Below, piece by piece: positions 1 through 64,000 of a stretch of DNA of 64,000 nucleotides (within the stretch, counting starts at the first letter, position 1; each line of letters begins with the position of its first letter). The stretch covers positions 1,521,501-1,585,500 of the forward strand of contig NZ_CP134605.1 of NCBI RefSeq assembly GCF_031844685.1, in the 5' to 3' direction. Source of the stretch: Streptomyces sp. ITFR-21. GTDB taxonomy: Bacteria; Actinomycetota; Actinomycetes; Streptomycetales; Streptomycetaceae. The notes below the pieces were generated by a model that was given only the letters and a program-made list of their open reading frames with translations, ran no database searches and was not told the origin of the DNA. The translations under genes and the position numbers were made by a program.

Positions 1-278
1 TGACCATGAAGTCGCCCCAGGCGGTGCAGGGAGTGGCCATGCTCGTGCTGATGCCGTTGCAGTTCGGCAGCTCGATCTTCGCCAAACCGACCACGATGCC
101 GGGCTGGCTGGAGAACTTCACCAAGGTCAACCCGCTGTCCAACCTCGCCGACGCCGCCCGGGCACTGGTCAACGGCGGACCGGTGGCGCACTCGGTGTGG
201 ATGACGCTGGCCTGGGCGGTCGGCATCACGGTGGTGACGGCGCCGCTGGCGGTGGCCCGGTTCCGGAAGAAGACCTGA
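1..278 (+). CDS. ABC-2 type (DrrB-like) transporter permease, C-terminal end
   Basis: The reading frame is open at the window edge, so only about the last 92 residues are present and the start lies upstream. The visible protein has a hydrophobic stretch around MLVLMPLQFGSS, the loop NFTKVNPLSNLADAARAL and a last membrane segment before a basic RFRKKT tail. The segment in which a loop ending NPL(S/T) precedes a final helix is typical of DrrB-type permeases, which export drugs or lipids with a DrrA-type ATPase. The substrate cannot be told from this fragment. The ATPase partner is expected just outside the window. Confidence 0.8.
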   Translation, partial: TMKSPQAVQGVAMLVLMPLQFGSSIFAKPTTMPGWLENFTKVNPLSNLADAARALVNGGPVAHSVWMTLAWAVGITVVTAPLAVARFRKKT

Positions 279-336
279 CGCCGGCCGGACGGGCTCCGGA
301 CGGCCCCGGACGGGCCGGACCGCAAGGGGAGTCCGG

Positions 337-3300
337 TCACTCCACGTCGCGCATCAGGGCGACGGCCTCCGCCACCGGGAGGCCGCCGCCCTCGGCGTAC
401 GCGGCTTCGTAGGCCGGGTCGCCCATCGCGGCGCGCAACTGCACCTTCTCGCTCTCCAGTTCGCGCAGCTCGGCGGGCGCGATGGCCGAGGGCCGCAGCC
501 GGTCGTGGGCGCCGATCAGCAGGGCCGCCCGGCGCAGCCTGCGCAGGCCGCGCTCGCCGCCCTCGGACCCGGACCCGGCGAGGGTGCGCAGCATGTGGGC
601 GGCGGCCGGGCTGAGCAGCATGGCCAGCCGTGGGGTGATCACGTTGGCCAGCGGGTGCTCGGCCAGCTCCTCGATTCCCCCGGTGAGCAGCCGCATGCCC
701 TCCTCCGGCTGTCCGGCCTTGCCGAGCAGCGACCCCTTGATGCCGCGGAGCATGCCGCTGACGAAGCCGGGCACGCCGTTGCCGCCGGTCTCGTTGTTGC
801 GCAGCGACTCCTCGATCAGCTCCAGCGCCTCGGCGACGTCAGCGCGCCGGCTGAGCGCGCCGGCCAGCAGGATCCTGCCGAAGAAGGCGGCGCCGTCGCT
901 GCTCGCGCCGAACCGCTCGGCGTCCTCGATGCCCTCGCGCAGGAGCCGTTCGCCCTCCTCCTCCTGGCCCTCGTTGAACAGGGCGTCGCCCATCCGGACG
1001 ATGAGCACCGGAACATGCTGGTGGGAACCGATCCGGCGGGCCAGCTCGATGCCCCGCCGGCAGCACTCGACCGCCCGCCGCCAGTCGCCGGCGTTGTTGG
1101 CGGTTTCGGCCTCCGCGGAGAGCGTCTCGGCCATCCCCCACTCGTCGCCCAGCCGCTCGAACAGCCGCCGGCTCTCGCCGATGTCCGCGACCGCGGCGTC
1201 CAGCTGGTCGATGATGTCGTTGTTGACCTTGGCCCGCAGTTGCAGGATGAACGCCAGCTCCCAGGTCCTGCCGTGCCGGCGGCAGGCGTCGACGGTCTCG
1301 TCCATCAGGTCCCGCAACCGCCCGAAGTCGCCGGAGAAGAAGGCGCCGTAGGGGCGCAGGATACCGGGGAAGCGGGCGGACTGCGGCAGGTGCGGCGGGT
1401 AGGTGTCGATCAGGGCGGTACCGATCCGGCTCAGCTCGGGTACCGTCCACCACTCGACGTCGCCCTCGTGCGAGGACATGTCGATGATCCGGACGTGGCG
1501 GCGGGCCTCCAGCAGGCGTTCACCCGCCAGCGGCGGCGGGTCGTCCAGCGGGCCGCGCTCCAGCGGCTCCAGGCCCGGCGGGGCGGCGAACGGGTCGGGG
1601 CCCATCGCGGTCACCGCGGCGGGCCAGTAGCGGCGCTCCGAGGCGTAGTTGCGGACCTCCCAGAACCAGTTGCAGCCCAGCACCAGCAGCAGGGCCTCCT
1701 GCTCGTCCCCGGCGGCCACCGCCCGCCGCAGGGCGGCCCGCAGGTTCTCGTGCTCGACCTCCAGCCGCTCGAACCAGTGCAGTTGGGCCGACCCGCGCAG
1801 CAACGGGTCGGCGGTGCGGGCGAACTCGCGGAAGTACGCGATGTGCCGCCGCTCGACCGCGGCCCGCTCCCCGGCCCCGTCCAGCCGCTCGGCGGCGTAC
1901 TCGTGGATGGTCTCCAGCATCCGGTACCGGGAGCCGTCGGCGGCGAGGTCGGCCAGGACGAGGGACTTGTCCACCAGGGAGGCGAGCAGCGCGGCGGCGT
2001 CGGCGGCGTCGATCCGCTCGGCGGCGGGGACGGCGGGGACGGGCGGGCGGCCGGGGGCGTCGCCGAGCGGGCGGCCCGGTGTCGGGCCCGGCGTGCCGAT
2101 GGGGATGCCGCCGCGGATGCCGCCGGGGATGCCGCCGGGCGGGCGGCCCGGTGTCCGGCCGGGGGCGCCGCCGGGAGCGCCGCCGGGAGCGCCGGCGGCG
2201 GGCGCGTGGCGCGGCCTCGCGGCGGGCCGCGCGGGGTCCGCCCGGCCGTCCGGGTCCGCGCAGATCGCCTCGGCGGCCTCCAGGGTCCAGCCGCCGCGGA
2301 AGACCGCCAGGCGGCGCAGCAGGACGCGTTCGGCCGGGTCCAGCAGGTCCCAGGACCAGTCCACGACGGCGCGCAGGGTCTGCTGGCGGGGCAGCAGCGT
2401 ACGGCTGCCGCCGGTGAGCAGCCGGAAGCGGTCGTCCAGGCGGTCGGCGAGCTGGCGCGGCGACATGCCGCGCAGCCGGGCGGCGGCCAGCTCGATGGCC
2501 AGCGGCAGCCCGTCCAGCCGGCGGCACAGCTCCGCGCAGGCCGCCGGGTCGTCGTCGACGGAGAAGCCGGGCCGGGCGGCGGCCCCCCGGTCGGCCAGCA
2601 GCCGCAGCGCGGGCGGATCCGGCAGCGGGTCCAGCGGCCGTACCAACTCCCCCGGTACGCCCAGCGGTTCCCGGCTGGTGGCGAGGACGGTGACGCCCGG
2701 ACAGTTGGCCAGCAGCAGTTCGGTGAGGTTCGCCGCCGCGTCGATGACGTGCTCGCAGTTGTCCAGCACCAGCAGCAGGTTGCGGCCCGCGCAGTAGTCG
2801 GTGAGCTGCCGCGCCGGGTCCTTGGGCTTGGTGTCGACGGCTATCGCGGCCTCCGCGGCGCTGCCGGCGTGCAGCAGCGTGTCGCGCAGGCCGAGCGAGC
2901 TGATCACCGCCTCCGGCAGCGTCCGCGGGTCACTGACCGGGGCCAGCTCCGCGTACCAGACCCCGTCCGCCCACCGCCCGGCGATCCGGTCGCCCGCCTC
3001 CTGCGACAGCCGGGTCTTGCCGGTGCCACCGGGGCCGGTGATCGTCACCAGCCGGGCCCGTCCCAGGTCCCCCTCCACCGCGGCGAGATCGCTCTCCCGG
3101 CCGACGAAACTGGTCAGCCGGGCGCGGGCGTTGCCGGCGGGGCGGCCGGCCGCGGGCCGGGTCCCGTCCGGGCCGGCCGGTGGCTCGGCGCCCGCGCCGA
3201 CCGCGCCGACCGCCGCGGGCGCCGGCAGCGGCGCCGGGTTGAGCAGTTCGGCGTGCAGCGCGCGCAGCTCCGCGCTGGGGTCGGCGCCGAGCCGGTCGGC

Positions 3301-3951
3301 CAGCTCGCGGCGGACCGCCTCGTACCCGGCGAGCGCGTCGGCGATGCGGCCCACGGCCCGCAGCGCGCGGATGTGCAGGGCCTGGAGGGGTTCGTCGAGC
3401 GGGTGGGCGGCGGCGAGCCCGGCCAGCTCGGGCAGGATCCGGCCGGCCCGGCCGAGGGCGAGTTCCGCGGCGAGCCGGTGCCGCTGCACGTCGAGCCGGA
3501 GCGCCTCGGTGCGGACGGCGGCCGGACCGCGGTCCGGCAGGTCGGCCAGCGCGGGCCCGCGCCACAGCGCGAGCGCGTCGCCGAGCAGCCCCACCGCCTT
3601 GACCGGGTCGCCGTCGCCCAGCGCCCTGGCGCCCTCCTCGGCGAGCCGCTCGAAGCGGTACAGGTCGACCTGGTCCTTGGTGGCCTCCAGCCGGTAGCCG
3701 CCCGCCACCGAGCCGACCGCCGCGTGCCCGACGGCCCGCCGCAGCCGGGCGACCAGCGCCTGCAGCGCGCCGGTCCCGCCGGCCGGCGGGTCGCCGTCCC
3801 ACACCTCGGCGATCAGCGTGTCCGCGCCGACCACCCGGCCGGGGCGCAGCGCGAGCGCCGTCAGCAGCGCCCGCAGCCGCCCGCCCGCGAGCATGGCGGG
3901 CGTACCGTCGTCGCGGAAGGCCTGGGTGGTGCCGAGGATCGCATAGCGCAC
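337..3951 (-). CDS. SARP/AfsR-type transcriptional regulator with NB-ARC ATPase and TPR region
   Basis: 1204 residues from a GTG at 3951 (VRYAILGTTQAF); the frame runs further upstream, but that sequence has no family character. An OmpR-like winged helix occupies about residues 1-95 and a bacterial transcriptional activator (BTAD) helical domain about 100-245. An NB-ARC type ATPase follows with P-loop GPGGTGKT and Walker B LLLVLDNCEH, then a long helical TPR-like C-terminal half. This is the AfsR architecture, in which signals gate ATP-dependent activation of antibiotic or developmental genes. Between the ATPase and the TPR part lies a Gly/Pro/Arg-rich insert (GIPGGIRGGIP-type repeats, DNA near 2040-2210) not expected in the family. 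The divergent neighbour is a site-2 protease. Target genes are unknown. Confidence 0.88.
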   Translation of the reverse strand: MRYAILGTTQAFRDDGTPAMLAGGRLRALLTALALRPGRVVGADTLIAEVWDGDPPAGGTGALQALVARLRRAVGHAAVGSVAGGYRLEATKDQVDLYRFERLAEEGARALGDGDPVKAVGLLGDALALWRGPALADLPDRGPAAVRTEALRLDVQRHRLAAELALGRAGRILPELAGLAAAHPLDEPLQALHIRALRAVGRIADALAGYEAVRRELADRLGADPSAELRALHAELLNPAPLPAPAAVGAVGAGAEPPAGPDGTRPAAGRPAGNARARLTSFVGRESDLAAVEGDLGRARLVTITGPGGTGKTRLSQEAGDRIAGRWADGVWYAELAPVSDPRTLPEAVISSLGLRDTLLHAGSAAEAAIAVDTKPKDPARQLTDYCAGRNLLLVLDNCEHVIDAAANLTELLLANCPGVTVLATSREPLGVPGELVRPLDPLPDPPALRLLADRGAAARPGFSVDDDPAACAELCRRLDGLPLAIELAAARLRGMSPRQLADRLDDRFRLLTGGSRTLLPRQQTLRAVVDWSWDLLDPAERVLLRRLAVFRGGWTLEAAEAICADPDGRADPARPAARPRHAPAAGAPGGAPGGAPGRTPGRPPGGIPGGIRGGIPIGTPGPTPGRPLGDAPGRPPVPAVPAAERIDAADAAALLASLVDKSLVLADLAADGSRYRMLETIHEYAAERLDGAGERAAVERRHIAYFREFARTADPLLRGSAQLHWFERLEVEHENLRAALRRAVAAGDEQEALLLVLGCNWFWEVRNYASERRYWPAAVTAMGPDPFAAPPGLEPLERGPLDDPPPLAGERLLEARRHVRIIDMSSHEGDVEWWTVPELSRIGTALIDTYPPHLPQSARFPGILRPYGAFFSGDFGRLRDLMDETVDACRRHGRTWELAFILQLRAKVNNDIIDQLDAAVADIGESRRLFERLGDEWGMAETLSAEAETANNAGDWRRAVECCRRGIELARRIGSHQHVPVLIVRMGDALFNEGQEEEGERLLREGIEDAERFGASSDGAAFFGRILLAGALSRRADVAEALELIEESLRNNETGGNGVPGFVSGMLRGIKGSLLGKAGQPEEGMRLLTGGIEELAEHPLANVITPRLAMLLSPAAAHMLRTLAGSGSEGGERGLRRLRRAALLIGAHDRLRPSAIAPAELRELESEKVQLRAAMGDPAYEAAYAEGGGLPVAEAVALMRDVE

Positions 3952-4204
3952 GGCCCCATTCTTACGGAGTACGCCGCGCGGTGGTGCACACCCGGCGCCG
4001 CGCCGGGCCGCCACCGGCCGTTCGCCCGGCCGCCGGAGGACGTGCGCCCCCGGACGCCGCGCCGGCCGGCCGGCGGCGGAACCCCGGCCGCTCACGGTGC
4101 GTTTTCCAGGCACTGCCCGTGCCGCCCGAACCGTGGATGGCATGATCGGGCCGCCAGTCGCCCGCCCCGCCGCCCACCCGATGCCCCAGCAGGAGCCCCT
4201 TTCC

Positions 4205-4990
4205 ATGAGCGTCATCCAGATGCGCCGTACGCACAGCGGCGGCGATCGCCGTGTCAGCCCGGTCTTCCTCGGTATCGCCGCGGTGATGGTGGTCTCCGGC
4301 TGGGCCGTATGGTCCGGGTTCGCCTCCGACCGTGGCTTCGCGGTGTTCCTGTTCGTGGTCTCCGGCTGGGTCGTCTCGCTGTGCCTGCACGAGTACGCGC
4401 ACGCCCGCACCGCCCTGCACAGCGGCGACACCTCCATCACGGAGAAGGGCTATCTGACCCTGAACCCGCTGAAGTACACGCACGCCCTGCTGTCGATCGT
4501 GCTGCCGGTGCTGTTCCTGCTGATGGGCGGCATCGGCCTGCCCGGCGGCGCGGTCTTCATCGAGCGCGGCCGGATTCGCGGCCGGATCCGGCACAGCCTG
4601 GTCTCGGCGGCGGGGCCGCTGGTCAACGCGCTCTTCGCGGTCCTGCTGATGCTGCCGTTCGCCCTGGGCACGGCCGGCGGCTGGCCGCTGGAGTTCCAGT
4701 ACGCGCTGGCGTTCCTGGCCATGCTCCAGGTGACCGCGGCGCTGCTGAACTTCCTGCCGGTCCCGGGCCTGGACGGCTACGGGGTGATCGAGCCGTGGCT
4801 GTCGTACGAGGTCAAGCGGCAGGTGGCGCCGTTCGCGCCGTTCGGGCTGCTGGCGGTGTTCGGGGTGCTGTACATCCACTCGGTGAACACGAGGTTCTTC
4901 GAGCTGATCTACACGATCGTCGGCTGGTTCGGCGTGGACCGGTACTCGGTGGCCAACGGCGACTTCCTGTTCCGGTTCTGGCAGCGCTGA
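4205..4990 (+). CDS. Site-2 protease family (M50) membrane metalloprotease
   Basis: 261 residues starting MSVIQMRRTHSGG at ATG 4205; the frame is open further upstream, but a start there would add a non-conserved stretch. The zinc-binding HExxH is seen as LHEYAH in an early membrane helix, and the third-ligand motif as LPVPGLDGYG in a later one, so both catalytic halves are present. Several hydrophobic segments (FLGIAAVMVVSGWAVW, FAVFLFVVSGWVVSLCL, ALLSIVLPVLFLLMGG) make it a multi-pass membrane enzyme. Members cut substrates inside the membrane or act as housekeeping M50 proteases. No sigma or anti-sigma gene is adjacent, so the substrate is unknown. Confidence 0.85.
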   Translation: MSVIQMRRTHSGGDRRVSPVFLGIAAVMVVSGWAVWSGFASDRGFAVFLFVVSGWVVSLCLHEYAHARTALHSGDTSITEKGYLTLNPLKYTHALLSIVLPVLFLLMGGIGLPGGAVFIERGRIRGRIRHSLVSAAGPLVNALFAVLLMLPFALGTAGGWPLEFQYALAFLAMLQVTAALLNFLPVPGLDGYGVIEPWLSYEVKRQVAPFAPFGLLAVFGVLYIHSVNTRFFELIYTIVGWFGVDRYSVANGDFLFRFWQR

Positions 4991-5025
4991 CCGCTTCCGA
5001 TTGCGGCAGCGCCGACCGCTTCCGA
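4981..5025. repeat. Direct repeat across the stop codon of the protease gene
   Basis: A 20-base unit, GCAGCGCTGACCGCTTCCGA, is repeated 25 bases later with one change (5006-5025). The first copy contains the TGA of the protease gene. It looks like a small local duplication; no function is apparent. Confidence 0.6.
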
Positions 5026-5167
5026 CAGCGCCCGCCGGCGCGCCCCGGCCGTACGGCCCCGTCCAGGCGGCCCGTCGCGGCTACCGGTCCGCCCCCGCCG
5101 CGCGCGCTACGCTGCCGGTCCGTCTCCCGGTCGGCCTCTCCCGGCCGCCGGGCCCGGGTCCCGCCGC

Positions 5168-5356
5168 TCAGCGCGCCCGCACGGCGGCCGCCGCCTCCGC
5201 CTTCGCCTTGCGCCGGTAGTACCACCACATGTTGCTGGTGAGCCCGGCGAGCAGCACCCAGACGATGCCCAGCAGGCTGCCGTTGACGAAGGACACCACC
5301 GCGGCGGCGACCGCCAGCAGGCAGATGACGAGGGCGTAGACGGAGAGGCGGGGCAT
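5168..5356 (-). CDS. Small membrane protein, two predicted helices
   Basis: 62 residues from ATG 5356 (MPRLSVYALVICL), with an AGGAG-type ribosome site about 11 bases upstream; an earlier in-frame ATG at 5410 lacks this support. There are two hydrophobic segments, VYALVICLLAVAAAVVSFV and LLGIVWVLLAGLTSNMWWYY, followed by a basic Lys/Arg/Ala tail. I do not recognise the family by function; small two-helix proteins of this kind are common in Streptomyces. Confidence 0.65.
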   Translation of the reverse strand: MPRLSVYALVICLLAVAAAVVSFVNGSLLGIVWVLLAGLTSNMWWYYRRKAKAEAAAAVRAR

Positions 5357-5546
5357 GGGCGGGGTAACTCCTGTCCGGACGCGTACGGCGTGTCGTGGTC
5401 GTCCGGCCATTGTCCCCCATGCCCCGCGCGGGTCCGCCGCCCGCCGGGCCCGGCCCGCGGGTCCGCCGCCCGCGTGCGGCAGCCGCGCGTGCCGGTCCGC
5501 CGGACGCCCGGGACAGCCGCCCGCGCCCGCGCCGCCGGCCCCGGTC

Positions 5547-6284
5547 TCAGACGTCCGTGACCCGCAGCCCGGCGTGTGCCTTGTACCGGCGGTTGACCGA
5601 GATCAGGTTGGCCACCAGCGACTCCACCTGGTGGGCGTTGCGCAGCCGCCCGGCGAAGATCCCGCGCATGCCGGGGATACGGGCGGCCAGCGCCTGCACG
5701 ATGTCGGTGTCCGCGCGGGACTCGCCGAGCACCATGACGTCGGTGTCGATCTCGTCCACGTCCGGGTTCTGCAGCAGCACCGCCGACAGGTGGTGGAAGG
5801 CGGCGGTCACCCGGGACTCCGGCAGCAGGGCCGCGGCCTGCTGGGCGGCGCTGCCCTCCTCGACGGTGAGCGGGTAGGCGCCCTGCTTGTCGAAGCCGAG
5901 CGGGTTCACGCAGTCGACCACCAGCTTCCCGGTCAGCTCCGCGCGCAGCGACTCCAGGATCTCGGCGTGCCCGTCCCAGGGCACCGCGACGATCACGATG
6001 TCGCTGCGGCGCGCGCACTCGGCGTTGTCGGCGCCCTGGACGCCGTGGCCGAGCTCGGCGGCGGCCTTCTGCGCGCGTTCCGCGGCCCGGGAGCCGATGA
6101 CCACCTGCTGGCCGGCTCTGGCCAGCCGGTAGGCCAGACCGCGGCCCTGGTCGCCGGTGCCGCCGAGCACGCCCACCACGAGGCCCGACACGTCGGGCAG
6201 CTCCCAGGGGTCCTTCGCGGGGGCCTTGGCGGGGGCCGGCTTGCCGTCAGAAGCGTTGTCGTCAGCGTTCGTCGCACTCGTCAT
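5547..6284 (-). CDS. npdG: F420H2:NADP+ oxidoreductase
   Basis: 245 residues from ATG 6284 (MTSATNADDNAS), giving a short polar N-tail before the fold. The Rossmann motif VGVLGGTGDQGRGLAYRLARAG is followed by VVIGSRAAERAQ, the NADP-binding Ser/Arg region. DIVIVAVPWDGH and VVDCVNPLGFDKQGAYPL match the NADP-dependent F420 reductase family, which passes hydride between the deazaflavin F420 and NADP and sets the F420H2 pool in actinomycetes. HHLSAVLLQNP near residue 170 is another conserved block of the family. It is divergent from an MFS gene. Confidence 0.92.
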   Translation of the reverse strand: MTSATNADDNASDGKPAPAKAPAKDPWELPDVSGLVVGVLGGTGDQGRGLAYRLARAGQQVVIGSRAAERAQKAAAELGHGVQGADNAECARRSDIVIVAVPWDGHAEILESLRAELTGKLVVDCVNPLGFDKQGAYPLTVEEGSAAQQAAALLPESRVTAAFHHLSAVLLQNPDVDEIDTDVMVLGESRADTDIVQALAARIPGMRGIFAGRLRNAHQVESLVANLISVNRRYKAHAGLRVTDV

Positions 6285-6391
6285 ACGGGCGATCCTGCCA
6301 GGTCGTACCGGCCGCCGGGGAACAGCCCCGGCGGGCCGGCCGCGGAAAACGCCTTGCCGGGTCCGGCGCCGGGAGGGAAGCATGCGGCCAC

Positions 6392-7783
6392 GTGACCGAC
6401 GACGCGCCCGCTCCCCCGCCGTCCCGCCTGCGGGGCCTGCTGCCCGACCTGGCACCGTGGCGGACCTCCCGCGACTTCCGGCTGATGTGGCTGGCCGGGG
6501 TGATCACCACCTTCGGCAGCTATCTGACCATCGTGGCCCTCCCGGTCCAGGTCAAGGACCTCACCGGGTCGGCGGCGGCGGTGGGCGCGATCGGCGCGGT
6601 GCAGCTGGTGCCGCTGGTCGTCTTCGGGCTGTACGGCGGCGCGCTCGCCGACGCGATGGACCGCAAGCTGCTGATCAACGTCACCGAGGCGGCGCAGGGC
6701 CTGCTGGCCGCCGCCCTGCTGGCCAACACGCTGCTGCCGCATCCCCTGCTGTGGCTGCTGTACGTGACGGCCGCGCTGTCCAGCGCGCTGACCGGGCTCC
6801 AGCGGCCGGCGCTGGACGCGATCGTGCAGCGGATCGTGCCCCGCGGACAGCTCGCCGCGGCGGCCTCGCTGAACGCGCTGCGCTGGCAGGTGGGGGCCAT
6901 CGCCGGGCCGTCCGCCGCCGGCCTGGTGATCGCCTGGGCCGGCCTGAGCTGGGCGTACGCCACCGACACGGTGACCTTCGCGGTCTCGGTCTGCCTGGGC
7001 CTGGGGCTGCGCCGCTCCCCGGCCGCGCACGACGCCGAGCGGCCGTCGCTGCGCGGCATCGCGGAGGGCGCGCGCTACGCCTGGGGCCGCAAGGAGCTGC
7101 TGGGCACCTACGCGATCGACCTGGCCGCGATGTTCTTCGCCTACCCGGTGGCGATCTTCCCGTTCCTCGCCGACGACCTGCACGCGCCCTGGTCGCTGGG
7201 CCTGATGTACGCCGCCGGGTCGGTGGGCTCCCTGCTGGTCAGCCTGACCAGCGGCTGGGCGGCGCGGGTGCACCGGCACGGCCGGATGGTGGTGCTGGCG
7301 GCGGCCGGCTGGGGCGGCGCGATGGCGCTGGCCGGGTGGGCGGGCGGGATCTGGCTGGTGCTGCTGTGCCTGGCGGCGGCCGGCGGGTTCGACATGGTCA
7401 GCGGGATCGGGCGGTCCACGATGTGGAACCAGACCATCCCGGACGAGTTGCGGGGCCGGCTGGCCGGGATCGAGCTGCTGTCGTACTCGGTCGGCCCGCA
7501 GCTGGGCCAGGTCCGCTCCGGCGGGGTCGCCGCGGTCAGCTCGGCGCGGGTCTCGGTCTGGTCCGGCGGCCTGGCCTGCGTCGCCGCGGTGGGCATGCTG
7601 GCGGCGGCGCTGCCGGCGCTGATGCGGTACGACGGGCGCGGCGCGGCGGGCGCCGTCCGGCCCGGCGCGGAGCAGGACCAGAAGCCCGGCACCGGGCCGG
7701 GCCCGGAGACCGGCGGGGGGCCGGGTACGCGGCCGGAGGCGGAACCGGGCCCGGAGCCACGGAACAGCCTGCGGGCCGGCTGA
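6392..7783 (+). CDS. MFS transporter, EntS-like exporter family
   Basis: 463 residues from GTG 6392 (VTDDAPAPPPSRLRG). About twelve hydrophobic segments are visible, with FRLMWLAGVITTFGSYL at the start of the membrane part and the loop GGALADAMDRKLL, an A-motif variant. Conserved blocks RPALDAIVQRIVPR, ASLNALRWQVGAIAGPSAAGLVIA and MWNQTIPDELRGRLAGIELLSYSVGPQLGQVRSG match MFS_3/EntS-like exporters, some of which export siderophores. The C-terminal 50 residues are Gly/Pro-rich and probably disordered. The substrate is unproven; no siderophore genes are adjacent, although the haem locus lies 3.5 kb away. Confidence 0.85.
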   Translation: MTDDAPAPPPSRLRGLLPDLAPWRTSRDFRLMWLAGVITTFGSYLTIVALPVQVKDLTGSAAAVGAIGAVQLVPLVVFGLYGGALADAMDRKLLINVTEAAQGLLAAALLANTLLPHPLLWLLYVTAALSSALTGLQRPALDAIVQRIVPRGQLAAAASLNALRWQVGAIAGPSAAGLVIAWAGLSWAYATDTVTFAVSVCLGLGLRRSPAAHDAERPSLRGIAEGARYAWGRKELLGTYAIDLAAMFFAYPVAIFPFLADDLHAPWSLGLMYAAGSVGSLLVSLTSGWAARVHRHGRMVVLAAAGWGGAMALAGWAGGIWLVLLCLAAAGGFDMVSGIGRSTMWNQTIPDELRGRLAGIELLSYSVGPQLGQVRSGGVAAVSSARVSVWSGGLACVAAVGMLAAALPALMRYDGRGAAGAVRPGAEQDQKPGTGPGPETGGGPGTRPEAEPGPEPRNSLRAG

Positions 7784-7934
7784 CCGGCCACCCGCCGCCG
7801 CGGACGGGCGCCAGCGGGTCCGGGGCGGTTCAGGCCCGGACCGGCGCCGCGGGTCCGGGTGGGCCCAGGCCCGTACCCGCTCCCGCCGGCTCGGCCGTCC
7901 GGCGGGTCGGCCCCCGCCGGCCGACCGACGGCGG

Positions 7935-8174
7935 CTACTGCGCCGGGCGGCCGGGGGCCTCGTCGTCCTTGTCGTGCCAGCGCGGGTCGGTGTCCCACTC
8001 CAGGTTCCGCTCCGCCGCCGCGTCCATCGCCCGCTGCGCCTCCGCGCGGGTCGGGTACGGGCCGAAGCGGTCCTTGGCCGGGCAGTCCGGGCCCTCCTCC
8101 ACCGTCTTGTGTTCGAGGCAGTAGAACCACTCGCCCGGCTTGCCGGCCGGCTTGCGGGCCTTGAACAGGGCCAT
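7935..8174 (-). CDS. Small conserved hypothetical protein
   Basis: 79 residues from ATG 8174 (MALFKARKPAGKPGEWFYC). It contains WFYCLEHKTVEEGPDCPAKDRFG, with two cysteines and a histidine that could form a small metal or structural site. An amphipathic helix (TRAEAQRAMDAAAERN) and an acidic tail follow. A protein like this beside the methionine aminopeptidase gene looks like a conserved actinobacterial arrangement, but the function is not known to me. Confidence 0.7.
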   Translation of the reverse strand: MALFKARKPAGKPGEWFYCLEHKTVEEGPDCPAKDRFGPYPTRAEAQRAMDAAAERNLEWDTDPRWHDKDDEAPGRPAQ

Positions 8175-8250
8175 GGTCGTCCTCCGGGGGTGATCGGGCG
8201 GGTGTCCCTGCCGCCAGCCTGCCCCGAGGAGCGCCGATACACTCGTCGGC

Positions 8251-9108
8251 ATGTCTGGTCCCTCGCTGCTCGTCCCCGGGAAGCTGTCACCCACCCGGCC
8301 GGTCCCCGCCTCGATTCCGCGCCCCGAGTACGTGGGCAGGCCCGGCCCCGCGCCGTACACGGGACCGGAGGTGCAGGACGAGGAGACCGTGGCGCGGATG
8401 CGGATCGCCTCGCGGATCGCCGCCCAGGCGATGGAGGAGGCGGCGAAGGCCGTCGCACCCGGGGTGACCACGGACGAGCTGGACCGGATCGCGCACGAGT
8501 TCATGGTCGACCACCAGGCGTACCCGTCGGACCTGGGCTACCGCGGGTTCCCCAAGTCGCTGTGCACCTCGCTGAACGAGGTGATCTGCCACGGCATCCC
8601 GGACTCGACCGTGCTGCGCGACGGCGACATCGTCAACCTGGACGTGACCGCGTACATCCACGGGGTGCACGGCGACTGCAACGCCACCTACCTCGTCGGC
8701 GACGTGGCCGAGGAGTCACGGCTGCTGGTGGAGCGCACCCGGGAGTCGCTGGACCGGGCGATCAGGGCGGTACGCCCCGGGCGGCAGATCAACGTCATCG
8801 GCCGGGTGATCGAGTCATACGCCAAGCGCTTCGGCTACGGGGTGGTACGGGACTTCACCGGGCACGGCATCAACACCTCGTTCCACTCCGGGCTGATCAT
8901 CCCGCACTACGACGACCCGCGGGCGACCACCGTGATGCGGCCCGGCATGACCTTCACCATCGAGCCGATGCTGACCCTGGGCACCCACGAGTACGAGGTG
9001 TGGGAGGACGGCTGGACGGTCGTCACCAAGGACCGCAGGCGGACCGCCCAGTTCGAGCACACCCTGGTGGTCACCGCGGACGGCGCCGAGGTCCTGACGC
9101 TGCCCTGA
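8251..9108 (+). CDS. map: Methionine aminopeptidase, type I
   Basis: 285 residues from ATG 8251. It removes the initiator Met from new proteins. The metal ligands are in place: the Asp pair in [19 protein letters not shown], the His in [11 protein letters not shown], and the Glu residues in [10 protein letters not shown] and [16 protein letters not shown] carries the substrate-site His. An N-terminal extension of about 40 residues, with [14 protein letters not shown], is of the linker type found in actinobacterial MetAP forms. It is divergently placed from the small hypothetical gene. Confidence 0.96.
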
Positions 9109-9179
9109 TCGGATTCGCCCGATAGGGTGACGGCGTTTCGCCGTGGCTCAAGACGGGACTCAAGGGGGGCCGACGCGCC

Positions 9180-10160
9180 ATGATCCGCCGCGCCATGATC
9201 CGCCGCAGACCGCGCCTGGGGGCAGCGGTGCTCGCGCTGACCGTACCGCTGGCCGGCTGCGTGACCGTGCACGGCGAGCGGGCGGACATCCCGTCGGTCG
9301 GCCGGGCCGAGGCGGCCCGGGTACTGGCCCGCTTCGCCGCGGTCGACAACGCGGCCGACAAGGCGTACGACCCGACGCTGATCCCCGGGATCCAGTCGGG
9401 GCCGCTGGGCGCGATCGACGAGGCGGGCCTGCGGGCGAAGCGCGCCAACCATCCGGACGGCGACCCCGCGTACCGCCCGCTGGTCTTCTCCGACACCAGG
9501 TACCTGATCCCCCGCCAGGTCGGCTGGCCGAAGTTCTTCGTGGCGGACACCGCGGTGAACCGGGGGACCGGCGCGCGCTGGCTGCTGGTGTTCCGGCGGG
9601 CGGCGGCCGGCCGGCCCTGGCGGGCGGACTTCCTGGCGGTGCCGCCCGGCGGCCGGATACCGGACCTGGCCACCGACGCCCGCGGATACGCCGTCGCGGT
9701 ACCGGCCGCCGGCACCGGTCTGCTGGTGCAGCCGGGACAGGTGGCGACCGCGTACACCGCGTACCTCCAGCAGGGCGCCGGCTCGCTCTTCGCCGACGGC
9801 GCGCAGACCACGCGGCTGCGCACCGCCCGCGCCGGCCGCGCGCGGACCGCGAACTCGGTGACGCAGTACGCCGACCAGCCGGCCCGGGGCGGCGACTTCG
9901 ACCCGGTGGCGCTGCGGACGGGGGACGGCGGCGCGCTGGTCTTCTTCGGCACCCGGCACCAGTCGCGGGCGACGTACCGCGCCGACCACCCGCTGGCCGT
10001 CGACCCGGACGTCGCAGCGCTGATGACCGGCACCCCGCACACCTCGGTGACGCTGTCCAACGTGGGCCAGCAGCTGGTCCTGGTGCCCAAGGGCGGCGGT
10101 ACGGCCAAGGTGGTGTTCCTCAGCCGGATCGTGGGGCTGGTCGCCGCGCGGGGCGAGTGA
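9180..10160 (+). CDS. Secreted lipoprotein of unknown function
   Basis: 326 residues from ATG 9180; a second in-frame ATG (MIRRRPRLG) five codons later is equally possible. The signal sequence ends in the lipobox LAGC at about residues 21-24, so the mature protein should be anchored on the outer face of the membrane. The body has no cysteine and no recognisable catalytic motif. It contains two beta-rich halves (PLVFSDTRYLIPRQVGWPKFFV and GALVFFGTRHQSRATYR). It resembles uncharacterised actinobacterial lipoproteins. Confidence 0.75.
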   Translation: MIRRAMIRRRPRLGAAVLALTVPLAGCVTVHGERADIPSVGRAEAARVLARFAAVDNAADKAYDPTLIPGIQSGPLGAIDEAGLRAKRANHPDGDPAYRPLVFSDTRYLIPRQVGWPKFFVADTAVNRGTGARWLLVFRRAAAGRPWRADFLAVPPGGRIPDLATDARGYAVAVPAAGTGLLVQPGQVATAYTAYLQQGAGSLFADGAQTTRLRTARAGRARTANSVTQYADQPARGGDFDPVALRTGDGGALVFFGTRHQSRATYRADHPLAVDPDVAALMTGTPHTSVTLSNVGQQLVLVPKGGGTAKVVFLSRIVGLVAARGE

Positions 10161-10274
10161 GCGCGAGGCGGACGGGCGGCGCGCCGCGGGCGGGGCGCCG
10201 CGGGCGGGTGAGGGCCGTTCAGGTGGCGGCCGGGCGAGGGCGGGAGCCGGGCGGGGTGTGGGCCGGGCGGGCGC

Positions 10275-11057
10275 TCAGCGGCCCCAGGCGACGGTTTCGG
10301 TCTCCGACTCATAGCCGAACTGCGCGCACGCGTCGCTGAGGATGTCCAGCACCGGCAGCGGGTCGGGCAGCGGCAGGTCGGGGCCGTGGCCGTCCAGCCA
10401 GCTCAGCACTCCGCCCGAGGGCAGCCGGGCCGGGGGCAGCAGGACGTAGCTGCCGCGGCAGTGCCAGCGGATGCCGGGGTGCTCGTCGGCGGTCTCCGGG
10501 TGGCAGTCCAGCTCGCAGGGCCACCACTCGTCCTCGTCCACGGCGATGCGGGTGGCGGTGAAGAACAGCAGCCGGTCGTCGCCCTGCGAGGCGACCGGGC
10601 CGAGGGTGGCGGCGTCGGCGGTGAGCCGCTCCAGGGCGAGCCGGCCGGCCTCGTCGGGGACGTCGAGCACGTCGTGGTTGATGCCGGTGGCGGTGATGAA
10701 ATTGGCCAGTGGCTGCGTACGCAGCCACTGGCCGACCCGCTCCGGTTCGGTGCTGGCCTGGGTCTGCCAGGCCAGCGAGACGGGATGCAGTCCCGGGATG
10801 GGACAGCCGATCCGGTCGCACGAACAGCCGTAGCCGTCGGGGTACGCGGCGGGGGCGACCGGGAGGCCGGCCGCGGCGGCGGCGGTGATCAGCTCGTCGC
10901 GGTGCGCGGTGGCCAGTGCCTGGCGGGCGTCACGGGCGCGGGAGCCGCGGGACTCCCTGGCGGGGCGGGCGGAGCCTTCGGCGTAGCGGTGGGCAGAACC
11001 TGACGCACTGTCCGTACGGCCGCGCAGCCAGCCGGACAACCTGTTCTTGCCTGCCAT
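10275..11057 (-). CDS. Bifunctional DNA primase/polymerase (Prim-Pol) N-domain protein
   Basis: 260 residues from ATG 11057 (MAGKNRLSGWLRG), with GGAAGGAG just upstream; the open frame upstream is not conserved. The blocks YPDGYGCSCDRIGCPIPGLHPVSLAWQ, ANFITATGINHDVLDVPDEAG, LLFFTATR, WHCRGSYVLLPPARLPSGG and WLDGHG match the Prim-Pol domain common in Streptomyces. The length is that of the domain alone, without a helicase partner. A role in DNA replication or repair is a family-based guess; many chromosomal copies have no known function. Confidence 0.8.
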   Translation of the reverse strand: MAGKNRLSGWLRGRTDSASGSAHRYAEGSARPARESRGSRARDARQALATAHRDELITAAAAAGLPVAPAAYPDGYGCSCDRIGCPIPGLHPVSLAWQTQASTEPERVGQWLRTQPLANFITATGINHDVLDVPDEAGRLALERLTADAATLGPVASQGDDRLLFFTATRIAVDEDEWWPCELDCHPETADEHPGIRWHCRGSYVLLPPARLPSGGVLSWLDGHGPDLPLPDPLPVLDILSDACAQFGYESETETVAWGR

Positions 11058-11233
11058 CGAGCTCCTTCCCTCGCCCGGCCCGTCCCCGGCCCGGCCCCCG
11101 GTCCTAGGCGGTACACGGTACGCGGGCGGCGGGGTCAACTTCTCTCCCGGCCGGAATGAACACCCGCCGGGGGTGGAACTCTTCCCGTGACACCTTCCCG
11201 ACATGTTGTCGGGAAAGTGCCCGGAAACCATTG

Positions 11234-11251
11234 ACTTAGGTATACCTAAGT
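11234..11251. promoter_or_regulatory. Iron box (DmdR/IdeR-type operator) before haem oxygenase
   Basis: ACTTAGGTATACCTAAGT is a perfect 18-base palindrome about 58 bases upstream of the haem oxygenase start. Its TTAGG-N-CCTAA core is the actinobacterial iron-box pattern bound by DmdR1/IdeR with Fe2+, so repression under iron-replete conditions is expected. Confidence 0.82.
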
Positions 11252-11308
11252 TGCCAGGATCGAACGGGTGGCACCGGCCGGTCCACCCCTGCGACCCGGG
11301 AGGTCACC

Positions 11309-11962
11309 TTGACGCCGCCGCCTTTCTCCACGGTCATCCGTACCGCGAGCCACGACCAGCACACCGAGGCGGAGAACTCCACCTTCATGAGCGACCTGCT
11401 CGGCGGGCGGCTCGGCGTGGAGGCGTACGCCCGCTACACCGAGCAGCTCTGGTTCGTCTACCGCGCGCTGGAGGACGGCGCCGGACTGCTGGCCGGTGAT
11501 CCCGTGGCGGGCCCCTTCGTGCGCCCCGAGCTCTTCCGGCTCGACGCGCTCGAACGCGACCTGGGCCACCTGCTGGCCCCCGGCTGGCAGTCCCGTGCGG
11601 TCGCGCTGCCGGCCACCGAGCGGTACGCGGCGCGGGTGGCCGAACTGGCCCGCACCTGGCCGGCGGGCTACGTCGCCCACCACTACACCCGCTACCTCGG
11701 CGACCTCTCCGGCGGCCAGGTCATCCGCGGCATCGCCGAGAAGACCTGGGGCTTCCAGCGCAAGGGCGACGGCGTCCGCTTCTACGTCTTCGACGCGATC
11801 CCCAACCCGGCGGCCTTCAAGCGGGAGTACCGCGAACTGCTGGACGCGCTTCCGCTGGACGAGTTGGAGCGGCAGCGGGTGGTCGACGAATGCCGGAACG
11901 CCTTCGCTTTGAACACGTCCGTGTTCGCGGCCCTGGGCGCCGCCTTCCCCCTCACCGCCTGA
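11309..11962 (+). CDS. hmuO: Biliverdin-producing haem oxygenase
   Basis: 217 residues from a TTG at 11309 with GGGAGG about 9 bases upstream. The proximal haem-ligand region is TASHDQHTEAENSTFM (His in HTEAE), and the distal-helix signature is YLGDLSGGQVIRG. The enzyme opens haem to biliverdin, CO and Fe2+ in the cytoplasm using reduced cofactor. It is preceded by a perfect iron box and faces the HtaA genes tail to tail across a strong hairpin, so it should supply iron from the haem brought in by the nearby importer. Confidence 0.95.
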   Translation: MTPPPFSTVIRTASHDQHTEAENSTFMSDLLGGRLGVEAYARYTEQLWFVYRALEDGAGLLAGDPVAGPFVRPELFRLDALERDLGHLLAPGWQSRAVALPATERYAARVAELARTWPAGYVAHHYTRYLGDLSGGQVIRGIAEKTWGFQRKGDGVRFYVFDAIPNPAAFKREYRELLDALPLDELERQRVVDECRNAFALNTSVFAALGAAFPLTA

Positions 11963-12082
11963 CCCGGCCCCGGGGCCCCTTCCGTGCGCCGCAGCCCCGG
12001 CGGGCGAGCCGGCGGGGCGCGGGAGGGGCTTCGTGCGCCGTGCGTAACCGTCCGGCCGGGGTCGGACCGCGCGCTGCGCGCG

Positions 12083-12127
12083 CCCCGGCGGCTGCCCCAC
12101 CCCTGCGGGGTGGGGCAGCCGCCGGGG
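12083..12127. terminator. Bidirectional terminator hairpin between haem oxygenase and HtaA genes
   Basis: A perfect 21-base inverted repeat (12083-12103 with 12107-12127) with a three-base TGC loop lies between the convergent genes ending at 11962 and 12136. There is no T-tract, as is usual in Streptomyces. Confidence 0.85.
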
Positions 12128-12135
12128 TGCCGGGG

Positions 12136-13689
12136 TCAGGGGTTGGTGCGGCGGCGGCGGGTTGCGGTGATGGTGGCGGCGGCGCCGGTGAGGACGAGGG
12201 CGCCGGCGGCGGCGAGGAGGGGGGTGACGGGGGTGTCGGAGCCGGTCGACGCGAGGGCGGCGCCGTCACCGCCGCTGTCACCGGTACCACCCACCGTGCC
12301 CGCTCCGGCGCTGCCGCCGCTGCCGGCGCCGCCACCGGTCGCCGAACCCGCGGGAGTCGTCGCCGGCGCCGACGGCAGCCCCGCGTCGGACGCGAGGGAG
12401 ACCGCGACCGTGACCGGGTCCAGCGCGTCCCCGGCCTTGTAGAAGCCGCTGAACACCTTCGCCCCGTCGGCGGTCAGCACCGCCTTCGCCGCCGAGACGG
12501 TGACGACCTTGCCCGCCGCCTTCGGCGCGACCCCCGTCAGCTCGGCCACCGCGATGTCGTCGTACTCCGTGGCCTTGCCGGAGCCGAGGTCCTTGCTGCT
12601 GACGTCGGCGGTCAGCGTGCCGCCCGCCCCCTTCGTGCTCACCCGCAGATCACTGAGCTTCAGGTCCAGCGCGTACGCGCCCTGCTGAAGGTGTCCCAGG
12701 AAGCGGACCGCGCCGGAGAAGGACGCGTTGAGGACCTTCCCGTCGGCGTCCCACGTACCCGTGCCCTTGGGGAAGCGGTAGCCCGCCGCGTTGCCGACCG
12801 CGCCGCCCGTCAACTCGACCTTGCCCGCGGCGACCGGACCGGTGACGTAGGAGCGGAAGGACTCCTTGACGCCCCAGTCGAGGTTGCCGTCCACCACGGC
12901 CGCGGGTCCGCCGGACGCCGGTGTGGTCGGCTCGCCGGTGGGCGCCGTGGTCGCCGGCTCCCCGGTCGGCGTGGAGGTGGGCGACGCGGTCGGGTCGGTC
13001 GGCGGCGTGCTCGTCGGGGTGCCGGTCGTCGGGCCGGTGGTCGTCGGCGGCACGGTGGTCGGCGGGGTCGTCGGGGCCGCGCCCGGCGTCACCGCCAGAT
13101 CGGCCGGGTCCAGCACCGTACCCGCCTGGTACATGCCGTTGAACGCCTGCGCGCCCTGCGCGGTCAGCGTCAGCGGGATCCCGTCGAAGGTCATCGCCCC
13201 GCCCGCGCCGCTGCCCGGCCGTACCGCCGACAGGTCGAGCGCGGCGAACGGCACGTCGTCGGCGGTGCTGCCGGCGGACGTGACGTCGGCGGTGAGCGTG
13301 CCGGCCGTACCGCTGGTGCTGACCTTGAGGTCCGCCAGCTTGATGTCGAAGCCGTGCAGTGTGGACGCGAACTCCACGCTGCCCGCGAAAGCGACGCTCA
13401 CCGCGTGCGTGCTGGTGTCGTACGTGCCCTCGCCGCCGCTGAAGCGGAACGTGCCGTCCGCGTTGGTGCTCGCGCCGGCCGCGGCGGTGATGGTGCCGGC
13501 CGCCGGACCGGTGACGTAGGAGCGGAAGGACTGCTTGACGCCCCAGTCGAACGTGCCGCCGGTCAGCGGTATGGAGGACGGCGCGTCGGCCGCGGCGGCG
13601 AGCGCGGGCAGACCGAGGGCGACGGCCCCGCCCGTGGCGGCGACAGCGACGGCGGCGGCGAGCGCGCGGGATCCGAAACGGGTGTCCAT
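12136..13689 (-). CDS. HtaA-domain haem-binding protein with LAxTG-like surface signal
   Basis: 517 residues from ATG 13689 (MDTRFGSRALAAA) with GAGGAG upstream. After a signal peptide there are two HtaA domains, each opening with WGVK(Q/E)SFRSYVTGP; the Tyr is the expected haem ligand by analogy with corynebacterial HtaA. A Thr/Pro-rich linker (PTTPPTTVPPTTTGPTT type) joins them. The C-terminus has LASTGSDTP, a hydrophobic stretch and a TRRRRTNP tail, which fits a class E sortase LAxTG sorting signal. It probably captures haem at the cell surface and passes it to the neighbouring second HtaA protein and HmuT. It is read in the same direction as the gene upstream at 15237, after a 63-base gap. 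Confidence 0.92.
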   Translation of the reverse strand: MDTRFGSRALAAAVAVAATGGAVALGLPALAAAADAPSSIPLTGGTFDWGVKQSFRSYVTGPAAGTITAAAGASTNADGTFRFSGGEGTYDTSTHAVSVAFAGSVEFASTLHGFDIKLADLKVSTSGTAGTLTADVTSAGSTADDVPFAALDLSAVRPGSGAGGAMTFDGIPLTLTAQGAQAFNGMYQAGTVLDPADLAVTPGAAPTTPPTTVPPTTTGPTTGTPTSTPPTDPTASPTSTPTGEPATTAPTGEPTTPASGGPAAVVDGNLDWGVKESFRSYVTGPVAAGKVELTGGAVGNAAGYRFPKGTGTWDADGKVLNASFSGAVRFLGHLQQGAYALDLKLSDLRVSTKGAGGTLTADVSSKDLGSGKATEYDDIAVAELTGVAPKAAGKVVTVSAAKAVLTADGAKVFSGFYKAGDALDPVTVAVSLASDAGLPSAPATTPAGSATGGGAGSGGSAGAGTVGGTGDSGGDGAALASTGSDTPVTPLLAAAGALVLTGAAATITATRRRRTNP

Positions 13690-13752
13690 GAAAGCTCTTC
13701 TCCTCAACAGGTGGTACGGGACAGTGAGTTGTTGGGGGGGTGACGGCGTACG

Positions 13753-15237
13753 TCAGTCGGTGGGGGTACGCCGCCTGCGCCGTACGACGACGGCGGCGGT
13801 GATGAGGCCGGCCGCCGCGAGGACGGCGATCGCGCCCGCGGTCAGCGCCCCGGCCGGGGTGCCGGAACCGGCCGAGGCGGCCCGGGGCGGTTCGGTGGGG
13901 CGGGCGGACGGCGCGGCCGGGGCCGTGGTCCGCGCCGCGGGGGTGTCCTCCGGGCCGGTCGGGCCCGAACCGATGTCGGGCAGCGCGGGCAGCGCCGCCT
14001 TCCGGTCCAGGGCCACCGAGAGGTTCAGCGGGTCCATCGGCGTACCGGCCGTGTAGAGGCCGTCGAACAGCTCGGCGCCCTGGGCGGTCAGCTCGGTGGG
14101 CGCGCCTTCGATGGAGATCAGGCCGTTGCCGGGGGTGAGCACGGCCGGTGCGGTGAAGGTGGCCAGCGGCCGCCCGTCGGCGTAGAGCGTGCCCTTGCCG
14201 CCGCCGACGGTGACCCGGACCGCGCGGATCGTCAGGTCGAGCCCGTACGTCCCGTCGGCCCCGCGCATACCGAGGAACCGCACGCTGCCGCCGAAGTGGG
14301 CGTCCAGCGTGTGCTTTTCCGCGGTGTACGTGCCCCGGCCGGCGCCGAACCGGAAGAGGGTGCCGCCGTCCCTGGCGCCGTCCGCCAGCACCCAGCGGCC
14401 CTTGGCGATGTCACCGGTCACGTACTCGCGGAAGGTGCGGCGCACCCCCCAGTCGACGGCCGCGTCGACGACCGTGCCGGGCGCGGTGTGCCGGGTCGGC
14501 GGGGAGGAGGGCGAGGACGACGAGGACGGGGGTGTGGTCTTGGACGGAGCGGGCGTACCGGTCGTCGCGGGCGGGTCGTGCAGGTCCACCGACACGCTGA
14601 CCGGGTCCAGCCGGGTCCCGGCGGTGTAGTACCCGGCGAACGAGCGGGCGCCCTGTGCGGTGAGGGTGGCGGGAACACCGCTGAGGACGAGCCGGGGGCC
14701 GGTCACGCCGGCCGTGCTCAGCCCGCCCAGCGACAGCGCGGCCAGCGGTACTTGGTAGTCGGTGGTGACCTTGCCGGTGTCCTTGTCCCGGCCGCGCATG
14801 TCGGCGTAGAGGGTGCCGGTGTGTCCCGAGATCCGGATCGTGGGCCGGGAGACGGTCAGGTCGAGCTGGTACGTCCCGTCGTCCTCCCGGTGCCCGACGA
14901 AGTGCACGCCGCCCTGGAAGGCGGCGGTCAGCGCGCCGCTCCCCGGCTGGTACGCGCCCTGCGCGGACGGGAACCTGAACTGGTCGCTGCCGATCGTGCC
15001 GGCGCTGCCGGTCAGACTCCAACTCCCCCGCGCGATGGGCCCGGTGACATAGCTCTGGAACGACGCCTTGATCCCCCAGTCCAGCCGGCCGCCTTCGACG
15101 GTCCGGCCGGCCGCGGCGTGCGCGGCGCCGGCGGGCAGGAGTGCGAGGCCCGCCACCGCGGTCAGCACCGCGGCCACGGCGGCGCCCACCCGGCTACGGG
15201 CACGGCGGGCGCGCTGGGCGCGACGGGACAACGACAT
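13753..15237 (-). CDS. HtaA-domain haem-binding membrane-anchored protein
   Basis: 494 residues from ATG 15237 (MSLSRRAQRARRARSR). A signal peptide ending near AAHAAAG leads into two HtaA domains, opening DWGIKASFQSYVTGP and DWGVRRTFREYVTGD. They are separated by a Ser/Thr/Pro linker. The C-terminus has a hydrophobic helix (ALTAGAIAVLAAAGLITAAVVV) and an RRRRR stop-transfer tail but no LPxTG or LAxTG, so it is probably membrane-anchored rather than wall-linked. An iron box lies about 24 bases upstream. It should act between the wall-bound HtaA protein and the HmuTUV importer, as in Corynebacterium HtaA/HtaB. Confidence 0.92.
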   Translation of the reverse strand: MSLSRRAQRARRARSRVGAAVAAVLTAVAGLALLPAGAAHAAAGRTVEGGRLDWGIKASFQSYVTGPIARGSWSLTGSAGTIGSDQFRFPSAQGAYQPGSGALTAAFQGGVHFVGHREDDGTYQLDLTVSRPTIRISGHTGTLYADMRGRDKDTGKVTTDYQVPLAALSLGGLSTAGVTGPRLVLSGVPATLTAQGARSFAGYYTAGTRLDPVSVSVDLHDPPATTGTPAPSKTTPPSSSSSPSSPPTRHTAPGTVVDAAVDWGVRRTFREYVTGDIAKGRWVLADGARDGGTLFRFGAGRGTYTAEKHTLDAHFGGSVRFLGMRGADGTYGLDLTIRAVRVTVGGGKGTLYADGRPLATFTAPAVLTPGNGLISIEGAPTELTAQGAELFDGLYTAGTPMDPLNLSVALDRKAALPALPDIGSGPTGPEDTPAARTTAPAAPSARPTEPPRAASAGSGTPAGALTAGAIAVLAAAGLITAAVVVRRRRRTPTD

Positions 15238-15260
15238 GGGACCCCTCCAGGGTGGCTCAG

Positions 15261-15279
15261 TCAGGTAAGGCTAACCTAA
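15261..15279. promoter_or_regulatory. Iron box in the divergent HtaA / HmuTUV promoter region
   Basis: TCAGGTAAGGCTAACCTAA closely follows the 19-base actinobacterial iron-box consensus (TTAGGTTAGGCTAACCTAA; two differences). It sits between the divergent HtaA gene (start 15237) and hmuT (start 15358) and could control both. Confidence 0.85.
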
Positions 15280-15357
15280 GGTATCTGAGCAGCGGCGGGA
15301 ACCTCCGCCGGCGAATCCCCCGGCGGGGTTCACGGGCACGACAGGGCGGGTGGGGCA

Positions 15358-16521
15358 GTGAACGACCAGCGAGCACAGCGGAGTCCGGTGGGACGGACGG
15401 CCGCGGCGCGGGACGCGCGGCGACCGCGGGACCGGGACCAGGACCGGGCTCGGGACCGGACGCGCGGCGCGGCGCCCGGCAGGGCGCCCGGCAGGGCGCC
15501 CGGCAGGGCGCCCTGCCGGACACGGCGCACCGCGGGGGCGCTGTCGGCCGCCGCTCTCGTCCTCCTGCTCGCCGCGTGCGGTGGCGGCGGCGGTGGCCGC
15601 GGCGGGGCCGACGGCACGCCGACTGCCGTGCCCGCGCCCGTCGACACGATCGAGCCGCTCACCGGGACCGCGCCGCCCGTGCTGCCGGCGACCGTCGACT
15701 CCGCCGACGGACGGCGGGTGACGGTGGCCAGCGACGACCGGATCGTGCCGCTCACCGGCGGCCTCTCCGAGATCGTCTTCACCCTCGGGCTCGGCGAGCA
15801 CGTGGTGGCCCGCGACATCACCGCGACCTTCCCGCAGGCCGCGCGGCTGCCGCTCGTCACCCGGGCGCACGACGTGTCGGCGGAGGGCGTGCTCTCGCTG
15901 CACCCCAGCGTCGTGCTCGCCGAGTCCACCACCGGCCCCGCCGAGGCGATCCAGCAGATCCGGCAGGCGGGCGTACCGCTGGTGATCCTGCCGCCGGCCA
16001 CCTCGTTGGAGGAAGTCGGCCCGCGGATCGACGCGGTGGCCGCCGCGCTCGGCGTGCGGCCGGCCGGCGACCGGCTGCGGGAGCGGACCGCGCAGCGGAT
16101 CGACGCCGTACGGCAGGCGGTCCCGGCCGGTACGCGGAAACCGCGGGTCGCCTTCCTCTACCTGCGCGGCACCGCCTCCGTCTACCTGATCGGCGGGCGC
16201 GGCTCCGGCGCGGACTCGCTGATCAACGCGGCGGGCGGGGTCGACGCGGGGGTGGCGTCGGGCCTGGACAAGGACTTCACCCCGATCACCAGCGAGGCGC
16301 TGGTCAAGGCGGCGCCCGATGTGATCCTGGTGATGACCAAGGGACTTGAGTCCGTCGGCGGCGTCCCGGGGCTGGAGAAGGTGCCGGGCGTCGCCCAGAC
16401 CCCGGCCGGCCTCGACCGCCGGGTGGTCGCCGTCGACGACGGCACGCTGCTCAACTTCGGCCCGCGCACGGACGCGGTGCTGCGCCAACTCGCCGCCGGC
16501 TTCCACCCGAAGGCGAGGTGA
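15358..16521 (+). CDS. hmuT: Haem ABC transporter substrate-binding lipoprotein
   Basis: 387 residues from GTG 15358. A basic N-terminal region of about 58 residues precedes a hydrophobic segment ending in the lipobox LAAC (Cys 74) and a Gly run. The periplasmic-binding fold is shown by GRRVTVASDDRIVPLTGGLSEIVFTLGLGEHVVARD, SLHPSVVLAEST and KPRVAFLYLRGTASVYLIGGRGSGADSLI, which match the HmuT/ChuT family. The N-terminal region carries a GRAP repeat made by a 12-base tandem array (15471-15513), so the true start may be later. The permease gene follows after 7 bases. It is expected to bind haem delivered by the HtaA proteins. Confidence 0.9.
   Translation: MNDQRAQRSPVGRTAAARDARRPRDRDQDRARDRTRGAAPGRAPGRAPGRAPCRTRRTAGALSAAALVLLLAACGGGGGGRGGADGTPTAVPAPVDTIEPLTGTAPPVLPATVDSADGRRVTVASDDRIVPLTGGLSEIVFTLGLGEHVVARDITATFPQAARLPLVTRAHDVSAEGVLSLHPSVVLAESTTGPAEAIQQIRQAGVPLVILPPATSLEEVGPRIDAVAAALGVRPAGDRLRERTAQRIDAVRQAVPAGTRKPRVAFLYLRGTASVYLIGGRGSGADSLINAAGGVDAGVASGLDKDFTPITSEALVKAAPDVILVMTKGLESVGGVPGLEKVPGVAQTPAGLDRRVVAVDDGTLLNFGPRTDAVLRQLAAGFHPKAR
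15471..15513. repeat. 12-base tandem repeat in the 5' part of hmuT
   Basis: Three exact copies of GGCGCCCGGCAG plus a partial fourth encode GRAPGRAPGRAP upstream of the signal-peptide core. The array is in frame and may vary in copy number by slippage. Confidence 0.75.
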
Positions 16522-16528
16522 GCGCCGC

Positions 16529-18121
16529 GTGACACCCGACCCGGAGGCCCCCGCGGGCGCGGACCGACCGACCGCGGACGAGCCGACACCGCCCCGGCGC
16601 CTGGAAGGTCCACCCACCCAGGGCCGGCCGGCCCCGCACCTGCCCACGGCGGCCCACCCCGCCACGACCCCGTCCGCTGCACGCGTACCCGCCGCAACCC
16701 GACCGGACGCGGGCCGACCGGACGCCGCCCCGGCGACACCGCCCCGGCCCGAGCACGATCCACCCGCCCAAGGCCGACCGGCCACGGGCCTGCCCACCGC
16801 GGCCCGCCCCGGCATGGCCTTGTCCACCACAGACGCACCCACCGCAAGCCGACCGGACGCCGCCCAACCGGCCGGGGGCCGTCCCGGCGCGGGTCATACC
16901 GTCGCCGCCCAGCCGGCCGCGGGACATACCGCCGCCGGCCTGCCCGCCGCTGAGCGCCCCGGCGTTCCGCGGACCGGTCCGCGCGCCGCCGGCGACACGG
17001 TGCGCCAGGCCGCCGGGACGGCCCGGCGGTCCGGGCCGCCGAAGAGCGCCGGCCCGGACCCGCGCGCCGCCGCGCCCCCCGCGGCCGGCGGCAGGCCGCG
17101 CCGCGCCGCCGTACTCACCGCCGCTCTGGCCCTCGCGCTGGTCGCGCTCGGCGTCGCCTCCGCCGGGATCGGCGCGTACGACATACCGGCCGGCGACGTA
17201 CTCGCCTCCGTCGCGCACCGCGCCGGGGTCGGGGGCCACCCGCTGGACCGGGTGGCCGAGTCCGTGCTGTGGGACGTACGGCTGCCCCGGGTCGTCCTGG
17301 CGCTGCTGGTGGGCGCCTCGCTGGGGTGCGCGGGAGCGCTGATGCAGGGGGTGTTCGGCAATCCACTGGCCGAGCCCGGGGTGATCGGGATCTCGTCCGG
17401 GGCGGCCGTCGGGGCGGCCGGTTCGATCACGCTCGGCGTGTCCTTCGCGGGCAACTGGACGGTGACGGTGTGCGCGTTCGGCGCCGGGCTGGTGACGGTG
17501 TTCGTGGTGTACGGGCTGTCGCGGTCCGGCGGCCGTACGGAAGTGGTCACCCTGGTGCTCACCGGCATCGCGGTGAACGCCTTCGCGGGCGCCGCGATCG
17601 GGCTGTTCGTGTTCTACGCGGACAACGCGCAGCTGACGCAGATCACCTTCTGGCAGCTCGGTTCGCTGGCGCAGGCGACCTGGCCGAAGGTGCTGGCCGT
17701 GCTGCCGTGCGCGGTCGCCGGGCTGCTGATCGCGCCCTTCTTCTCCCGCCGGCTGGACCTGCTGGCGCTCGGTGAGCGGCAGGCCCGGCACCTGGGGGTG
17801 GACGTGGAGCGGATGCGGATCACGCTGATCCTGGTGGTGGCGTTGCTGACGGCCGCCGCGGTGGCGGTCGCGGGCATCGTCTCCTTCGTCGGGCTGGTCG
17901 TGCCGCACCTGCTGCGGATGGCGGCCGGCCCCGGGCACCGGTTCCTGGTGCCGGGCAGCGCGCTCGGCGGAGCGCTGGTGCTGGTGGCGGCCGATCTGGC
18001 CGCCCGGACCCTCGCCGCTCCCGCGGAGCTGCCGCTGGGCGTACTGACCGCGCTGGTCGGCAGCCCGTTCTTCTTCTGGCTGCTGCGCCGGACCCGCGGC
18101 CGGCAGGGGGGCTGGGCGTGA
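16529..18121 (+). CDS. hmuU: Haem ABC transporter permease (FecCD family) with long N-terminal extension
   Basis: 530 residues if it starts at GTG 16529, just 7 bases after hmuT. The membrane domain begins near residue 192 (RRAAVLTAALALALVALG). It has the family blocks LWDVRLPRVVLALLVGASLGCAGALMQGVFGNPLAEPGVIGISSGAAVGA, LVLTGIAVNAF and GIVSFVGLVVPHLLR, so the transport domain is complete at the usual 340 residues. The first 190 residues are an Ala/Pro/Arg-rich region with internal repeats (QGRPAPHLPTAAHP and QGRPATGLPTAARP); this is not part of the family and may be disordered or wrongly included. The ATPase start overlaps the stop. Confidence 0.88.
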   Translation: MTPDPEAPAGADRPTADEPTPPRRLEGPPTQGRPAPHLPTAAHPATTPSAARVPAATRPDAGRPDAAPATPPRPEHDPPAQGRPATGLPTAARPGMALSTTDAPTASRPDAAQPAGGRPGAGHTVAAQPAAGHTAAGLPAAERPGVPRTGPRAAGDTVRQAAGTARRSGPPKSAGPDPRAAAPPAAGGRPRRAAVLTAALALALVALGVASAGIGAYDIPAGDVLASVAHRAGVGGHPLDRVAESVLWDVRLPRVVLALLVGASLGCAGALMQGVFGNPLAEPGVIGISSGAAVGAAGSITLGVSFAGNWTVTVCAFGAGLVTVFVVYGLSRSGGRTEVVTLVLTGIAVNAFAGAAIGLFVFYADNAQLTQITFWQLGSLAQATWPKVLAVLPCAVAGLLIAPFFSRRLDLLALGERQARHLGVDVERMRITLILVVALLTAAAVAVAGIVSFVGLVVPHLLRMAAGPGHRFLVPGSALGGALVLVAADLAARTLAAPAELPLGVLTALVGSPFFFWLLRRTRGRQGGWA

Positions 18122-18945
18122 GGCGGCCGGGGACCCGCCGGGGCCGGCCCGTCCCGCCCGCGGCGCCCGCGCCCGGCGACGTCCTGGCGTACGCCCGGGA
18201 CCTGCGGGTACGGCTCGGGGAGCGGCCGGTGCTGGACGGCGTGGAACTGACCGTTCGGGCCGGCGAGGTGCTGGCCCTGGTCGGGCCGAACGGCGCGGGC
18301 AAGTCGACGCTGCTGGGGGCGCTGGCCGGGGACGTACCCGCCGCGTCCGGCGAGCTGACCGTCGGCGGGGCGCCGCCGGCCGCGTGGTCGCCGGGGCAGC
18401 TGGCGCTGCGCCGGGCGGTGCTGCCGCAGTCGTCGCCGCTGGCGTTCCCGTTCACCGCCGAGGAGGTGGTACGGATGGGGCGGGCGCCCTGGGCGGGGAC
18501 GGCGCTGGCCGACGAGGACGATCCGGCGGTGGCGGAGGCGATGGCGGCGACCGAGGTCACCGGCTTCGCGGTACGGCCCTACCCCGCGCTGTCCGGGGGT
18601 GAGCGGGCCCGGGTCGCGCTGGCCAGGGTGCTGGCGCAGCGGGCGCCGCTGCTGCTGCTCGACGAGCCCACCGCGGCGCTCGACCTGCACCACCAGGAGC
18701 TCGTGCTGCGGGTCTGCCGGGCGCAGGCGGCACTCGGCCGGGCGGTGGTGATCGTGCTGCACGACCTGGGTCTGGCCGCCGCGCACGCCCACCGCGTCGC
18801 GGTCCTGTCGGCCGGCCGCGTCGCCGCCGACGGCCCGCCCGCGGCGGTGCTCACCGCGGACCTGCTGACGGCGGTCTACCGGCACCCCGTGGAGATCCTC
18901 CCGCATCCGCGTACGGGCCACCCCCTGATCCTCCCGGAGCGGTGA
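18118..18945 (+). CDS. hmuV: Haem ABC transporter ATP-binding protein
   Basis: 275 residues from GTG 18118, overlapping the permease stop in GTGA, which implies coupled translation. The Walker A motif is GPNGAGKST, the Q-loop lies in VLPQSSPLAF, the signature is LSGGERARVALARVLAQ, Walker B is LLLLDEPTAALDLHHQ, and the switch His is in IVLHDLGLAAAHAHRV. This set, with the HmuV-like block FPFTAEEVVRMGRAPW, identifies the ATPase that drives haem import through the adjacent permease. Confidence 0.94.
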   Translation: MRRPGTRRGRPVPPAAPAPGDVLAYARDLRVRLGERPVLDGVELTVRAGEVLALVGPNGAGKSTLLGALAGDVPAASGELTVGGAPPAAWSPGQLALRRAVLPQSSPLAFPFTAEEVVRMGRAPWAGTALADEDDPAVAEAMAATEVTGFAVRPYPALSGGERARVALARVLAQRAPLLLLDEPTAALDLHHQELVLRVCRAQAALGRAVVIVLHDLGLAAAHAHRVAVLSAGRVAADGPPAAVLTADLLTAVYRHPVEILPHPRTGHPLILPER

Positions 18946-19111
18946 GGCCGCGGGGGCCCGCCGGGGGGCCGGGGGCCGCGCCGGGCGGGTGCGGGCCTGT
19001 GGCGGCGGAGCGGGGGCGGCCGGAGAATGCAGGTACGTCCCTGCCCGGGGCCGACCGCCGCCGGGGGACGGTCCGTGCGAACCAGGCACTCACACCCCCG
19101 AGGAGCCCCCA

Positions 19112-19930
19112 TTGCGCATCGCCACACCCCGCCGGTACCTGATGTGCCCGCCGGCGCACTTCCGCGTGACGTACTCGATCAATCCGTGGATGGACCCGAC
19201 CAAACCGGTGGACGCGGCGCTCGCGCTGTTCCAGTGGGAGGACCTGCGGGACCGGTACCGGGCGCTCGGCCACACCGTGGAGGTGCTGGAGCCGCTGCCG
19301 GGGCTGCCGGACATGGTGTTCGCGGCGAACGGCGCGACGGTGGTGGACGGCCGGGTGCTGGGCGCGCGCTTCGCCAACCCCGAGCGGACCGCGGAGGCGC
19401 CCGCGCACCTGGCGTGGTTCCGGGCGCACGGCTTCACCGGGGTGCGGGAGCCGGAGCACGTCAACGAGGCGGAGGGGGACTTCGCGGTCACCGCGTCCTG
19501 GCTGCTGGCCGGGCGGGGCTTCCGCAGCAGTCCGCTCGCCCACGCCGAGGCGCAGGAGTTCTTCGGGCGGCCGGTGATCGGTCTGGAGCTGACCGACCCG
19601 CGCTTCTACCATCTGGACACCGCGCTGGCCGTCCTGGACGACGCGCGCGACGAGATCATGTACTACCCCGGCGCCTTCTCCCCCGGCAGCCGCGCGGTCC
19701 TCGCCCGGCTCTTCCCCGACGCGCTCCTCGCCACGGCCGAGGACGCCGCCGCCCTCGGCCTCAACGCGGTCAGCGACGCCCGCCACGTCCTCCTCCCGCG
19801 CGCCGCCACGGGCCTCCACGAGCCGTTGCGCTCCCGCGGCTTCGAGCCGGTCCCGGTCGATCTGTCCGAACTTCACAAGGCGGGCGGCAGCGTCAAATGC
19901 TGCACCCAGGAACTCCGCCCACCCACCTGA
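19112..19930 (+). CDS. ddaH: Dimethylargininase / arginine deiminase-related hydrolase
   Basis: 272 residues from TTG 19112 with GAGGAG six to seven bases upstream. The pentein-fold blocks are present: MCPPAHFRVTYSINPWMD at the N-terminus, FAANGATVVDG, EGDFAVT, the catalytic-His area FYHLDTALAVL and the nucleophile Cys in GGSVKCCTQEL near the end. The enzyme would cleave N(G),N(G)-dimethylarginine to citrulline and dimethylamine. An ornithine or arginine pathway partner such as rocD is not in the window. The fold also covers arginine deiminases, but the length and the SINPWMD block favour dimethylargininase. Confidence 0.88.
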   Translation: MRIATPRRYLMCPPAHFRVTYSINPWMDPTKPVDAALALFQWEDLRDRYRALGHTVEVLEPLPGLPDMVFAANGATVVDGRVLGARFANPERTAEAPAHLAWFRAHGFTGVREPEHVNEAEGDFAVTASWLLAGRGFRSSPLAHAEAQEFFGRPVIGLELTDPRFYHLDTALAVLDDARDEIMYYPGAFSPGSRAVLARLFPDALLATAEDAAALGLNAVSDARHVLLPRAATGLHEPLRSRGFEPVPVDLSELHKAGGSVKCCTQELRPPT

Positions 19931-20149
19931 CCGTCCCTCCCCCACCTGCCCGGCCGTCCCGCCGGATCCTCGGCCGCCCGGTCCCCGCGGCCCCCGGACC
20001 ATGCCGTCCGGTGCCGCGCGCCCCGTTCTCGGCGGGGCGCCCTCGCCGGCCGACGGCTGACCGGCCGGGGGCGCGGGGAACCGCGCGCCTGAAGCTTCCC
20101 CCTGATCGTGGACACCCGGAGACCGGGACCTGAGGTTCCAGAGGAAGTG

Positions 20150-20535
20150 GCACCGGGTGGGAAGCGAGTACACGAGGCGGTGCACCGGGGAGTTCGAACG
20201 GGACGCCATCGCGCTCGTCGACTCCCCGGGCAGAACGGTCACCGCCGTCGCGCGGGAACTCGGCATCAGCTCCGAGGCCCCGCGCGGCCGGTACCGCCGG
20301 GCCGAGGCCGACCAGGCCGAGGCGCCCCGGACGAGCTGGCCAGCGCGGAGCGTGAGGAACCGCGCCGGCTGCGCAGGGAGGCCGCGAACAGCAGCAGACG
20401 GTCGGGATCCTGAGAAAAGCGACGGCCTTCTTCGTGAAGGAAAGCGACCGGTGACCACGTCGTACCGGTTGATCCATGCGGAGAAAACGAACTACCCGAT
20501 CGTGTTGCTGTGCCGGGTGCTGCACGGAGCAGCGC
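20150..20535 (+). pseudogene. Decayed IS3-family transposase remnant
   Basis: Three frames together rebuild an IS3-type OrfA: YTRRCTGEFERDAIALV with the helix TVTAVARELGIS (about 20160-20330), then DELASAEREEPRRLRREA in a second frame (20330-20395), then ILRKATAFFVKESDR in a third (20405-20451). A start of OrfB follows, TTSYRLIHAEKTNYPIVLLCRVL, and stops matching after about 25 residues. At least two frameshifts and the loss of the whole DDE domain make it inactive. It is not the same IS as the intact element at 54.8 kb. Confidence 0.85.
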
Positions 20536-20701
20536 CCTCGCGCCGGCGGCGACCCGCGCCCCCGCCGTGGGCGGCCGGGCGGTTCCCCGCGCCCCCTGGA
20601 AACCCGCCTCCCGGCGCGACGGCCCCCGCCCCGGGAGGGGCACCGTTGTCGGCGGGGGCAGGCCCGGGGCGGGGGTGCGGCAGGAGGCTTAGAGTGCGGG
20701 C

Positions 20702-22381
20702 ATGGGTGGAATGCCGCAGCACGCGGGGTATGACGTCGTGATCGTGGGCGGGGGGCACAACGGGCTGGTGGCCGCCGCGCATCTGGGGCGGGCCGGGCGG
20801 CGGGTGCTGGTGCTGGAGCGGCTGGACCGGACCGGTGGGGCCGCGGTGTCGGCGCGGGCGTTCGGCGGGGTGGACGCGCGGCTGTCGCGGTACTCGTACC
20901 TGGTGAGCCTGCTGCCCCGGAAGATCGTGGACGACCTGGGGCTGCGGTTCGCGGTGCGGCGCCGGCGCATCTCCTCGTACAGCCCGCGGGGCGGGAGCGG
21001 GCTGCTGGTGGACTCCGGGGACGCCGGCCGGACCCGGGAACAGTTCGTCCGGCTCACCGGCTCGGACCGGGACTTCGAGGCGTGGCAGCGCTTCTACGGC
21101 ATGACCCGGCACGTCGCGGAACGGGTCTTCCCGACACTGACCGGCCCGCTGCCGACCCGGGCCGAACTGGAGCGCCGGATCGACGACCCGGCTGCCTGGG
21201 AGGCGCTGTTCGAGCGGCCGATCGGCGAGACCGTGGAGCGGGAGTTCACCGACGACCTGGTCCGCGGCGTGGTCCTCACCGACGCGCTGATCGGCACCTT
21301 CACGCACGCCCACGACCCGTCACTGCGGCAGAACCGCTGCTTCCTCTACCACGTGATCGGCGGCGGCACCGGCGACTGGGACGTGCCGGTCGGCGGGATG
21401 GGCGCCTTCACCGACGCGCTGGCGGACGCGGCCCGCGCGGCCGGTGTCGAAATCGTCACCGGGGCCGAGGTGACCGCGATCGCGACCGACGGGGTACGGG
21501 CGGAGGTGGCGTACGGCGAGGGCCGTACCGTCGGCGCCCGGCACGTGCTGGTCAACGCGTCCCCGTACGCGCTGGCCGGGCTGCTCGGCGGGCGGCCGCC
21601 GGCCCGCCCGGAGGGCGCCCAGCTGAAGGTCAACATGCTGCTGCGGCGGCTGCCGAGGCTGCGGGACGGGGGTGTGGACCCCCGGGAGGCGTTCGCCGGC
21701 ACCTTCCACGTCGCCGAGTCGTACCGGCAGTTGCAGACCGCGTACGAGCAGGCCGCCGCGGGCCGGCTGCCGGACGCGCCGCCGTCGGAGATCTACTGCC
21801 ACAGCCTGACCGACCCGTCGGTCCTCTCCCCCGAGCTGGCCGCGCAGGGCACGCACACCCTGACGCTGTTCGGGCTGCACACGCCCGCCCGGCTCTTCGC
21901 ACAGGACCCGGAGGGCGCCAAGGCCGCGCTGCTGAAGGCGACGCTGGCGCAGCTGGACGCGGTGCTGGCCGAGCCGATCGCGGACTGCCTTGCGCTGGAC
22001 GCGGACGGGCGGCCGTGCCTGGAGGCGAAGTCCCCGGTGGACCTGGAGCGCGAGGTGGGCCTGCCCGGCGGCCACATCTTCCACCGCGACCTCAGCTGGC
22101 CGTACGCGGCGCGGTCGGGACCGGACACGGACGGCGGCGCGCCGGACGGCGCCCGGCCCGACGGCGGCGCCGCGGCCGGCACCGCACCCGGTACGGCCGC
22201 CGACGCCTCGGCCGGTTCCGCGGCCGGTGGCGGGAATGAAGTGATCGGCGCCACCGGTCGCTGGGGAGTCGGCACGGGGTATGCGAACGTCTACCTCTGC
22301 GGCGCGGGCGCGGTCCGCGGCGGCGGAGTCAGCGGTGTCCCGGGGCACAACGCGGCGATGGCGGTACTGGAGAAGGCATGA
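20702..22381 (+). CDS. FAD-dependent oxidoreductase, phytoene-desaturase-like
   Basis: 559 residues from ATG 20702; a second ATG nine bases later (MPQHAGYDV) is also possible. The FAD dinucleotide-binding motif is YDVVIVGGGHNGLVAAAHLGRAGRRVLVLE, followed by GGAAVS. The C-terminal FAD motif is YLCGAGAVRGGGVSGVPGHNAAMAVLE. VIGGGTGDWDVPVGGMGAFTDALADAARAAGVEI and the downstream strand match the carotenoid-desaturase-like family, but no carotenoid genes are near and the substrate is unknown. A Gly/Ala-rich insert (about residues 485-515) sits before the last FAD block. The stop overlaps the CorA start in ATGA. Confidence 0.85.
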   Translation: MGGMPQHAGYDVVIVGGGHNGLVAAAHLGRAGRRVLVLERLDRTGGAAVSARAFGGVDARLSRYSYLVSLLPRKIVDDLGLRFAVRRRRISSYSPRGGSGLLVDSGDAGRTREQFVRLTGSDRDFEAWQRFYGMTRHVAERVFPTLTGPLPTRAELERRIDDPAAWEALFERPIGETVEREFTDDLVRGVVLTDALIGTFTHAHDPSLRQNRCFLYHVIGGGTGDWDVPVGGMGAFTDALADAARAAGVEIVTGAEVTAIATDGVRAEVAYGEGRTVGARHVLVNASPYALAGLLGGRPPARPEGAQLKVNMLLRRLPRLRDGGVDPREAFAGTFHVAESYRQLQTAYEQAAAGRLPDAPPSEIYCHSLTDPSVLSPELAAQGTHTLTLFGLHTPARLFAQDPEGAKAALLKATLAQLDAVLAEPIADCLALDADGRPCLEAKSPVDLEREVGLPGGHIFHRDLSWPYAARSGPDTDGGAPDGARPDGGAAAGTAPGTAADASAGSAAGGGNEVIGATGRWGVGTGYANVYLCGAGAVRGGGVSGVPGHNAAMAVLEKA

Positions 22382-23508
22382 TGACCCACAGACCCAGGAT
22401 CATTCACCACAGGGACGGCACCCGCCGCTCGATCGGCCGTCAGTGGCTGCGCGGCGGCAGCAAGTGGCACACCCTCACCGCGGGCGACCTGCCCGGACAG
22501 CGCCGGGGCACCGCCGACGTGGTGGTGGACTGCGCGGTGTACGAGGACGGCTGCCGGGTGGCGTCGATCCCGCCGCAGGAGGCGCTGGCGGAGGCCAGGA
22601 AGCGGCCGGGCGGCTTCGCCTGGATCGGGCTGCACCAGCCGGAGTACGAGCACCTCGCCGAGATCGCCGAGGTGTTCGGGCTGCATCCGCTGGCGGTGGA
22701 GGACGCGGTGCGGGCGCATCAGCGGCCGAAGCTGGAGCGGTACGGCGACACGCTGTTCCTGGTGCTGAAGACGATTGTCTTCGTCGAGCACGAGAAGCTC
22801 ACCGCGACCAGCGAGGTGGTCGACACCGGTGAGCTGATGATCTTCCTGGGCGCCGACTTCGTGGTGGTGGTACGGCACGGCAGCGCGCCCGGCCTGACCC
22901 GGGTCCGGCGGGCCCTGGAGAGCCGCCCGGAGATGCTCGGGCACGGCCCGGCCGCGGTGCTGCACGCGATCACCGACCAGGTGGTGGACGACTACCTCGA
23001 CGTCGTCGACGAGGTGGAACGCGACGTGGACGAGCTGGAGTCCGACGTGTTCTCCGCCAACCACGACGACGACGCGGAGCGGATCTACCAGCTCAAGCGG
23101 GAGCTGATCGAGTTCAAGCGGGCGGTGCACCCGATGGCCCGCCCGCTCCAGCGGCTGAGCGAGGAGAGCGACGCGCTGATCGGTGCCGAGATCGGCCGCT
23201 ACTTCCGCGACGTGGCGGACCACCTGGCGCACGTCCGGGAGCGGCTGACCGGCTACGGCGAGCTGGTGGACGGCCTGCTGGCGGCCAATCTCAGCCAATT
23301 GGCGGTGCAGCAGAACGTGGACATGCGGCGGATCAGCGCGGCGGCGGCGATCCTGGCCATCCCCACCATGATCGCCGGGTTCTACGGCATGAACTTCGAG
23401 CACATGCCGGAGCTGCGCTGGACCTTCGGCTACCCGCTGATGCTCGGGGTCACGGCGACCCTGTCGGCGCTGTGCTACCGGGCCTTCCGCCGCTACGGCT
23501 GGCTCTGA
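22378..23508 (+). CDS. corA: CorA family magnesium/cobalt transporter
   Basis: 376 residues from ATG 22378, overlapping the stop of the oxidoreductase gene. A large cytoplasmic N-domain (LHPLAVEDAVRAHQRPKLERYGDTLFLVLKT) and a long helical stalk lead to two C-terminal membrane helices. The signature FYGMNFEHMPEL is the pore-mouth GMN motif between them. It would be a pentameric channel moving Mg2+ (also Co2+ or Ni2+) across the membrane. The C-terminus is CYRAFRRYGWL. Its 3' end overlaps the convergent Rsm22-like gene by 16 bases. Confidence 0.94.
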   Translation: MMTHRPRIIHHRDGTRRSIGRQWLRGGSKWHTLTAGDLPGQRRGTADVVVDCAVYEDGCRVASIPPQEALAEARKRPGGFAWIGLHQPEYEHLAEIAEVFGLHPLAVEDAVRAHQRPKLERYGDTLFLVLKTIVFVEHEKLTATSEVVDTGELMIFLGADFVVVVRHGSAPGLTRVRRALESRPEMLGHGPAAVLHAITDQVVDDYLDVVDEVERDVDELESDVFSANHDDDAERIYQLKRELIEFKRAVHPMARPLQRLSEESDALIGAEIGRYFRDVADHLAHVRERLTGYGELVDGLLAANLSQLAVQQNVDMRRISAAAAILAIPTMIAGFYGMNFEHMPELRWTFGYPLMLGVTATLSALCYRAFRRYGWL

Positions 23509-24560
23509 GGCGCTGGCTCCGGCCGCTGGCCGCCGTCCGGCGCGGTCGCGGGCGGCGGCCAGGGGTCGCCCCAGTCGGTGTCCCTGGCCACGCGGTAGTC
23601 GGCGCCGTGCCGTTTGGTGACGGTGGCGCGGGTCAGGGCGCCGTCGCGGGTGCACAGGTCGAGCAGGACCTGGCCCTTGCGGATCTGCGGGTGGCGTACG
23701 ACGCGGTTCGCGGCGGGGACGGCGGGGACGGCGGCGGGGCGGACCGCGGCCACGTAGGAGAACTTCTCGTCCTCGTAGGGCAGCGTGCCGCCCTTGATCC
23801 GCCGGTGCAGCGAGGTGCGCGGCACGCGGGCGGCGAAGTGGCACCAGTCGGTACCGGTGACCGGGCAGGCCGCGTCGTGCGGGCAGGGCGCGAGGACGGT
23901 CAGGCCGGCCGCGACGAGCCGGGCGCGGGCCTCGACGATCCGGGCGTAGCCGTCGGGGGTACCGGGTTCGGCGATCACCAGCGCGCCGCGGGTGGCGGCG
24001 GCAGCGGCGTCGACCAGTGCGCCGCGGTCGGCCGCGGTGAGCTCGCCGACCACGTACGAGACGGTGACCAGGTCGGCGGCCGGCAGCCGGGGGGTGCCGC
24101 CGAGCGGTGCCCTGGTCCACGCGGCGTCGCGTACGGCGGGCAGTTCGGCGAGCCGGGCGAGGTCCCGGCCGAGGTCGAGGGCGGCCTGCGACCAGTCCAG
24201 GACGGTGCTGGTGTGCGGTGCCGGCGCGTCGGCCCAGGTCCCGGCCACCGCCCAGGTGGCCGCGCCGGTGCCGCCGCCCAGGTCCAGATGGGTGGCGGGC
24301 GTCCACGCGCCGGCCTGCTCCCGCAGCGCCTCCAGCGCGGCCCGGACGGCGGCGTAGGTGGCGGGCATCCGGTACGCGGCGTAGGCGGCGGCGTCGGCCG
24401 CGTCCCGCAGGACGGGCGCGGCGGTCGGGGTCGTACCCCGGTAGTTCTCGATCAGTCGCTCGACCTGGGGCCAGGCCCGGCTGGGCACGGTGGCCCGCAG
24501 CCGGTCGGTGAGCGCGTCGCGCAGGTCGTCGGGGAGAGGCACGGTGGGCACAAGCCCCAA
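23493..24560 (-). CDS. Small ribosomal subunit Rsm22 family methyltransferase-like protein
   Basis: 355 residues if read from TTG 24560; GTG codons at 24551 and 24542 are alternative starts. The SAM-binding motif HLDLGGGTGAATWAVAGTW and VSYVVGELT are seen, and VERLIENYRG near the N-terminus is typical. A cysteine cluster, CPHDAACPVTGTDWCHF, matches the Fe-S-type metal site of Rsm22 proteins, which bind the small ribosomal subunit. The direct reaction is uncertain: mitochondrial Rsm22/METTL17 acts in ribosome assembly. Confidence 0.85.
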   Translation of the reverse strand: MGLVPTVPLPDDLRDALTDRLRATVPSRAWPQVERLIENYRGTTPTAAPVLRDAADAAAYAAYRMPATYAAVRAALEALREQAGAWTPATHLDLGGGTGAATWAVAGTWADAPAPHTSTVLDWSQAALDLGRDLARLAELPAVRDAAWTRAPLGGTPRLPAADLVTVSYVVGELTAADRGALVDAAAAATRGALVIAEPGTPDGYARIVEARARLVAAGLTVLAPCPHDAACPVTGTDWCHFAARVPRTSLHRRIKGGTLPYEDEKFSYVAAVRPAAVPAVPAANRVVRHPQIRKGQVLLDLCTRDGALTRATVTKRHGADYRVARDTDWGDPWPPPATAPDGGQRPEPAPQSQP

Positions 24561-24777
24561 CTGTAAGGGGCGGCCACACCAGCCTCCTCACTCGTGCGGC
24601 CGCTTCCGCCGGAAGGGCCATACTTGCGTGAACTCGGTCATAACTTGGTCTCGAATCCGTGCAATATGCAGCGCGCGACCACCCGTTTGGCCTACCGTTC
24701 GCAGGTGTCAGGGCGCGACCAGCGCTTGGGGAAGTGCTGGGCCGCCCAGTTCAGTCGCGATGTGCCATGGGGGGTCC

Positions 24778-26385
24778 ATGCGGCGTGTCGGAACAAACCC
24801 GGTCATACCGGGCGCGTCCACATCGGTGGAAAGCGAGCCCAGACCCGGGCGGAGTCCCACTCCGCCTCCCTTCGAGACCAGGGCATCGGGGACCACCGAT
24901 GCCCTTGGTGTGCCCGGCGACTACCGCAGGCGCCGGCGGCACGGCAAGCACAGTGTGCGCGGCGCGCACAGCACGTACCGCGACAAGGCGGCCTGGTACC
25001 GGCCGCTCGCCCTCGCGGTGGACGTCCTCGGGATCGGCGTCCCCGCTTTTCTGGTCCTGCGCCACACCGGCCAGCCGCACCCGCTCGGGTGCGCCCTGGT
25101 CGCCGCGTCCCTGTGGACGGCCGTCCGCGCGGCACGGCGCCGGTACGCGGCCGACGTACTGGGGGAGACCCGCGGCGTCCTCGCGGCGCTCTCCGACTGG
25201 GTGGTGCTGCTCGGGGCGCTGGCCATGGTCCGCACCGCCTGCGGTGAGATCGTCGCACCGCTGCTGGCCGTCGCCGGCGTGGCCTCCGGGCCGCTGCTGA
25301 CGATGGTCGCCAGCAACCTGACCCAGCGCCACCTCATCTCGGAGCGCCGCTCCGCGCAGGCGGTCCGCAGGGTCCTGGTCATCGGTGAACCGAGCACCGC
25401 CGACCACGTGGTGGGACACCTGGCGGGCCGCACCGACCACGCGTACGTGGTGGTCGGGGTGGTTCCGGTGGGCAACGCCCGGCTGGAGTGCGGGGCTCCG
25501 GTCACCGCGCGGCTCGGCTCGGTCGACCCGCAGAACATCACCGCGGACGCGGCCACCGTACTGGCCGCCGCCCGCGAGCACCACGCCGAACTGGTCCTGG
25601 TCTCGCCCGGCCCGCGGCTGTCCGCGGACCGGCTGCGCCGGCTGTGCTGGGCGCTGCACGACGCGAAAGTGCCGGTGGCGATCCTGCCGGGCCTGATCGA
25701 CGTGGCGGTGCGCCGGGTGCAGCTGGACGCGCCCGGCGGGCTGGCCGTGCTGCACGTCGCCCCGCCGCTGAACCGCGGCTTCCAGGTGGGGCTGAAGGCC
25801 GTGGTGGACCGGGTGGGCGCGGCCTTCGGGCTGCTCGCGCTGGCCCCGCTGTTCGGCGTGGTGGCGCTGGCCATCCGGTGCACCTCGCCGGGGCCGGTGT
25901 TCTACAAGCAGACCCGGTACGGGCAGAACTGCACGCCGTTCATGATGTACAAGTTCCGCACGATGGTCGCCGACGCGGACGCCCGCAAGGCGGATCTGGA
26001 GCGCACGGGCGCCAACGAGAACGACGGCCTGATGTTCAAGATGCGCCGCGACCCCCGGGTGACCCGGGTCGGCGGGGCGCTGCGCCGCTACTCGCTCGAC
26101 GAACTCCCGCAGCTGGTCAACGTGCTGCGGGGCGAGATGTCGCTCGTCGGTCCGCGTCCGCCGCTGCCCGACGAGGTGGCGCGCTACGACAAGGTCGAGG
26201 TGCGGCGGCTCGCCGTCAAGCCCGGCATCACCGGGCTGTGGCAGGTCAGCGGACGCAGTGACCTGTCGTGGGACGAGACCGTCACGCTGGACCTGCGGTA
26301 CGTCGACAACTGGTCGTTCACCACGGACGTCGACGTGATGGCCCGCACCCTGCGGGCCGTCGTCGACGGACGCGGCGCGTACTGA
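24778..26385 (+). CDS. Polyprenyl glycosylphosphotransferase (exopolysaccharide initiation)
   Basis: 535 residues from ATG 24778 (MRRVGTNPVIPG), with GGGGGG just upstream; the frame is open to 24490, but that part has no family character. The N-terminal half has four or so membrane segments and a CoA-binding-like Rossmann domain (RVLVIGEPSTADHVVGHL). The C-terminal catalytic domain has FYKQTRYGQNCTPFMMYKFRTMVADAD, LRRYSLDELPQLVNVLRGEMSLVGPRPPLPDEV and KPGITGLWQVSGRSDLSWDE, the full bacterial sugar-transferase signature. It moves a sugar phosphate onto undecaprenyl phosphate to start a surface glycan. A glycosyltransferase gene faces it tail to tail. Confidence 0.93.
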   Translation: MRRVGTNPVIPGASTSVESEPRPGRSPTPPPFETRASGTTDALGVPGDYRRRRRHGKHSVRGAHSTYRDKAAWYRPLALAVDVLGIGVPAFLVLRHTGQPHPLGCALVAASLWTAVRAARRRYAADVLGETRGVLAALSDWVVLLGALAMVRTACGEIVAPLLAVAGVASGPLLTMVASNLTQRHLISERRSAQAVRRVLVIGEPSTADHVVGHLAGRTDHAYVVVGVVPVGNARLECGAPVTARLGSVDPQNITADAATVLAAAREHHAELVLVSPGPRLSADRLRRLCWALHDAKVPVAILPGLIDVAVRRVQLDAPGGLAVLHVAPPLNRGFQVGLKAVVDRVGAAFGLLALAPLFGVVALAIRCTSPGPVFYKQTRYGQNCTPFMMYKFRTMVADADARKADLERTGANENDGLMFKMRRDPRVTRVGGALRRYSLDELPQLVNVLRGEMSLVGPRPPLPDEVARYDKVEVRRLAVKPGITGLWQVSGRSDLSWDETVTLDLRYVDNWSFTTDVDVMARTLRAVVDGRGAY

Positions 26386-26408
26386 CGGGGGCGCCGGCCC
26401 CACCCGAA

Positions 26409-26450
26409 CGGCCCGGCGCCGGGTGCCCTCCAGGGCCCGGCGCCGGGCCG
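26409..26450. terminator. Bidirectional terminator between convergent glycan genes
   Basis: A perfect 15-base inverted repeat (26409-26423 with 26436-26450) with a 12-base loop lies between the sugar transferase (end 26385) and the glycosyltransferase (end 26468). Each arm holds the palindrome CCCGGCGCCGGG. Confidence 0.7.
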
Positions 26451-26467
26451 CTCCCCGTCGGGGACCG

Positions 26468-28072
26468 TCACGGACCGTCCGGCCGCGCCTCCCCGGCCTC
26501 CCCGGCCTCCTTCGGCGGCACCCCCGGCTCCGGCGGCACCTGCGCGTCGCCTGGCGGTGCGGCGGGCGGCGGCGGAAGGGCGGTCGATGGCGTGTCGCGG
26601 GACGGTACGGAAACGGGTGGCGCGGAAGCGGACGGTACGTCGACGGGGGCCGTGGCGGCCGAGGACACCGGAGGAGCGGCTGGCCGCGCGTCGCCGCTTA
26701 CGGAAACGGGCGGCGGCGGTACGGCGACCGGTGGCGCGGCAGGCTGCGGCGGTACGGCAGTCGGCGGCGCGTCGCCGGGCCGTACGGCGGCCGGGGCCGG
26801 GGCGGCTGACGGCCGGGCGAGCGGGGGGCCCGCGGGGCGGGGCGGGGGCAGGGCCTCGGCCAGCAGCGCGTCGATCCGGCTCAGCCCGGCCTCGCGGGTG
26901 AGGTGGGCGTCGGCGTAGGCGGGACCGGAGGCGGACAGGGCGGCGGCGCGGGCCGGGTCGGCGGTCAGGGCGCCCACGGCGGCGAGCAGCGCCCGCGGGT
27001 CCTCCGGCAGCACCAGCACGCCGGCGCCCGAGCGCCGCAGCTCCTGGGCGGTCGCGCCCTGCGGCGGGACCGCGGCGACGACCGGGCGGCCCGCGGCCAG
27101 GTAGGCGGCGAGCTCCGGCGGCACACCGGTGCCGCCGGCCGACGCCCGCTGCGCGACCAGCAGCACGTCGGCGGCGGCCAGTACGTCCGGGTACTGCGTG
27201 TCGTCCGGCGTCGGCGGGAAGTCGAGGTTGGGCAGGCCGCCAGCCACCGCCCGAAGCTCCTCGCGGCGTTCGCCCTCGCCCATCAGCACCACCCGCAGTC
27301 CCGGGTCGAGCCGGGCCGCCGCGACCAGCACGTCGAGGTCCTGCCCGGCGCCGAGCGCCCCGGAGTAGAGCACCACGGTCTGTCCTGGCCGCCAGCCCAG
27401 CCGGGCCCGCATCTCCGCGCGGGGGCGGGACGGCCGGGGCAGGTGCGACCAGTTGGGTATCAGCCGGATCCGGCCGGCCGGCACGCCGAGCGCGGCGACC
27501 TCGGCGACGATCGACTCGTGCACCACGCCGACCAGCGCGGCCCGCCGCAGGGCGTACCGCTCGGCCGCGCCGGCCAGCGCCGAGGAGGCCCGGCCGCGGG
27601 TGCCGAGGGTGCCGAGGGTGCCGAGGGTGCCGAGCAGGTTGCGTACCACGGGCACGTAGGGGACACCGTAGCGGCGGGCGAGCCGGGCGCCGATCACCCC
27701 GGCGGCCAGCGTGGGCAGTTGGGCGACGACCGCGTCGGGCGGCGGGATCAGCGGCGCGGCGCGCAGGCCGCCGCGCAGTACCGACAGCTCGAACCGGGCC
27801 CGGCCGAGGGCGCTCTGCCGGGCCGGCACCGTGTGGGCGCGGCGGTGCACCCGTACGCCGCCGCGGTCCTCCTCGGCGCGCCGGACACCCTCGTACGCCG
27901 GGTCGAGCCGCCACGCCGGGTAGTGCGGCATGCCGGTCAGCACGTGCACCTCGGCACCGCCGGCCGCCCAGTGCTCGGCGATCTGCGTCGCGTACCGGCT
28001 GGTCCCCGCCTGCTCGGGCGCGTAGTTGGTGGTGACCAGCAGCAGTCGGCGGCGCGTGCCGGAACCGGCCAC
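26468..28072 (-). CDS. Family 4-like glycosyltransferase with Pro/Ala-rich C-terminal tail
   Basis: 534 residues from GTG 28072 (VAGSGTRRRLLLVTTNYAPEQ) with GGGGGAAGGA upstream. The N-domain has NYAPEQAGTSRYATQIAEHWAAGGAEVHVLTGMPHYPAW and VRVHRRAHTVPARQSA, matching WbuB/ExpE-like glycosyltransferases. The C-domain has VVLYSGALGAGQDLDVLV and the nucleotide-sugar region GGTGVPPELAAYLAAGRPVVA. The last 130 residues are Pro/Ala/Val-rich (PPVSVPSRDTPSTALPP type) with no enzyme motif. A GTLG repeat in the middle comes from a four-copy 9-base DNA array. It probably extends the glycan begun by the adjacent phosphoglycosyl transferase. Confidence 0.88.
   Translation of the reverse strand: MAGSGTRRRLLLVTTNYAPEQAGTSRYATQIAEHWAAGGAEVHVLTGMPHYPAWRLDPAYEGVRRAEEDRGGVRVHRRAHTVPARQSALGRARFELSVLRGGLRAAPLIPPPDAVVAQLPTLAAGVIGARLARRYGVPYVPVVRNLLGTLGTLGTLGTRGRASSALAGAAERYALRRAALVGVVHESIVAEVAALGVPAGRIRLIPNWSHLPRPSRPRAEMRARLGWRPGQTVVLYSGALGAGQDLDVLVAAARLDPGLRVVLMGEGERREELRAVAGGLPNLDFPPTPDDTQYPDVLAAADVLLVAQRASAGGTGVPPELAAYLAAGRPVVAAVPPQGATAQELRRSGAGVLVLPEDPRALLAAVGALTADPARAAALSASGPAYADAHLTREAGLSRIDALLAEALPPPRPAGPPLARPSAAPAPAAVRPGDAPPTAVPPQPAAPPVAVPPPPVSVSGDARPAAPPVSSAATAPVDVPSASAPPVSVPSRDTPSTALPPPPAAPPGDAQVPPEPGVPPKEAGEAGEARPDGP
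27598..27633. repeat. 9-base tandem repeat inside the glycosyltransferase gene
   Basis: Four exact copies of GGGTGCCGA encode the minus-strand repeat GTLGTLGTLG between the two Rossmann domains. The repeat is in frame and a candidate for copy-number variation. Confidence 0.85.
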
Positions 28073-28232
28073 GGTGTGTTCCTTCCCCCGGAGACGAGCG
28101 GAAGCCCACCCTACGACCTGGCGTACGGTCACCGCCCGGTGCCGCAGCGCTCCTTCGGCCGTACGAGCCATCCGTGCGACGCGGGCCCGGACACCCGGGC
28201 AGACGGGACATGACGCCCTAAAGTGATGCACG

Positions 28233-29030
28233 ATGTCCATTTCGCGCCGAAATCTCCTCCAAGTGACCGCCTCGGGAGCCCTGCTGACCGGGTGCGTACC
28301 CGACGGCGGGCCGGCCGCGGGCGGCCACCCGTCCGCCGCACCCGCCCCCCACCGGAGCGCCGGGCCCGCCGCGGGCCGCAGCCCGGTGGGCACAGCCGGC
28401 ACCGCCGCCCCTCCCCCGCTGCCGCCCGGCCTGCCCGACCAGGTCGAGCACGGCCCGCGGGACCGGCCGCGGGTCGCCCTCACCTTCCACGGCCAGGGCG
28501 AACCCGCGCTGGCCACCGCCCTGCTGACCGCGGCGGAACAGGCCGGCGCCCGGATCACCGTGCTCGCCGTCGGCAGCTGGCTGGACGCCTATCCGCGGCT
28601 GGCCCGCCGGATCCTGGACGGCGGCCACGAACTGGGCAACCACACCCAGACGCACCGGGACATCGGCGCCATGGACACCGCCGCGGCGACCGCCGAGATC
28701 GAGGGCTGCGCCCGGCGGCTGCGCGCGCTCACCGGCTCGCCCGGCCGCTGGTTCCGGCCCTCCCGGGCCCGGCTGACCACACCGCTGGTGGTGCGGCTCG
28801 CCCAGCGGGCCGGGTACCCGCACCTGCTGTCGTACGACGTGGACCCGCTCGACTACACCGACCCGGGCGCCGACCGGATCCGGGCCGAGACCGCCCGGCT
28901 GGCCGGCAACGGCTCGGTGGTCTCCCTGCACTTCGGGCACGCCGGCACCGTGGCCGCGCTGCCCGGAATCCTCGACGACCTGCACCGCCGGGGCCTCCGC
29001 GCGGTCACGACCTCGGAGCTGCTTGCCTGA
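28233..29030 (+). CDS. Polysaccharide deacetylase (NodB domain) lipoprotein
   Basis: 265 residues from ATG 28233. It has a twin-arginine-like start (MSISRRNLLQVTASGALL) and a lipobox LTGC, so it should be exported and anchored. The NodB fold is seen as RPRVALTFHGQGEP, DGGHELGNHTQTHRDI (metal His-x3-His type) and RWFRPSRARLTTPLVVRLA. The motif-1 Asp pair is replaced by Phe-His-Gly (TFHGQGE rather than TFDDGP), so one metal ligand seems to be missing. VVSLHFGHAGT near the end carries a last His. The stop overlaps the start of the following beta-propeller gene. Confidence 0.85.
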   Translation: MSISRRNLLQVTASGALLTGCVPDGGPAAGGHPSAAPAPHRSAGPAAGRSPVGTAGTAAPPPLPPGLPDQVEHGPRDRPRVALTFHGQGEPALATALLTAAEQAGARITVLAVGSWLDAYPRLARRILDGGHELGNHTQTHRDIGAMDTAAATAEIEGCARRLRALTGSPGRWFRPSRARLTTPLVVRLAQRAGYPHLLSYDVDPLDYTDPGADRIRAETARLAGNGSVVSLHFGHAGTVAALPGILDDLHRRGLRAVTTSELLA

Positions 29031-30286
29031 TGCGCCGTCACCGTCACCACCCCCGCCGCCCCCACCGCCCCCACCGCCCCCACCGCCCCCACCGCGCCGG
29101 CCGCCCTCGCCGCCGGGCGCTGTCCGGCGCACTGCTCGCCGCGTCCGCCGCGCTGCTCGCCGTGGGCTGCGGCGCCTCCGGCACGCAGTCGCACGCCCCG
29201 GCCCCGGCGACCCCCGAGGCCGTCCGCGAGGCGGCGGCGCGCCCGGCACTGCCCGCGGGACTGCCCGGGATGCCGCCGCCGCTGGACCCGAAGGACGTCT
29301 ACGCCGCCGACCGGCCGAACGCGCTCTCCCCGGCGGTCCGGGACTTCCCGTCCCGGGTGTACGTCCCCAACACCGAGTCCAACACGGTCTCGGTGATCGA
29401 CCCGCGGACGTACAAGGTGATCGAGACCATCCCGGTCGGCGCGCAGCCGCAGCACGTGGTGCCGTCGTGGGACCTGAAGACGCTGTGGGTCAACAACGAC
29501 GTCGGCAACTCGCTGACCCCGATCGACCCGGCCACCGGGAAGGCCGGCCGGACCGTCGCCGTGCACGACCCGTACAACCTCTACTTCACCCCGGACGGCA
29601 GGTACGCGGTGGTGATGGCCTCCCTGGACCGGGAACTGGTGTTCCGCGACGCGCACACCATGGCGGTGCGGAAGTCGCTGCCGGTGTCCTGCTACGGGGT
29701 CAACCACGCCGACTTCTCACCGGACGGCCGGTACTTCATCGTCTCCTGCGAGTTCAGCGGCGAGCTGCTCAAGGTGGACACCGCGCGGATGAAGGTGGTG
29801 GCCCAGCAGCGGCTGCCGCTGGAGGGCGCGATGCCGCAGGACGTGAAGATCTCCCCGGACGGCGGGACCTGGTACGTCGCCGACATGGTCGCCGACGGGG
29901 TCTGGACGCTCGACGGCGACACCTTCTCCAAGCCGACGCTGCTGCGTACCGGCAAGGGCGCGCACGGCCTGTACGTCTCCCGGGACTCGCAATCGATGTA
30001 CATCTCCAACCGCGAGGAGGGGTCCGTCTCGGTGCTCGACTTCGCCACCGGCCGGCTCGTCCACAAGTGGCGCATCGACGGCGGCGGCAGCCCCGACATG
30101 GGCGGGGTGTCCGCCGACGGCAAGGTGCTGTGGCTGTCGGGCCGCTACGACGCCGAGGTGTACGCCCTCGACACCGCCACCGGCGCGACCCTGGCCAAGA
30201 TCCCGGTCGGCGCGGGTCCGCACGGCCTGGCGGTCTACCCGCAGCCGGGCCGCTACTCGCTCGGGCACACCGGGATCTTCAGATAG
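29030..30286 (+). CDS. Beta-propeller (YncE-like) lipoprotein
   Basis: 418 residues from ATG 29030, which overlaps the deacetylase stop in TGATG, so the two are coupled. The N-terminus is a His/Arg/Pro repeat (PHRPHRPHRPHR) followed by a signal segment and the lipobox AVGC. The rest is a seven-bladed-propeller sequence: VYVPNTESNTVSVIDPRTYKVIETIPVG, YFTPDGRYAVVMAS, DFSPDGRYFIVSCE, MYISNREEGSVSVLDFATGR and SADGKVLWLSGRYDAEVYALDTATGATL. Such surface propellers often act as binding scaffolds. Pairing with a deacetylase suggests a joint role at the cell envelope. The 3' end overlaps the convergent hydrolase gene by 8 bases. Confidence 0.85.
   Translation: MRRHRHHPRRPHRPHRPHRPHRAGRPRRRALSGALLAASAALLAVGCGASGTQSHAPAPATPEAVREAAARPALPAGLPGMPPPLDPKDVYAADRPNALSPAVRDFPSRVYVPNTESNTVSVIDPRTYKVIETIPVGAQPQHVVPSWDLKTLWVNNDVGNSLTPIDPATGKAGRTVAVHDPYNLYFTPDGRYAVVMASLDRELVFRDAHTMAVRKSLPVSCYGVNHADFSPDGRYFIVSCEFSGELLKVDTARMKVVAQQRLPLEGAMPQDVKISPDGGTWYVADMVADGVWTLDGDTFSKPTLLRTGKGAHGLYVSRDSQSMYISNREEGSVSVLDFATGRLVHKWRIDGGGSPDMGGVSADGKVLWLSGRYDAEVYALDTATGATLAKIPVGAGPHGLAVYPQPGRYSLGHTGIFR
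29061..29096. repeat. 9-base tandem repeat at the 5' end of the propeller gene
   Basis: Four copies of CCCACCGCC (the last imperfect) encode PHR repeats before the signal peptide core. Confidence 0.8.
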
Positions 30287-31466
30287 CGGCGGGCGGCGGG
30301 TCGCCGCCGCCGTCCCCGGGGCGGGCCGCCCCGCCGGCGAGGGCCGTCCCACCGGGGAGAGCCGATTCCCCACCGCGGCCGGTCTCCCGGGGCAGGACCG
30401 CGCGGGCCAGCCGGGTCGCCGCGGCGGCCCGCGGGGCACTGCCCTCACGCCAGGTGCGTGAGGGGTGGACGGAGTTGGCGAGCAGCACCAGGAAGGTGTC
30501 GGTGGCCGGGTCGAGGACCAGGCTGGTGCCGGTGAACCCGGTGTGGCCGGCCGCGCCCCGCCCGGCCAGCTCGCCCATGAACCAGCGCTGGTCGGTCTCG
30601 AACCCGGGCCAGGGCCCGCCCCGGTCCAGCAGCGCCCGGCACAGCAGCGCCAGGTCCCAGGCGGGGGCGAACAGCCCGGCGTGCCCGCTGACGCCGCCCA
30701 TGGCGTACGCGTTCTCGTCGTGCACCTGCCCGCGCACCATGCCCCGGTCGAGCCTCCCCCACGGCCGGCGCTGGTCCTCCGTGGCGGCGATCCCCGGCAG
30801 CAGCTCCGGCGGCGGGTTGAAGCAGGTCCCGGTCATGCCGTGGGGCTCCGTGACGTCGGTGCGGATCAGTTCGGCGAGCCCCCGGCCGGTGGCCGCCTCC
30901 AGGCAGTGCTGGACGGCGATCAGGTTGAGGTCGGAGTAGACCCGCCGGGTGCCGGGCGGGTGCGCCGGAGCCTCCCGCCACAGCAGCCGGGCGCGGTCCT
31001 CCGGCGTCGGCTGATCGTAGAAGGGCAGTTCGGGGCGCAGGCCGGAGGTGTGGTCCAGCAGCTGCCGTACGGTGACGGCCGCCTTGCCCGCCGCGGCGAA
31101 GGCGGGGACGTACGAGGCGGCGGGCGCGTCCAGGTCCAGCCGGCCGGCGGCGACCAGCGAGGTGAAGAGCTTGGTCAGCGACGCCAGGTCGAAGACGGTG
31201 TCCGGCCGCATCGGCACCCACCGCTCGGGCGGCAGCTCGACGCCGAGGCCGGTGTGCTCGTCGTAGCGGGCGTACCGGACCGCCCAGCCGACCGCCTCGT
31301 GCAGCGCGACGGTACGGCCGCGGCCGGCCAGCACCACGGCGCCCGCGCACCACGGCCGCGCGGGTGCCGGGCGCAGGTACCCGGCCAGCTCGGGGACGAT
31401 CCGGTTCAGCTCGTCGGCGTCGAGGCCCGCCTCAGGGCAGGTACCTCTCGACAGCGGCGCTGCCAT
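30279..31466 (-). CDS. Serine hydrolase, beta-lactamase/class C fold
   Basis: 395 residues from ATG 31466 with TGGAGGAAC directly upstream. The catalytic SxxK motif is SLTK in FDLASLTKLFTSLVAAG, the Tyr motif is YSD in RRVYSDLNLIAVQH, and the third motif region is HTGFTGTSLVLDP. AMGGVSGHAGLFAPAWDLALL is a strong signature of EstB/AmpC-related esterases and D-amino-acid peptidases. There is no signal peptide, so it may be cytoplasmic. The C-terminal 35 residues are Gly/Ala-rich. Its start overlaps the end of the upstream small gene by 35 bases, suggesting one operon. Confidence 0.9.
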   Translation of the reverse strand: MAAPLSRGTCPEAGLDADELNRIVPELAGYLRPAPARPWCAGAVVLAGRGRTVALHEAVGWAVRYARYDEHTGLGVELPPERWVPMRPDTVFDLASLTKLFTSLVAAGRLDLDAPAASYVPAFAAAGKAAVTVRQLLDHTSGLRPELPFYDQPTPEDRARLLWREAPAHPPGTRRVYSDLNLIAVQHCLEAATGRGLAELIRTDVTEPHGMTGTCFNPPPELLPGIAATEDQRRPWGRLDRGMVRGQVHDENAYAMGGVSGHAGLFAPAWDLALLCRALLDRGGPWPGFETDQRWFMGELAGRGAAGHTGFTGTSLVLDPATDTFLVLLANSVHPSRTWREGSAPRAAAATRLARAVLPRETGRGGESALPGGTALAGGAARPGDGGGDPPPAAI

Positions 31467-31644
31467 GTTCCTCCATCGCTCGGCGGGCCTTCTCGACCAG
31501 CTCCGGGGTGGGCTCCCGGCCGGACGCCATCACCAGGTCCTCCGGGTCCACGGCGTGCTCGGACCCCGTGTGCAGTGAGCTGTCGGCGGTCTTGAAGGCC
31601 CAGGTGCTCTCGTCCGCAACCTCTTCTGACATCGCGTCGGACAT
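31432..31644 (-). CDS. Small acidic conserved protein
   Basis: 70 residues from ATG 31644 with CAGGAGG upstream. It is acidic and has no cysteine. The second half (PEDLVMASGREPTPELVEKARRAMEEHGSAAVERYLP) is likely helical. It overlaps the start of the beta-lactamase-fold gene by 35 bases, so the two are probably cotranslated. I do not recognise a function. Confidence 0.7.
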   Translation of the reverse strand: MSDAMSEEVADESTWAFKTADSSLHTGSEHAVDPEDLVMASGREPTPELVEKARRAMEEHGSAAVERYLP

Positions 31645-31692
31645 CGCGTCCTCCTGATGACGGTGTCGGCGCCCGCCCCGTGGGGGTGCGCC

Positions 31693-33018
31693 CTACGGTT
31701 CTTCCACCGTACGCCGCCCGCGCACGCACAGCCCGAGGAAGGCCGCGCAGGCGACAAGGGTGCAGGTCAGTATGGTGACGGCCATCGGCACCGCGGTCCC
31801 GTCCCCGGCTATCCCGGCCAGCGGCGACAGCACCGCGCCGACCAGGAACGACGACGTGCCGAGCAGCGCCGAGGCGGAGCCGGCCGCGTATTTCGTGCGC
31901 AGCAGCGCCTGGGTGTTGGTGGTGGGCAGCACCAGGCCCATCGACGCCATCAGCACGAACAGCCCGGCGGCGACCTCGAACAGGCCCGGCCGGCCGAACA
32001 CCCCGGTGGTGAGCAGCACCAGCGCCACCGCGGCGGAGGTGATCAGCACCAGTCCGGCCGCCAGCACCCGGTCCATGTCCACCCGGCCCACCAGCACCTT
32101 GCCGTTGAGCTGGCCGACGGCGACGATGCCGACCGAGTTGAGGCCGAACAGCAGGCTGAAGGTCTGGGCGGAGGCGCCGTAGATGTCCTGCACGACGAAG
32201 GCGGAGGCGGACACGTAGGTGAACAGGGCCGCGAAGCCGAAGCTGCCGGCCACCACGTACCCGGTGAAGACGCGGTCGGCGAGCAGCCGCCGCATCGCCC
32301 CGAAGGTGCCGGACAGCTCACCGGCGTGCCGCCGCTCGGGCGGCAGGGTCTCGTGCAGCCAGCGCCAGGCGACCGCGGTCAGCAGGATGCCGATCGTGGT
32401 GCAGACGACGAAGACGCCGCGCCAGTCGGTGAACCGCAGGATCTGGCCGCCGATCACCGGGGCGATGATCGGGGCGACCCCGGAGATCAGCAGCAGGGTG
32501 GTGAAGAAGCGGGCCATCTCCAGGCCGTCGTAGAGGTCGCGGACCACCGCGCGGGCGATCACGATGCCCGCCGCGCCGGCCAGGCCCTGGAGCAGCCGGA
32601 AGCCGATCAGCAGCTCGACGGAGCTCGCCAGCGCGCAGACCGCGGTGGCCAGGACGTAGACCACCATGCCGGCCAGCAGCGGGCGGCGGCGGCCCCAGCG
32701 GTCGCTGAGCGGGCCGATGACGAGCTGGCCGAGCGCCATCCCGGCCAGGCAGGCGGTCAAGGTCAGCTGCACGGTGGCGGCCGGCGCGTGCAGGGCGTCG
32801 GTGACCTGCGGCAGCGCGGGCAGGTACATGTCCATCGACAGCGGCGGCAGCGCGGTGAGGCCGCCGAGGACGAGTGTGACGAGCAGGCCGACACGGCGCT
32901 GGGCGTCGAGGGCGGATGCGGGGGACAGGGGGGCGGCGGGTGATGCGGTGGTTTGCGCGGGGGTTGACGGCCCGGCGTCCGGCACGGCGGCACTCTCCAT
33001 CGGAAGTAGTTGAATCAT
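31693..33018 (-). CDS. Bcr/CflA family drug-efflux MFS transporter
   Basis: 441 residues from ATG 33018 (MIQLLPMESAAV); ATG 33000 six codons later is also possible, and neither has a clear ribosome site. The motif SMDMYLPALPQVTDALHAPAATVQLTLTACLAGMALGQLVIGPLSDRWGRRRPLLAG is the Bcr/CflA signature with the MFS A-motif. Twelve hydrophobic segments are present. Members export bicyclomycin, chloramphenicol or sulfonamides by proton antiport. The 5' end faces the oxidoreductase gene at 33123. Confidence 0.9.
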   Translation of the reverse strand: MIQLLPMESAAVPDAGPSTPAQTTASPAAPLSPASALDAQRRVGLLVTLVLGGLTALPPLSMDMYLPALPQVTDALHAPAATVQLTLTACLAGMALGQLVIGPLSDRWGRRRPLLAGMVVYVLATAVCALASSVELLIGFRLLQGLAGAAGIVIARAVVRDLYDGLEMARFFTTLLLISGVAPIIAPVIGGQILRFTDWRGVFVVCTTIGILLTAVAWRWLHETLPPERRHAGELSGTFGAMRRLLADRVFTGYVVAGSFGFAALFTYVSASAFVVQDIYGASAQTFSLLFGLNSVGIVAVGQLNGKVLVGRVDMDRVLAAGLVLITSAAVALVLLTTGVFGRPGLFEVAAGLFVLMASMGLVLPTTNTQALLRTKYAAGSASALLGTSSFLVGAVLSPLAGIAGDGTAVPMAVTILTCTLVACAAFLGLCVRGRRTVEEP

Positions 33019-33122
33019 CCTTATTCTTTCAGCCTGCGCAGATGATCGAGAACCGATGTGAGGACAGTTTGACGAGTTCGACGGGCAAGGACGGAACAGA
33101 GCACGTGACACAGGACGGGGCG

Positions 33123-34223
33123 ATGGACATGGCGGCGAACGCGACGGCGAACGCGACGACCGACACGGTGACGAGCACGGTGGCGGACCCGGGGGCGAGC
33201 GGGAAGCGCAGGATCCGCTGGGGTGTCCTGGCGACCGGCGGGATCGCCGCGACCTTCACCGAGGCGCTGCTGTCTTTGCCGGACGCCGAGGTGGTGGCGG
33301 TGGGCTCGCGCAGCGAGGCGGGCGCGAAGGCGTTCGCCGAGCGGTACGGCATCCCCCGCGCCTACGGCAGCTGGGCCGAACTGGCCGCGGACGACGGGGT
33401 GGACGTGGTGTACGTGGCCACCCCGCACTCCGCGCACCGGGACGCGGCCGGGCTCTGCCTGGAGGCCGGGCGGGCGGTGCTGTGCGAGAAGGCCCTCACC
33501 ATCAACGCCCGGGAGGCGCGGGAGCTGGTGTCCCTGGCCAGGGACCGGCGGCTGTTCCTGATGGAGGCCATGTGGACGTACTGCAACCCGCTGGTACGGC
33601 ACATGGCCGGAATGATCGCCGACGGGGTGATCGGCGACGTCCGCAACGTCTCCGCGCACTTCGGCTTCGCCGGCGACTTCGCGCCCGAGCACCGGATGCG
33701 CGATCCGCGGCTCGGCGGCGGCGCGGTGCTGGACCTCGGCGTCTACCCGGTGTCCTTCGCGCAGCTGCTGCTCGGCGAACCGGACGCGGTGGAGGCGTGG
33801 GCGCACCTGACCCCGGAGGGTGTGGACGGCAACACCGGCATCCTGCTGGGCTGGGACGGCGGTGCGGTCGCCACGCTGAGCTGCTCGTTCACCGCGGAGA
33901 CCGCCGCGACGGCGACCATCAGCGGCAGCGAGGGGCGGATCGAGATCGCCGAGGGCTTCTTCCACCCGGAGAGCTTCGTCCTGCACCGCCGCGGCGAGGA
34001 CACCCCGACCACCGTGCACCTGGCCGACGTGCACACCGACACCGACCGGTCCACCATGCGGCACGAGGCCGCCGAGGTGATGCGCTGCCTGCGGGCGGGC
34101 GAGACGGAGTCCCCGCTGGTACCGCTGGACGGCTCGCTCGCGGTGATGCGCACGCTGGACCGGATCCGGCGCCGGATCGGGGTGCGCTACGAGGGCGTCG
34201 ACCTGGACGCCGACTGGGCCTGA
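33123..34223 (+). CDS. Gfo/Idh/MocA family NAD(P)-dependent oxidoreductase
   Basis: 366 residues from ATG 33123; GTG 33105 or ATG 33129 are alternatives, and the first 25 residues are a low-complexity Ala/Thr stretch. The dinucleotide motif RWGVLATGGIAATFTEALLSLPDAEVVAVGSRS is followed by DVVYVATPHSAHRDAAGLCLEAGRAVLCEKALTINAREA, with the catalytic Lys in CEKALT. GGGAVLDLGVYPVSFAQLLLG completes the sugar-dehydrogenase-like fold. The substrate is probably a sugar or a dihydrodiol; trans-1,2-dihydrobenzene-diol dehydrogenase-like proteins share this pattern. Confidence 0.9.
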   Translation: MDMAANATANATTDTVTSTVADPGASGKRRIRWGVLATGGIAATFTEALLSLPDAEVVAVGSRSEAGAKAFAERYGIPRAYGSWAELAADDGVDVVYVATPHSAHRDAAGLCLEAGRAVLCEKALTINAREARELVSLARDRRLFLMEAMWTYCNPLVRHMAGMIADGVIGDVRNVSAHFGFAGDFAPEHRMRDPRLGGGAVLDLGVYPVSFAQLLLGEPDAVEAWAHLTPEGVDGNTGILLGWDGGAVATLSCSFTAETAATATISGSEGRIEIAEGFFHPESFVLHRRGEDTPTTVHLADVHTDTDRSTMRHEAAEVMRCLRAGETESPLVPLDGSLAVMRTLDRIRRRIGVRYEGVDLDADWA

Positions 34224-34683
34224 GCGGCGGCGTGCCCGGGGAGCGGTCCGGGCGGGGCCGGCCGGGCGACCGGGATGAGGCGGCGCGAGGCGGCGAGAGG
34301 CGGCGCGGCGGCGTACTGACGCGTGCGGCGGCTGCCCAGGACAAGTGGGCGGCCACCGCACGCGGCATCGGGGCCGGCGGACCTCCCCCGCCGTACGGGT
34401 CCGCGCGCCGGTGTGGCTCCAGGTGCCGGTGATGCAACTGCCGAACCCACGGCCCGTCAATAGTCCCAGCTCTGCCGGGAGTCGTCTCCCCTTGCCTCCC
34501 GGTTCGGGGTGGTTCCGGAGGTGGTGGACAACGGTATTCCGCCACCGGACATCGGAGGACCGCTCTCACCGAGTGGCCGGAAAACAGCCACCGGTGAGGC
34601 TTACCTCACACCTGCGTGACCTGCCGACCGACGGGGTGTAACACCGCGCTGTCACAGTCCCTGCGCCAGCAGCGAAAGGGGAC
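34224..34683. other. Intergenic region upstream of the amine oxidase gene
   Basis: 460 bases without a gene I can support. It includes the inverted repeat at 34594-34609 and a moderately AT-richer part near 34430-34560 that could hold the promoter. No RNA gene is seen. Confidence 0.5.
34594..34609. promoter_or_regulatory. Inverted repeat upstream of the amine oxidase, possible operator
   Basis: GTGAGGCTTACCTCAC has six-base perfect arms around CTTA, 75 bases before the oxidase start. The arms resemble an iron-box half site only loosely, so the regulator is not identified. Confidence 0.45.
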
Positions 34684-36282
34684 ATGACAATGAGTCAGTT
34701 GAATCGCCGTTCCTTCCTCCGGGCGGTCGGCGCCACCGGGGGCGCCGGCGCGATGTTCGCCACCATGGGCGCGCTGGGCCTGGCGCCCACCGCCGCCGCG
34801 GCCGCCGGCCACGAGGCGCCCTTCCGGGCCCCGCGGACCGGAGACTTCCACCTCACCCACAGAGCCGCTGCCAAAGTGGTGATCCTCGGCGGCGGTATCG
34901 CCGGCCTCACCACCGCGTACGAACTGGGCAAGGCCGGCTACGACTGCACCGTCCTGGAAGCCCGCGACCGGCCGGGCGGCCGCAACTTCACCGTCCGCGG
35001 CGGGGACACCACCACCGACCTCTACGGCTACCGGCAGACCGCCCGCTTCTCCGACGGCCAGTACATGAACGCCGGACCGGCCCGGATCGCGCAGTGGATG
35101 CTGACCCTCGACTACTGCCGTGAACTCGGCGTGCCCATCGAGGTGTTCACCAACGAGAACGCCGACGCCTACCTCTACAACGAGAAATCCGGCATGACGG
35201 CGCCGACCCGCTACCGCACCGCCAAGGCCGACGTCTACGGCTACGTCTCCGAACTCCTCGCCAAGGCAAGCAACCAAGGGGCCCTCGACCAGGACCTCAC
35301 CGCACAGGACAAGGAGCGGCTGATCACGTTCCTGCGCGGCTACGGAGACCTGGGCCGCACCCTGGAGTACACCGGCAGCGAGCGCCGCGGCTACTCCGTC
35401 GTGCCGGCCGCGGCCGGCACCCCCGGCGTCGAGTACGGCAACGTGCCCACCGCCTCCGAGGTGTTCGCCACCGGTATCGGCCGCTACTTCTCCTTCGAGT
35501 TCGGCTATGACCAGGCCATGCTGATGTTCCAGCCGGTCGGCGGCATGGACCGGATACCGCACGCGCTGGCGGGCGCGATCGGCTCCCGGAGGATCCAGAC
35601 CGGCTGCGCGGTCACCCAGGTCACCGACAAGGCGCACGGCGTCACCGTCACGTACACCCGCAACGGCCGCACCCACACCGTCGACGCCGACTACTGCGTC
35701 GCGGCGATGCCGCCCAACATCCTCGCCAAGGTCCCGCACAACCTCGGCACCGACGTCCAGACCGCGCTGTCGGCCATCACCCCGTCCTCGGCGGGCAAGA
35801 TCGGCCTGGAGTACCGCTCGCGCTGGTGGGAGACGGACCACGGCATCTTCGGCGGCATCACCGAGACCGATCTCGACGTGACCCACATCTGGCACCCGTC
35901 CCACGGCTTCCTCGGCAGACGCGGTGTCATCATCGGCTACTACAACACCGGTTCGGCCGCCGACTCCTACGCCCCGCTCACCCCGAAGGACCGCGAGGCG
36001 CGGGCGGTGGCCGTGGGCGTGAAGATCTACGGCGACAAGTACCGTACGGAGCTCGCCACTTCCTTCTCGCAGCACTGGCGCCAGTTCCCGTACCAGGAAG
36101 CCGCCTGGCACAGCACCCCGGGCGGACCCGACGACCCGCGCTACAAGTCCCTCAACGACCCCACCGGGCACGTCTACTTCGCCGGTGACTGGCTCAGCTA
36201 CATGGACGCCTGGCAGCACGGCGCCTTCGCCTCCGCCCGCAAGGCGGTGACGGCACTGCACACCAGGGTGCTGGCGGCCTGA
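34684..36282 (+). CDS. Tat-exported flavin monoamine / L-amino-acid oxidase
   Basis: 532 residues from ATG 34684; ATG 34690 (MSQLNRRSF) is an alternative. A twin-arginine signal (NRRSFLRAVGATGG) ends near APTAAAAAGHEAPF. The FAD motif KVVILGGGIAGLTTAYELGKAGYDCTVLEARDRPGGRNFTV and the C-terminal VYFAGDWLSYMDAWQHGAFASARKAV match flavin amine oxidases. QSARFSDGQYMNAGPARI-like spacing (here QTARFSDGQYMNAGPARI) is typical of secreted L-amino-acid oxidases. The product would make H2O2, ammonia and a keto acid outside the cell. A terminator hairpin follows. Confidence 0.92.
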   Translation: MTMSQLNRRSFLRAVGATGGAGAMFATMGALGLAPTAAAAAGHEAPFRAPRTGDFHLTHRAAAKVVILGGGIAGLTTAYELGKAGYDCTVLEARDRPGGRNFTVRGGDTTTDLYGYRQTARFSDGQYMNAGPARIAQWMLTLDYCRELGVPIEVFTNENADAYLYNEKSGMTAPTRYRTAKADVYGYVSELLAKASNQGALDQDLTAQDKERLITFLRGYGDLGRTLEYTGSERRGYSVVPAAAGTPGVEYGNVPTASEVFATGIGRYFSFEFGYDQAMLMFQPVGGMDRIPHALAGAIGSRRIQTGCAVTQVTDKAHGVTVTYTRNGRTHTVDADYCVAAMPPNILAKVPHNLGTDVQTALSAITPSSAGKIGLEYRSRWWETDHGIFGGITETDLDVTHIWHPSHGFLGRRGVIIGYYNTGSAADSYAPLTPKDREARAVAVGVKIYGDKYRTELATSFSQHWRQFPYQEAAWHSTPGGPDDPRYKSLNDPTGHVYFAGDWLSYMDAWQHGAFASARKAVTALHTRVLAA

Positions 36283-36289
36283 CCGCGGT

Positions 36290-36323
36290 GTGCGGCCAGG
36301 CGGAGGCGTCCGCCTGGCCGCAC
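36290..36323 (+). terminator. Terminator after the amine oxidase gene
   Basis: A perfect 15-base inverted repeat (36290-36304 with 36309-36323) with a GGCG loop begins 8 bases after the stop. Confidence 0.8.
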
Positions 36324-36518
36324 CCACGTGCGCCACGCGCGGCCGACGCCGCGTGAACGCCCGGCGCCGGAGCGCTCGGGCACCTGAGCGCTCCGACTCA
36401 ACCGCCGTGGTGGCCGCCGGCCCGTTCAAGCCGCCACCGCCCCCGAAGCGGCCCCCTCCGCCGAAGCCGCCGTGGGCTCCGTGACCGCCGTGGCCGCCCC
36501 CGCCGAAGCCGCCGTGGC

Positions 36519-37055
36519 TCATCCCGAAGCGGTCTGGGACGACCGGTGGCAGACGTCCCCCCGGGTGTTGCTCCCGGCCCGGTAGGGCGGCGCCCCGTCG
36601 CCGGAGGGGCAGGAGTCGCCGAGCGCCGGGAACTCCTTCGGCGGGCACCCCTGGCTGTCCGCCGGCCCCTTGACCGTCGGGCAGTCGTCGACGGTGTCGA
36701 CCACGCCGTCCCCGTCGCTGTCCCTCGGCACCGGGCATCCCCCGTCGGCGTCGGGGCCGGCGTCGTCGGGACCGTGGTCCCGGTGGTTGACGACTCCGTC
36801 GCCGTCCCGGTTGGCGGCGGGGTGTGCGCGGCGCGTGTCGAGCGCGCACCCGTCGGGGGTGGGACGGAGACGCGGGCCTGGCCGCCGGCTCCAGCGCGGT
36901 GCGGCCGTCGGCACACCGCCACCGCACGCATGACAACCCGTCGTCGGCTGCGCCGGGCGCCGTGCCGGTGAACCCGCCGGCGACGCGGCCCGGCCCGGCT
37001 GCGCCGGCTGCTCCGGCCGGGCCCGACGCGCCGCCTGGCGGTCACCTCGGGTCAT
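36519..37055 (-). pseudogene. Thrombospondin type-3 repeat ORF, probably degraded
   Basis: The frame from ATG 37055 encodes calcium-binding type-3 repeats: NRDGDGVVNHRDHGPDDAGPDADGGCP and DSDGDGVVDTVDDCPTVKGPADSQGCP, with the DxDxDGxxDxxDxC spacing. The N-terminal 85 residues are Arg/Pro-rich and there is no signal peptide, though these proteins are normally secreted. After the stop, an overlapping ATG opens a Gly/His-rich frame (MSHGGFGGGGHGGHG) that runs on antisense to the amine oxidase. Both facts suggest a once longer secreted protein whose ends are broken. It lies beside a frameshifted kinase gene. Confidence 0.5.
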
Positions 37056-37109
37056 AGACTGCCGGGCCTGGGTTCGGACGGCGCCGGCCGTCCGGCGGGG
37101 AGGCGGGGG

Positions 37110-38376
37110 ATGGAGCCGTTACGGGCGGGGGACCCGGTGGCCGTCGGGGCGTACAAGCTGCTCGGCCTGCTCGGCAGCGGGGGGATGGGCGTGGTCTACC
37201 TGGCCCGTACCCCGGCCGGGCGGGCGGTGGCGGTGAGGACCGTCAAGCCCGGGTTCGCCGCGGAACCGCGGTACCGGGAGCGCTTCCGTGCGGAGGTCAG
37301 GGCCGCGCGCCGGGTCGGCGGCTCCCACACCGCGCCGGTGGTCGACGCGGACCCGGACGTTTCCCGCCCTGGCTGGCCAGCGCCTTCGTGGCCGGACCGT
37401 CGCTGGAGTCCGCCGTCACCGCGTACGGGCCGATGGCCGAGGGCCGGCCGCGGATCCTGGGCGCGGGCCTCGCCGAGGCGCTCGCCGCGATACACGCGGA
37501 GGGCGTCATCCACCGCGACCTCAAGCCCTCCAACGTGATCGTCGCGCCGAGGACGGGCCGCGCGTCATCGATTTCGGCATCGCGCGCGACCTGGGCGCCA
37601 CCCCCGCTGACGGCGAGCGGCTCACCCGTCTTCGGCACAGCCGGCTATCACTCGCCGGAGCAGGCGTGCGGCCTGCCGGTGGGACCGGCGGGCGACGTCT
37701 TCTCCCTCGGCGCGGTGCTGGCGTACGCGGCGGGCGCGGCCGTCTTCGGCGGAGGCGAGGCGATGCTGCGGACGTACCGGGTGGTGCACGAGGAGCCGGA
37801 CCTCGACAGGGTGCCGGCCGGGATGCTGCCGCTGGTCCGCTCCTGTCCGGCGAAGGATCCGGAACGGCGTCCCGACCCGACCCAGGTGCTCCGTGCCCTG
37901 GTGGACGGCGACGGGCCCGCCATGGCGGGCGGTCAGTGGCTGACCGAGCCGACGCGTCTTCTGGTCGACCGGCACCGGGCGGAGTTGGCGAGCGCGCTGG
38001 CCGTCCCGGACCGCGTGGCGACGGAGGCGCCCACGGCGGCGGACGTCCGCCCCGCACGGCGGCGGACCGGCCGGCGGCTTCCCCCGCGGCCGCGGCGGGG
38101 CCGGGCGAAGGCGGCGCGGTACCCGCTCCGGCGCCCCACCCTCCCCGACGTCCCCGACGCCCCCGCCACGCGACCCGCCCCGCCCGCTTCCGCGCGGCAC
38201 CAGCACCAGCACCCGCCGCACCCGCACCCGCACCCGCACCCGCCGACGGTTCCGGCCGCCGGACCGGACGGGCCGGTTCCGGCCCCGGCCCCGGCCCCGG
38301 CCCCGGCCCCGGCGCATACCGCGGACCCGGCGTCCCCGTACCGCCCCCGCCGCCCGAACCGCCCGCGCCGCCCTGA
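37110..38376 (+). pseudogene. Serine/threonine protein kinase, multiply frameshifted
   Basis: The kinase fold can only be read by changing frame at least three times. It starts in frame from 37110 (MEPLRAGDPVAVGAYKLLGLLGSGGMGVVYLARTP), shifts near 37371 into AFVAGPSLESAVTAYGPM, then HRDLKPSNVIV, shifts near 37550 to EDGPRVIDFGIARDLG, and shifts back near 37620 to GSPVFGTAGYHSPEQACGLPVGPAGDVFSLGAVLAY. The usual ATP-site lysine (VAVK) reads VAVR. A Pro/Ala-rich tail follows, ending PPPPPEPPAPP at 38376. It would have been a cytosolic Pkn-type kinase with a disordered tail. Sequencing error is unlikely to explain three separate shifts. Confidence 0.8.
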
Positions 38377-38624
38377 TGGCCGCCCCCCTCGTCAGCGGCT
38401 CCCGGGTGCTGGGCGTGCTGGGCGTGCTGGGCGTGCTGGAGGTACTCGACCCCGCCCCGCAGGCCCACGGCCAGCTCTCCGAGCTGGACCTGCTCAGCAT
38501 GTTCGCCCGCCAGGCCGCCGCCGCGCTGCGCGTCCTCTTCGACCGCCCCGCCTCCGACCCCGGCCGCCGCGCCAACGCCCTCCGCCTCATCGGTGCCGTC
38601 CAGGGCCTCCTCCTCGACGGCTGA
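38376..38624 (+). pseudogene. GAF-domain C-terminal fragment
   Basis: 82 residues (MAAPLVSGSRVLGVLGVLGVLEVLDPAPQAHGQLSELDLLSMFARQAAAALRVLF) match only the last third of a GAF domain, which normally needs 130 or more residues. The N-terminal part is gone; the upstream sequence is the kinase tail. A 9-base array duplicates GVL. The 3' end overlaps the convergent metal ATPase by 38 bases. It may be a fusion relic or an expressed stub. Confidence 0.6.
38412..38438. repeat. 9-base tandem repeat in the GAF fragment
   Basis: Three exact copies of GGCGTGCTG encode GVLGVLGVL within the GAF core strand, where a single GVLEVL would be expected. Confidence 0.85.
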
Positions 38625-40614
38625 GGCCCGGCCGCCCGGCGCCGACGGCGGGCTGCCAGGCACGGTCGGCGAGCAGCCGCAGGCCGTTGAGCCCGACGAT
38701 GACGGTGGAGCCTTCGTGGCCGGCGACACCCAGCGGCAGCGGCAGGTGCCCGACCAGGTCCCAGACCACCAGGCCGGTGATGAACACCCCGGCGATCACC
38801 AGGTTGTGCACCACCAGGCGGTGCGCGGTTCGGGACAGGCCCACCACGGTCGGGACGGTGCCCAGCTCGTCGCGGACGACGACGGCGTCGGCGGTCTCCA
38901 GGGCCAGGTCGGATCCGGCCCGGCCCATGGCGATGCCGGTGTGGGCGGCGGCGAGCGCCGGGGCGTCGTTGACACCGTCGCCGACCACCAGCACCCTGCG
39001 TCCGGCGTCCTGCATCTCCCGCACGGCGGTGACCTTGTCCTGGGGCAGCAGCCCGGCGCGGACGTCGGTGATGCCGGCCTCGGCGGCCAGTCGGGCGGCG
39101 GCACGCGGGTTGTCGCCGGTGACGAGGGTCGGGCCGGTCCCGGTGAGCGCGGCCAGCGCGGTGACGGTGGCGGCGGCCTCCGCCCGCAGCCGGTCGGCGA
39201 TGCCCAGCACCCCCGCCGGAGCGCCGTCGACCAGGACCAGGACCGCGGTGCGGCCCTGGTCCTCCAGTTCCGCGGCCACCACCGCGGCGGAGCCGCTGTC
39301 GGAGGCGCTGTCGGAGGCGTCCAGCAGGCGCGCGGGACTGCCCACCGAGACCGTCCGCCCCTCGACGGCGGCGGTGACCCCGGCGCCCGGGGCGGAGGCG
39401 AAGCCGGCGGCGGGGGGAACGCCGAGGCCGCGGGCGCGGGCGGCGTCGGTGACCGCGCGCGCCAGCGGGTGCTCGCTGGCGTGCTCGGCGCCGGCGGCCA
39501 GGCGCAGCAGGGCGTCCTCGTCCAGGCCGCGCCCGGCCAGCGGCCGGACGTCGGTGACGCGGGGGGTCCCCTCGGTCAGGGTGCCGGTCTTGTCCAGCGC
39601 GACCGCGTCGATCCGCCCGAGCCGCTCCATGACGACGGCGGACTTCACCAGCACGCCGTGGCGTCCGGCGTTGGCGATCGCGGACAACAGCGGCGGCATG
39701 GTGGCCAGGACCACCGCGCACGGCGAGGCGACGATCATGAACGTCATCGCCCGCAGCAGCGTCGGCTGCAGCGCGGCGCCGAAGGCCAGCGGCAGGGCGA
39801 ACAGCGCGACCGTGGCGGCGACCATGCCCAGGCTGTAGCGCTGCTCGACCTTCTCGATGAACAGCTGCGTCGGCGCCTTGGTCTGCGAGGCGTCCTCGAC
39901 CATCCTCACGATCCGGGCGATCACCGAGTCCGACGGGTCGCGCTCCACCCTCACCCGCAGCGCCCCGGTGCCGTTCAGGGTTCCGGCGAACACCTCGTCC
40001 CCGACCCCCTTGGCCACCGGCAGCGGCTCGCCGGTGATGGTCGCCTGGTCCACCTCGCCGGCCCCGTCCAGGACCCGGCCGTCGGCGCCGATCCGCTCAC
40101 CGGGCCGCACCAGGACCGTGTCGCCGACCGCCAACCGGTCCGTCGGCACCGTTTCCTCCCGGCCGCCGTCCAGCAGCCGGGCGGCCGTGGCCGGCGCGAG
40201 GTTCAGCAGGCCGCGCACCGAGTCGGCGGTACGGGCGGTGGCCAGCGCCTCCAGCGCCCCGGAGGTGGCGAAGATGACGATCAGCAGCGCCCCGTCGAGG
40301 ACCTGGCCGACCGCCGCCGCGCCGATCGCGGCGACCACCATCAGCACGTCCACGTCCAGTGTCCCGGCCCGCAGCGCTTTCAGCCCGGCCCAGCCCGGCT
40401 CCCAGCCGCCGGCGACGTAGGCCGCGGCGAACAGCGGGCCCCACGTCCACACCGGCGCGGCCAGCAGATCCAGCGGCAAGGCCGCCAGGAACAGCACCAG
40501 CGCCGCCAGCGCCCAGCGGGCCTCCGGCAGCGCCAGCGCCCGGGTACGCCGCCGGGAGTCCGCGTCGCGGCGGACGGTCGCCGACGGGGCGGACCTGGTC
40601 ACGGTGGTGGACAT
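38587..40614 (-). CDS. PIB-4 type heavy-metal P-type ATPase
   Basis: 675 residues from ATG 40614 (MSTTVTRSAPSATV) with AAGGA upstream. It has no N-terminal heavy-metal domain. The metal site in the sixth helix reads IVASPCAVV (SPC rather than CPC), the phosphorylated Asp is in DKTGTLTEG, the hinge is VVGDGVNDAPALA, and the last helices hold VAGHEGSTVIVGLNGLRLL. SPC plus HEGS is the mark of PIB-4 pumps (CtpD/CoaT group), which export Co2+, Fe2+ or related ions. The divergent ArsR gene at 40702 shares the operator region and probably controls it. The last residues overlap the GAF fragment. Confidence 0.93.
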   Translation of the reverse strand: MSTTVTRSAPSATVRRDADSRRRTRALALPEARWALAALVLFLAALPLDLLAAPVWTWGPLFAAAYVAGGWEPGWAGLKALRAGTLDVDVLMVVAAIGAAAVGQVLDGALLIVIFATSGALEALATARTADSVRGLLNLAPATAARLLDGGREETVPTDRLAVGDTVLVRPGERIGADGRVLDGAGEVDQATITGEPLPVAKGVGDEVFAGTLNGTGALRVRVERDPSDSVIARIVRMVEDASQTKAPTQLFIEKVEQRYSLGMVAATVALFALPLAFGAALQPTLLRAMTFMIVASPCAVVLATMPPLLSAIANAGRHGVLVKSAVVMERLGRIDAVALDKTGTLTEGTPRVTDVRPLAGRGLDEDALLRLAAGAEHASEHPLARAVTDAARARGLGVPPAAGFASAPGAGVTAAVEGRTVSVGSPARLLDASDSASDSGSAAVVAAELEDQGRTAVLVLVDGAPAGVLGIADRLRAEAAATVTALAALTGTGPTLVTGDNPRAAARLAAEAGITDVRAGLLPQDKVTAVREMQDAGRRVLVVGDGVNDAPALAAAHTGIAMGRAGSDLALETADAVVVRDELGTVPTVVGLSRTAHRLVVHNLVIAGVFITGLVVWDLVGHLPLPLGVAGHEGSTVIVGLNGLRLLADRAWQPAVGAGRPGLSRRGGGPGRHR

Positions 40615-40668
40615 GGCAGGCGAGTCCTTCGCGGGAGGGAGGCCGACCCGCCCACCATACAGGACTGT

Positions 40669-40692
40669 ATGAACAGTCATTCATTCGTTCAT
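40669..40692. promoter_or_regulatory. Candidate ArsR/SmtB operator between the metal ATPase and its regulator
   Basis: ATGAAC at 40669-40674 is mirrored by GTTCAT at 40687-40692, with an AT-richer 12-base centre. TGAA/TTCA arms are typical of ArsR/SmtB metal-sensor operators. It lies between divergent genes. Confidence 0.65.
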
Positions 40693-40701
40693 GTCCGTAG
40701 A

Positions 40702-41118
40702 ATGGTGGCCATGGGCCATGGAGCGAACGTCCCGACCGACAGCGCCGCACCGCGCGCCGCGTTGACCGCGCAGAACGCGCCCAAGGTCGCGGCCACCCTC
40801 CAGGCCCTCGCCACGCCCTCCCGGCTGCTGATCCTGGCCCGGCTGCGCGAGGGGCCGCTGCCCGCCACCGAACTGGCCGCCGCCGTCGGCATGGAGCAGT
40901 CCGCGTGCTCCCACCAACTGCGCCTGCTCCGTAACCTCGGCCTGGTCACCGGCACCCGCCAGGGCCGCTCCGTCGTCTACGCCCTCTACGACGACCACGT
41001 CGCCGAACTGCTCGACCAGGCCCTCTACCACGTCGAACACCTCCGCCTCGGCGTCACCGACACCCCGGCCGGCGCGGACCGGCCGCACTCCGCCTCCCCG
41101 GCGCCCACGGCGCGCTGA
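40702..41118 (+). CDS. ArsR/SmtB family metal-responsive repressor
   Basis: 138 residues from ATG 40702 (MVAMGHGANVPTDS); ATG 40711 is an alternative and no good ribosome site precedes either, so a leaderless message is possible. The winged helix is seen as LQALATPSRLLILARLREGPLPATELAAAVGMEQSACSHQLRLLRNLGLVTGTRQGRSVVYALYDDHVAELLDQALYHVEHL. The C-terminal DDHV/H region, with His residues in LYHVEHL, matches the alpha-5 metal site of NmtR/CzrA-like sensors for Co/Ni/Zn. It should leave the operator when metal binds and so switch on the divergent ATPase. Confidence 0.92.
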   Translation: MVAMGHGANVPTDSAAPRAALTAQNAPKVAATLQALATPSRLLILARLREGPLPATELAAAVGMEQSACSHQLRLLRNLGLVTGTRQGRSVVYALYDDHVAELLDQALYHVEHLRLGVTDTPAGADRPHSASPAPTAR

Positions 41119-41214
41119 GCCGCGGACGGCGTCCCGTTCGCGGCGGGCGTCCGGCACGCGTGCAGCGAACGCCGCGCCGGGAGGGGGCGCCGGGCGGCGG
41201 CCTTGCCCGGCGCC

Positions 41215-42144
41215 TCACTCGACCGCGCCGCGCACCAGTACGGCGGGCTCCGCCGCCCTCCAGTCGTACTGGCCGCCCCGCGCCAGGAACTTGGCGCGGT
41301 CCAGGGTCACCTGCCGCAGCGCGGCGGCGGCTCCGACGCTCAACACGCTTTCGCTGTAGGAGTAGTGGCCGTCGACGTTGTCGAAGAACCGGCCCGCCGG
41401 ATCGAGCATCGCGTAACTGCCGGTCATCGCGTCGTTGTCCTCACAGACGACGTCGATGCCGTGCCGCGCCACCCACAGGTGCCGGGAGGCGAAGGCCCGG
41501 AACTCCTCGTCGGTGACACGCAACGGATTGTCGTACCCGCCGTTCTGCCCGTCGATGGGCAGCATCTGCAGGATCTTCCAGCGGCGAGGCGCGGCGTCCA
41601 GGAGGAACGACGAGAGGTCCTCCCCCAGGTTCGCCCGGGTGACGACGGTGTTGATCTTCAGACTGATTCCGGCGTTCCGCACGTCCAGGCACAGCGACCG
41701 GTAGGCGTGCTCCGGTATCGCCCGGCCGGCGGTCGTCCTGCCGAGCCTGGTCAGCACGTCGGGCACGAGGCTGTCGACGCTCAGCACCAGCCAGTCCAGT
41801 ACGCCGGCGAGCCCGGTGACGTCCTTCACCAGCGAGCCGTTCGTGACGATCGAGGTGACCATCCCCCGCTGATGGGCCCGTGCCACGAGATCGGGCAGCC
41901 ATGGGCACAGGAAGGGCTCACCGCCGGCGAAGGTGATCTTCTGGAAGCCCTCGTCCGCCAGCGCGTCCACCACCCGCAGGGCGTCCCGCGCGGGCAGGTG
42001 GCCGGCGGGCAGGACGTCCCTGCGGACGTCCTTGAACTGCGCGAAGCAGAAGCCGCAGTGCATGTTGCACGGCTGCCAGATGTGGAAGTTCACCGCCTTT
42101 ATCGGGGGCGGCACCCGTGCGGTGCCGCCGACGGTGCTCACCAT
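41215..42144 (-). CDS. Prokaryotic viperin, antiviral radical SAM enzyme
   Basis: 309 residues from ATG 42144. The Fe-S cluster motif CNMHCGFCF (Cys 26, 30, 33) is followed by FAGGEPF (SAM binding, residues 72-78) and IVTNGSL. RWKILQMLPIDGQNGG, CEDNDAMTGSYAMLDPAGRF and the C-terminal block FLARGGQYDW (residues 286-295) match the viperin family, the last corresponding to FLKRGGKYIW of human viperin. The enzyme should convert a nucleoside triphosphate to its 3'-deoxy-3',4'-didehydro form, a chain terminator. The start overlaps the stop of the phosphatase gene by 7 bases, so it is the third gene of a coupled operon. Confidence 0.9.
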   Translation of the reverse strand: MVSTVGGTARVPPPIKAVNFHIWQPCNMHCGFCFAQFKDVRRDVLPAGHLPARDALRVVDALADEGFQKITFAGGEPFLCPWLPDLVARAHQRGMVTSIVTNGSLVKDVTGLAGVLDWLVLSVDSLVPDVLTRLGRTTAGRAIPEHAYRSLCLDVRNAGISLKINTVVTRANLGEDLSSFLLDAAPRRWKILQMLPIDGQNGGYDNPLRVTDEEFRAFASRHLWVARHGIDVVCEDNDAMTGSYAMLDPAGRFFDNVDGHYSYSESVLSVGAAAALRQVTLDRAKFLARGGQYDWRAAEPAVLVRGAVE

Positions 42145-42959
42145 CCCGGGACGGCGAGCGCCAGTTCCGACAGGTCGGCCGCGAGTTTGCGGCTCCTGGC
42201 CGCGACGAAGGAGACCGGCGAACTGTGCAGGGACTTGCGGAGTTCGAGCGGCCGGCCGTCAAGGCCGAGTACGGTCCCGCCCGCGGCCTGGACGAGAAGG
42301 ATCCCCGCGCACACGTCCATGAGTGCCGCGTTGCGGGCGACCATGGCGTCGATGGCCCCGCTGCCGACCAGGGCCAGGTCCAGGGCCGGCGCCCACATCG
42401 TCGTGACGCGCTTGCAGTTGCCGCTGAGCATGTCCTCGATGTGCCGTCCGGTGACCCTTCCCTCCACGGAGTAGTCCGTGACGAGCGCGACGGTGGCGTC
42501 GCGCAGGGCCGTCGCCGCGGCAAGGTCGCCCGATCGAGGCGTATCGCCGGCGGTGGCGGTGAACGTACGGCCGAGGAGCGGATCGAGCACCACGGCCAGC
42601 ACGGCCGCGTCACCGGCGAACAGGGTGATGGCCACAGCGCAGTGCGCGATGCCGTAGCCGAAGTTGTTGGTACCGTCCAGCGGATCGACCACCCAGGTCA
42701 GGTCCGTCTCGTCCCAGCCGCCCTGCATTCCCTCCTCGGAGACGATCCCGTAGTCGGGGAACAGGTCGGTCAACTGTCGGACGATCACCCGCTGCGACGT
42801 CAGGTCGGCCCGTAACTGCACGTCATAGTGGCCCTTGCGTTGTACGACCTTGCGGTCCCCGAAGTCCGCGCGGATCACCGAGCCGGCCTCTCTGGCAGCC
42901 GAGACGGCGGCTTTCATTTCCTTCTGCCACCCCTTGGTCAGTGTGATCGACGGATTCAT
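42138..42959 (-). CDS. Inositol-monophosphatase-family phosphatase in the viperin operon
   Basis: 273 residues from ATG 42959 (MNPSITLTKGW); its ATG overlaps the TAA of the upstream gene as TAATG. The Mg2+ site is complete: SEEG (residues 74-77), VVDPLDGTNNFGYG (92-104) and the last Asp in LMDVCAGILLVQAAGGTV. The family covers inositol monophosphatases, fructose bisphosphatases and the 3'(2'),5'-bisphosphate nucleotidases (CysQ). Next to viperin a nucleotide substrate is attractive, but sequence does not decide the substrate. The stop overlaps the viperin start, so translation is probably coupled. Confidence 0.9.
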   Translation of the reverse strand: MNPSITLTKGWQKEMKAAVSAAREAGSVIRADFGDRKVVQRKGHYDVQLRADLTSQRVIVRQLTDLFPDYGIVSEEGMQGGWDETDLTWVVDPLDGTNNFGYGIAHCAVAITLFAGDAAVLAVVLDPLLGRTFTATAGDTPRSGDLAAATALRDATVALVTDYSVEGRVTGRHIEDMLSGNCKRVTTMWAPALDLALVGSGAIDAMVARNAALMDVCAGILLVQAAGGTVLGLDGRPLELRKSLHSSPVSFVAARSRKLAADLSELALAVPGW

Positions 42960-44728
42960 TACGGGTACTCCTCCTCCGCAGAATTCTGATTCTGCTGTCG
43001 TCTGATCTTGTATTCCTCTACCACAACGGGAGGCGCCAGCGCTCCGACGGCCGCCACAACAGCGGTGCCCACCCATTTCGCCAACTGCCCTAAGGCAGAT
43101 CCGCCGGATGCGCCGATGATGTTCAACTGCCGGAAAGCGAGAAGGACGACGAAGACGGTGAGCAAGGAAAGCCATGCGGTAGTCACATACGACCGCGCAC
43201 CGCTGGTCAACGGGGCGGCAGAGGAGGAGATCCGCTTTCCGAGGGATTTCTCCAGAGCCTCCAGCTGTCTTTCGTGATAAGCGGAGAGGGCGACGGCGTC
43301 CAATCGCTCGGCACTGCGCGCGGTGATGCTGCGCAGGGCGAACAGCGCGTCGTGGCAGGCCCAGACGGGGAAATCCCCCGGCGCGGTCAGCCCGCTCCGC
43401 CAGGCCCCGTCCGCCGTCTGCATGCGCAGGAGCTTGAGAGTGCCGTGCAGCAGCGTCGGATCGCTGAGGTCCCGGCCCGTCGCGCTGAGGGCGGCCAGCG
43501 CCCAGGGCGTGGCGAAGTGCCTGAAGTCCAGCCGCGCGAAGGAGTTGTTGTCGACGACCGTGGTGAAGGAGGTGGAGGTCCACGGCTCCTCCCGTGCCGG
43601 GTCGAAGGCGCCGTCGAGGTAGGCGCAGCCCCTGACGATGTGGCGCTCGCCCGGGTCGACGCCCTGGCTCAGCAGCGCGAGCAGCGCGTGCGCCGTGTAG
43701 GCGGGGGACGACGTGGACTCCGCGTCCGCGGCCGCCGACCTCGGGTGGCGCGCGACCGGGCCCCAGCCGCCGTCGGCGTTCTGCGCGGTCCGCAGCCACT
43801 CGACGCCGCGGCGCGCGGGCGTGGTGCGCCCCAGGGTCGCGAGGACGCGGACGGCCCAGGCGGTCGCGACCACGTTCGACGTACTGTCCGCCGCCGACGA
43901 CTTCCAGCCGCCGTCGGCCTGTTGGGCCGTCTCCAGCCATGCGAGCCCCCGTTGCACGGCGGGGGTGTCGTCGCCTCGGCCCGCTTCGCTGAGGGCCATC
44001 AGGCAGTAGGCCGTGCTTTCCGTGATGGACACGTCGCTCAGCGCCCCCACCAGGGCACGGCGGATCTGCCAGCCGCCGTCGGGGTTCTGAAGCGCCCCCA
44101 ACGTCTCCCCCGCGGCGTCCACGATGCGCACCCGGCTGCCGGCGTACACGTGCGAGAGCAGGGCCTGGGCCGTGGAGAGAACTCCTATGGTCCGGCCGTC
44201 CTGGTATTGGTTCCACCCCTGCATGCCGCTCTCCACCGAGACGTGCGCGTCCAGGTAGTCCACGGCACCCTCCACCGCCCTGCGCAGGGAGAGGCCCAGG
44301 GCGCCGGCCGTGCTCTCCGCCGTCCGCCGTTGGAGCGCCAGGGTGAAGACGCCTTCGCCCGGCAGGTCGCCGGTCAGATGGGGGAGGTCCTCGACCCGGT
44401 GGGACGTGAGGCGCTGCGCGCCCCGCGCGGCCGCGTTCACCGGCGGCGTCTCCGCTCCCACGAAAAGGCGCAGGTCCTCGGCCGCCTCGTCGACGGCCAG
44501 CACGCCGAAGTAGGAGATGTCGAGGTGCAGCTGGCTCCTCGCCGCCTCCACGACGGCGGTCCGCAGGTCCGTCTGACGCAGCCGTCCGACGCCGATCACC
44601 AGTCGAGGACAGCGCCTGCGGCCGGGTTCCCCCGTCAGATAGAAGACCTCCGCGTCCCGCTGCACCAGCATGAGCCAGATGATCAGCTTTCCCATGTCCT
44701 GCGCGTGATGCGATCCGGCGGTCGCCAA
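42959..44728 (-). CDS. Membrane-anchored alpha/alpha-toroid (prenyltransferase/squalene-oxidase repeat) protein
   Basis: 589 residues from TTG 44728 with GAGAGG seven bases upstream; ATG 44695 is possible. About residues 13-100 form a strand-rich domain (LIIWLMLVQRDAEVFYL, RLVIGVGRLRQTDLRTAVVEA) that recalls a degenerate Nudix-like fold; this is a weak inference. Residues 145-470 contain QW-type repeats: QNPDGGW (214-220), QQADGGW (269-275), QNADGGW (316-322), QTADGAW (437-443). No DxDD cyclase acid is seen in the expected form. Two hydrophobic helices (about 513-532 and 548-570) precede a charged tail EYKIRRQQNQNSAEEEY. It heads the viperin operon and could be the membrane effector or a lipid-binding sensor. 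Confidence 0.85.
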   Translation of the reverse strand: MATAGSHHAQDMGKLIIWLMLVQRDAEVFYLTGEPGRRRCPRLVIGVGRLRQTDLRTAVVEAARSQLHLDISYFGVLAVDEAAEDLRLFVGAETPPVNAAARGAQRLTSHRVEDLPHLTGDLPGEGVFTLALQRRTAESTAGALGLSLRRAVEGAVDYLDAHVSVESGMQGWNQYQDGRTIGVLSTAQALLSHVYAGSRVRIVDAAGETLGALQNPDGGWQIRRALVGALSDVSITESTAYCLMALSEAGRGDDTPAVQRGLAWLETAQQADGGWKSSAADSTSNVVATAWAVRVLATLGRTTPARRGVEWLRTAQNADGGWGPVARHPRSAAADAESTSSPAYTAHALLALLSQGVDPGERHIVRGCAYLDGAFDPAREEPWTSTSFTTVVDNNSFARLDFRHFATPWALAALSATGRDLSDPTLLHGTLKLLRMQTADGAWRSGLTAPGDFPVWACHDALFALRSITARSAERLDAVALSAYHERQLEALEKSLGKRISSSAAPLTSGARSYVTTAWLSLLTVFVVLLAFRQLNIIGASGGSALGQLAKWVGTAVVAAVGALAPPVVVEEYKIRRQQNQNSAEEEYP

Positions 44729-45689
44729 GGACGCCTCTCAACGGTCGTCAGACGCGGAAGCGTGTGGGACGACGCTTCCCCCGGAGTACCCGAAGGGGCA
44801 AGGTTCCCCACCTGCTACGGAAATCCCCATAATGAGGCTCGATCACACGGCGGACCACTGAACTTTACGTATGCTTTACCCGCATATATGCACGCCAGCG
44901 CCGTGCCAGCACCCACGAACCATGGCGGACGACGACCTCCAGCTCTCGGCGGCGGGGAAGGCCGATGACGCGGGCGGCGGCGAACAGGCCGGGCCGTACG
45001 CCGGGTATGCGGCTCCCGCCGGCCCGACCAATCCCTGACCTGCTGCTCTACGCGTCCCCCGGGTCCGATCCGCACCCCGGGGAATTCCCCGGGGCCGCGG
45101 GTACCCGGCCAGCCCCGAGAGAGAGCCGTGCTCCCGCCCGCGTCCCTGCCCGTCTCCCTGCCCCACGAAGGCCCGCCGCCCTCCGCCCACCCCGTCACCA
45201 CATGGCGATCCCGCCGTCCCGAGCGTCGGCAAAGCCCCCTCGCCGCTTGTCGGTACGGACCTCCGACAGCCGTATCTCGGCGCCCTGCATGGCGGAGAGG
45301 ATCAGTCCTGGACGCCGGGCCTCCCCTTCACCCGACACCGTGTGCGCGTGCCGCCCAAGGAAGTACGCTCACGCTTCCGCGTCTTCCTTGTCGGGCCGCT
45401 TCCTGAGCCGACGGTCTTCCATACAGCCAGCCCTTCATCCCGGGCTCTCCCTGCCATGTCGGTGAAACCTGCACCAGGGAAGGACTCAGGATCAGTGGAT
45501 CGCCGGGTTCCGCGCGCCCGCGCTGAATGAGCATGCTTTCCGGGGCCCGCTGGGCAACGACGATCCGGATTTCGTCACGTCATCCGAGGCTTGATGCGCT
45601 GACCCCGGGAATGGCCACAGGCACGGGCTGCGAGAGGACCGGACGCGCATCCGGCAACCACGCACGACGAGTACGCGAGGCGTCTCGTC
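44729..45689. other. Gene-poor stretch upstream of the viperin operon
   Basis: About 960 bases with no gene I can support. Open frames on both strands are low-complexity and unlike known families. The first 170 bases are lower in GC (CTTTACGTATGCTTTACC around 44863-44880) and probably hold the operon promoter. The rest may be remnants of older mobile DNA. Confidence 0.5.
44882..44891. promoter_or_regulatory. Palindrome GCATATATGC in the viperin operon leader region
   Basis: A perfect 10-base palindrome about 155 bases upstream of the first viperin-operon gene, in an AT-rich pocket. It could be a promoter-proximal operator; nothing identifies a binding protein. Confidence 0.35.
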
Positions 45690-45929
45690 TTGCCTCAGGC
45701 CCTGACGTGCTGCCAGATCGTTCCCCCCGCGCCGGCGAGGGATAACAACCTGTCCACTCCGGGCTGCCTTCCGGCTGGTGACGAGGTCCTTACGCGACTT
45801 CGTCTCGGGCAACTCGAACCGCCCCAACCACGCCATGCCCGCCCCCTGCGATGGCGCAACGCCTACGACCGCCGCCCTGACATCCTGGCGGCCCTGCGCC
45901 GCGAACGCGCCAGGATCAGCTGCGAACGC

Positions 45930-46433
45930 CGGCCACACCGTCGCCGTCCGGGCGTACGACGTGATCCGCATGTGTCGCGGGACGGGCGGCCGACCCCGCT
46001 GGGCGACGCGATCGCGCACTACGGGCGGATCGCCAAGTCCTGGCACATCCTGCGCCTGGCCGACCAGCCCGGCTACCGCCGCCAGATCAGGGCACAGGCC
46101 AACCTCCAGGAAGGCCGCCACGCGCTCGCCCGGAAGATCTTCCACGGCCGCGCGGGGCAGCTCTACCAGCGCTACCAGGACGGCATAGAGGACCAGATCG
46201 GCGCCCTCGGCCTGGTCTTCAACGCCGTGGTGCTCGTCAAAACCCGGTACATGGACGCAGCGGTCAACCATCTGCGGGCGGACGGGGCCGAGGTTCGCGA
46301 CAAGGACATCGCCCGCCTCTCACCGTTCGTACGCCAGCACATCAACATGCACGGCCGGTACTCATTCAAGCTCCCCGACCTGCCCGGGGGCATGCGCTCC
46401 CTGCGCGACCCGGACATGGCCGACGAGGCGTAA
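45930..46433 (+). pseudogene. Tn3-family transposase C-terminal remnant
   Basis: From GDAIAHYGRIAKSWHILRLADQPGYRRQIRAQANLQEGRHALARKIFHGRAGQLYQRYQDGIEDQIGALGLVFNAVVLVKTRYMDAAVNHLRADGAEVRDKDIARLSPFVRQHINMHGRYSF to the stop the frame is a Tn3-type DDE transposase end. A short upstream piece (YDVIRMCRGTGGRP) continues it in another frame, so there is a frameshift near 45990. The first 800 or so residues of a Tn3 transposase are absent. It marks an old transposon insertion next to sodF. Confidence 0.85.
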
Positions 46434-46460
46434 CCGCGGCCGCCCCGCAGGACGGGGCGG

Positions 46461-46491
46461 GGCCGGGAAGCCGCTGTTCGGCTTCCCGGCC
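46461..46491 (-). terminator. Terminator after sodF
   Basis: A perfect 13-base inverted repeat (46461-46473 with 46479-46491) with a CTGTT loop lies 23 bases beyond the sodF stop. Confidence 0.8.
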
Positions 46492-46513
46492 CGCAGGGAT
46501 CGTAGTGCGACCG

Positions 46514-47131
46514 TCAGCCGGCGACCGCGGCGGTCGCCGCGGTGTAGCGGGCGGCGACATCGTTCCAGTTGACCAGGTCCCACAACTTGTTGACGTAGTC
46601 GGGGCGGACGTTCTTGTACTGCAGGTAGTAGGCGTGCTCCCAGGCGTCGAAGACCAGAAGCGGGACGCTGCCCTGGCCGACGTTGCCGTGGTGGTCGTAG
46701 ACCTGCTCCACGATCAGCCGCTTGCCCAGCGGCTCGAAGGCCAGTACGCCCCAGCCGGAGCCCTGCACCGAACTGGTGGCGATGGTGAGCTGCTTCTTGA
46801 ACGCCTCGAAGCCGCCCAGGTGCTCGTCGATCGCGGTGGCCAGTGCGCCGTCGGGGCGGTCGCCGCCGTCAGCGGAGAGGTTCTGCCAGAAGATCGAGTG
46901 CAGGACGTGCCCGGAGAGGTTGAACGCGAAGGTCTTCTCCAGACCGACCAGGCCGGTCGGGGTGATCGCGTCCTTGTCGCGGACCTCGGCGATCTGCTCC
47001 AGCGTGTCGTTGGCGCCCTTGACGTACGCGGCGTGGTGCTTGGCGTGGTGCAGCTCCAGGATCTCCGGCGTGATGGACGGCGAGAGCGCGGAGTAGTCGT
47101 ACGGCAGGTCGGGAAGCGTGTACGTGCCCAT
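46514..47131 (-). CDS. sodF: Fe/Mn-family superoxide dismutase
   Basis: 205 residues from ATG 47131 ([18 protein letters not shown]). The metal ligands are visible: His in [12 protein letters not shown], His in [10 protein letters not shown], and Asp and His in [11 protein letters not shown]. It converts superoxide to H2O2 and oxygen in the cytoplasm. The family cannot be split into Fe or Mn by eye; in Streptomyces the homologue is the iron form repressed by nickel through Nur. A repeat resembling a Nur box lies 57 bases upstream. Confidence 0.96.
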
Positions 47132-47187
47132 CAGACACGGCCCCTTTCAGCAGTTGGGTGATCGTCAGGACTCACCCTAGGCCGTTA

Positions 47188-47204
47188 TTGCGAGAGAGTT
47201 GCAA
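47188..47204. promoter_or_regulatory. Candidate Nur box upstream of sodF
   Basis: TTGCGA-GAGAG-TTGCAA, two near-identical half sites spaced by 5 bases, lies upstream of sodF. Nur, the nickel-dependent Fur-family repressor, controls sodF in Streptomyces, and TGCAA half sites with 5-base spacing are its pattern. The match is by eye only. Confidence 0.5.
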
Positions 47205-47388
47205 CAACGCACAGGATGCACCACGATGGCGTTCAGGCGGGGCCGACCCGTCAGCCTCCGGACTTCGGCACCCCTGGGTGCCGCCCTTCCGACAGGTGAT
47301 CGTCTTTCACCCGGCAACCGCCGGTTCGAGCGGGTCGGCACCGTCACCGTCCAACGGCCACCGCAGTGGCCCGCATCCGCCCCTCCCG

Positions 47389-48390
47389 TCACCGGCGGCT
47401 GTCGCCGGGCGCCAGCAGGCCGGTCACCTCGGCGATGGCGTCCGGGGAAGGCTTGAAGTAGCGGCGGACGTTCTCCGGCTTCTTGTGCCTCGACTTGGCC
47501 ATCAGCATCAGCAGGGAGGCGCCCTGCTCGCCGAGGTGGGTCAGGCCGGAGTGCCGCCACTCGTGCAGATCCCATCCGGTACCGGCCACGCTTCCGACTG
47601 CCGTGTGCCGGTCCGGCAACGCGCGAGCCTGACCGTACGACAGCCGGGCCAGCCCGGTGTCCGGGCACACGTCGCGCGGCCCGAGCACCTTGCCGGGGTT
47701 GGGGCGGCGATGAGTGACGAACACCGGGCCACGGGTGCGGCCGCGCAGCAGCCGGGGCAGCAGCCGGGGCAGCAGCCGCGCGGTACCGGTGTCCCGGTGG
47801 ACCGTCTCCAGCACGAAGTCCCCGCGCGTCCGGCCGCCCCGGCGGCGGCGGGCGGCGGCTCCCTTGGCCTTTACCGGCGCCCGCCGGCCGGCCAGGTCGA
47901 GGTCCTCGATGTTCGTCCCGAGGATCTCCTCGGCCCGCGCACAGGTCTCGTAGAGCATCCGCCACAGCGTCTTCTCCCGCAGCGGGTCCTCCCGGCGGGC
48001 GATGAGCCGGTCGACCATCACCTTCGGCCGAACCTGGGTCTCGGAGTCCGGCGGGGTCATCCGCTTCACCCAGGCCGGGGCCGCCGGGCCGTCGTAGCCG
48101 TGGTCCGCGCACCAGCCGAGCCAGGACAGCACCGCCGCGCGGCGGGCATTCCAGGTGTTGACCGCGGCGGTGCCCCACAGCAGTTCCAGCGCCTCGCCGA
48201 CCTCGTCGTCGACCACGGCCGCCAGGAGCCGGTCCTCGCCGAGCCGTTCGGCGGTCTTCTCGACGCCGATGCCGTAGCCGCGGGCGGTGTTCGGGTTGGC
48301 AAGTAAGCCGAGGAAGACATCGGCCGCCGACCAAACGCTCAGCGCCTTCCCGGACTGGAGCTGGACGACGGCGGGCACCGCTTCCCCCAT
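47389..48390 (-). CDS. Tyrosine recombinase/integrase
   Basis: 333 residues from ATG 48390. The catalytic Arg is in [19 protein letters not shown], the HxxR motif in [18 protein letters not shown], a Lys/His region in [16 protein letters not shown], and the nucleophile Tyr is in RRYF. The N-terminal core-binding domain is short. The 12-base array at 47746-47778 gives [12 protein letters not shown] in the catalytic domain, an odd feature. It is not related closely to the recombinases at 50-57 kb. No tRNA gene is recognisable beside it, so its attachment site is unclear. Confidence 0.85.
47746..47778. repeat. 12-base tandem repeat inside the integrase gene
   Basis: Two exact copies of CAGCAGCCGGGG plus most of a third encode the LLPR repeats. 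Confidence 0.75.
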
Positions 48391-48712
48391 ACCGCAGACA
48401 ACGGGGTCGCTTCGCGCAGCGGCTCGGCGATGTCGCCGCAGGTCGGATATGGCGATGCCGCAGATATTAGGGCGTTATCTGCGGGAAGACTTCCAACCCG
48501 CCCGGCCGGCCGTACCCCGAAGTGCGCCCGCCAGAGCCGCCGGGGGCTTGGCGCCGGTTTTCGTTCCGATGTTTCTCAACCCCCGTGAGGCCCGTGGGTT
48601 CAGCGGAACTGAAGCTTGTTCAGCGGGAACTCGAGGGTCGGTCCGTGTGCGTCGGCTGGGGGTATCCGTGGGTTCGGTAGGAACGTGGGGGTGAGCTGCG
48701 TGGTCGCGCAGA
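48391..48712. other. Intergenic stretch between integrase and SDR genes
   Basis: About 320 bases without a supported gene. It contains an inverted repeat, CCGCAGATA (48458-48466) mirrored at 48476-48484 around TTAGGGCGT, close to the integrase 5' end. That position would suit a recombinase or regulator binding site. Confidence 0.5.
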
Positions 48713-49444
48713 CTATCCCTGGGCGGTGGGGCGAACCACGATGTCGCCTACATCGACACCGTCCGGCTGCTCGATGGCGAAGGCGATGGCGCGGGCCACC
48801 GCGTCGGGCGAAAGAGCGGTCTCCATCATCTTGTCGATCTGGGTTTTCACCGCCGGATCCATGCGCTCTGCGAAGTCCGTGCGGACGGCGCCGGGAGAGA
48901 CGACGGTGACGCGCAGGCTGTCGCCGGCCTCTTGCCGCAAGCCCTCGGAGATGGTGCGGACGGCGTTCTTCGTGCCGGCGTACACCGACTGGAGCGGCAC
49001 GATACGCAGTCCGGCGGTGGACACGGTGTTGACGAAGTGCCCGAAGCCCTGCTCCCGGAAGACGGGAAGGGCCGCGGCGATCCCGTACAGGACCCCTTTG
49101 AGGTTGACGTCGATCATCTCCTCCCAGTCCTCGACGCGCAGGTCATCCAGACGGGAGATCAAGCCGATCCCGGCGTTGCTGACGAGGACGTCGAGCTGGC
49201 CGTATCGATCGCTTGCCAGCTTGACGAGGCCGGCAAGGTCCTTGCGTCGCGTCACGTCCGTGCGGGCCCAGACGGCTTCACCGCCCGCCTCTTCGATGCG
49301 GGCGGCCAGAGCCTCAAGACGCTCCGGACGGCGTGCCCCGAGGACGATCTTTGCACCGCGCTCGGCGAGCAGAAGCGCGGTCGCCTCGCCGATGCCGCTG
49401 CTGGCGCCCGTGATCGCCACGACTTTGCCTTCGATTCCCGACAT
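48713..49444 (-). CDS. SDR family oxidoreductase
   Basis: 243 residues from ATG 49444. The cofactor motif is VVAITGASSGIGEATALLLAERGAKIVLGARR (favouring NADP by the Arg pair), NAG is in VLVSNAGIG, and the catalytic Ser-Tyr-Lys is in VNTVSTAGLRIVPLQSVYAGTKNAVRTI. It is a classical short-chain dehydrogenase of about the standard length. Its promoter region is shared with the divergent TetR gene and contains a paired palindromic operator, so its substrate or product may be the TetR ligand. Confidence 0.93.
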   Translation of the reverse strand: MSGIEGKVVAITGASSGIGEATALLLAERGAKIVLGARRPERLEALAARIEEAGGEAVWARTDVTRRKDLAGLVKLASDRYGQLDVLVSNAGIGLISRLDDLRVEDWEEMIDVNLKGVLYGIAAALPVFREQGFGHFVNTVSTAGLRIVPLQSVYAGTKNAVRTISEGLRQEAGDSLRVTVVSPGAVRTDFAERMDPAVKTQIDKMMETALSPDAVARAIAFAIEQPDGVDVGDIVVRPTAQG

Positions 49445-49495
49445 GATGGACAGTCCTTCCAGCGGAGGAGTGGGGGCGGCCGTGCCCTACAGTGA

Positions 49496-49545
49496 AAGTG
49501 GAGGCTCCGCCACTTCGTTCACACTAAGTGGCGGAGCCTCCACTT
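49496..49545. promoter_or_regulatory. Paired palindromic TetR operator between SDR and TetR genes
   Basis: AAGTGGAGGCTCCGCCACTT (49496-49515) has its exact reverse complement at 49526-49545, with a 10-base gap. Each arm is itself a near-palindrome, AAGTGG-N8-CCACTT. This fits two TetR dimer sites and lies 29 bases before the tetR start and 52 before the SDR start. Confidence 0.85.
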
Positions 49546-49573
49546 AGCAAATGAAGACAAGGGAGAGCCACTG

Positions 49574-50164
49574 ATGGCCCGGGATGCAGGACGCCCGCTG
49601 AGGGCTGACGCACAGCGGAACCGGGAGAAGATCCTGGCCGCCGCGGTGCACGTGTTCACCGAGGAGGGACTGGATGCGCACTTCGAGCGCATCGCCAGAG
49701 AAGCGGGCGTGGGAACCGGCACCCTCTACCGCAACTTCCCGACCCGGGAAGCTCTGATCGAGGCGGCGTACCGCAACGAAGTGGCCCGGCTGTGCGACGC
49801 CGTCCCCGGTCTCCTTGCGGCGATGTCACCGCCTGAGGCGCTGCGAGCCTGGACCCGCAGCTTCATCGACTACGCCACCGCCAAACTCGGCATGGCCGAC
49901 GCCCTGCGGGCCGTCGTCAGCTTGGGAACCGATCCCTACGCCGAAAGTCACGAGATGATTCAGACCGCCCTCTCCTCCCTCATGGACGCCAATAGCGCTG
50001 CCGGAACGATCCGGTCCGACATCAGCCCGACCGACATGTTCGCCGCCCTCGCCGGCATCGCCCTCACCTCGGCTAAGCCCGAGCAGCGGGAGCAGGCCGA
50101 ACGCCTCCTCGACCTCATCCTGGACGGACTGAAACCCGTGCCGTCGCGGCCCCCCGAAAACTGA
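49574..50164 (+). CDS. TetR family transcriptional regulator
   Basis: 196 residues from ATG 49574. The helix-turn-helix is RADAQRNREKILAAAVHVFTEEGLDAHFERIAREAGVGTGTLYRNFPTREALIEAAYR, a close match to the TetR_N domain. The C-terminal ligand domain (LRAWTRSFIDYATAKLGMADALRAVV) is of the SACE_7040/YjdC-like type. It is divergent from the SDR gene and probably represses both through the double operator between them. The ligand is unknown. Confidence 0.93.
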   Translation: MARDAGRPLRADAQRNREKILAAAVHVFTEEGLDAHFERIAREAGVGTGTLYRNFPTREALIEAAYRNEVARLCDAVPGLLAAMSPPEALRAWTRSFIDYATAKLGMADALRAVVSLGTDPYAESHEMIQTALSSLMDANSAAGTIRSDISPTDMFAALAGIALTSAKPEQREQAERLLDLILDGLKPVPSRPPEN

Positions 50165-50181
50165 CGCCAGAAGCCCGGACA

Positions 50182-51401
50182 TCATCGAAGCTGCTGTTCA
50201 GCGGCCTGTTCCAGTAGTGCTCGTGCGGAGTCCGAGTAGCGCATCGCGGTCTTCTCGTCGAGCCCGAACACCTCGGCGAGGTGGAGCGGATCGGGCCCGT
50301 GGGTCAGGGCCTCTTCGAGTTGCCGGTCAACGCGGAGCCGTTCCAACGTCGCGTCCTGCCCGCGCATCGCAGCGCTGATCCAGTGGTTGCTGGCGCGGCT
50401 GGTCTTGGTGGCGGTCTGCTGGTTGATCAGCAGGTGGAGATTCACGGTGTTCGGCCACCGGCTTCGCCGGTGCTCCAGCCAGTCCAGCAGCAGCTTCGAG
50501 GTGAGGTCGTCGAGCGGCCGGACTCGCCCGGCGATGGCCAGCCGGCGGTTCCCGAGATCGACATCGTCGAGCATGAGCGTGCCGATCTGAGCGACCCGGG
50601 CGGCGTGGATCGCCGCGAGGGCGAGGATGAGCCGCGTCGCCGGGGTGGTGGCCACCGCGACAGAGCGGTCGACCTGGTCGGGGACCAGCGGTTGCAGCAC
50701 GGCGTACTCGTACTGCCCGACCTTGATCCGGCCGGTCGGGTTGCGGAAGATCAGCCCATTCCGCTTGGCCCAGATGAATAGCGAACGCGGGGCCACGAGT
50801 TGGTCATGCCGCTGCCGGCCGCGCAGTGTCTTGACGTAGGTGCGGACGTCGTCGCGGGTCACTTCCCGCAGGTGGTCGTAGCGGTTCGACCACTCCGGCA
50901 GCGCCGGTCGGGCCCGGTTGCGGTAGAGCCAGACCGTGCCCTGTTGCCGAGGCAGGCTCCGTGGGCCGCCGTCGCGCAGAACCCGGGTCCAGCGTTCAGC
51001 CTCCGCAGCAATGCCGGGGGCGAGACCCTTCAGACGATCGGCGAGCCAGCGTTCGAAGGACGGTTCACTGTCGTCCAGGAAGATCCCCATTTCCTCAAGG
51101 ACCGTGATGACGTGACCAACCCGCAGGTCGAGGGCACGGAGCTGGGTGAATATCTCACTGTGGCGGATGACGTCGCCTCGACGTATCCGGTGAGCACGAC
51201 GGCCAGGCCGCGGTTGACAGCGAAGCGGATGCCGCGTCCCCAGCCCCGGGCTTCGGCGAGTTGGTGGGCGAGGTGCTTCGCCCAGGCCAGCCATGGGCTG
51301 GCCGGGTCGGCGGCGGCCGGGTCGAGCCGTCCGAAGTCACGCGGAACCTGCTCGAACAGCGGTAGTTGCCTCCAACCGGTTCTCGGCTGTGAGTGCGACA
51401 T
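50182..51401 (-). pseudogene. Recombinase/integrase-like gene with one frameshift
   Basis: Two frames join to one protein: MSHSQPRTGWRQLPLFEQVPRDFGRLDPAA to AVVLTGYV (51401 to about 51180), then DVIRHSEIFTQLRALDLRVGHVITVLEEMGIFLDD to the end at 50182. A single missing base near 51175 (GAG-GCGAC where GAG-GGC-GAC is expected) causes the break. PLFEQVPRDF, GYEYAVLQPLVPDQV and IHAARVAQIGTLMLDDVDLGNRRLAIAG recall the third gene of the integrase-XRE-recombinase modules found in Streptomyces. A sequencing error would restore a 400-residue gene. It follows the XRE gene on the same strand. Confidence 0.7.
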
Positions 51402-51529
51402 GGGTGGTGGCCTGCGGGATGCTTCTCGCGCCTTGACGTGATGCAGGGCGGTGAGAGCTGATCCTCTGCGGTAGTGCAGTCCCACGAAGAAGAGCTGCTG
51501 ATGGCGCACGGCCTGAAGCCACGGGGTCA

Positions 51530-51907
51530 TCACTTCTCCGTTGACGGTCGGCATACCGGTGGCGGTCTTGGCGTTGAGTCGGGCCTGGCAAGGGATCGGC
51601 CGTCCCGGCGCTTGGGGATCACCGCCGGTGTGGCAGTCCCCGCGCTGACCGCCACTCGTTCCGTCTCCGTCCGCCCTGGGCGGCTGACCTTCTCCGGCTC
51701 GGGGATCAGCAGGTCGCCGATCTCGCAGCCGAGGACGACGCAGATGACGTCCAGATCCTCCAGCTTGAGCGAAACGGGCTGCCCGGACCACAGGCCGGAC
51801 ATCTTCCCCGCCGAGATCACCAACCCGTGCTCGCCCAGGTTCCGCTGGAGCTCGGAAGCCTTCCAGACTCCTTTGTTGGCGGCCGTCAGCCGCAGGTTCC
51901 ACCTCAT
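51530..51907 (-). CDS. XRE-type helix-turn-helix protein of a recombinase module
   Basis: 125 residues from ATG 51907, which overlaps the TGA of the upstream integrase fragment. The block RWNLRLTAANKGVWKASELQRNLGEHGLVISAGKMSGLWSGQPVSLKLEDLDVICVVLGCEIGDLLIPEP is a Cro/C1-type fold. The basic C-terminal tail (RRDGRSLARPDS) is probably disordered. In related modules such a protein sits between two recombinase genes and likely controls or assists them. Its upstream partner is truncated here, so its own role may be lost. Confidence 0.8.
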   Translation of the reverse strand: MRWNLRLTAANKGVWKASELQRNLGEHGLVISAGKMSGLWSGQPVSLKLEDLDVICVVLGCEIGDLLIPEPEKVSRPGRTETERVAVSAGTATPAVIPKRRDGRSLARPDSTPRPPPVCRPSTEK

Positions 51908-52155
51908 CAGGCCAGTCCTTCCAGCCGCTTCGCGGCCCGTTCCATCCCGGCGACCCAGGCGTCCTCGACCCGGGTCTGCTGGACGTGGATGTATCGCATC
52001 GTGGTGGCGATCCACGAGTGTCCCAAAACCTCCTGGATTACGAGCAAGTCCAGCCCATTCCCGTAGAGTTGCGACGCGCAGAAGTGCCCTTTGTCCGCAG
52101 AGGCTGTGTGCGGTGAGCTCGTGTCGTCATTGAGCAGGTCCGCTGCCAGGACCAC
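51907..52155 (-). pseudogene. 3' end of a split tyrosine recombinase gene
   Basis: From about 52090 the frame reads HFCASQLYGNGLDLLVIQEVLGHSWIATTMRYIHVQQTRVEDAWVAG, the catalytic C-terminus with the His/Trp region and the nucleophile Tyr in MRYIHV. The first 22 residues (VLAADLLNDDTSSPH) are not recombinase sequence, so the break is near 52090. The fragment stops in overlap with the XRE start. It completes the gene whose 5' part is at 56122-57035, with IS256, IS3 and a GNAT gene now in between. Confidence 0.85.
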
Positions 52156-52267
52156 TTTCGCGATGATGGGAACGACGCGTGTTGCATCCCGGCCCTTGTT
52201 GATGTGGCGTGGATCACTCGATTGAGGGGCGGGGGCGCCGTCTGCGGAGCCCCCGCCCAGTGCCCGG

Positions 52268-53218
52268 TCAGCTCCAGGTCATGTTGATCGCACGCTCGAA
52301 ATTGATGTATCCAGCGCGCCGGAAGGCGTTCGCCATCGGGAGGTTGCCGAGGTCTGTGGACGCGCGGATGCGGGGGACGTTCTGCTCGGCGAGGACTCGG
52401 GTGCCCTCGGCGAGGATGTCGTCGATGTAGCCGTTGCCGCGGTGCGAGGGCAGGACCGCGATGTAGGCGATGATCGCGTTGTAGTCGTTGCGGGCTGGGA
52501 TGACGAACCCCACTGGCTGTCCGTGAGGCAGTGTTGCGATGCGCCACCAGTCCCGCGGGCTGGTGTAACGCGCCAGCTCGTCCTCGTAGTGCCGGACGGC
52601 CGCTTCGCGTACTGACATCCGCGTCATGTCGTCACGACCGTGTGCGTCCAGCGTCCCGTCCAGAACTGAGGTCATCAGAGCCACAAGTTCCTCGTCGTCG
52701 TGGACCGGCCGGAAGGCAAGGCGCCCGCTGGGCTCGGGGGCTGGCGATTCCGGACGCCATTCCAGGCGCAGTCGTTCGACGAAGAGTCGGGCGCCGGTCC
52801 GTTCAAGTACCGTCATACGGTCTTCGACGGCTTGTCTGGTTGCAGCGTTCTCACGCCAGTCCGGGGGGACGAAACGGTTGTACTCAGGTGGGCGCGACCC
52901 GTTCGGGAGGGTAGCGGTCATCGCGGTGCGCAGAAGTTGCGCCCCGATGTCCAGGTGATCGGAGCCTGAGGCGCTGTCTTCGATGTCGAGGATATCCAGG
53001 ATGAGTGGTGCGTCGCCGACTGATCGGCTCCACCAGGCTGCCCTGGCGAGCAGGCGGTCGCCCCGCAGGGCGACCCACATCCACTCGGGACGCCGACGGC
53101 CGCCGGCAAGGTCGTCCGCCAGCTCCCCGTTGAGGACGTAGGGCAGTTGGGAGAACAGGTCGAGTTCTTCGTGTCCGGTGATCGGACGCATGGTCAGGTC
53201 GTTCGTTTTCACGGTCAA
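52268..53218 (-). CDS. GNAT N-acetyltransferase, probably two-domain
   Basis: 316 residues from ATG 53218. The C-terminal half has a clear GNAT core: PVGFVIPARNDYNAIIAYIAVLPSHRGNGYIDDIL (acetyl-CoA loop HRGNGYI) and ANAFRRAGYINFERA. The N-terminal half (EWMWVALRGDRLLARAAWW) may be a second, degenerate GNAT domain. The substrate is unknown. It lies between the separated halves of a recombinase gene and so looks like cargo brought in by rearrangement. Confidence 0.88.
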   Translation of the reverse strand: MTVKTNDLTMRPITGHEELDLFSQLPYVLNGELADDLAGGRRRPEWMWVALRGDRLLARAAWWSRSVGDAPLILDILDIEDSASGSDHLDIGAQLLRTAMTATLPNGSRPPEYNRFVPPDWRENAATRQAVEDRMTVLERTGARLFVERLRLEWRPESPAPEPSGRLAFRPVHDDEELVALMTSVLDGTLDAHGRDDMTRMSVREAAVRHYEDELARYTSPRDWWRIATLPHGQPVGFVIPARNDYNAIIAYIAVLPSHRGNGYIDDILAEGTRVLAEQNVPRIRASTDLGNLPMANAFRRAGYINFERAINMTWS

Positions 53219-53450
53219 GGCACGCTCCGGTGAAGGCGCCCGTCCGCTCCGGGGTCAGACGCAGTCTGCACCCCGGGAGGACACAAGCGCGGTGATCATG
53301 GGGATCATGGGCTTATCTCTCCTCTCGCTGTCGTGACCCCTCAACCCTCGTGGTGGAGGTCCAGCGATAACGTCTATCCAACCGCAGCCCTCGTCCGCAA
53401 ACCCTTTTCGATCACCCTGCTTTCGACGGTGCCGAACAGCGAGCCGGGGG

Positions 53451-54825
53451 GTGTGTCAATTTAACGGCTGATCTTGGGGTTTGAGGTTCAGTTGTTGGCC
53501 GGGGTGAGCCGGCCCTCGAAGGCGATCTGGAAGGCGTTCAAGGGCGCTATCCAGCGCATGGTCCACCTCTTGCGGCCCTTGCCGGTCGGGTCGAGACTCA
53601 TCAGCGCCATGTACACACACTTCAGGGCGGCGGCCTCGGTGGGGAAGTGGCCCCGGGCGCGGACGGGCTTGCGTATCCGCGCGTTGACGGATTCGATGGC
53701 GTTCGTCGGGCAGATGACGGTGCGGATCTCGACGTCGAAGGAGAGAAACGGCACGGACTCGGCCCAGGCGCTCTCCCACAGTTGGACGATCGCCGGGTAC
53801 TTCTTCCCCCAGGCGTCCTGGAACTCACCGAAGCGTTCGCCCGCCGCGCTCTGGTTCGGCGCGGTATAGACGGGCTTGAGCGCCTTGGCGGTCTTGTCCC
53901 AGTCCGCGCGCGAGGCGTATCGGAAGCTGTTGCGCAGGAGGTGGACGATGCACTTTTGCACAATGGTGCGGGGCCAGACCGTCCCGACCGCGTCGGGCAG
54001 GCCCTTGAGCCCGTCGCAGACCGGCATCAGCACGTCGTCCAGGCCGCGGTTCCTCAGCCCGGTGAACACCTGCAGCCAGTACTGCGCACCCCCGCCGCCG
54101 TCGCCGGCCCAGATGCCCAGGATGTCCCGGGTGCCCTCGGCGGTGACGGCCATGACCACGGAGACGGGCCGGTTCGCGACCTTCCCGTCCCGGATTTTCA
54201 CGTTGACGGCGTCCACGAACAGGACCGGGCAGACGCGGTCCAGCGGCCGGTTCTGCCGTTCGGCCATGCCGTCCATCACCTGGCCGGTGATGGTGGAGAT
54301 GGTCTGTTTCGAGACCCCGGCGCCGTAGACCCCGGCCAGGTGCGCGGAGATCTCCCCGTGGGTGGGGCCCTTCGCGGACAGCGACAGCACCATCTCATCC
54401 ACACCCGTCAGCCGCCGCCGCCGCTTCCTGACGGTCTGCGGCTCGAAGCTGCCCTCCACGTCCCTCGGCACCTTGCCCTCGACCGGCCCGACATCCGTCA
54501 GCACGGTCTTCGCCCGAGTGCCGTTGCGGCTGCTGCCGCTGTTCTTCCCCGCCGGATCGTGCTTGCCGTAGCCGAGGTGACCGGTGATCTCACCCTCCAG
54601 CACAGCCTCCAGCACACCCTCCAGCACCCGCTTGGCCAGCTGCTGCAACAGCCCACCCGCACCAGTCAGCTGCACGCCCTCACTCCGGGCCCGCTCGACC
54701 AGCATCGCGATCAACCGCTCGCCCGACGTGACCACACCGACCGGCTCAGCCACGGACTCCGGCTCGATCGTCATCTCACTCACTTGGCGTCTCCATGATC
54801 AACAGATCCGCCGTTTATGAGACAC
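53451..54825 (-). mobile_element. IS256-family insertion sequence
   Basis: The element is bounded by imperfect inverted ends of about 25 bases: GTGTGTCAATTTAACGGC at 53451 and the reverse complement of 54801-54825 (GTGTCTCATAAACGGC). One transposase gene fills it. No matching direct duplication flanks it: the right flank runs into recombinase sequence but the left flank does not. Confidence 0.85.
53488..54783 (-). CDS. IS256 family transposase
   Basis: 431 residues from ATG 54783. The DDE catalytic blocks are present: the first Asp in CPVLFVDAVNVKIRDG, the second in VCDGLKGLPDAV, and the Glu in CPTNAIESVNARIRK. RNGTRAKTV and the DNA-binding N-domain (GHLGYGKHDPAGKNSG) are typical. The frame is intact with no stops, so the element may be active. 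It carries no other gene. Confidence 0.95.
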   Translation of the reverse strand: MSEMTIEPESVAEPVGVVTSGERLIAMLVERARSEGVQLTGAGGLLQQLAKRVLEGVLEAVLEGEITGHLGYGKHDPAGKNSGSSRNGTRAKTVLTDVGPVEGKVPRDVEGSFEPQTVRKRRRRLTGVDEMVLSLSAKGPTHGEISAHLAGVYGAGVSKQTISTITGQVMDGMAERQNRPLDRVCPVLFVDAVNVKIRDGKVANRPVSVVMAVTAEGTRDILGIWAGDGGGGAQYWLQVFTGLRNRGLDDVLMPVCDGLKGLPDAVGTVWPRTIVQKCIVHLLRNSFRYASRADWDKTAKALKPVYTAPNQSAAGERFGEFQDAWGKKYPAIVQLWESAWAESVPFLSFDVEIRTVICPTNAIESVNARIRKPVRARGHFPTEAAALKCVYMALMSLDPTGKGRKRWTMRWIAPLNAFQIAFEGRLTPANN

Positions 54826-54897
54826 TCTGAGGTGCCCCGAAGCTTCCGGACAGGGACCCAATAGGGTTGTCCTGTCAAGGAAACGAGGAAGCACGAA

Positions 54898-55188
54898 GTG
54901 GCGCCACCCAGTAAGTACACCCCGGAGTTCCGTGAGGAAGCTGTCCGGGTCGCACTCCAGTCCAGTAGGACCATCTCTGAGACGGCCCGCGAGCTCGAAT
55001 TGAACCCGGAGACGCTCCGGGGCTGGGTGAAGAAGTACCAGAAGCAGAACGAGCCAGCGGCAGGTTCGCCGTTGACGCTAGATGAGCGGGCACGCCTGAA
55101 GGAACAGGACCGGCGTATCCGTGAACTGGAGATGGAGAACGTCTTCCTGAAAAAATGCGCGGCGTACTTCGCGAAGGATCCCCGGTAG
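54898..55188 (+). CDS. IS3 family transposase OrfA
   Basis: 96 residues from GTG 54898. The helix-turn-helix is KYTPEFREEAVRVALQSSRTISETARELELNPETLRGWVKKY and the leucine-zipper-like region is DERARLKEQDRRIRELEMENVFLKK. OrfB starts in the -1 frame within the last codons, and a run of six A bases (55149-55154) is a suitable slippery site for making the OrfAB transposase. Confidence 0.95.
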   Translation: MAPPSKYTPEFREEAVRVALQSSRTISETARELELNPETLRGWVKKYQKQNEPAAGSPLTLDERARLKEQDRRIRELEMENVFLKKCAAYFAKDPR

Positions 55189-56078
55189 CGAGCAGGTACG
55201 AGTTCATCGAAACGATGCGGCTCGACACCACGGAGTACGCGCATCCCGTCGAGTTCATGTGTGAACGGCTCGACGTGTCCAAGTCCGGCTACTACGAATG
55301 GCGGAACCGCCCGGATTCTGCCACAGCCCAGCGGCGCGAGGAATTGAAACTGCTCATCAAGAAGGCATTCGACATGTCGGACAGCACCTACGGATACCGG
55401 CGCGTCCACGCCCAGCTCGTCCGCTGGGGCCGCCCCGCCGGCCTGGAGCTGGTCCGCCTGCTGATGCGTGAGCTGGGTCTGGTGCCCTGCCAGCCCGAGC
55501 CGAAGCGGTGGTCGCTCACCCAGGCCGCAGCCAGCGACGTGCCGGACCTTGTCAGCCGGAACTTCACCGCCGACGCGCCCGGCGAAAAACTCGTCGGCGA
55601 CATAACCTACGTAAAAACCGGAGAAGGATGGCTTTATCTCGCGACCGTCATCGACTGCTGCACGAAGGAAGTCATCGGCTACGCGATGGACGACCACTAC
55701 CAAACTCCTCTCATATCCCAGGCCATCCGCAACGCGGCGCGGAACAGGAAACTCGCCGACGGTGCAATATTCCACTCCGATCGCGGATCGAACTACATGT
55801 CCGCCGAGTTCGCGGCGACGCTGAAACGGTTCGGACTCCGCCGGTCATCCGGACGTACCGGCGTCTGCTGGGATAACGCGATGGCGGAATCATTCTTCGG
55901 CGCTCTGAAGAACGAGCGGGTTTCCCGCGTGACGTACCCGACCCGAGAGGACGCCCGACAGGACATCACCCGATACATCGAACTCTGGTACAATCACAAA
56001 CGCCTCCACTCGGCTGTCGGATACCGCCCACCGCGAGAAGTTCACGCCGAATACATGGAGTTTCGTATAGCCGCGTGA
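55155..56078 (+). CDS. IS3 family transposase OrfB (DDE domain)
   Basis: 307 residues in the open frame from ATG 55155, normally made as a fusion with OrfA by -1 frameshifting. The YGYRRVHAQL block is followed by the catalytic Asp in LVGDITYVKT, Asp in FHSDRGSNYMS, and Glu in DNAMAESFFGALKNE. The rve-type core is full length with the HKRLHSAVGYRPPREV end block, so the element appears intact. Confidence 0.95.
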   Translation: MRGVLREGSPVASRYEFIETMRLDTTEYAHPVEFMCERLDVSKSGYYEWRNRPDSATAQRREELKLLIKKAFDMSDSTYGYRRVHAQLVRWGRPAGLELVRLLMRELGLVPCQPEPKRWSLTQAAASDVPDLVSRNFTADAPGEKLVGDITYVKTGEGWLYLATVIDCCTKEVIGYAMDDHYQTPLISQAIRNAARNRKLADGAIFHSDRGSNYMSAEFAATLKRFGLRRSSGRTGVCWDNAMAESFFGALKNERVSRVTYPTREDARQDITRYIELWYNHKRLHSAVGYRPPREVHAEYMEFRIAA

Positions 56079-56121
56079 AATAAACTGTCAGATCACTGTC
56101 CGGAAAATGCGAGGCCCCTCA

Positions 56122-57035
56122 CTCCCCACCCGGCAGGTGCGCTTTGGCCGCGTCCTTGAGCCCATTGCGCAGGGCGTCGTCGCCCACCCGGCGCGAGGAC
56201 CCGTCGGCGTTCTTGCGCTCGGAGGGGAACAGCGGGGCGCCAGGGCGGGTGTGGTCGTCGTCGAACCGGCCCCAGACGTCCTCGATGAACCACCGAAGGG
56301 TCCGGCCGGCGCCGTTGATCAGCGGCACCATCCGCTCGCGCGGGCCCGAGCCGCGGGCGCCCTTGCCGTGGCGGACGTGGGGCTTGCCGAAGCGGCCCAG
56401 GTCCCACTTGATGTCATCCAGGTCGAGCCCGCACGCCTCGCTCACTCGCAGGCCGACCTGGGACAGCAGCTTCGAGGCGGTGTAGTTCCTGGCGGTAGGA
56501 GCGAACTTGCGGCAGGTAGCCAGCTCGCCGCCCCAGCCGGTGAAGAGCGCCCCGACCTCCGGCTCGCTCGGTGGAATCCGCAGCTGGGCGTCCTTCGCGC
56601 CGCGCGGCTTGTTCATCTCGTCGATCGGGCACTCGATGACCCGGCCGGTCATCCGGTGCAGTTCGACCTTGTGCCGCAGCTCCAGAAACATGAAGTACGT
56701 GCTCAGCGCCTGGGACCGGGCCAGCCGGGTGCCGCTCGGCGAGCCGCGCAACACCTTCCCGAAGTACGCGTCGGCGTCGGCCGGCTCCATATCCCACAGC
56801 GGTCGGCCGAACCAGGTCCTGATCGGTCCAGGTGCCCGACATCCCCGCGGATCGTGCCGTCCGCCAGTCCTGCCGAGGCGCGTGCGAGGACGAACCCAGA
56901 CAGTGCGTCGGTCTCGAACTGCTCCAGTTCCTGTGCCGACGCGGGCGCCCAGTACTCGCACAGGTCCCGTACAACTGCCAGCGCCGCCAACCCGAGCCCC
57001 CTCACCTTCAGCCCGACTGCGGATCGGTCGGACAC
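56122..57035 (-). pseudogene. 5' part of a split tyrosine recombinase gene, also frameshifted
   Basis: From ATG 57035 (MSDRSAVGLKVRGLGL) the frame runs to GTIRGDVGHLD, then a missing base near 56830 shifts it into RTWFGRPLWDMEPADADAYFGKVLRG and on to VGLRVSEACGLDLDDIKWDLGR. That segment holds the first catalytic Arg. The gene stops at the IS3 edge in AKAHLPGGE, before the HxxR and Tyr motifs. Those lie 4 kb away at 51907-52090. Both the frameshift and the split make it inactive. Confidence 0.88.
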
Positions 57036-57051
57036 GGTGAGAACGCTTCAA

Positions 57052-57642
57052 GAATCCCGAAGTTACGTCACGCGACCACAGAGCACTCGAAGGAGGAAGA
57101 ACCCCCTGGCCACAGGGTCAGAGACTCAGCGAGGCTCAGAAGAACTCACGGGATGTCGCACATCCGTCGGTGTTCGGCCGACCGATCTCTGCACGGGCGG
57201 GCCGCACGGCCCTCGTACATGGCCTCACCGACCGCGCCGCCCTGGTCGCCCTTTTCGCCCCCTCGCCCCGGCTTCGCAGGACAGCGACCGGTTTCCCCGT
57301 CCCAACCCCACTTTCCACGCCGGCGGCATCCCCACGTCGCGATGTCCTCGTTCACCTGGGATGCTTGCCACGCCCGGAAACGTCCAGCCCTTCGGCAACG
57401 TTCTGTCTCGCGGGAGCCCGGTCCCGTACGAATGCCGGCGTGCCAGTGCCCGTCCCCTGGCCCCAGGCGTCGCCCGCGTCTCCGGGCCAGGGACTTTTCA
57501 GGGACTTTCAGCGCTGCCCGAGGGGGTTCCGAGGGACTTTCCACCGCCCGAAGCGGCAAGCGGCTGACAGCCGAGAAAGGTCCCCGACGCGCAGGTCGGA
57601 GGGCCTTTGCGGTGCCGCTGGGGGGGCGGAGGCCCCGGTGGT
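57052..57642. other. Non-coding stretch between recombinase fragment and RNase P RNA
   Basis: About 590 bases with no supported gene. AGGGACTTT occurs three times (57489, 57500, 57532), the only notable pattern. Terminator structures for rnpB are expected at its right edge. Confidence 0.5.
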
Positions 57643-58055
57643 GGCAGACGAGTCGGGCTGTACGCCGGGTTCTGTGCCCCGGGGCCTCGCGGTCGTCGGG
57701 GCGACGGCCATCCATCTAGGACTGCCGTTGCCGGCAGCCTCGTGCGGTCTACCCGCGGACTCGGGCGGGCAGCCCTCGGACGTCCGCGCGGGCGCCGTAT
57801 CGCTACGGCGCCCTCTTGACCTTGCTCCAGGTGGGGTTTACCTAGCTGCCCAGGTCGCCCTGGGCACTGGTGGTCTCTTACACCACCGTTTCACCCTTAC
57901 CGGCGGCCGAGGCCGCCGGCGGTCTGTTTTCTGTGGCACTGTCCCGCGGGTCACCCCGGGTGGGCGTTACCCACCACCCTGCCCTGTGGAGCCCGGACGT
58001 TCCTCGGCGGGTCCCGTGAGGGATCCGACGCGGCCGTCCGCCCGGCTCGTCTGCC
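57643..58055 (-). ncRNA. rnpB: RNase P RNA, bacterial type A
   Basis: About 413 bases on the minus strand. The ends GGCAGACGAG at 58055 and CTCGTCTGCC at 57643 pair as stem P1. Conserved core pieces are present in order: GAGGAACGTCCGGGCTCC, ACAGTGCCACAGAAAACAGACC, TGGTGTAAGAGACCACCA, GTAAACCCCACCTGGAGCAAG, and TACAGCCCGACTCGTCTGCC at the end. It is the catalytic RNA that removes 5' leaders from tRNA precursors. It is a core gene and marks where the accessory region to its left ends. Confidence 0.97.
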
Positions 58056-58197
58056 GTGCCGCCCATCTTAGGGGTCGCCCGCAGACGGCGCGAACAGCGG
58101 CTTCGCCGGTACGCGTCAGTGCGGGAGGGTACGGGACGCGGCGGGCCGGGCCGTAGGCTGCGGGGTGAGAGTCAGCCGGAGTCCCGAGGAGAATGCC

Positions 58198-58980
58198 GTG
58201 CTCGTCCTGTTGCCGCCGTCGGAGGGCAAGGCCACCGCGGTACGCGGTCGGCCGGTGGCGCTCGAGACGCTGTCGCTGCCGGGGCTGACGGCGGCGCGGG
58301 CGGCCGTACTGGACGAGCTGGTCGAGCTGTGCGCGGCCGACGCGGACAAGGCGGCCGCGGTGCTGGGGCTGAGCCCGGGGCTGCGCGGCGAGGTCGCCAG
58401 GAACGCGGGGCTGCGGACGGCGCCCGCGCTGCCGGCGGGCGAGCTGTACACCGGGGTGCTCTACGACGCGCTCGGCCTGTCCACCCTGGAGGCCGCCGCC
58501 CGCCGCCGGGCCCGGCAGTCGCTGCTGGTCTTCTCCGGGCTGTGGGGGGCGGTCCGGCTGACCGACCGGGTGCCGGCGTACCGCTGCTCGATGGCGGTAC
58601 GGCTGCCGGGCGCGGGCGGGCTGGCGGCCTACTGGAAGCCGTTCATGGACGAGGTGCTGCCCGAGGCGGCGGGTGACGGCCTGGTCCTGGACCTGCGCTC
58701 CGCCGCCTACGCGGCCGCGTGGAAGCCGCGCGGCGAGCTGGCCGGGCGTACGGCGACGGTCCGCGTGCTCCAGGTGGCGGTGGTGGACGGCGTCGAACGG
58801 CGCAGCGTGGTGAGCCACTTCAACAAGGCGACGAAGGGCCGCCTGGTCCGGGCCCTGCTCACCTCCGGCGCCCGGCCCCGGACCCCCGCGGCCCTGGCGG
58901 GCACCCTGCGGGACCTCGGCTTCACGGTGGAGGAGGGGACGGCCGGCCGGCTGGACGTGCTGGTCCGGGACCTCCACTAG
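58198..58980 (+). CDS. yaaA: Peroxide stress protein YaaA family
   Basis: 260 residues from GTG 58198 (VLVLLPPSEGKAT) with GAGGAGA eight bases upstream; the frame runs to 58165. The N-terminal LLPPSEGKA, the middle LYTGVLYDALGL and YRCSMAVRLPGAGGLAAYWKPFMDEV, and the C-terminal VVSHFNKATKGRLVRALL are the YaaA/DUF328 marks. In E. coli YaaA binds DNA and lowers free iron under peroxide stress. A direct link with the haem locus 40 kb away is not implied. Confidence 0.93.
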   Translation: MLVLLPPSEGKATAVRGRPVALETLSLPGLTAARAAVLDELVELCAADADKAAAVLGLSPGLRGEVARNAGLRTAPALPAGELYTGVLYDALGLSTLEAAARRRARQSLLVFSGLWGAVRLTDRVPAYRCSMAVRLPGAGGLAAYWKPFMDEVLPEAAGDGLVLDLRSAAYAAAWKPRGELAGRTATVRVLQVAVVDGVERRSVVSHFNKATKGRLVRALLTSGARPRTPAALAGTLRDLGFTVEEGTAGRLDVLVRDLH

Positions 58981-59293
58981 CGCCCCGGGGCGCCGCGCGC
59001 CCACAGACCGGCACCCCGCATCGCCCGGCACCCGGCACCCGGCACCCGGCACCCGGCACCCGGCACCCGGCACCCGGCACCCGGCACCCGGCACCCGGCA
59101 CCCGGCACCCGGCGGACCGTACGCCCCGCAGACGCCGCACCTCCGCGGACCCGCGCCCCGCGAAGCCCGCGCCCGCCAGATCGCGCCCCCACAGACCCGC
59201 ACCCCGCACCCCGCGGACCCCGTCCCCCCGCGCCGGCCGTCCGGGGCCCCGGAACCCGCCCCGGGCTCCCCCGCACCGCCCCCGGCCGCCCGC
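58981..59293. other. Non-coding stretch after yaaA with tandem repeat
   Basis: About 310 bases with no gene. It holds a 12-copy array of a 7-base unit (59025-59108) and further C-rich low-complexity sequence. Confidence 0.7.
59025..59108. repeat. 7-base tandem array (CCGGCAC, 12 copies)
   Basis: Twelve exact copies of CCGGCAC, followed by a partial copy, make an 84-base array just after yaaA. Seven-base units would shift frame if copies change, and no gene crosses it. It is a candidate for strain typing. Confidence 0.95.
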
Positions 59294-60489
59294 TCACGGG
59301 GACGCAAAGACCGTCGTACCGACGACGGTCTCCACCGCCACCCGCTCCCCGCCCTCATCCGCAGCAGCAGATCGACAGCCGTCTCCGCGAGCCGCCGCGG
59401 GTCCTGCACGACGGTGGCGCGGAAGGGCGCGGCGCCGGACCTGATAGTGGCGGGCGCGTCGGGCGTCCCGTCGACCCCCACGATGAACAGGGCCGGGTAC
59501 CTGCTCCCGCACGCCTCGTGCTCCCGTACCGCGTCGACCGCGCCCAGCGCCATTTCGTCGTTGGTGCAGAAGACGGCATCCAGGTCGCCGCCGCGGCGGC
59601 GCAGGCCGCGCAGGTGGCGGTCGACGACGTCCCGGGCGCCTTCCCGGCTGAAGCCGCCCCGCGTGCTGAGCTCGATCCGCGCCAGCGGCGCCGCCTCGCG
59701 CATCGTGACCACGAACGCCTCGTGGCGGGCGACCTGTTCGTCGGCGCCCACCGCCAGGACGGACGGCCGCTCCTTGCCGTCGGCGAGCAGGTCCCCGGCC
59801 GTCCACCGCGCCGCCCGCTCGCCGATGTCCTCGGGGCTGCAGCCGATGAACACCGCGTCGGCGGGGTAGTCGGCGCGGTCGGTGAAGGGGCGGATGTCGA
59901 CGAGGACGACCGGCAGCCGGATCGTCCGGCGGAACTCCGCCAGTTCCTGGCGTACGGCGGCGGGCCGTGAGGCGACGATCTGTCCTCCCGCGTACGAACT
60001 CCGCCTTTTCTTCAACGCGTTCAGCTGGAGCGGCTGGCTGCGACCGGTGAAGTCGTGGGCCTGTGGCTTGACGACGAGGTCGACGGCGTGCCGTTCGAAC
60101 GATCGCACGGTCGCGTCGAGCAGCCCGGCGAGGAACCGGGTCTGCGCGAACGACGAGATGACGAAGAACACTTCCCGCGCGCCGCGGGGGAGGCGGCGTG
60201 CGGCGAGGAAGGTGCCCGCCGCCAGCAGGAGAGCGGCGGCGAAGGCGGCGCCCAGCAGCCAGCCGGGGACGGGTGTGTTCCAGTGCGCCGCCGCGAGCGC
60301 CGCCGTGCTGCCGCCCGCGGCCAGGACCGCGCCGCTCGCCGACGACACCGCGATGTCGGTGAGCAGGGCGCCGGGTAAGCGCCACCGTTCGCTCGATTCC
60401 GTCCTCCGGAGCGCCCAAGGGAGTAGGACCGCCGCGGCTCCCGCCCGTGCCGGCGGGGGTCCGGGGGCCCAGGCCAGCGTACTGAACAC
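59294..60489 (-). pseudogene. Membrane-anchored sugar-binding (periplasmic-binding fold) protein with late frameshift
   Basis: From about GTG 60489 (VFSTLAWAPGPP) the frame has two membrane helices (ALLTDIAVSSASGAVLAAGGSTAALAAA and WLLGAAFAAALLLAAGTFLAARR). A LacI/ribose-binding-like fold follows: REVFFVISSFAQTRFLAGLLDATVRSFERHAVDLVVKPQAHDF, AVFCTNDEMALGAVDAV and LFIVGVDGTPDA. One missing base near 59365 moves the last 23 residues (EGGERVAVETVVGTTVFASP) into another frame. Either the end is broken or the read has an error. It diverges from the KDPG aldolase gene, hinting at a sugar-acid ligand. Confidence 0.65.
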
Positions 60490-60645
60490 GGCCGGGGGCC
60501 GCCGGGCCGTTCTCCGGGGACCGGGCGCTTCCCGGACGCCACCGGCGCGGGTGTTCGGCGGCCACCGGGCCCCGGGAACACGTCGTCGTTGCATCCCGCG
60601 CAACGCCCGTTGCAGGAGTCGGGTCCGCCCGGCGAGGATGAGGCC

Positions 60646-61263
60646 ATGACCTCCGTGCTCGATCTCGCCCCCGTCATCCCGGTGATCGTCCTGGAGGACG
60701 CGGCCGACGCCGTACCGCTGGCCCGCGCCCTGGTGGCCGGCGGGCTGCCGGTGATCGAGATCACGCTGCGTACGGGGGCCGCGCTGGAGGCGATCGAGGC
60801 CATCGCGCAGCACGTGCCGGACGCGCTGGTCGGCGCCGGTACGGTGCTCGGGCCGGACCAGGTGGCCGCCGCGGGGGCGGCCGGGGCACGGTTCCTGATC
60901 AGTCCCGGGTGGACCGACCGGCTGCTGGACGCGATGCGCGGCTCCGGGCTGCCGTTCCTGCCGGGGGTCAGCACCGCCTCCGAGGCACTGGGGCTGCTCG
61001 AACGCGGCGTCACCGACATGAAGTTCTTCCCCGCGGAGGCCGCAGGCGGTACCGCGTACCTGCGGTCGCTGGCCTCCCCGCTCCCCCGGGCCCGGTTCTG
61101 CCCGACCGGCGGCATCGACGCGGCCCGCGCGCCGCGGTATCTCGCCCTGCCCAACGTGCCCTGCGTGGGCGGCACCTGGATGGTCCCGCAGCGCGCCCTG
61201 CGCGAGCACGCCTGGCAGGAGATCGCCGAACTCGCGCGCGGCGCCGCCGCGTTGGCCGGTTAG
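60646..61263 (+). CDS. eda: KDPG/KHG aldolase
   Basis: 205 residues from ATG 60646 (MTSVLDLAPVIPVIVLED). It has the conserved ALVAGGLPVIEITLRTGAALEAI with the catalytic Glu. GAGTVLGPDQVAAAGAAGARFLISPG and the Schiff-base Lys in TDMKFFPAEAAGGTAYLRSL complete the site. GGIDAARAPRYLALPNVPCVGGTW is the phosphate site. It cleaves 2-keto-3-deoxy-6-phosphogluconate to pyruvate and glyceraldehyde 3-phosphate. Its stop overlaps the convergent gene at 61260 by 4 bases. Confidence 0.94.
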   Translation: MTSVLDLAPVIPVIVLEDAADAVPLARALVAGGLPVIEITLRTGAALEAIEAIAQHVPDALVGAGTVLGPDQVAAAGAAGARFLISPGWTDRLLDAMRGSGLPFLPGVSTASEALGLLERGVTDMKFFPAEAAGGTAYLRSLASPLPRARFCPTGGIDAARAPRYLALPNVPCVGGTWMVPQRALREHAWQEIAELARGAAALAG

Positions 61264-61649
61264 CGTCCCCTTTCCGGTTCCATCCGGGCCGCGTTCAGCG
61301 TCTCCCCCACGGTCACGTCGATGATCCGGTCCCGGTCGGCCGGATCCGGCGCGGGCACGTCCGACCGGTCGAGTTCCTGCCGTACGTGCCGCACGAGCGC
61401 CTCCGGCGGCGGCGCCGCGGTCTGCCGCCGCAGCGTGGCGTACGCGGCCAGCGCCAGGTTGGCGACGCTCACCAGCAGCTCGCCCCACTGCGCCGCGTCC
61501 ACGTCCCGCTCCACGTCCTGCTCGGGCCGGGCCGCCACCTCCCTTTGGTAGAGCGCGGTGTCGACGTCCTCCACCAGGTGGGGGCGCTGCGGGGTGACCA
61601 GTCGGCGGGCCACCGCGCGGGCGACCAGGGCTACGGGATCGTCGGTCAT
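61260..61649 (-). CDS. Conserved hypothetical protein
   Basis: 129 residues from ATG 61649 with GGAGAG eight bases upstream. It is acidic and mostly helical, with no membrane segment, no cysteine and no known motif: VALVARAVARRLVTPQRPHLVEDVDTALYQREVAARPEQD, then SVANLALAAYATLRRQ. I cannot assign a function. It ends within the stop codon region of the convergent aldolase gene. Confidence 0.6.
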   Translation of the reverse strand: MTDDPVALVARAVARRLVTPQRPHLVEDVDTALYQREVAARPEQDVERDVDAAQWGELLVSVANLALAAYATLRRQTAAPPPEALVRHVRQELDRSDVPAPDPADRDRIIDVTVGETLNAARMEPERGR

Positions 61650-62334
61650 GAGGGCTCTCCTGTCAGGGGGGATCGGTCGGCGTCGGACGGGGCTTCGGGG
61701 CGCGGGTGCGCGGGTACGTGCGGTCGTGCGCGCGTACGCCGCGGAAGAGGGGGCCCCGGTGGCGGACTTTCCGGGGCGGGCGTCGGCACTGACGCGGCCG
61801 ACGGTCGGGCGGGGAACTGGAACCGGCCCGGGGCGGTCCCGGCGGCCGGGCGCGGGAACGGCACAGCGCCCGTCCAGGAAGAGACCCGCACCGGCCCGCC
61901 GGGCCGTAAGTCCGCCAGCAGTCGCTCTGCCACGCCGCGCTCCCCAGCGCTCAGGACCGTGGACTGCGAGGATATGCACTGCGGCCCGGTTCCGGCCCCG
62001 CTCGCGCGGGAATTCCCGGCCCGGCACGGCGAATCGGCGCCCCGCACCGCCGAGGCGCCACCCGTCGGGCTCCGGAGCCGGTGGCCGGAAAGGCCCGCCG
62101 GGCCGCCCGACCGGCGAAACCCGCGGCCCCCGCCCGGGACACCCCTACGGCCACCGGATCGGACCCGTCCCGCCACCAGCCCCGTTCGCCCGCCCCCTCC
62201 CCCGCGGCCCCCGGCCCGTCCAGTGCCCCGCCCGCGAAACCCGGGGCACCCGCACCGCACCGCCGCCCGCACCCCGCCCGCGAAACCCGCGGCACCCGCA
62301 CCGCCGCCCGCACCCCGCACCCCGCAGGAAGCCT
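61650..62334. other. Low-complexity intergenic stretch
   Basis: About 685 bases between the hypothetical gene and the phosphatase, with no supported gene. It is very C-rich, with CGAAACCCG repeated three times (about 62113, 62236 and 62281) within GGCACCCGCACC-type sequence. No hairpin strong enough for a terminator is clear. Confidence 0.5.
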
Positions 62335-62973
62335 TCAGCCCCGCAGGTGCCCCGTGTCGTTGTACGACCGCAGCGACGTGCGGCCGTCGCCGAAGTAGGC
62401 CACGGCGGACAGCGCCGCCGGGTCCAGGTGCATCCGGAAGAGGGCCTCGTCCGGGGCGCCCAGCGCGAGCCGCACCAGCGTCTTGATCGGGGTCACGTGG
62501 CTGACCAGCAGCACCGTACGGCCGGCGTGGGCGGCCAGCAGTCCGTCCCGGGCAAGGGCGACCCGCTCGCTGACGGCCCCGAAGCTCTCGCCGCCCGGCG
62601 GGGCGGCGGTCGGCGAGGCCAGCCAGCCGGCCATCTCGTCGGGGAAGCGGGCCCGTACCTCCGCGGAGGTGAGCCCGTCCCAGATGCCGAAGTCCGTTTC
62701 GCGCAGCCCCGCGTCAAGGGAGACGTCCAGCCCGAGCAGCTCGGCCGACGCGGCGGCCGTCTCCTGGCAGCGCCGCAGCGGGGAGCTGACCACGGCCGAG
62801 ATGTCGCCGCGGGCCGCCAGCGCATCGGCCGCTCGGGCGGCCTGCCACCGGCCCCGCTCGGACAGCGCGGGGTCGCTGCCGCCGCTGCCGGAGAAGCGGC
62901 GCTGCCCGGTGAGCACCGTCTCGCCGTGCCGCAGCAGCACGAATGTCGTCGTCTCGAACGAGGGACCGGCCAC
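62335..62973 (-). CDS. Histidine phosphatase, lacking the usual RNase H half
   Basis: 212 residues from GTG 62973 (VAGPSFETTTFVLLRHGETVLTG), 11 bases after the zinc-ribbon stop. The phosphohistidine motif is LLRHGET and the family blocks are RFSGSGGSDPALSERG, SSPLRRCQETA and LLVSHVTPIKTLVRLAL. In Streptomyces the gene here is usually a bifunctional RNase H/acid phosphatase of about 400 residues. Here nothing of the RNase H domain (usual DGGSRGNPGP motif) is found upstream. Acid phosphatase activity, including alpha-ribazole phosphatase (CobC) activity, is a family-based guess. Confidence 0.85.
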   Translation of the reverse strand: MAGPSFETTTFVLLRHGETVLTGQRRFSGSGGSDPALSERGRWQAARAADALAARGDISAVVSSPLRRCQETAAASAELLGLDVSLDAGLRETDFGIWDGLTSAEVRARFPDEMAGWLASPTAAPPGGESFGAVSERVALARDGLLAAHAGRTVLLVSHVTPIKTLVRLALGAPDEALFRMHLDPAALSAVAYFGDGRTSLRSYNDTGHLRG

Positions 62974-62984
62974 CGCGGCGGCCC

Positions 62985-63728
62985 CTACAGCCCGGAGTCC
63001 GCGGTGCGCACCAGGATGCGGCGGCAGTTCTCGCAGCGCACCACGGTGCCGGCGGGCGCCGCCCGTACGTCGTTCAGCTCGGTGATGTTGAGTTCGAGCC
63101 GGCAGCCCTCGCACCGCTTCTGGTAGAGGCGGGCCGCGCCGATGCCGCCCTGCTGGGAGCGCAGCTTGTCGTACAGCTTGAGCAGGTCGTCGGGCACGCC
63201 CGCGGCGAGCTCCTCGCGCTCCTTGGCGATGGTGAAGCCCTCCGCGTCCAGGCTCCGCAGCGCCGCCGCCTTGCGCTGCTCGGCCTCGGCGACCTTCGCT
63301 TCGAGGGATTCGACCCGGCCGGTGAACTCCGCGCCGCGCTCCTGGGCGCTCTCCCGGCGCTCCATGATCTCCAGGACCACGTCCTCCAGGTCGGACTGCC
63401 GCTTGGCGAGCGAGGCCAGCTCGCGCTGGAGGTTCTCCAGGTCCTTGGGGGAGGTGAGCACGCCGGAGTCCAGCCGCTGCTGGTCGCGGACCGCGCGCTG
63501 CCGTACCAGGTCGACGTCCTGCTCGGCCTTGGTCTGCTCGCGTGCGGTGTCGCTCTCCTCGGTGGTGGCCGCGACCAGCAGGTCGCGCAGCTGGGTGAGG
63601 TCGGCGTTGAGGCGTTCCAGCTCGGCGTGCTCGGGCAGGTTCCTGCGCTTGTGGTCCAGCTGCGCGATACGCGAGTCGAGGGCCTGGACTTCGAGGAGGC
63701 GGATCTGGTCGGCGGGCGCGGCGTTCAG
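62985..63728 (-). CDS. C4-type zinc-ribbon, coiled-coil protein
   Basis: 247 residues from a CTG at 63728 (CTGAACGCC; LNAAPADQIRLLEVQALD), with AGGAG eight bases upstream and the CTG overlapping the Nif3 TGA. Long coiled coils (residues 15-180, heptads such as LENLQRELASLAKRQSDLEDVV) lead to the zinc ribbon CEGCRLELNITELNDVRAAPAGTVVRCENC. Such proteins between Nif3 and RNase H genes are conserved in actinobacteria; a role in nucleic-acid or protein contacts is possible. No better ATG/GTG start is near. Confidence 0.88.
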   Translation of the reverse strand: MNAAPADQIRLLEVQALDSRIAQLDHKRRNLPEHAELERLNADLTQLRDLLVAATTEESDTAREQTKAEQDVDLVRQRAVRDQQRLDSGVLTSPKDLENLQRELASLAKRQSDLEDVVLEIMERRESAQERGAEFTGRVESLEAKVAEAEQRKAAALRSLDAEGFTIAKEREELAAGVPDDLLKLYDKLRSQQGGIGAARLYQKRCEGCRLELNITELNDVRAAPAGTVVRCENCRRILVRTADSGL

Positions 63729-64000
63729 CGGGGGGCTCCTGAGCTGGAAGGGACGGGGGAAGACGGTGCGTGCGCGGTCCACGGGTCGGTGACCGCGCCG
63801 GAGACGTAGGTGCGCAGCGCCCAGCCGTGCCGGTCCGAGATCTCGTCGAGCTGCCCGGCGGCCTGCTCGCACCAGGGCCATTCGGTGGCCCAGTGGGCGG
63901 CGTCGACCAGCGCGGGGGCGCCGGTCTGCCGGGCCTCGGAGGCGGGGTGGTGGCGGAGGTCGGCGGTGACGAAGACGTCCACGCCGGCCGCCCGCACCTC
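63725..64000 (-). CDS. Nif3-like dinuclear metal centre protein, C-terminal end
   Basis: The frame is open at the right edge, so the start is missing. About 91 residues remain, including VFVTADLRHHPASEARQ and ALVDAAHWATEWPWCEQAA. The former is the Nif3 (YbgI/DUF34) motif with the metal-binding His pair, and the latter a conserved motif with a His. The end ATDPWTAHAPSSPVPSSSGAPR is Ser/Pro-rich. The stop overlaps the CTG start of the zinc-ribbon gene, so translation is coupled. Confidence 0.9.
   Translation of the reverse strand, partial: EVRAAGVDVFVTADLRHHPASEARQTGAPALVDAAHWATEWPWCEQAAGQLDEISDRHGWALRTYVSGAVTDPWTAHAPSSPVPSSSGAPR

Follow-up and report, generated by a model that had tools for sequence, protein, structure and literature searches.

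A viperin gene recurs with genes for an alpha/alpha-toroid protein and an IMPase-family phosphatase in actinobacteria and on a gammaproteobacterial plasmid

A question on bacterial viperins is what becomes of ddh-nucleotides after their synthesis, and in which manner the host escapes self-poisoning. It is raised in a specific form by a locus in the window (the whole stretch of 64,000 nucleotides that was analysed, likely from a Streptomyces), where a viperin gene overlaps a gene for an inositol monophosphatase (IMPase)-family phosphatase, which in turn overlaps a gene for an alpha/alpha-toroid protein: what might these two proteins do beside a viperin? The operon lies on the minus strand (41215-44695) in the order toroid, IMPase, viperin, and it consists of the toroid gene (42959-44695; 578 aa from the ATG at 44695, which is the start taken here and in the public prediction, or 589 aa from an alternative TTG at 44728), the IMPase gene (42138-42959; 273 aa) and the viperin gene of the radical SAM family (41215-42144; 309 aa). 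Both of the minus-strand junctions were read directly, viz. TAATG between the toroid and IMPase genes (42957..42961; 1-nt overlap) and ATGGTGA between the IMPase and viperin genes (42138..42144; 7-nt overlap), and they are as given in the original prediction. Third-position GC is 0.88 in the toroid and IMPase genes and 0.93 in the viperin gene, and a scan for promoters and terminators found 0 and 1 of these, respectively, which is no more than in shuffled sequences.

The window viperin scores 275.4 bits against NF038283 (cut-off 180), matches the PADLOC models for prokaryotic viperins (pVips; best 313 bits) and carries the radical SAM motif CxxxCxxC at C26/C30/C33, and in these three respects it is like the pVips, which were reportedly described by Bernheim et al. 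in 2021. The residues common to the solved viperins are also retained in it upon alignment, and CxxxCxxC and RWK are present in all 10 members of an alignment comprising the viperins of nine loci with the complete trio and that of S. apocyni. Based on its NF038283 score and radical SAM motif, this protein is a prokaryotic viperin, for which the synthesis of a ddh-nucleotide is predicted. However, it differs from the pVips in its companions, which are the toroid protein and the phosphatase instead of a nucleotide kinase or hicA/relE, the latter being named as pVip companions in a passage of PMC10865869. The gene is flanked by the IMPase gene on one side and an ArsR gene on the other, and no nucleotide kinase was seen beside it or among the 10 neighbours scanned. 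Kinases had been referred to as the more familiar companions of viperins, and they are indeed annotated as such for the 2 cyanobacterial plasmid viperins examined out of 4 found.

The phosphatase is a member of the inositol monophosphatase superfamily, as judged from its PF00459 score (139 bits; cut-off 27) and from its metal-ligand residues E75, E76, D92, D95, G96, T97 and D215, which are invariant in 8/8 aligned sequences. It shares this Pfam family and these motifs with the inositol monophosphatase/CysQ/HisN proteins, but differs from them in the motifs of its own, DVQL and WAPA, which are likewise invariant in 8/8, and in that, of the 8 NCBIfam models that it matches, it reaches the cut-off of none (e.g. 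99.7 vs 275.15 for HisN, 87.2 vs 228.8 for CysQ and 82.6 vs 332 for PRK10757). Its assignment to a subfamily of the CysQ, HisN or SuhB type was rejected, since the NCBIfam equivalog cut-offs are not reached. Further, in a phylogenetic tree the clade of this phosphatase is separate from its three paralogues in the same genome with a support of 98/96, where the paralogues are on long branches.

The toroid protein (PF13243, 82 bits; cut-off 26) belongs to a close family of 57 members, itself included, and its structure model has a pLDDT of 86.5. Three parts are distinguished in it on the minus strand: a predicted Nudix-fold domain lacking the Nudix-box glutamates (residues 1-125; 44321..44695), an alpha/alpha toroid in which T225-E226, R392 and TPW are invariant (residues 126-471; 43283..44320), and two hydrophobic helices predicted to form a membrane hairpin (residues 500-573; 42977..43198). 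The membrane character proposed originally agrees with the hydropathy peaks, since two C-terminal hydrophobic segments are seen in 26/26 aligned rows (the window's own included); anchoring is a prediction, and the confidence of the model in the helices is low to moderate, with pLDDT blocks of 50-78. The N-terminal domain was absent from the original prediction. Among the structures matched by its predicted model are NrtR, a regulator, and MutT2 with CDP or dCTP. The Nudix-box motif is REUxEExGU, and its glutamate positions, placed by eye, are acidic in only 2, 11 and 3 of 40 rows. Due to the lack of conservation of these glutamates the domain differs from both the Nudix hydrolases and Nudix-fold regulators such as NrtR, and it is not regarded as a Nudix hydrolase despite its predicted fold; it is referred to here as the pseudo-Nudix domain. 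The idea that the partners of viperin have a link to nucleotides is supported in part, by way of the predicted Nudix fold.

In the profile search the toroid protein is nearest to drimenyl diphosphate synthase and squalene-hopene cyclase, and the best structural matches of the toroid domain are enzymes and not pores or toxins. However, in contrast to these class II cyclases, it has a single toroid, an N-terminal Nudix-fold domain and C-terminal hydrophobic helices, and it is devoid of DxDD, the catalytic motif of class II terpene cyclases according to a passage of PMC11035983. SITEST stands in the stretch that corresponds to the DxDD site, and DxDD is likewise missing from the six cavity-side motifs listed. 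Because of this absence, an ordinary class II terpene cyclase was rejected as its identity in spite of the predicted toroid fold, and the link to isoprenoids suspected earlier is unsupported in the form of a plain cyclase role. Glu226 would fall close to the position at which class II cyclases carry their proton donor. Of the 5 printed alignments, 3 pair it with residue 303 of drimenyl diphosphate synthase, but the chains in these three are all D303E mutants; in the D303A entry the gap is shifted, and the squalene-hopene cyclase alignment ends short of the site. As the D303E chains carry a Glu by design and the gap shifts in D303A, the equivalence of Glu226 with the general acid should be taken as a lead only.

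If the three genes belong together, they should be found together in other genomes. Genome and plasmid searches yielded 11 toroid loci (the window and L033-L042), in all of which an IMPase gene adjoins the toroid gene, and in nine of these (the window, L034, L035 and L037-L042) a viperin is part of the gene group. Hence the homologues commonly do sit beside viperin, and with the overlaps in the window this upholds the earlier view that the three genes act as one unit. The order toroid-IMPase-viperin is seen in the window, L041 and L042, and the order viperin-toroid-IMPase in L034, L035 and L037-L040, where 4-nt overlaps are present at both junctions in 6/6 loci. Pairwise identities over the nine loci are correlated for viperin and IMPase (r 0.967), viperin and toroid (0.945) and IMPase and toroid (0.955), with a Mantel p of 0.0002 for each pair, shared descent being part of this correlation. 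The trio spans two phyla, viz. actinobacteria and, in L042, a gammaproteobacterial plasmid, where it lies among transposases and integrases and the toroid gene is split by an IS630 transposase; in L041, the toroid profile match crosses one in-frame stop. Outside one genus the flanking genes vary between loci, as judged by eye, and the trio alone is common. Based on these sequence comparisons, the trio is a conserved unit, and it probably moves between lineages as a whole set.

In a class survey of 394 genomes the toroid was found in 3 and viperin in the same 3, and in 279 genomes of another family each was found in 8, with both in 7; however, 5 of these 8 toroid genomes are from one genus and therefore the counts are not independent. 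A further survey found the toroid in 2/391 genomes (the window's own being included in this survey and in that of 394). Some viperins are not accompanied by the other two proteins: S. apocyni has viperin and a 55-residue IMPase remnant, with the toroid unmatched within 20.9 kb, and in genome G825 viperin is split over two frames, with toroid and IMPase unmatched within 19.9 kb. Among plasmids the toroid was found in 1 record and viperin in 5 (3 examined); a search for the IMPase at E 1e-30 gave no plasmid record, the Thiodictyon copy being too distant for this limit. Relatives of toroid and viperin were absent from the phage records searched and from pattern scans of viral contigs. Source contigs of equal size were also used as a proxy of linkage for 57 toroids, 119 typed viperins among the 120 listed of 1,611, and 47 cupins. 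With the viperins so restricted, 17/57 toroids were matched with viperin and 6/57 with a cupin, and no toroid with both. The single cupin-viperin match, at 1,360 bases, is a coincidence, as this length is too short for both whole genes. The proxy misses some linkages, as P0018 is on the L035 contig yet gave no match, and P0047 and P0048, which differ very little from the L038 and L039 toroids (both loci with viperin), were also missed.

In the two remaining loci (L033 and L036) viperin is absent, and genes for a CYTH-like and a cupin-like protein adjoin the toroid-IMPase pair, which is therefore not restricted to viperin. Both names are weak ones. That of the CYTH-like protein is based on a sub-threshold Pfam match in L036 (13.5 bits; cut-off 23.2), with nothing in L033, and on the signature EIERKF, which we take to be a mark of CYTH proteins; PDB sequence searches and NCBIfam gave no CYTH relative. 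The cupin-like protein is so called from a reading of its sequence and from the source label of one homologue, cysteine dioxygenase.

Given the recurrence of the trio in actinobacteria, often with its genes reordered, and on the plasmid of a distant bacterium, the partners of viperin probably either sense or clear the antiviral nucleotides predicted to be its products. The reading that we tentatively prefer is that viperin would convert an NTP to a chain-terminating ddh-nucleotide that stops phage transcription, that the predicted membrane-anchored toroid protein likely binds this nucleotide, its pseudo-Nudix domain being the part that may recognise it, and that the phosphatase, acting on ddh-nucleotides, likely strips phosphate from it, so that the product is cleared or retuned. 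The trio would in this manner protect against phage. A rather unlikely alternative is that the pseudo-Nudix domain serves as the sensor of a nucleotide linked to infection, with the membrane toroid as an abortive effector, the IMPase as its off-switch and viperin as a parallel or upstream arm. The joining of the predicted Nudix fold to a toroid and hydrophobic helices, the pairs without viperin and a NACHT gene ~2 kb upstream of the L041 toroid are in keeping with it; however, the enzyme character of the best structural matches speaks against it, and the invariant polar residues T225, E226 and R392 suit ligand binding or catalysis. With a considerably lower probability the toroid would itself be an enzyme acting on the viperin product, in which the pseudo-Nudix domain holds a ddh-nucleotide, Glu226 protonates its C3'=C4' double bond and the product is subsequently dephosphorylated by the IMPase. 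If true, this would amount to a membrane-docked pathway maturing or destroying ddh-nucleotides, with a toroid-IMPase core able to swap viperin for the CYTH-like/cupin pair.

It is also distinctly unlikely that the three proteins constitute a small biosynthetic unit making a nucleoside or terpenoid natural product and having no role in immunity. The cyclases nearest to the toroid in the profile search, the metal ligands kept in the IMPase, and an SDR gene (48713-49444) and a GNAT gene (52268-53212) located 4-8 kb from the operon are consistent with it, as is the adjacency of a synthase of the drimenyl diphosphate type to a Nudix hydrolase in the cav cluster of S. clavuligerus, described in a passage of PMC11035983. 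However, the toroid protein has no DxDD and no conserved Nudix-box glutamates, the scan of 10 window neighbours gave no P450, the operon is separated from the SDR gene by a Tn3 remnant, SOD and an integrase, and outside one genus the differing flanks leave the trio alone in common. Least probable by far is that chance placed the toroid and IMPase beside viperin, as metabolic hitchhikers with no relation to it. The rarity of the toroid in the three surveys and the viperins lacking both partners are compatible with this, but the permuted order with overlaps kept, the congruent divergence and the occurrence in two phyla argue against it, and the co-occurrence counts in the 394- and 279-genome sets point to an association beyond chance.

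In terms of context, the 10 window neighbours of the operon include no PADLOC match and mobile-element genes are found instead, so that no defence island was recognised at this locus; the toroid and IMPase match no model in the 2023 PADLOC library. Within a limited literature collection, no paper was found to join viperin with inositol monophosphatase, viperin with prenyltransferase and bacterial defense systems, or viperin with Nudix and phage, nor to pair any two of squalene cyclase, inositol monophosphatase and phage defense. We regard the trio as a putative variant form of viperin defence, in which the companions of viperin are uncharacterised. The apparent swap of partners, viperin in some loci and the CYTH-like/cupin-like pair in others, points to a reusable nucleotide-handling core consisting of the toroid and IMPase. 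Further, with a phosphatase and a predicted Nudix-fold membrane protein inherited together with viperin in two phyla, the fate of ddh-nucleotides would become directly testable.

The three genes of the operon all lie on the minus strand of the window and encode a predicted membrane-anchored alpha/alpha-toroid protein with an N-terminal pseudo-Nudix domain (42959-44695; 578 aa), an IMPase-family phosphatase (42138-42959; 273 aa; PF00459 at 139 bits versus a cut-off of 27) and a prokaryotic viperin (41215-42144; 309 aa; NCBI model NF038283 at 275 bits versus a cut-off of 180). Direct reading bears out the earlier claim that all three genes overlap, with the junctions TAATG (toroid/IMPase) and ATGGTGA (IMPase/viperin). 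The genome carrying this operon is 7.36 Mb, and the closest named relatives of its toroid and viperin come from Streptomyces. The IMPase metal ligands are kept in 8/8 aligned copies and the trio IMPases separate from three same-genome paralogues, which are on long branches (support 98/96); it matches 8 NCBIfam models, each at a score short of the model's cut-off, so that no substrate can be assigned to this protein. The viperin motifs (viz. CxxxCxxC and RWK) are kept in 10/10 aligned copies, and the window viperin can be aligned with solved viperins across the full domain.

In agreement with the original prediction that the three genes act as one unit, an IMPase gene is next to the toroid gene in all 11 toroid loci from the genome and plasmid searches (the window, L033-L041 and plasmid locus L042), whose surroundings were all read, and a viperin is within the gene group in 9 of them. 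Three loci (the window, L041, L042) run toroid-IMPase-viperin; six others run viperin-toroid-IMPase, each of these with a 4-nt overlap at both junctions. The L041 toroid has one in-frame stop inside the profile match; a NACHT-domain gene (L041:4693-7503; 936 aa; PF05729 at 31 bits versus 26.7) is found about 2 kb upstream of it. L042 is from a plasmid of the gammaproteobacterium Candidatus Thiodictyon syntrophicum, where integrase and IS genes flank the trio and an IS630 transposase gene has broken the toroid gene (L042:6098-8960) into two pieces, the IMPase and viperin genes being still open. Pairwise identities among the 9 trio loci are correlated for viperin/IMPase (0.967), viperin/toroid (0.945) and IMPase/toroid (0.955), each with a Mantel p of 0.0002, and shared descent inside one genus accounts for part of this correlation. 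The actinobacterial L041 and gammaproteobacterial L042 are mutual nearest copies for all three genes, the L042 toroid being compared by its C-terminal piece only. The trio is thus a conserved unit.

The toroid and viperin searches of each taxon were treated as one sample, as their size and listing agree. Among 394 genomes of the class, the toroid is found in 3 and a viperin over the cut-off in the same 3, the window's own included. In the family of G644, with 279 genomes searched, each is found in 8 and both in 7, and these co-occurrences are not independent events because 5/8 toroid genomes belong to one genus. The exceptions are G1010, with a toroid and no viperin, and G825, whose viperin is split across two frames (L051:9362-10242) and has neither a toroid nor an IMPase match within the surrounding 19.9 kb that were read; an AIR-synthase-family gene and a weak phosphoribosyltransferase match lie nearby. 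No viperin over the cut-off was found in the 34 other genomes searched in the window's genus. In S. apocyni, an open viperin gene (71% protein identity to that of the window) follows a 55-residue C-terminal IMPase remnant (L022:9790-9999), and no toroid match is present in the 20.9 kb examined.

At L033 and L036, viperin is absent from the gene group and the toroid and IMPase genes are adjoined by CYTH-like and cupin-like genes (L033:7303-8740 and L036:6803-8037), both names being weakly supported; this set is a possible sister system. When contigs of equal size are used as a linkage proxy for the 57 close toroid family members, viperins are assigned to 17, cupin relatives to 6 and both to none, the proxy leaving the other 34 undecided. 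A tree of the toroid, in which 33 of 61 rows carry no label, places the 6 cupin-labelled ones among viperin-labelled rows and needs a single change to account for them. A direction for the exchange between viperin and the CYTH-like/cupin-like genes is only suggested by this tree, because the labels of rows from the protein search rest on the same proxy, the cupin branch has a support of 53 and the root is at the midpoint.

Left of the window operon, a P-type ATPase gene is paired with an ArsR regulator gene (38587-41118), and the pair is conserved in relatives; in 7 relatives, from 35 genomes searched, the match on this side stops 97-162 bases before the operon and the trio DNA has no match. 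To the right are a Tn3 transposase remnant (45972-46433), a SOD gene, an integrase (47389-48390) and, beyond it, a Mutator transposase (53488-54783). Horizontal gain of the trio fits the end of the left-flank match before the trio together with the mobile-element genes on the right. A defence island, about which the original prediction had asked, did not emerge at the window locus, where PADLOC gave no match among 10 neighbours of the operon. An RNase P class A RNA gene (279 bits) is located at 57645-58049 on the minus strand.

The literature terms searched, Bernheim et al. 2021 being outside that search, returned no paper pairing viperin with toroid or IMPase partners, and we call the trio a variant of viperin systems that is new as far as this literature goes. 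Viperins are described, in passages of PMC10865869, as producing ddh-nucleotides that halt transcription. That the three proteins follow a sensor/effector model appears unlikely, and a role as a small biosynthetic unit is somewhat more doubtful still. What the sequences show is the anatomy of the proteins and the linkage of their genes. On the most economical account, viperin would supply an antiviral nucleotide for its two partners to deal with: recognition would fall to the pseudo-Nudix domain, the membrane toroid would hold the nucleotide or act on it, and the IMPase would take phosphate off it. The trio, we infer, may also protect its host.
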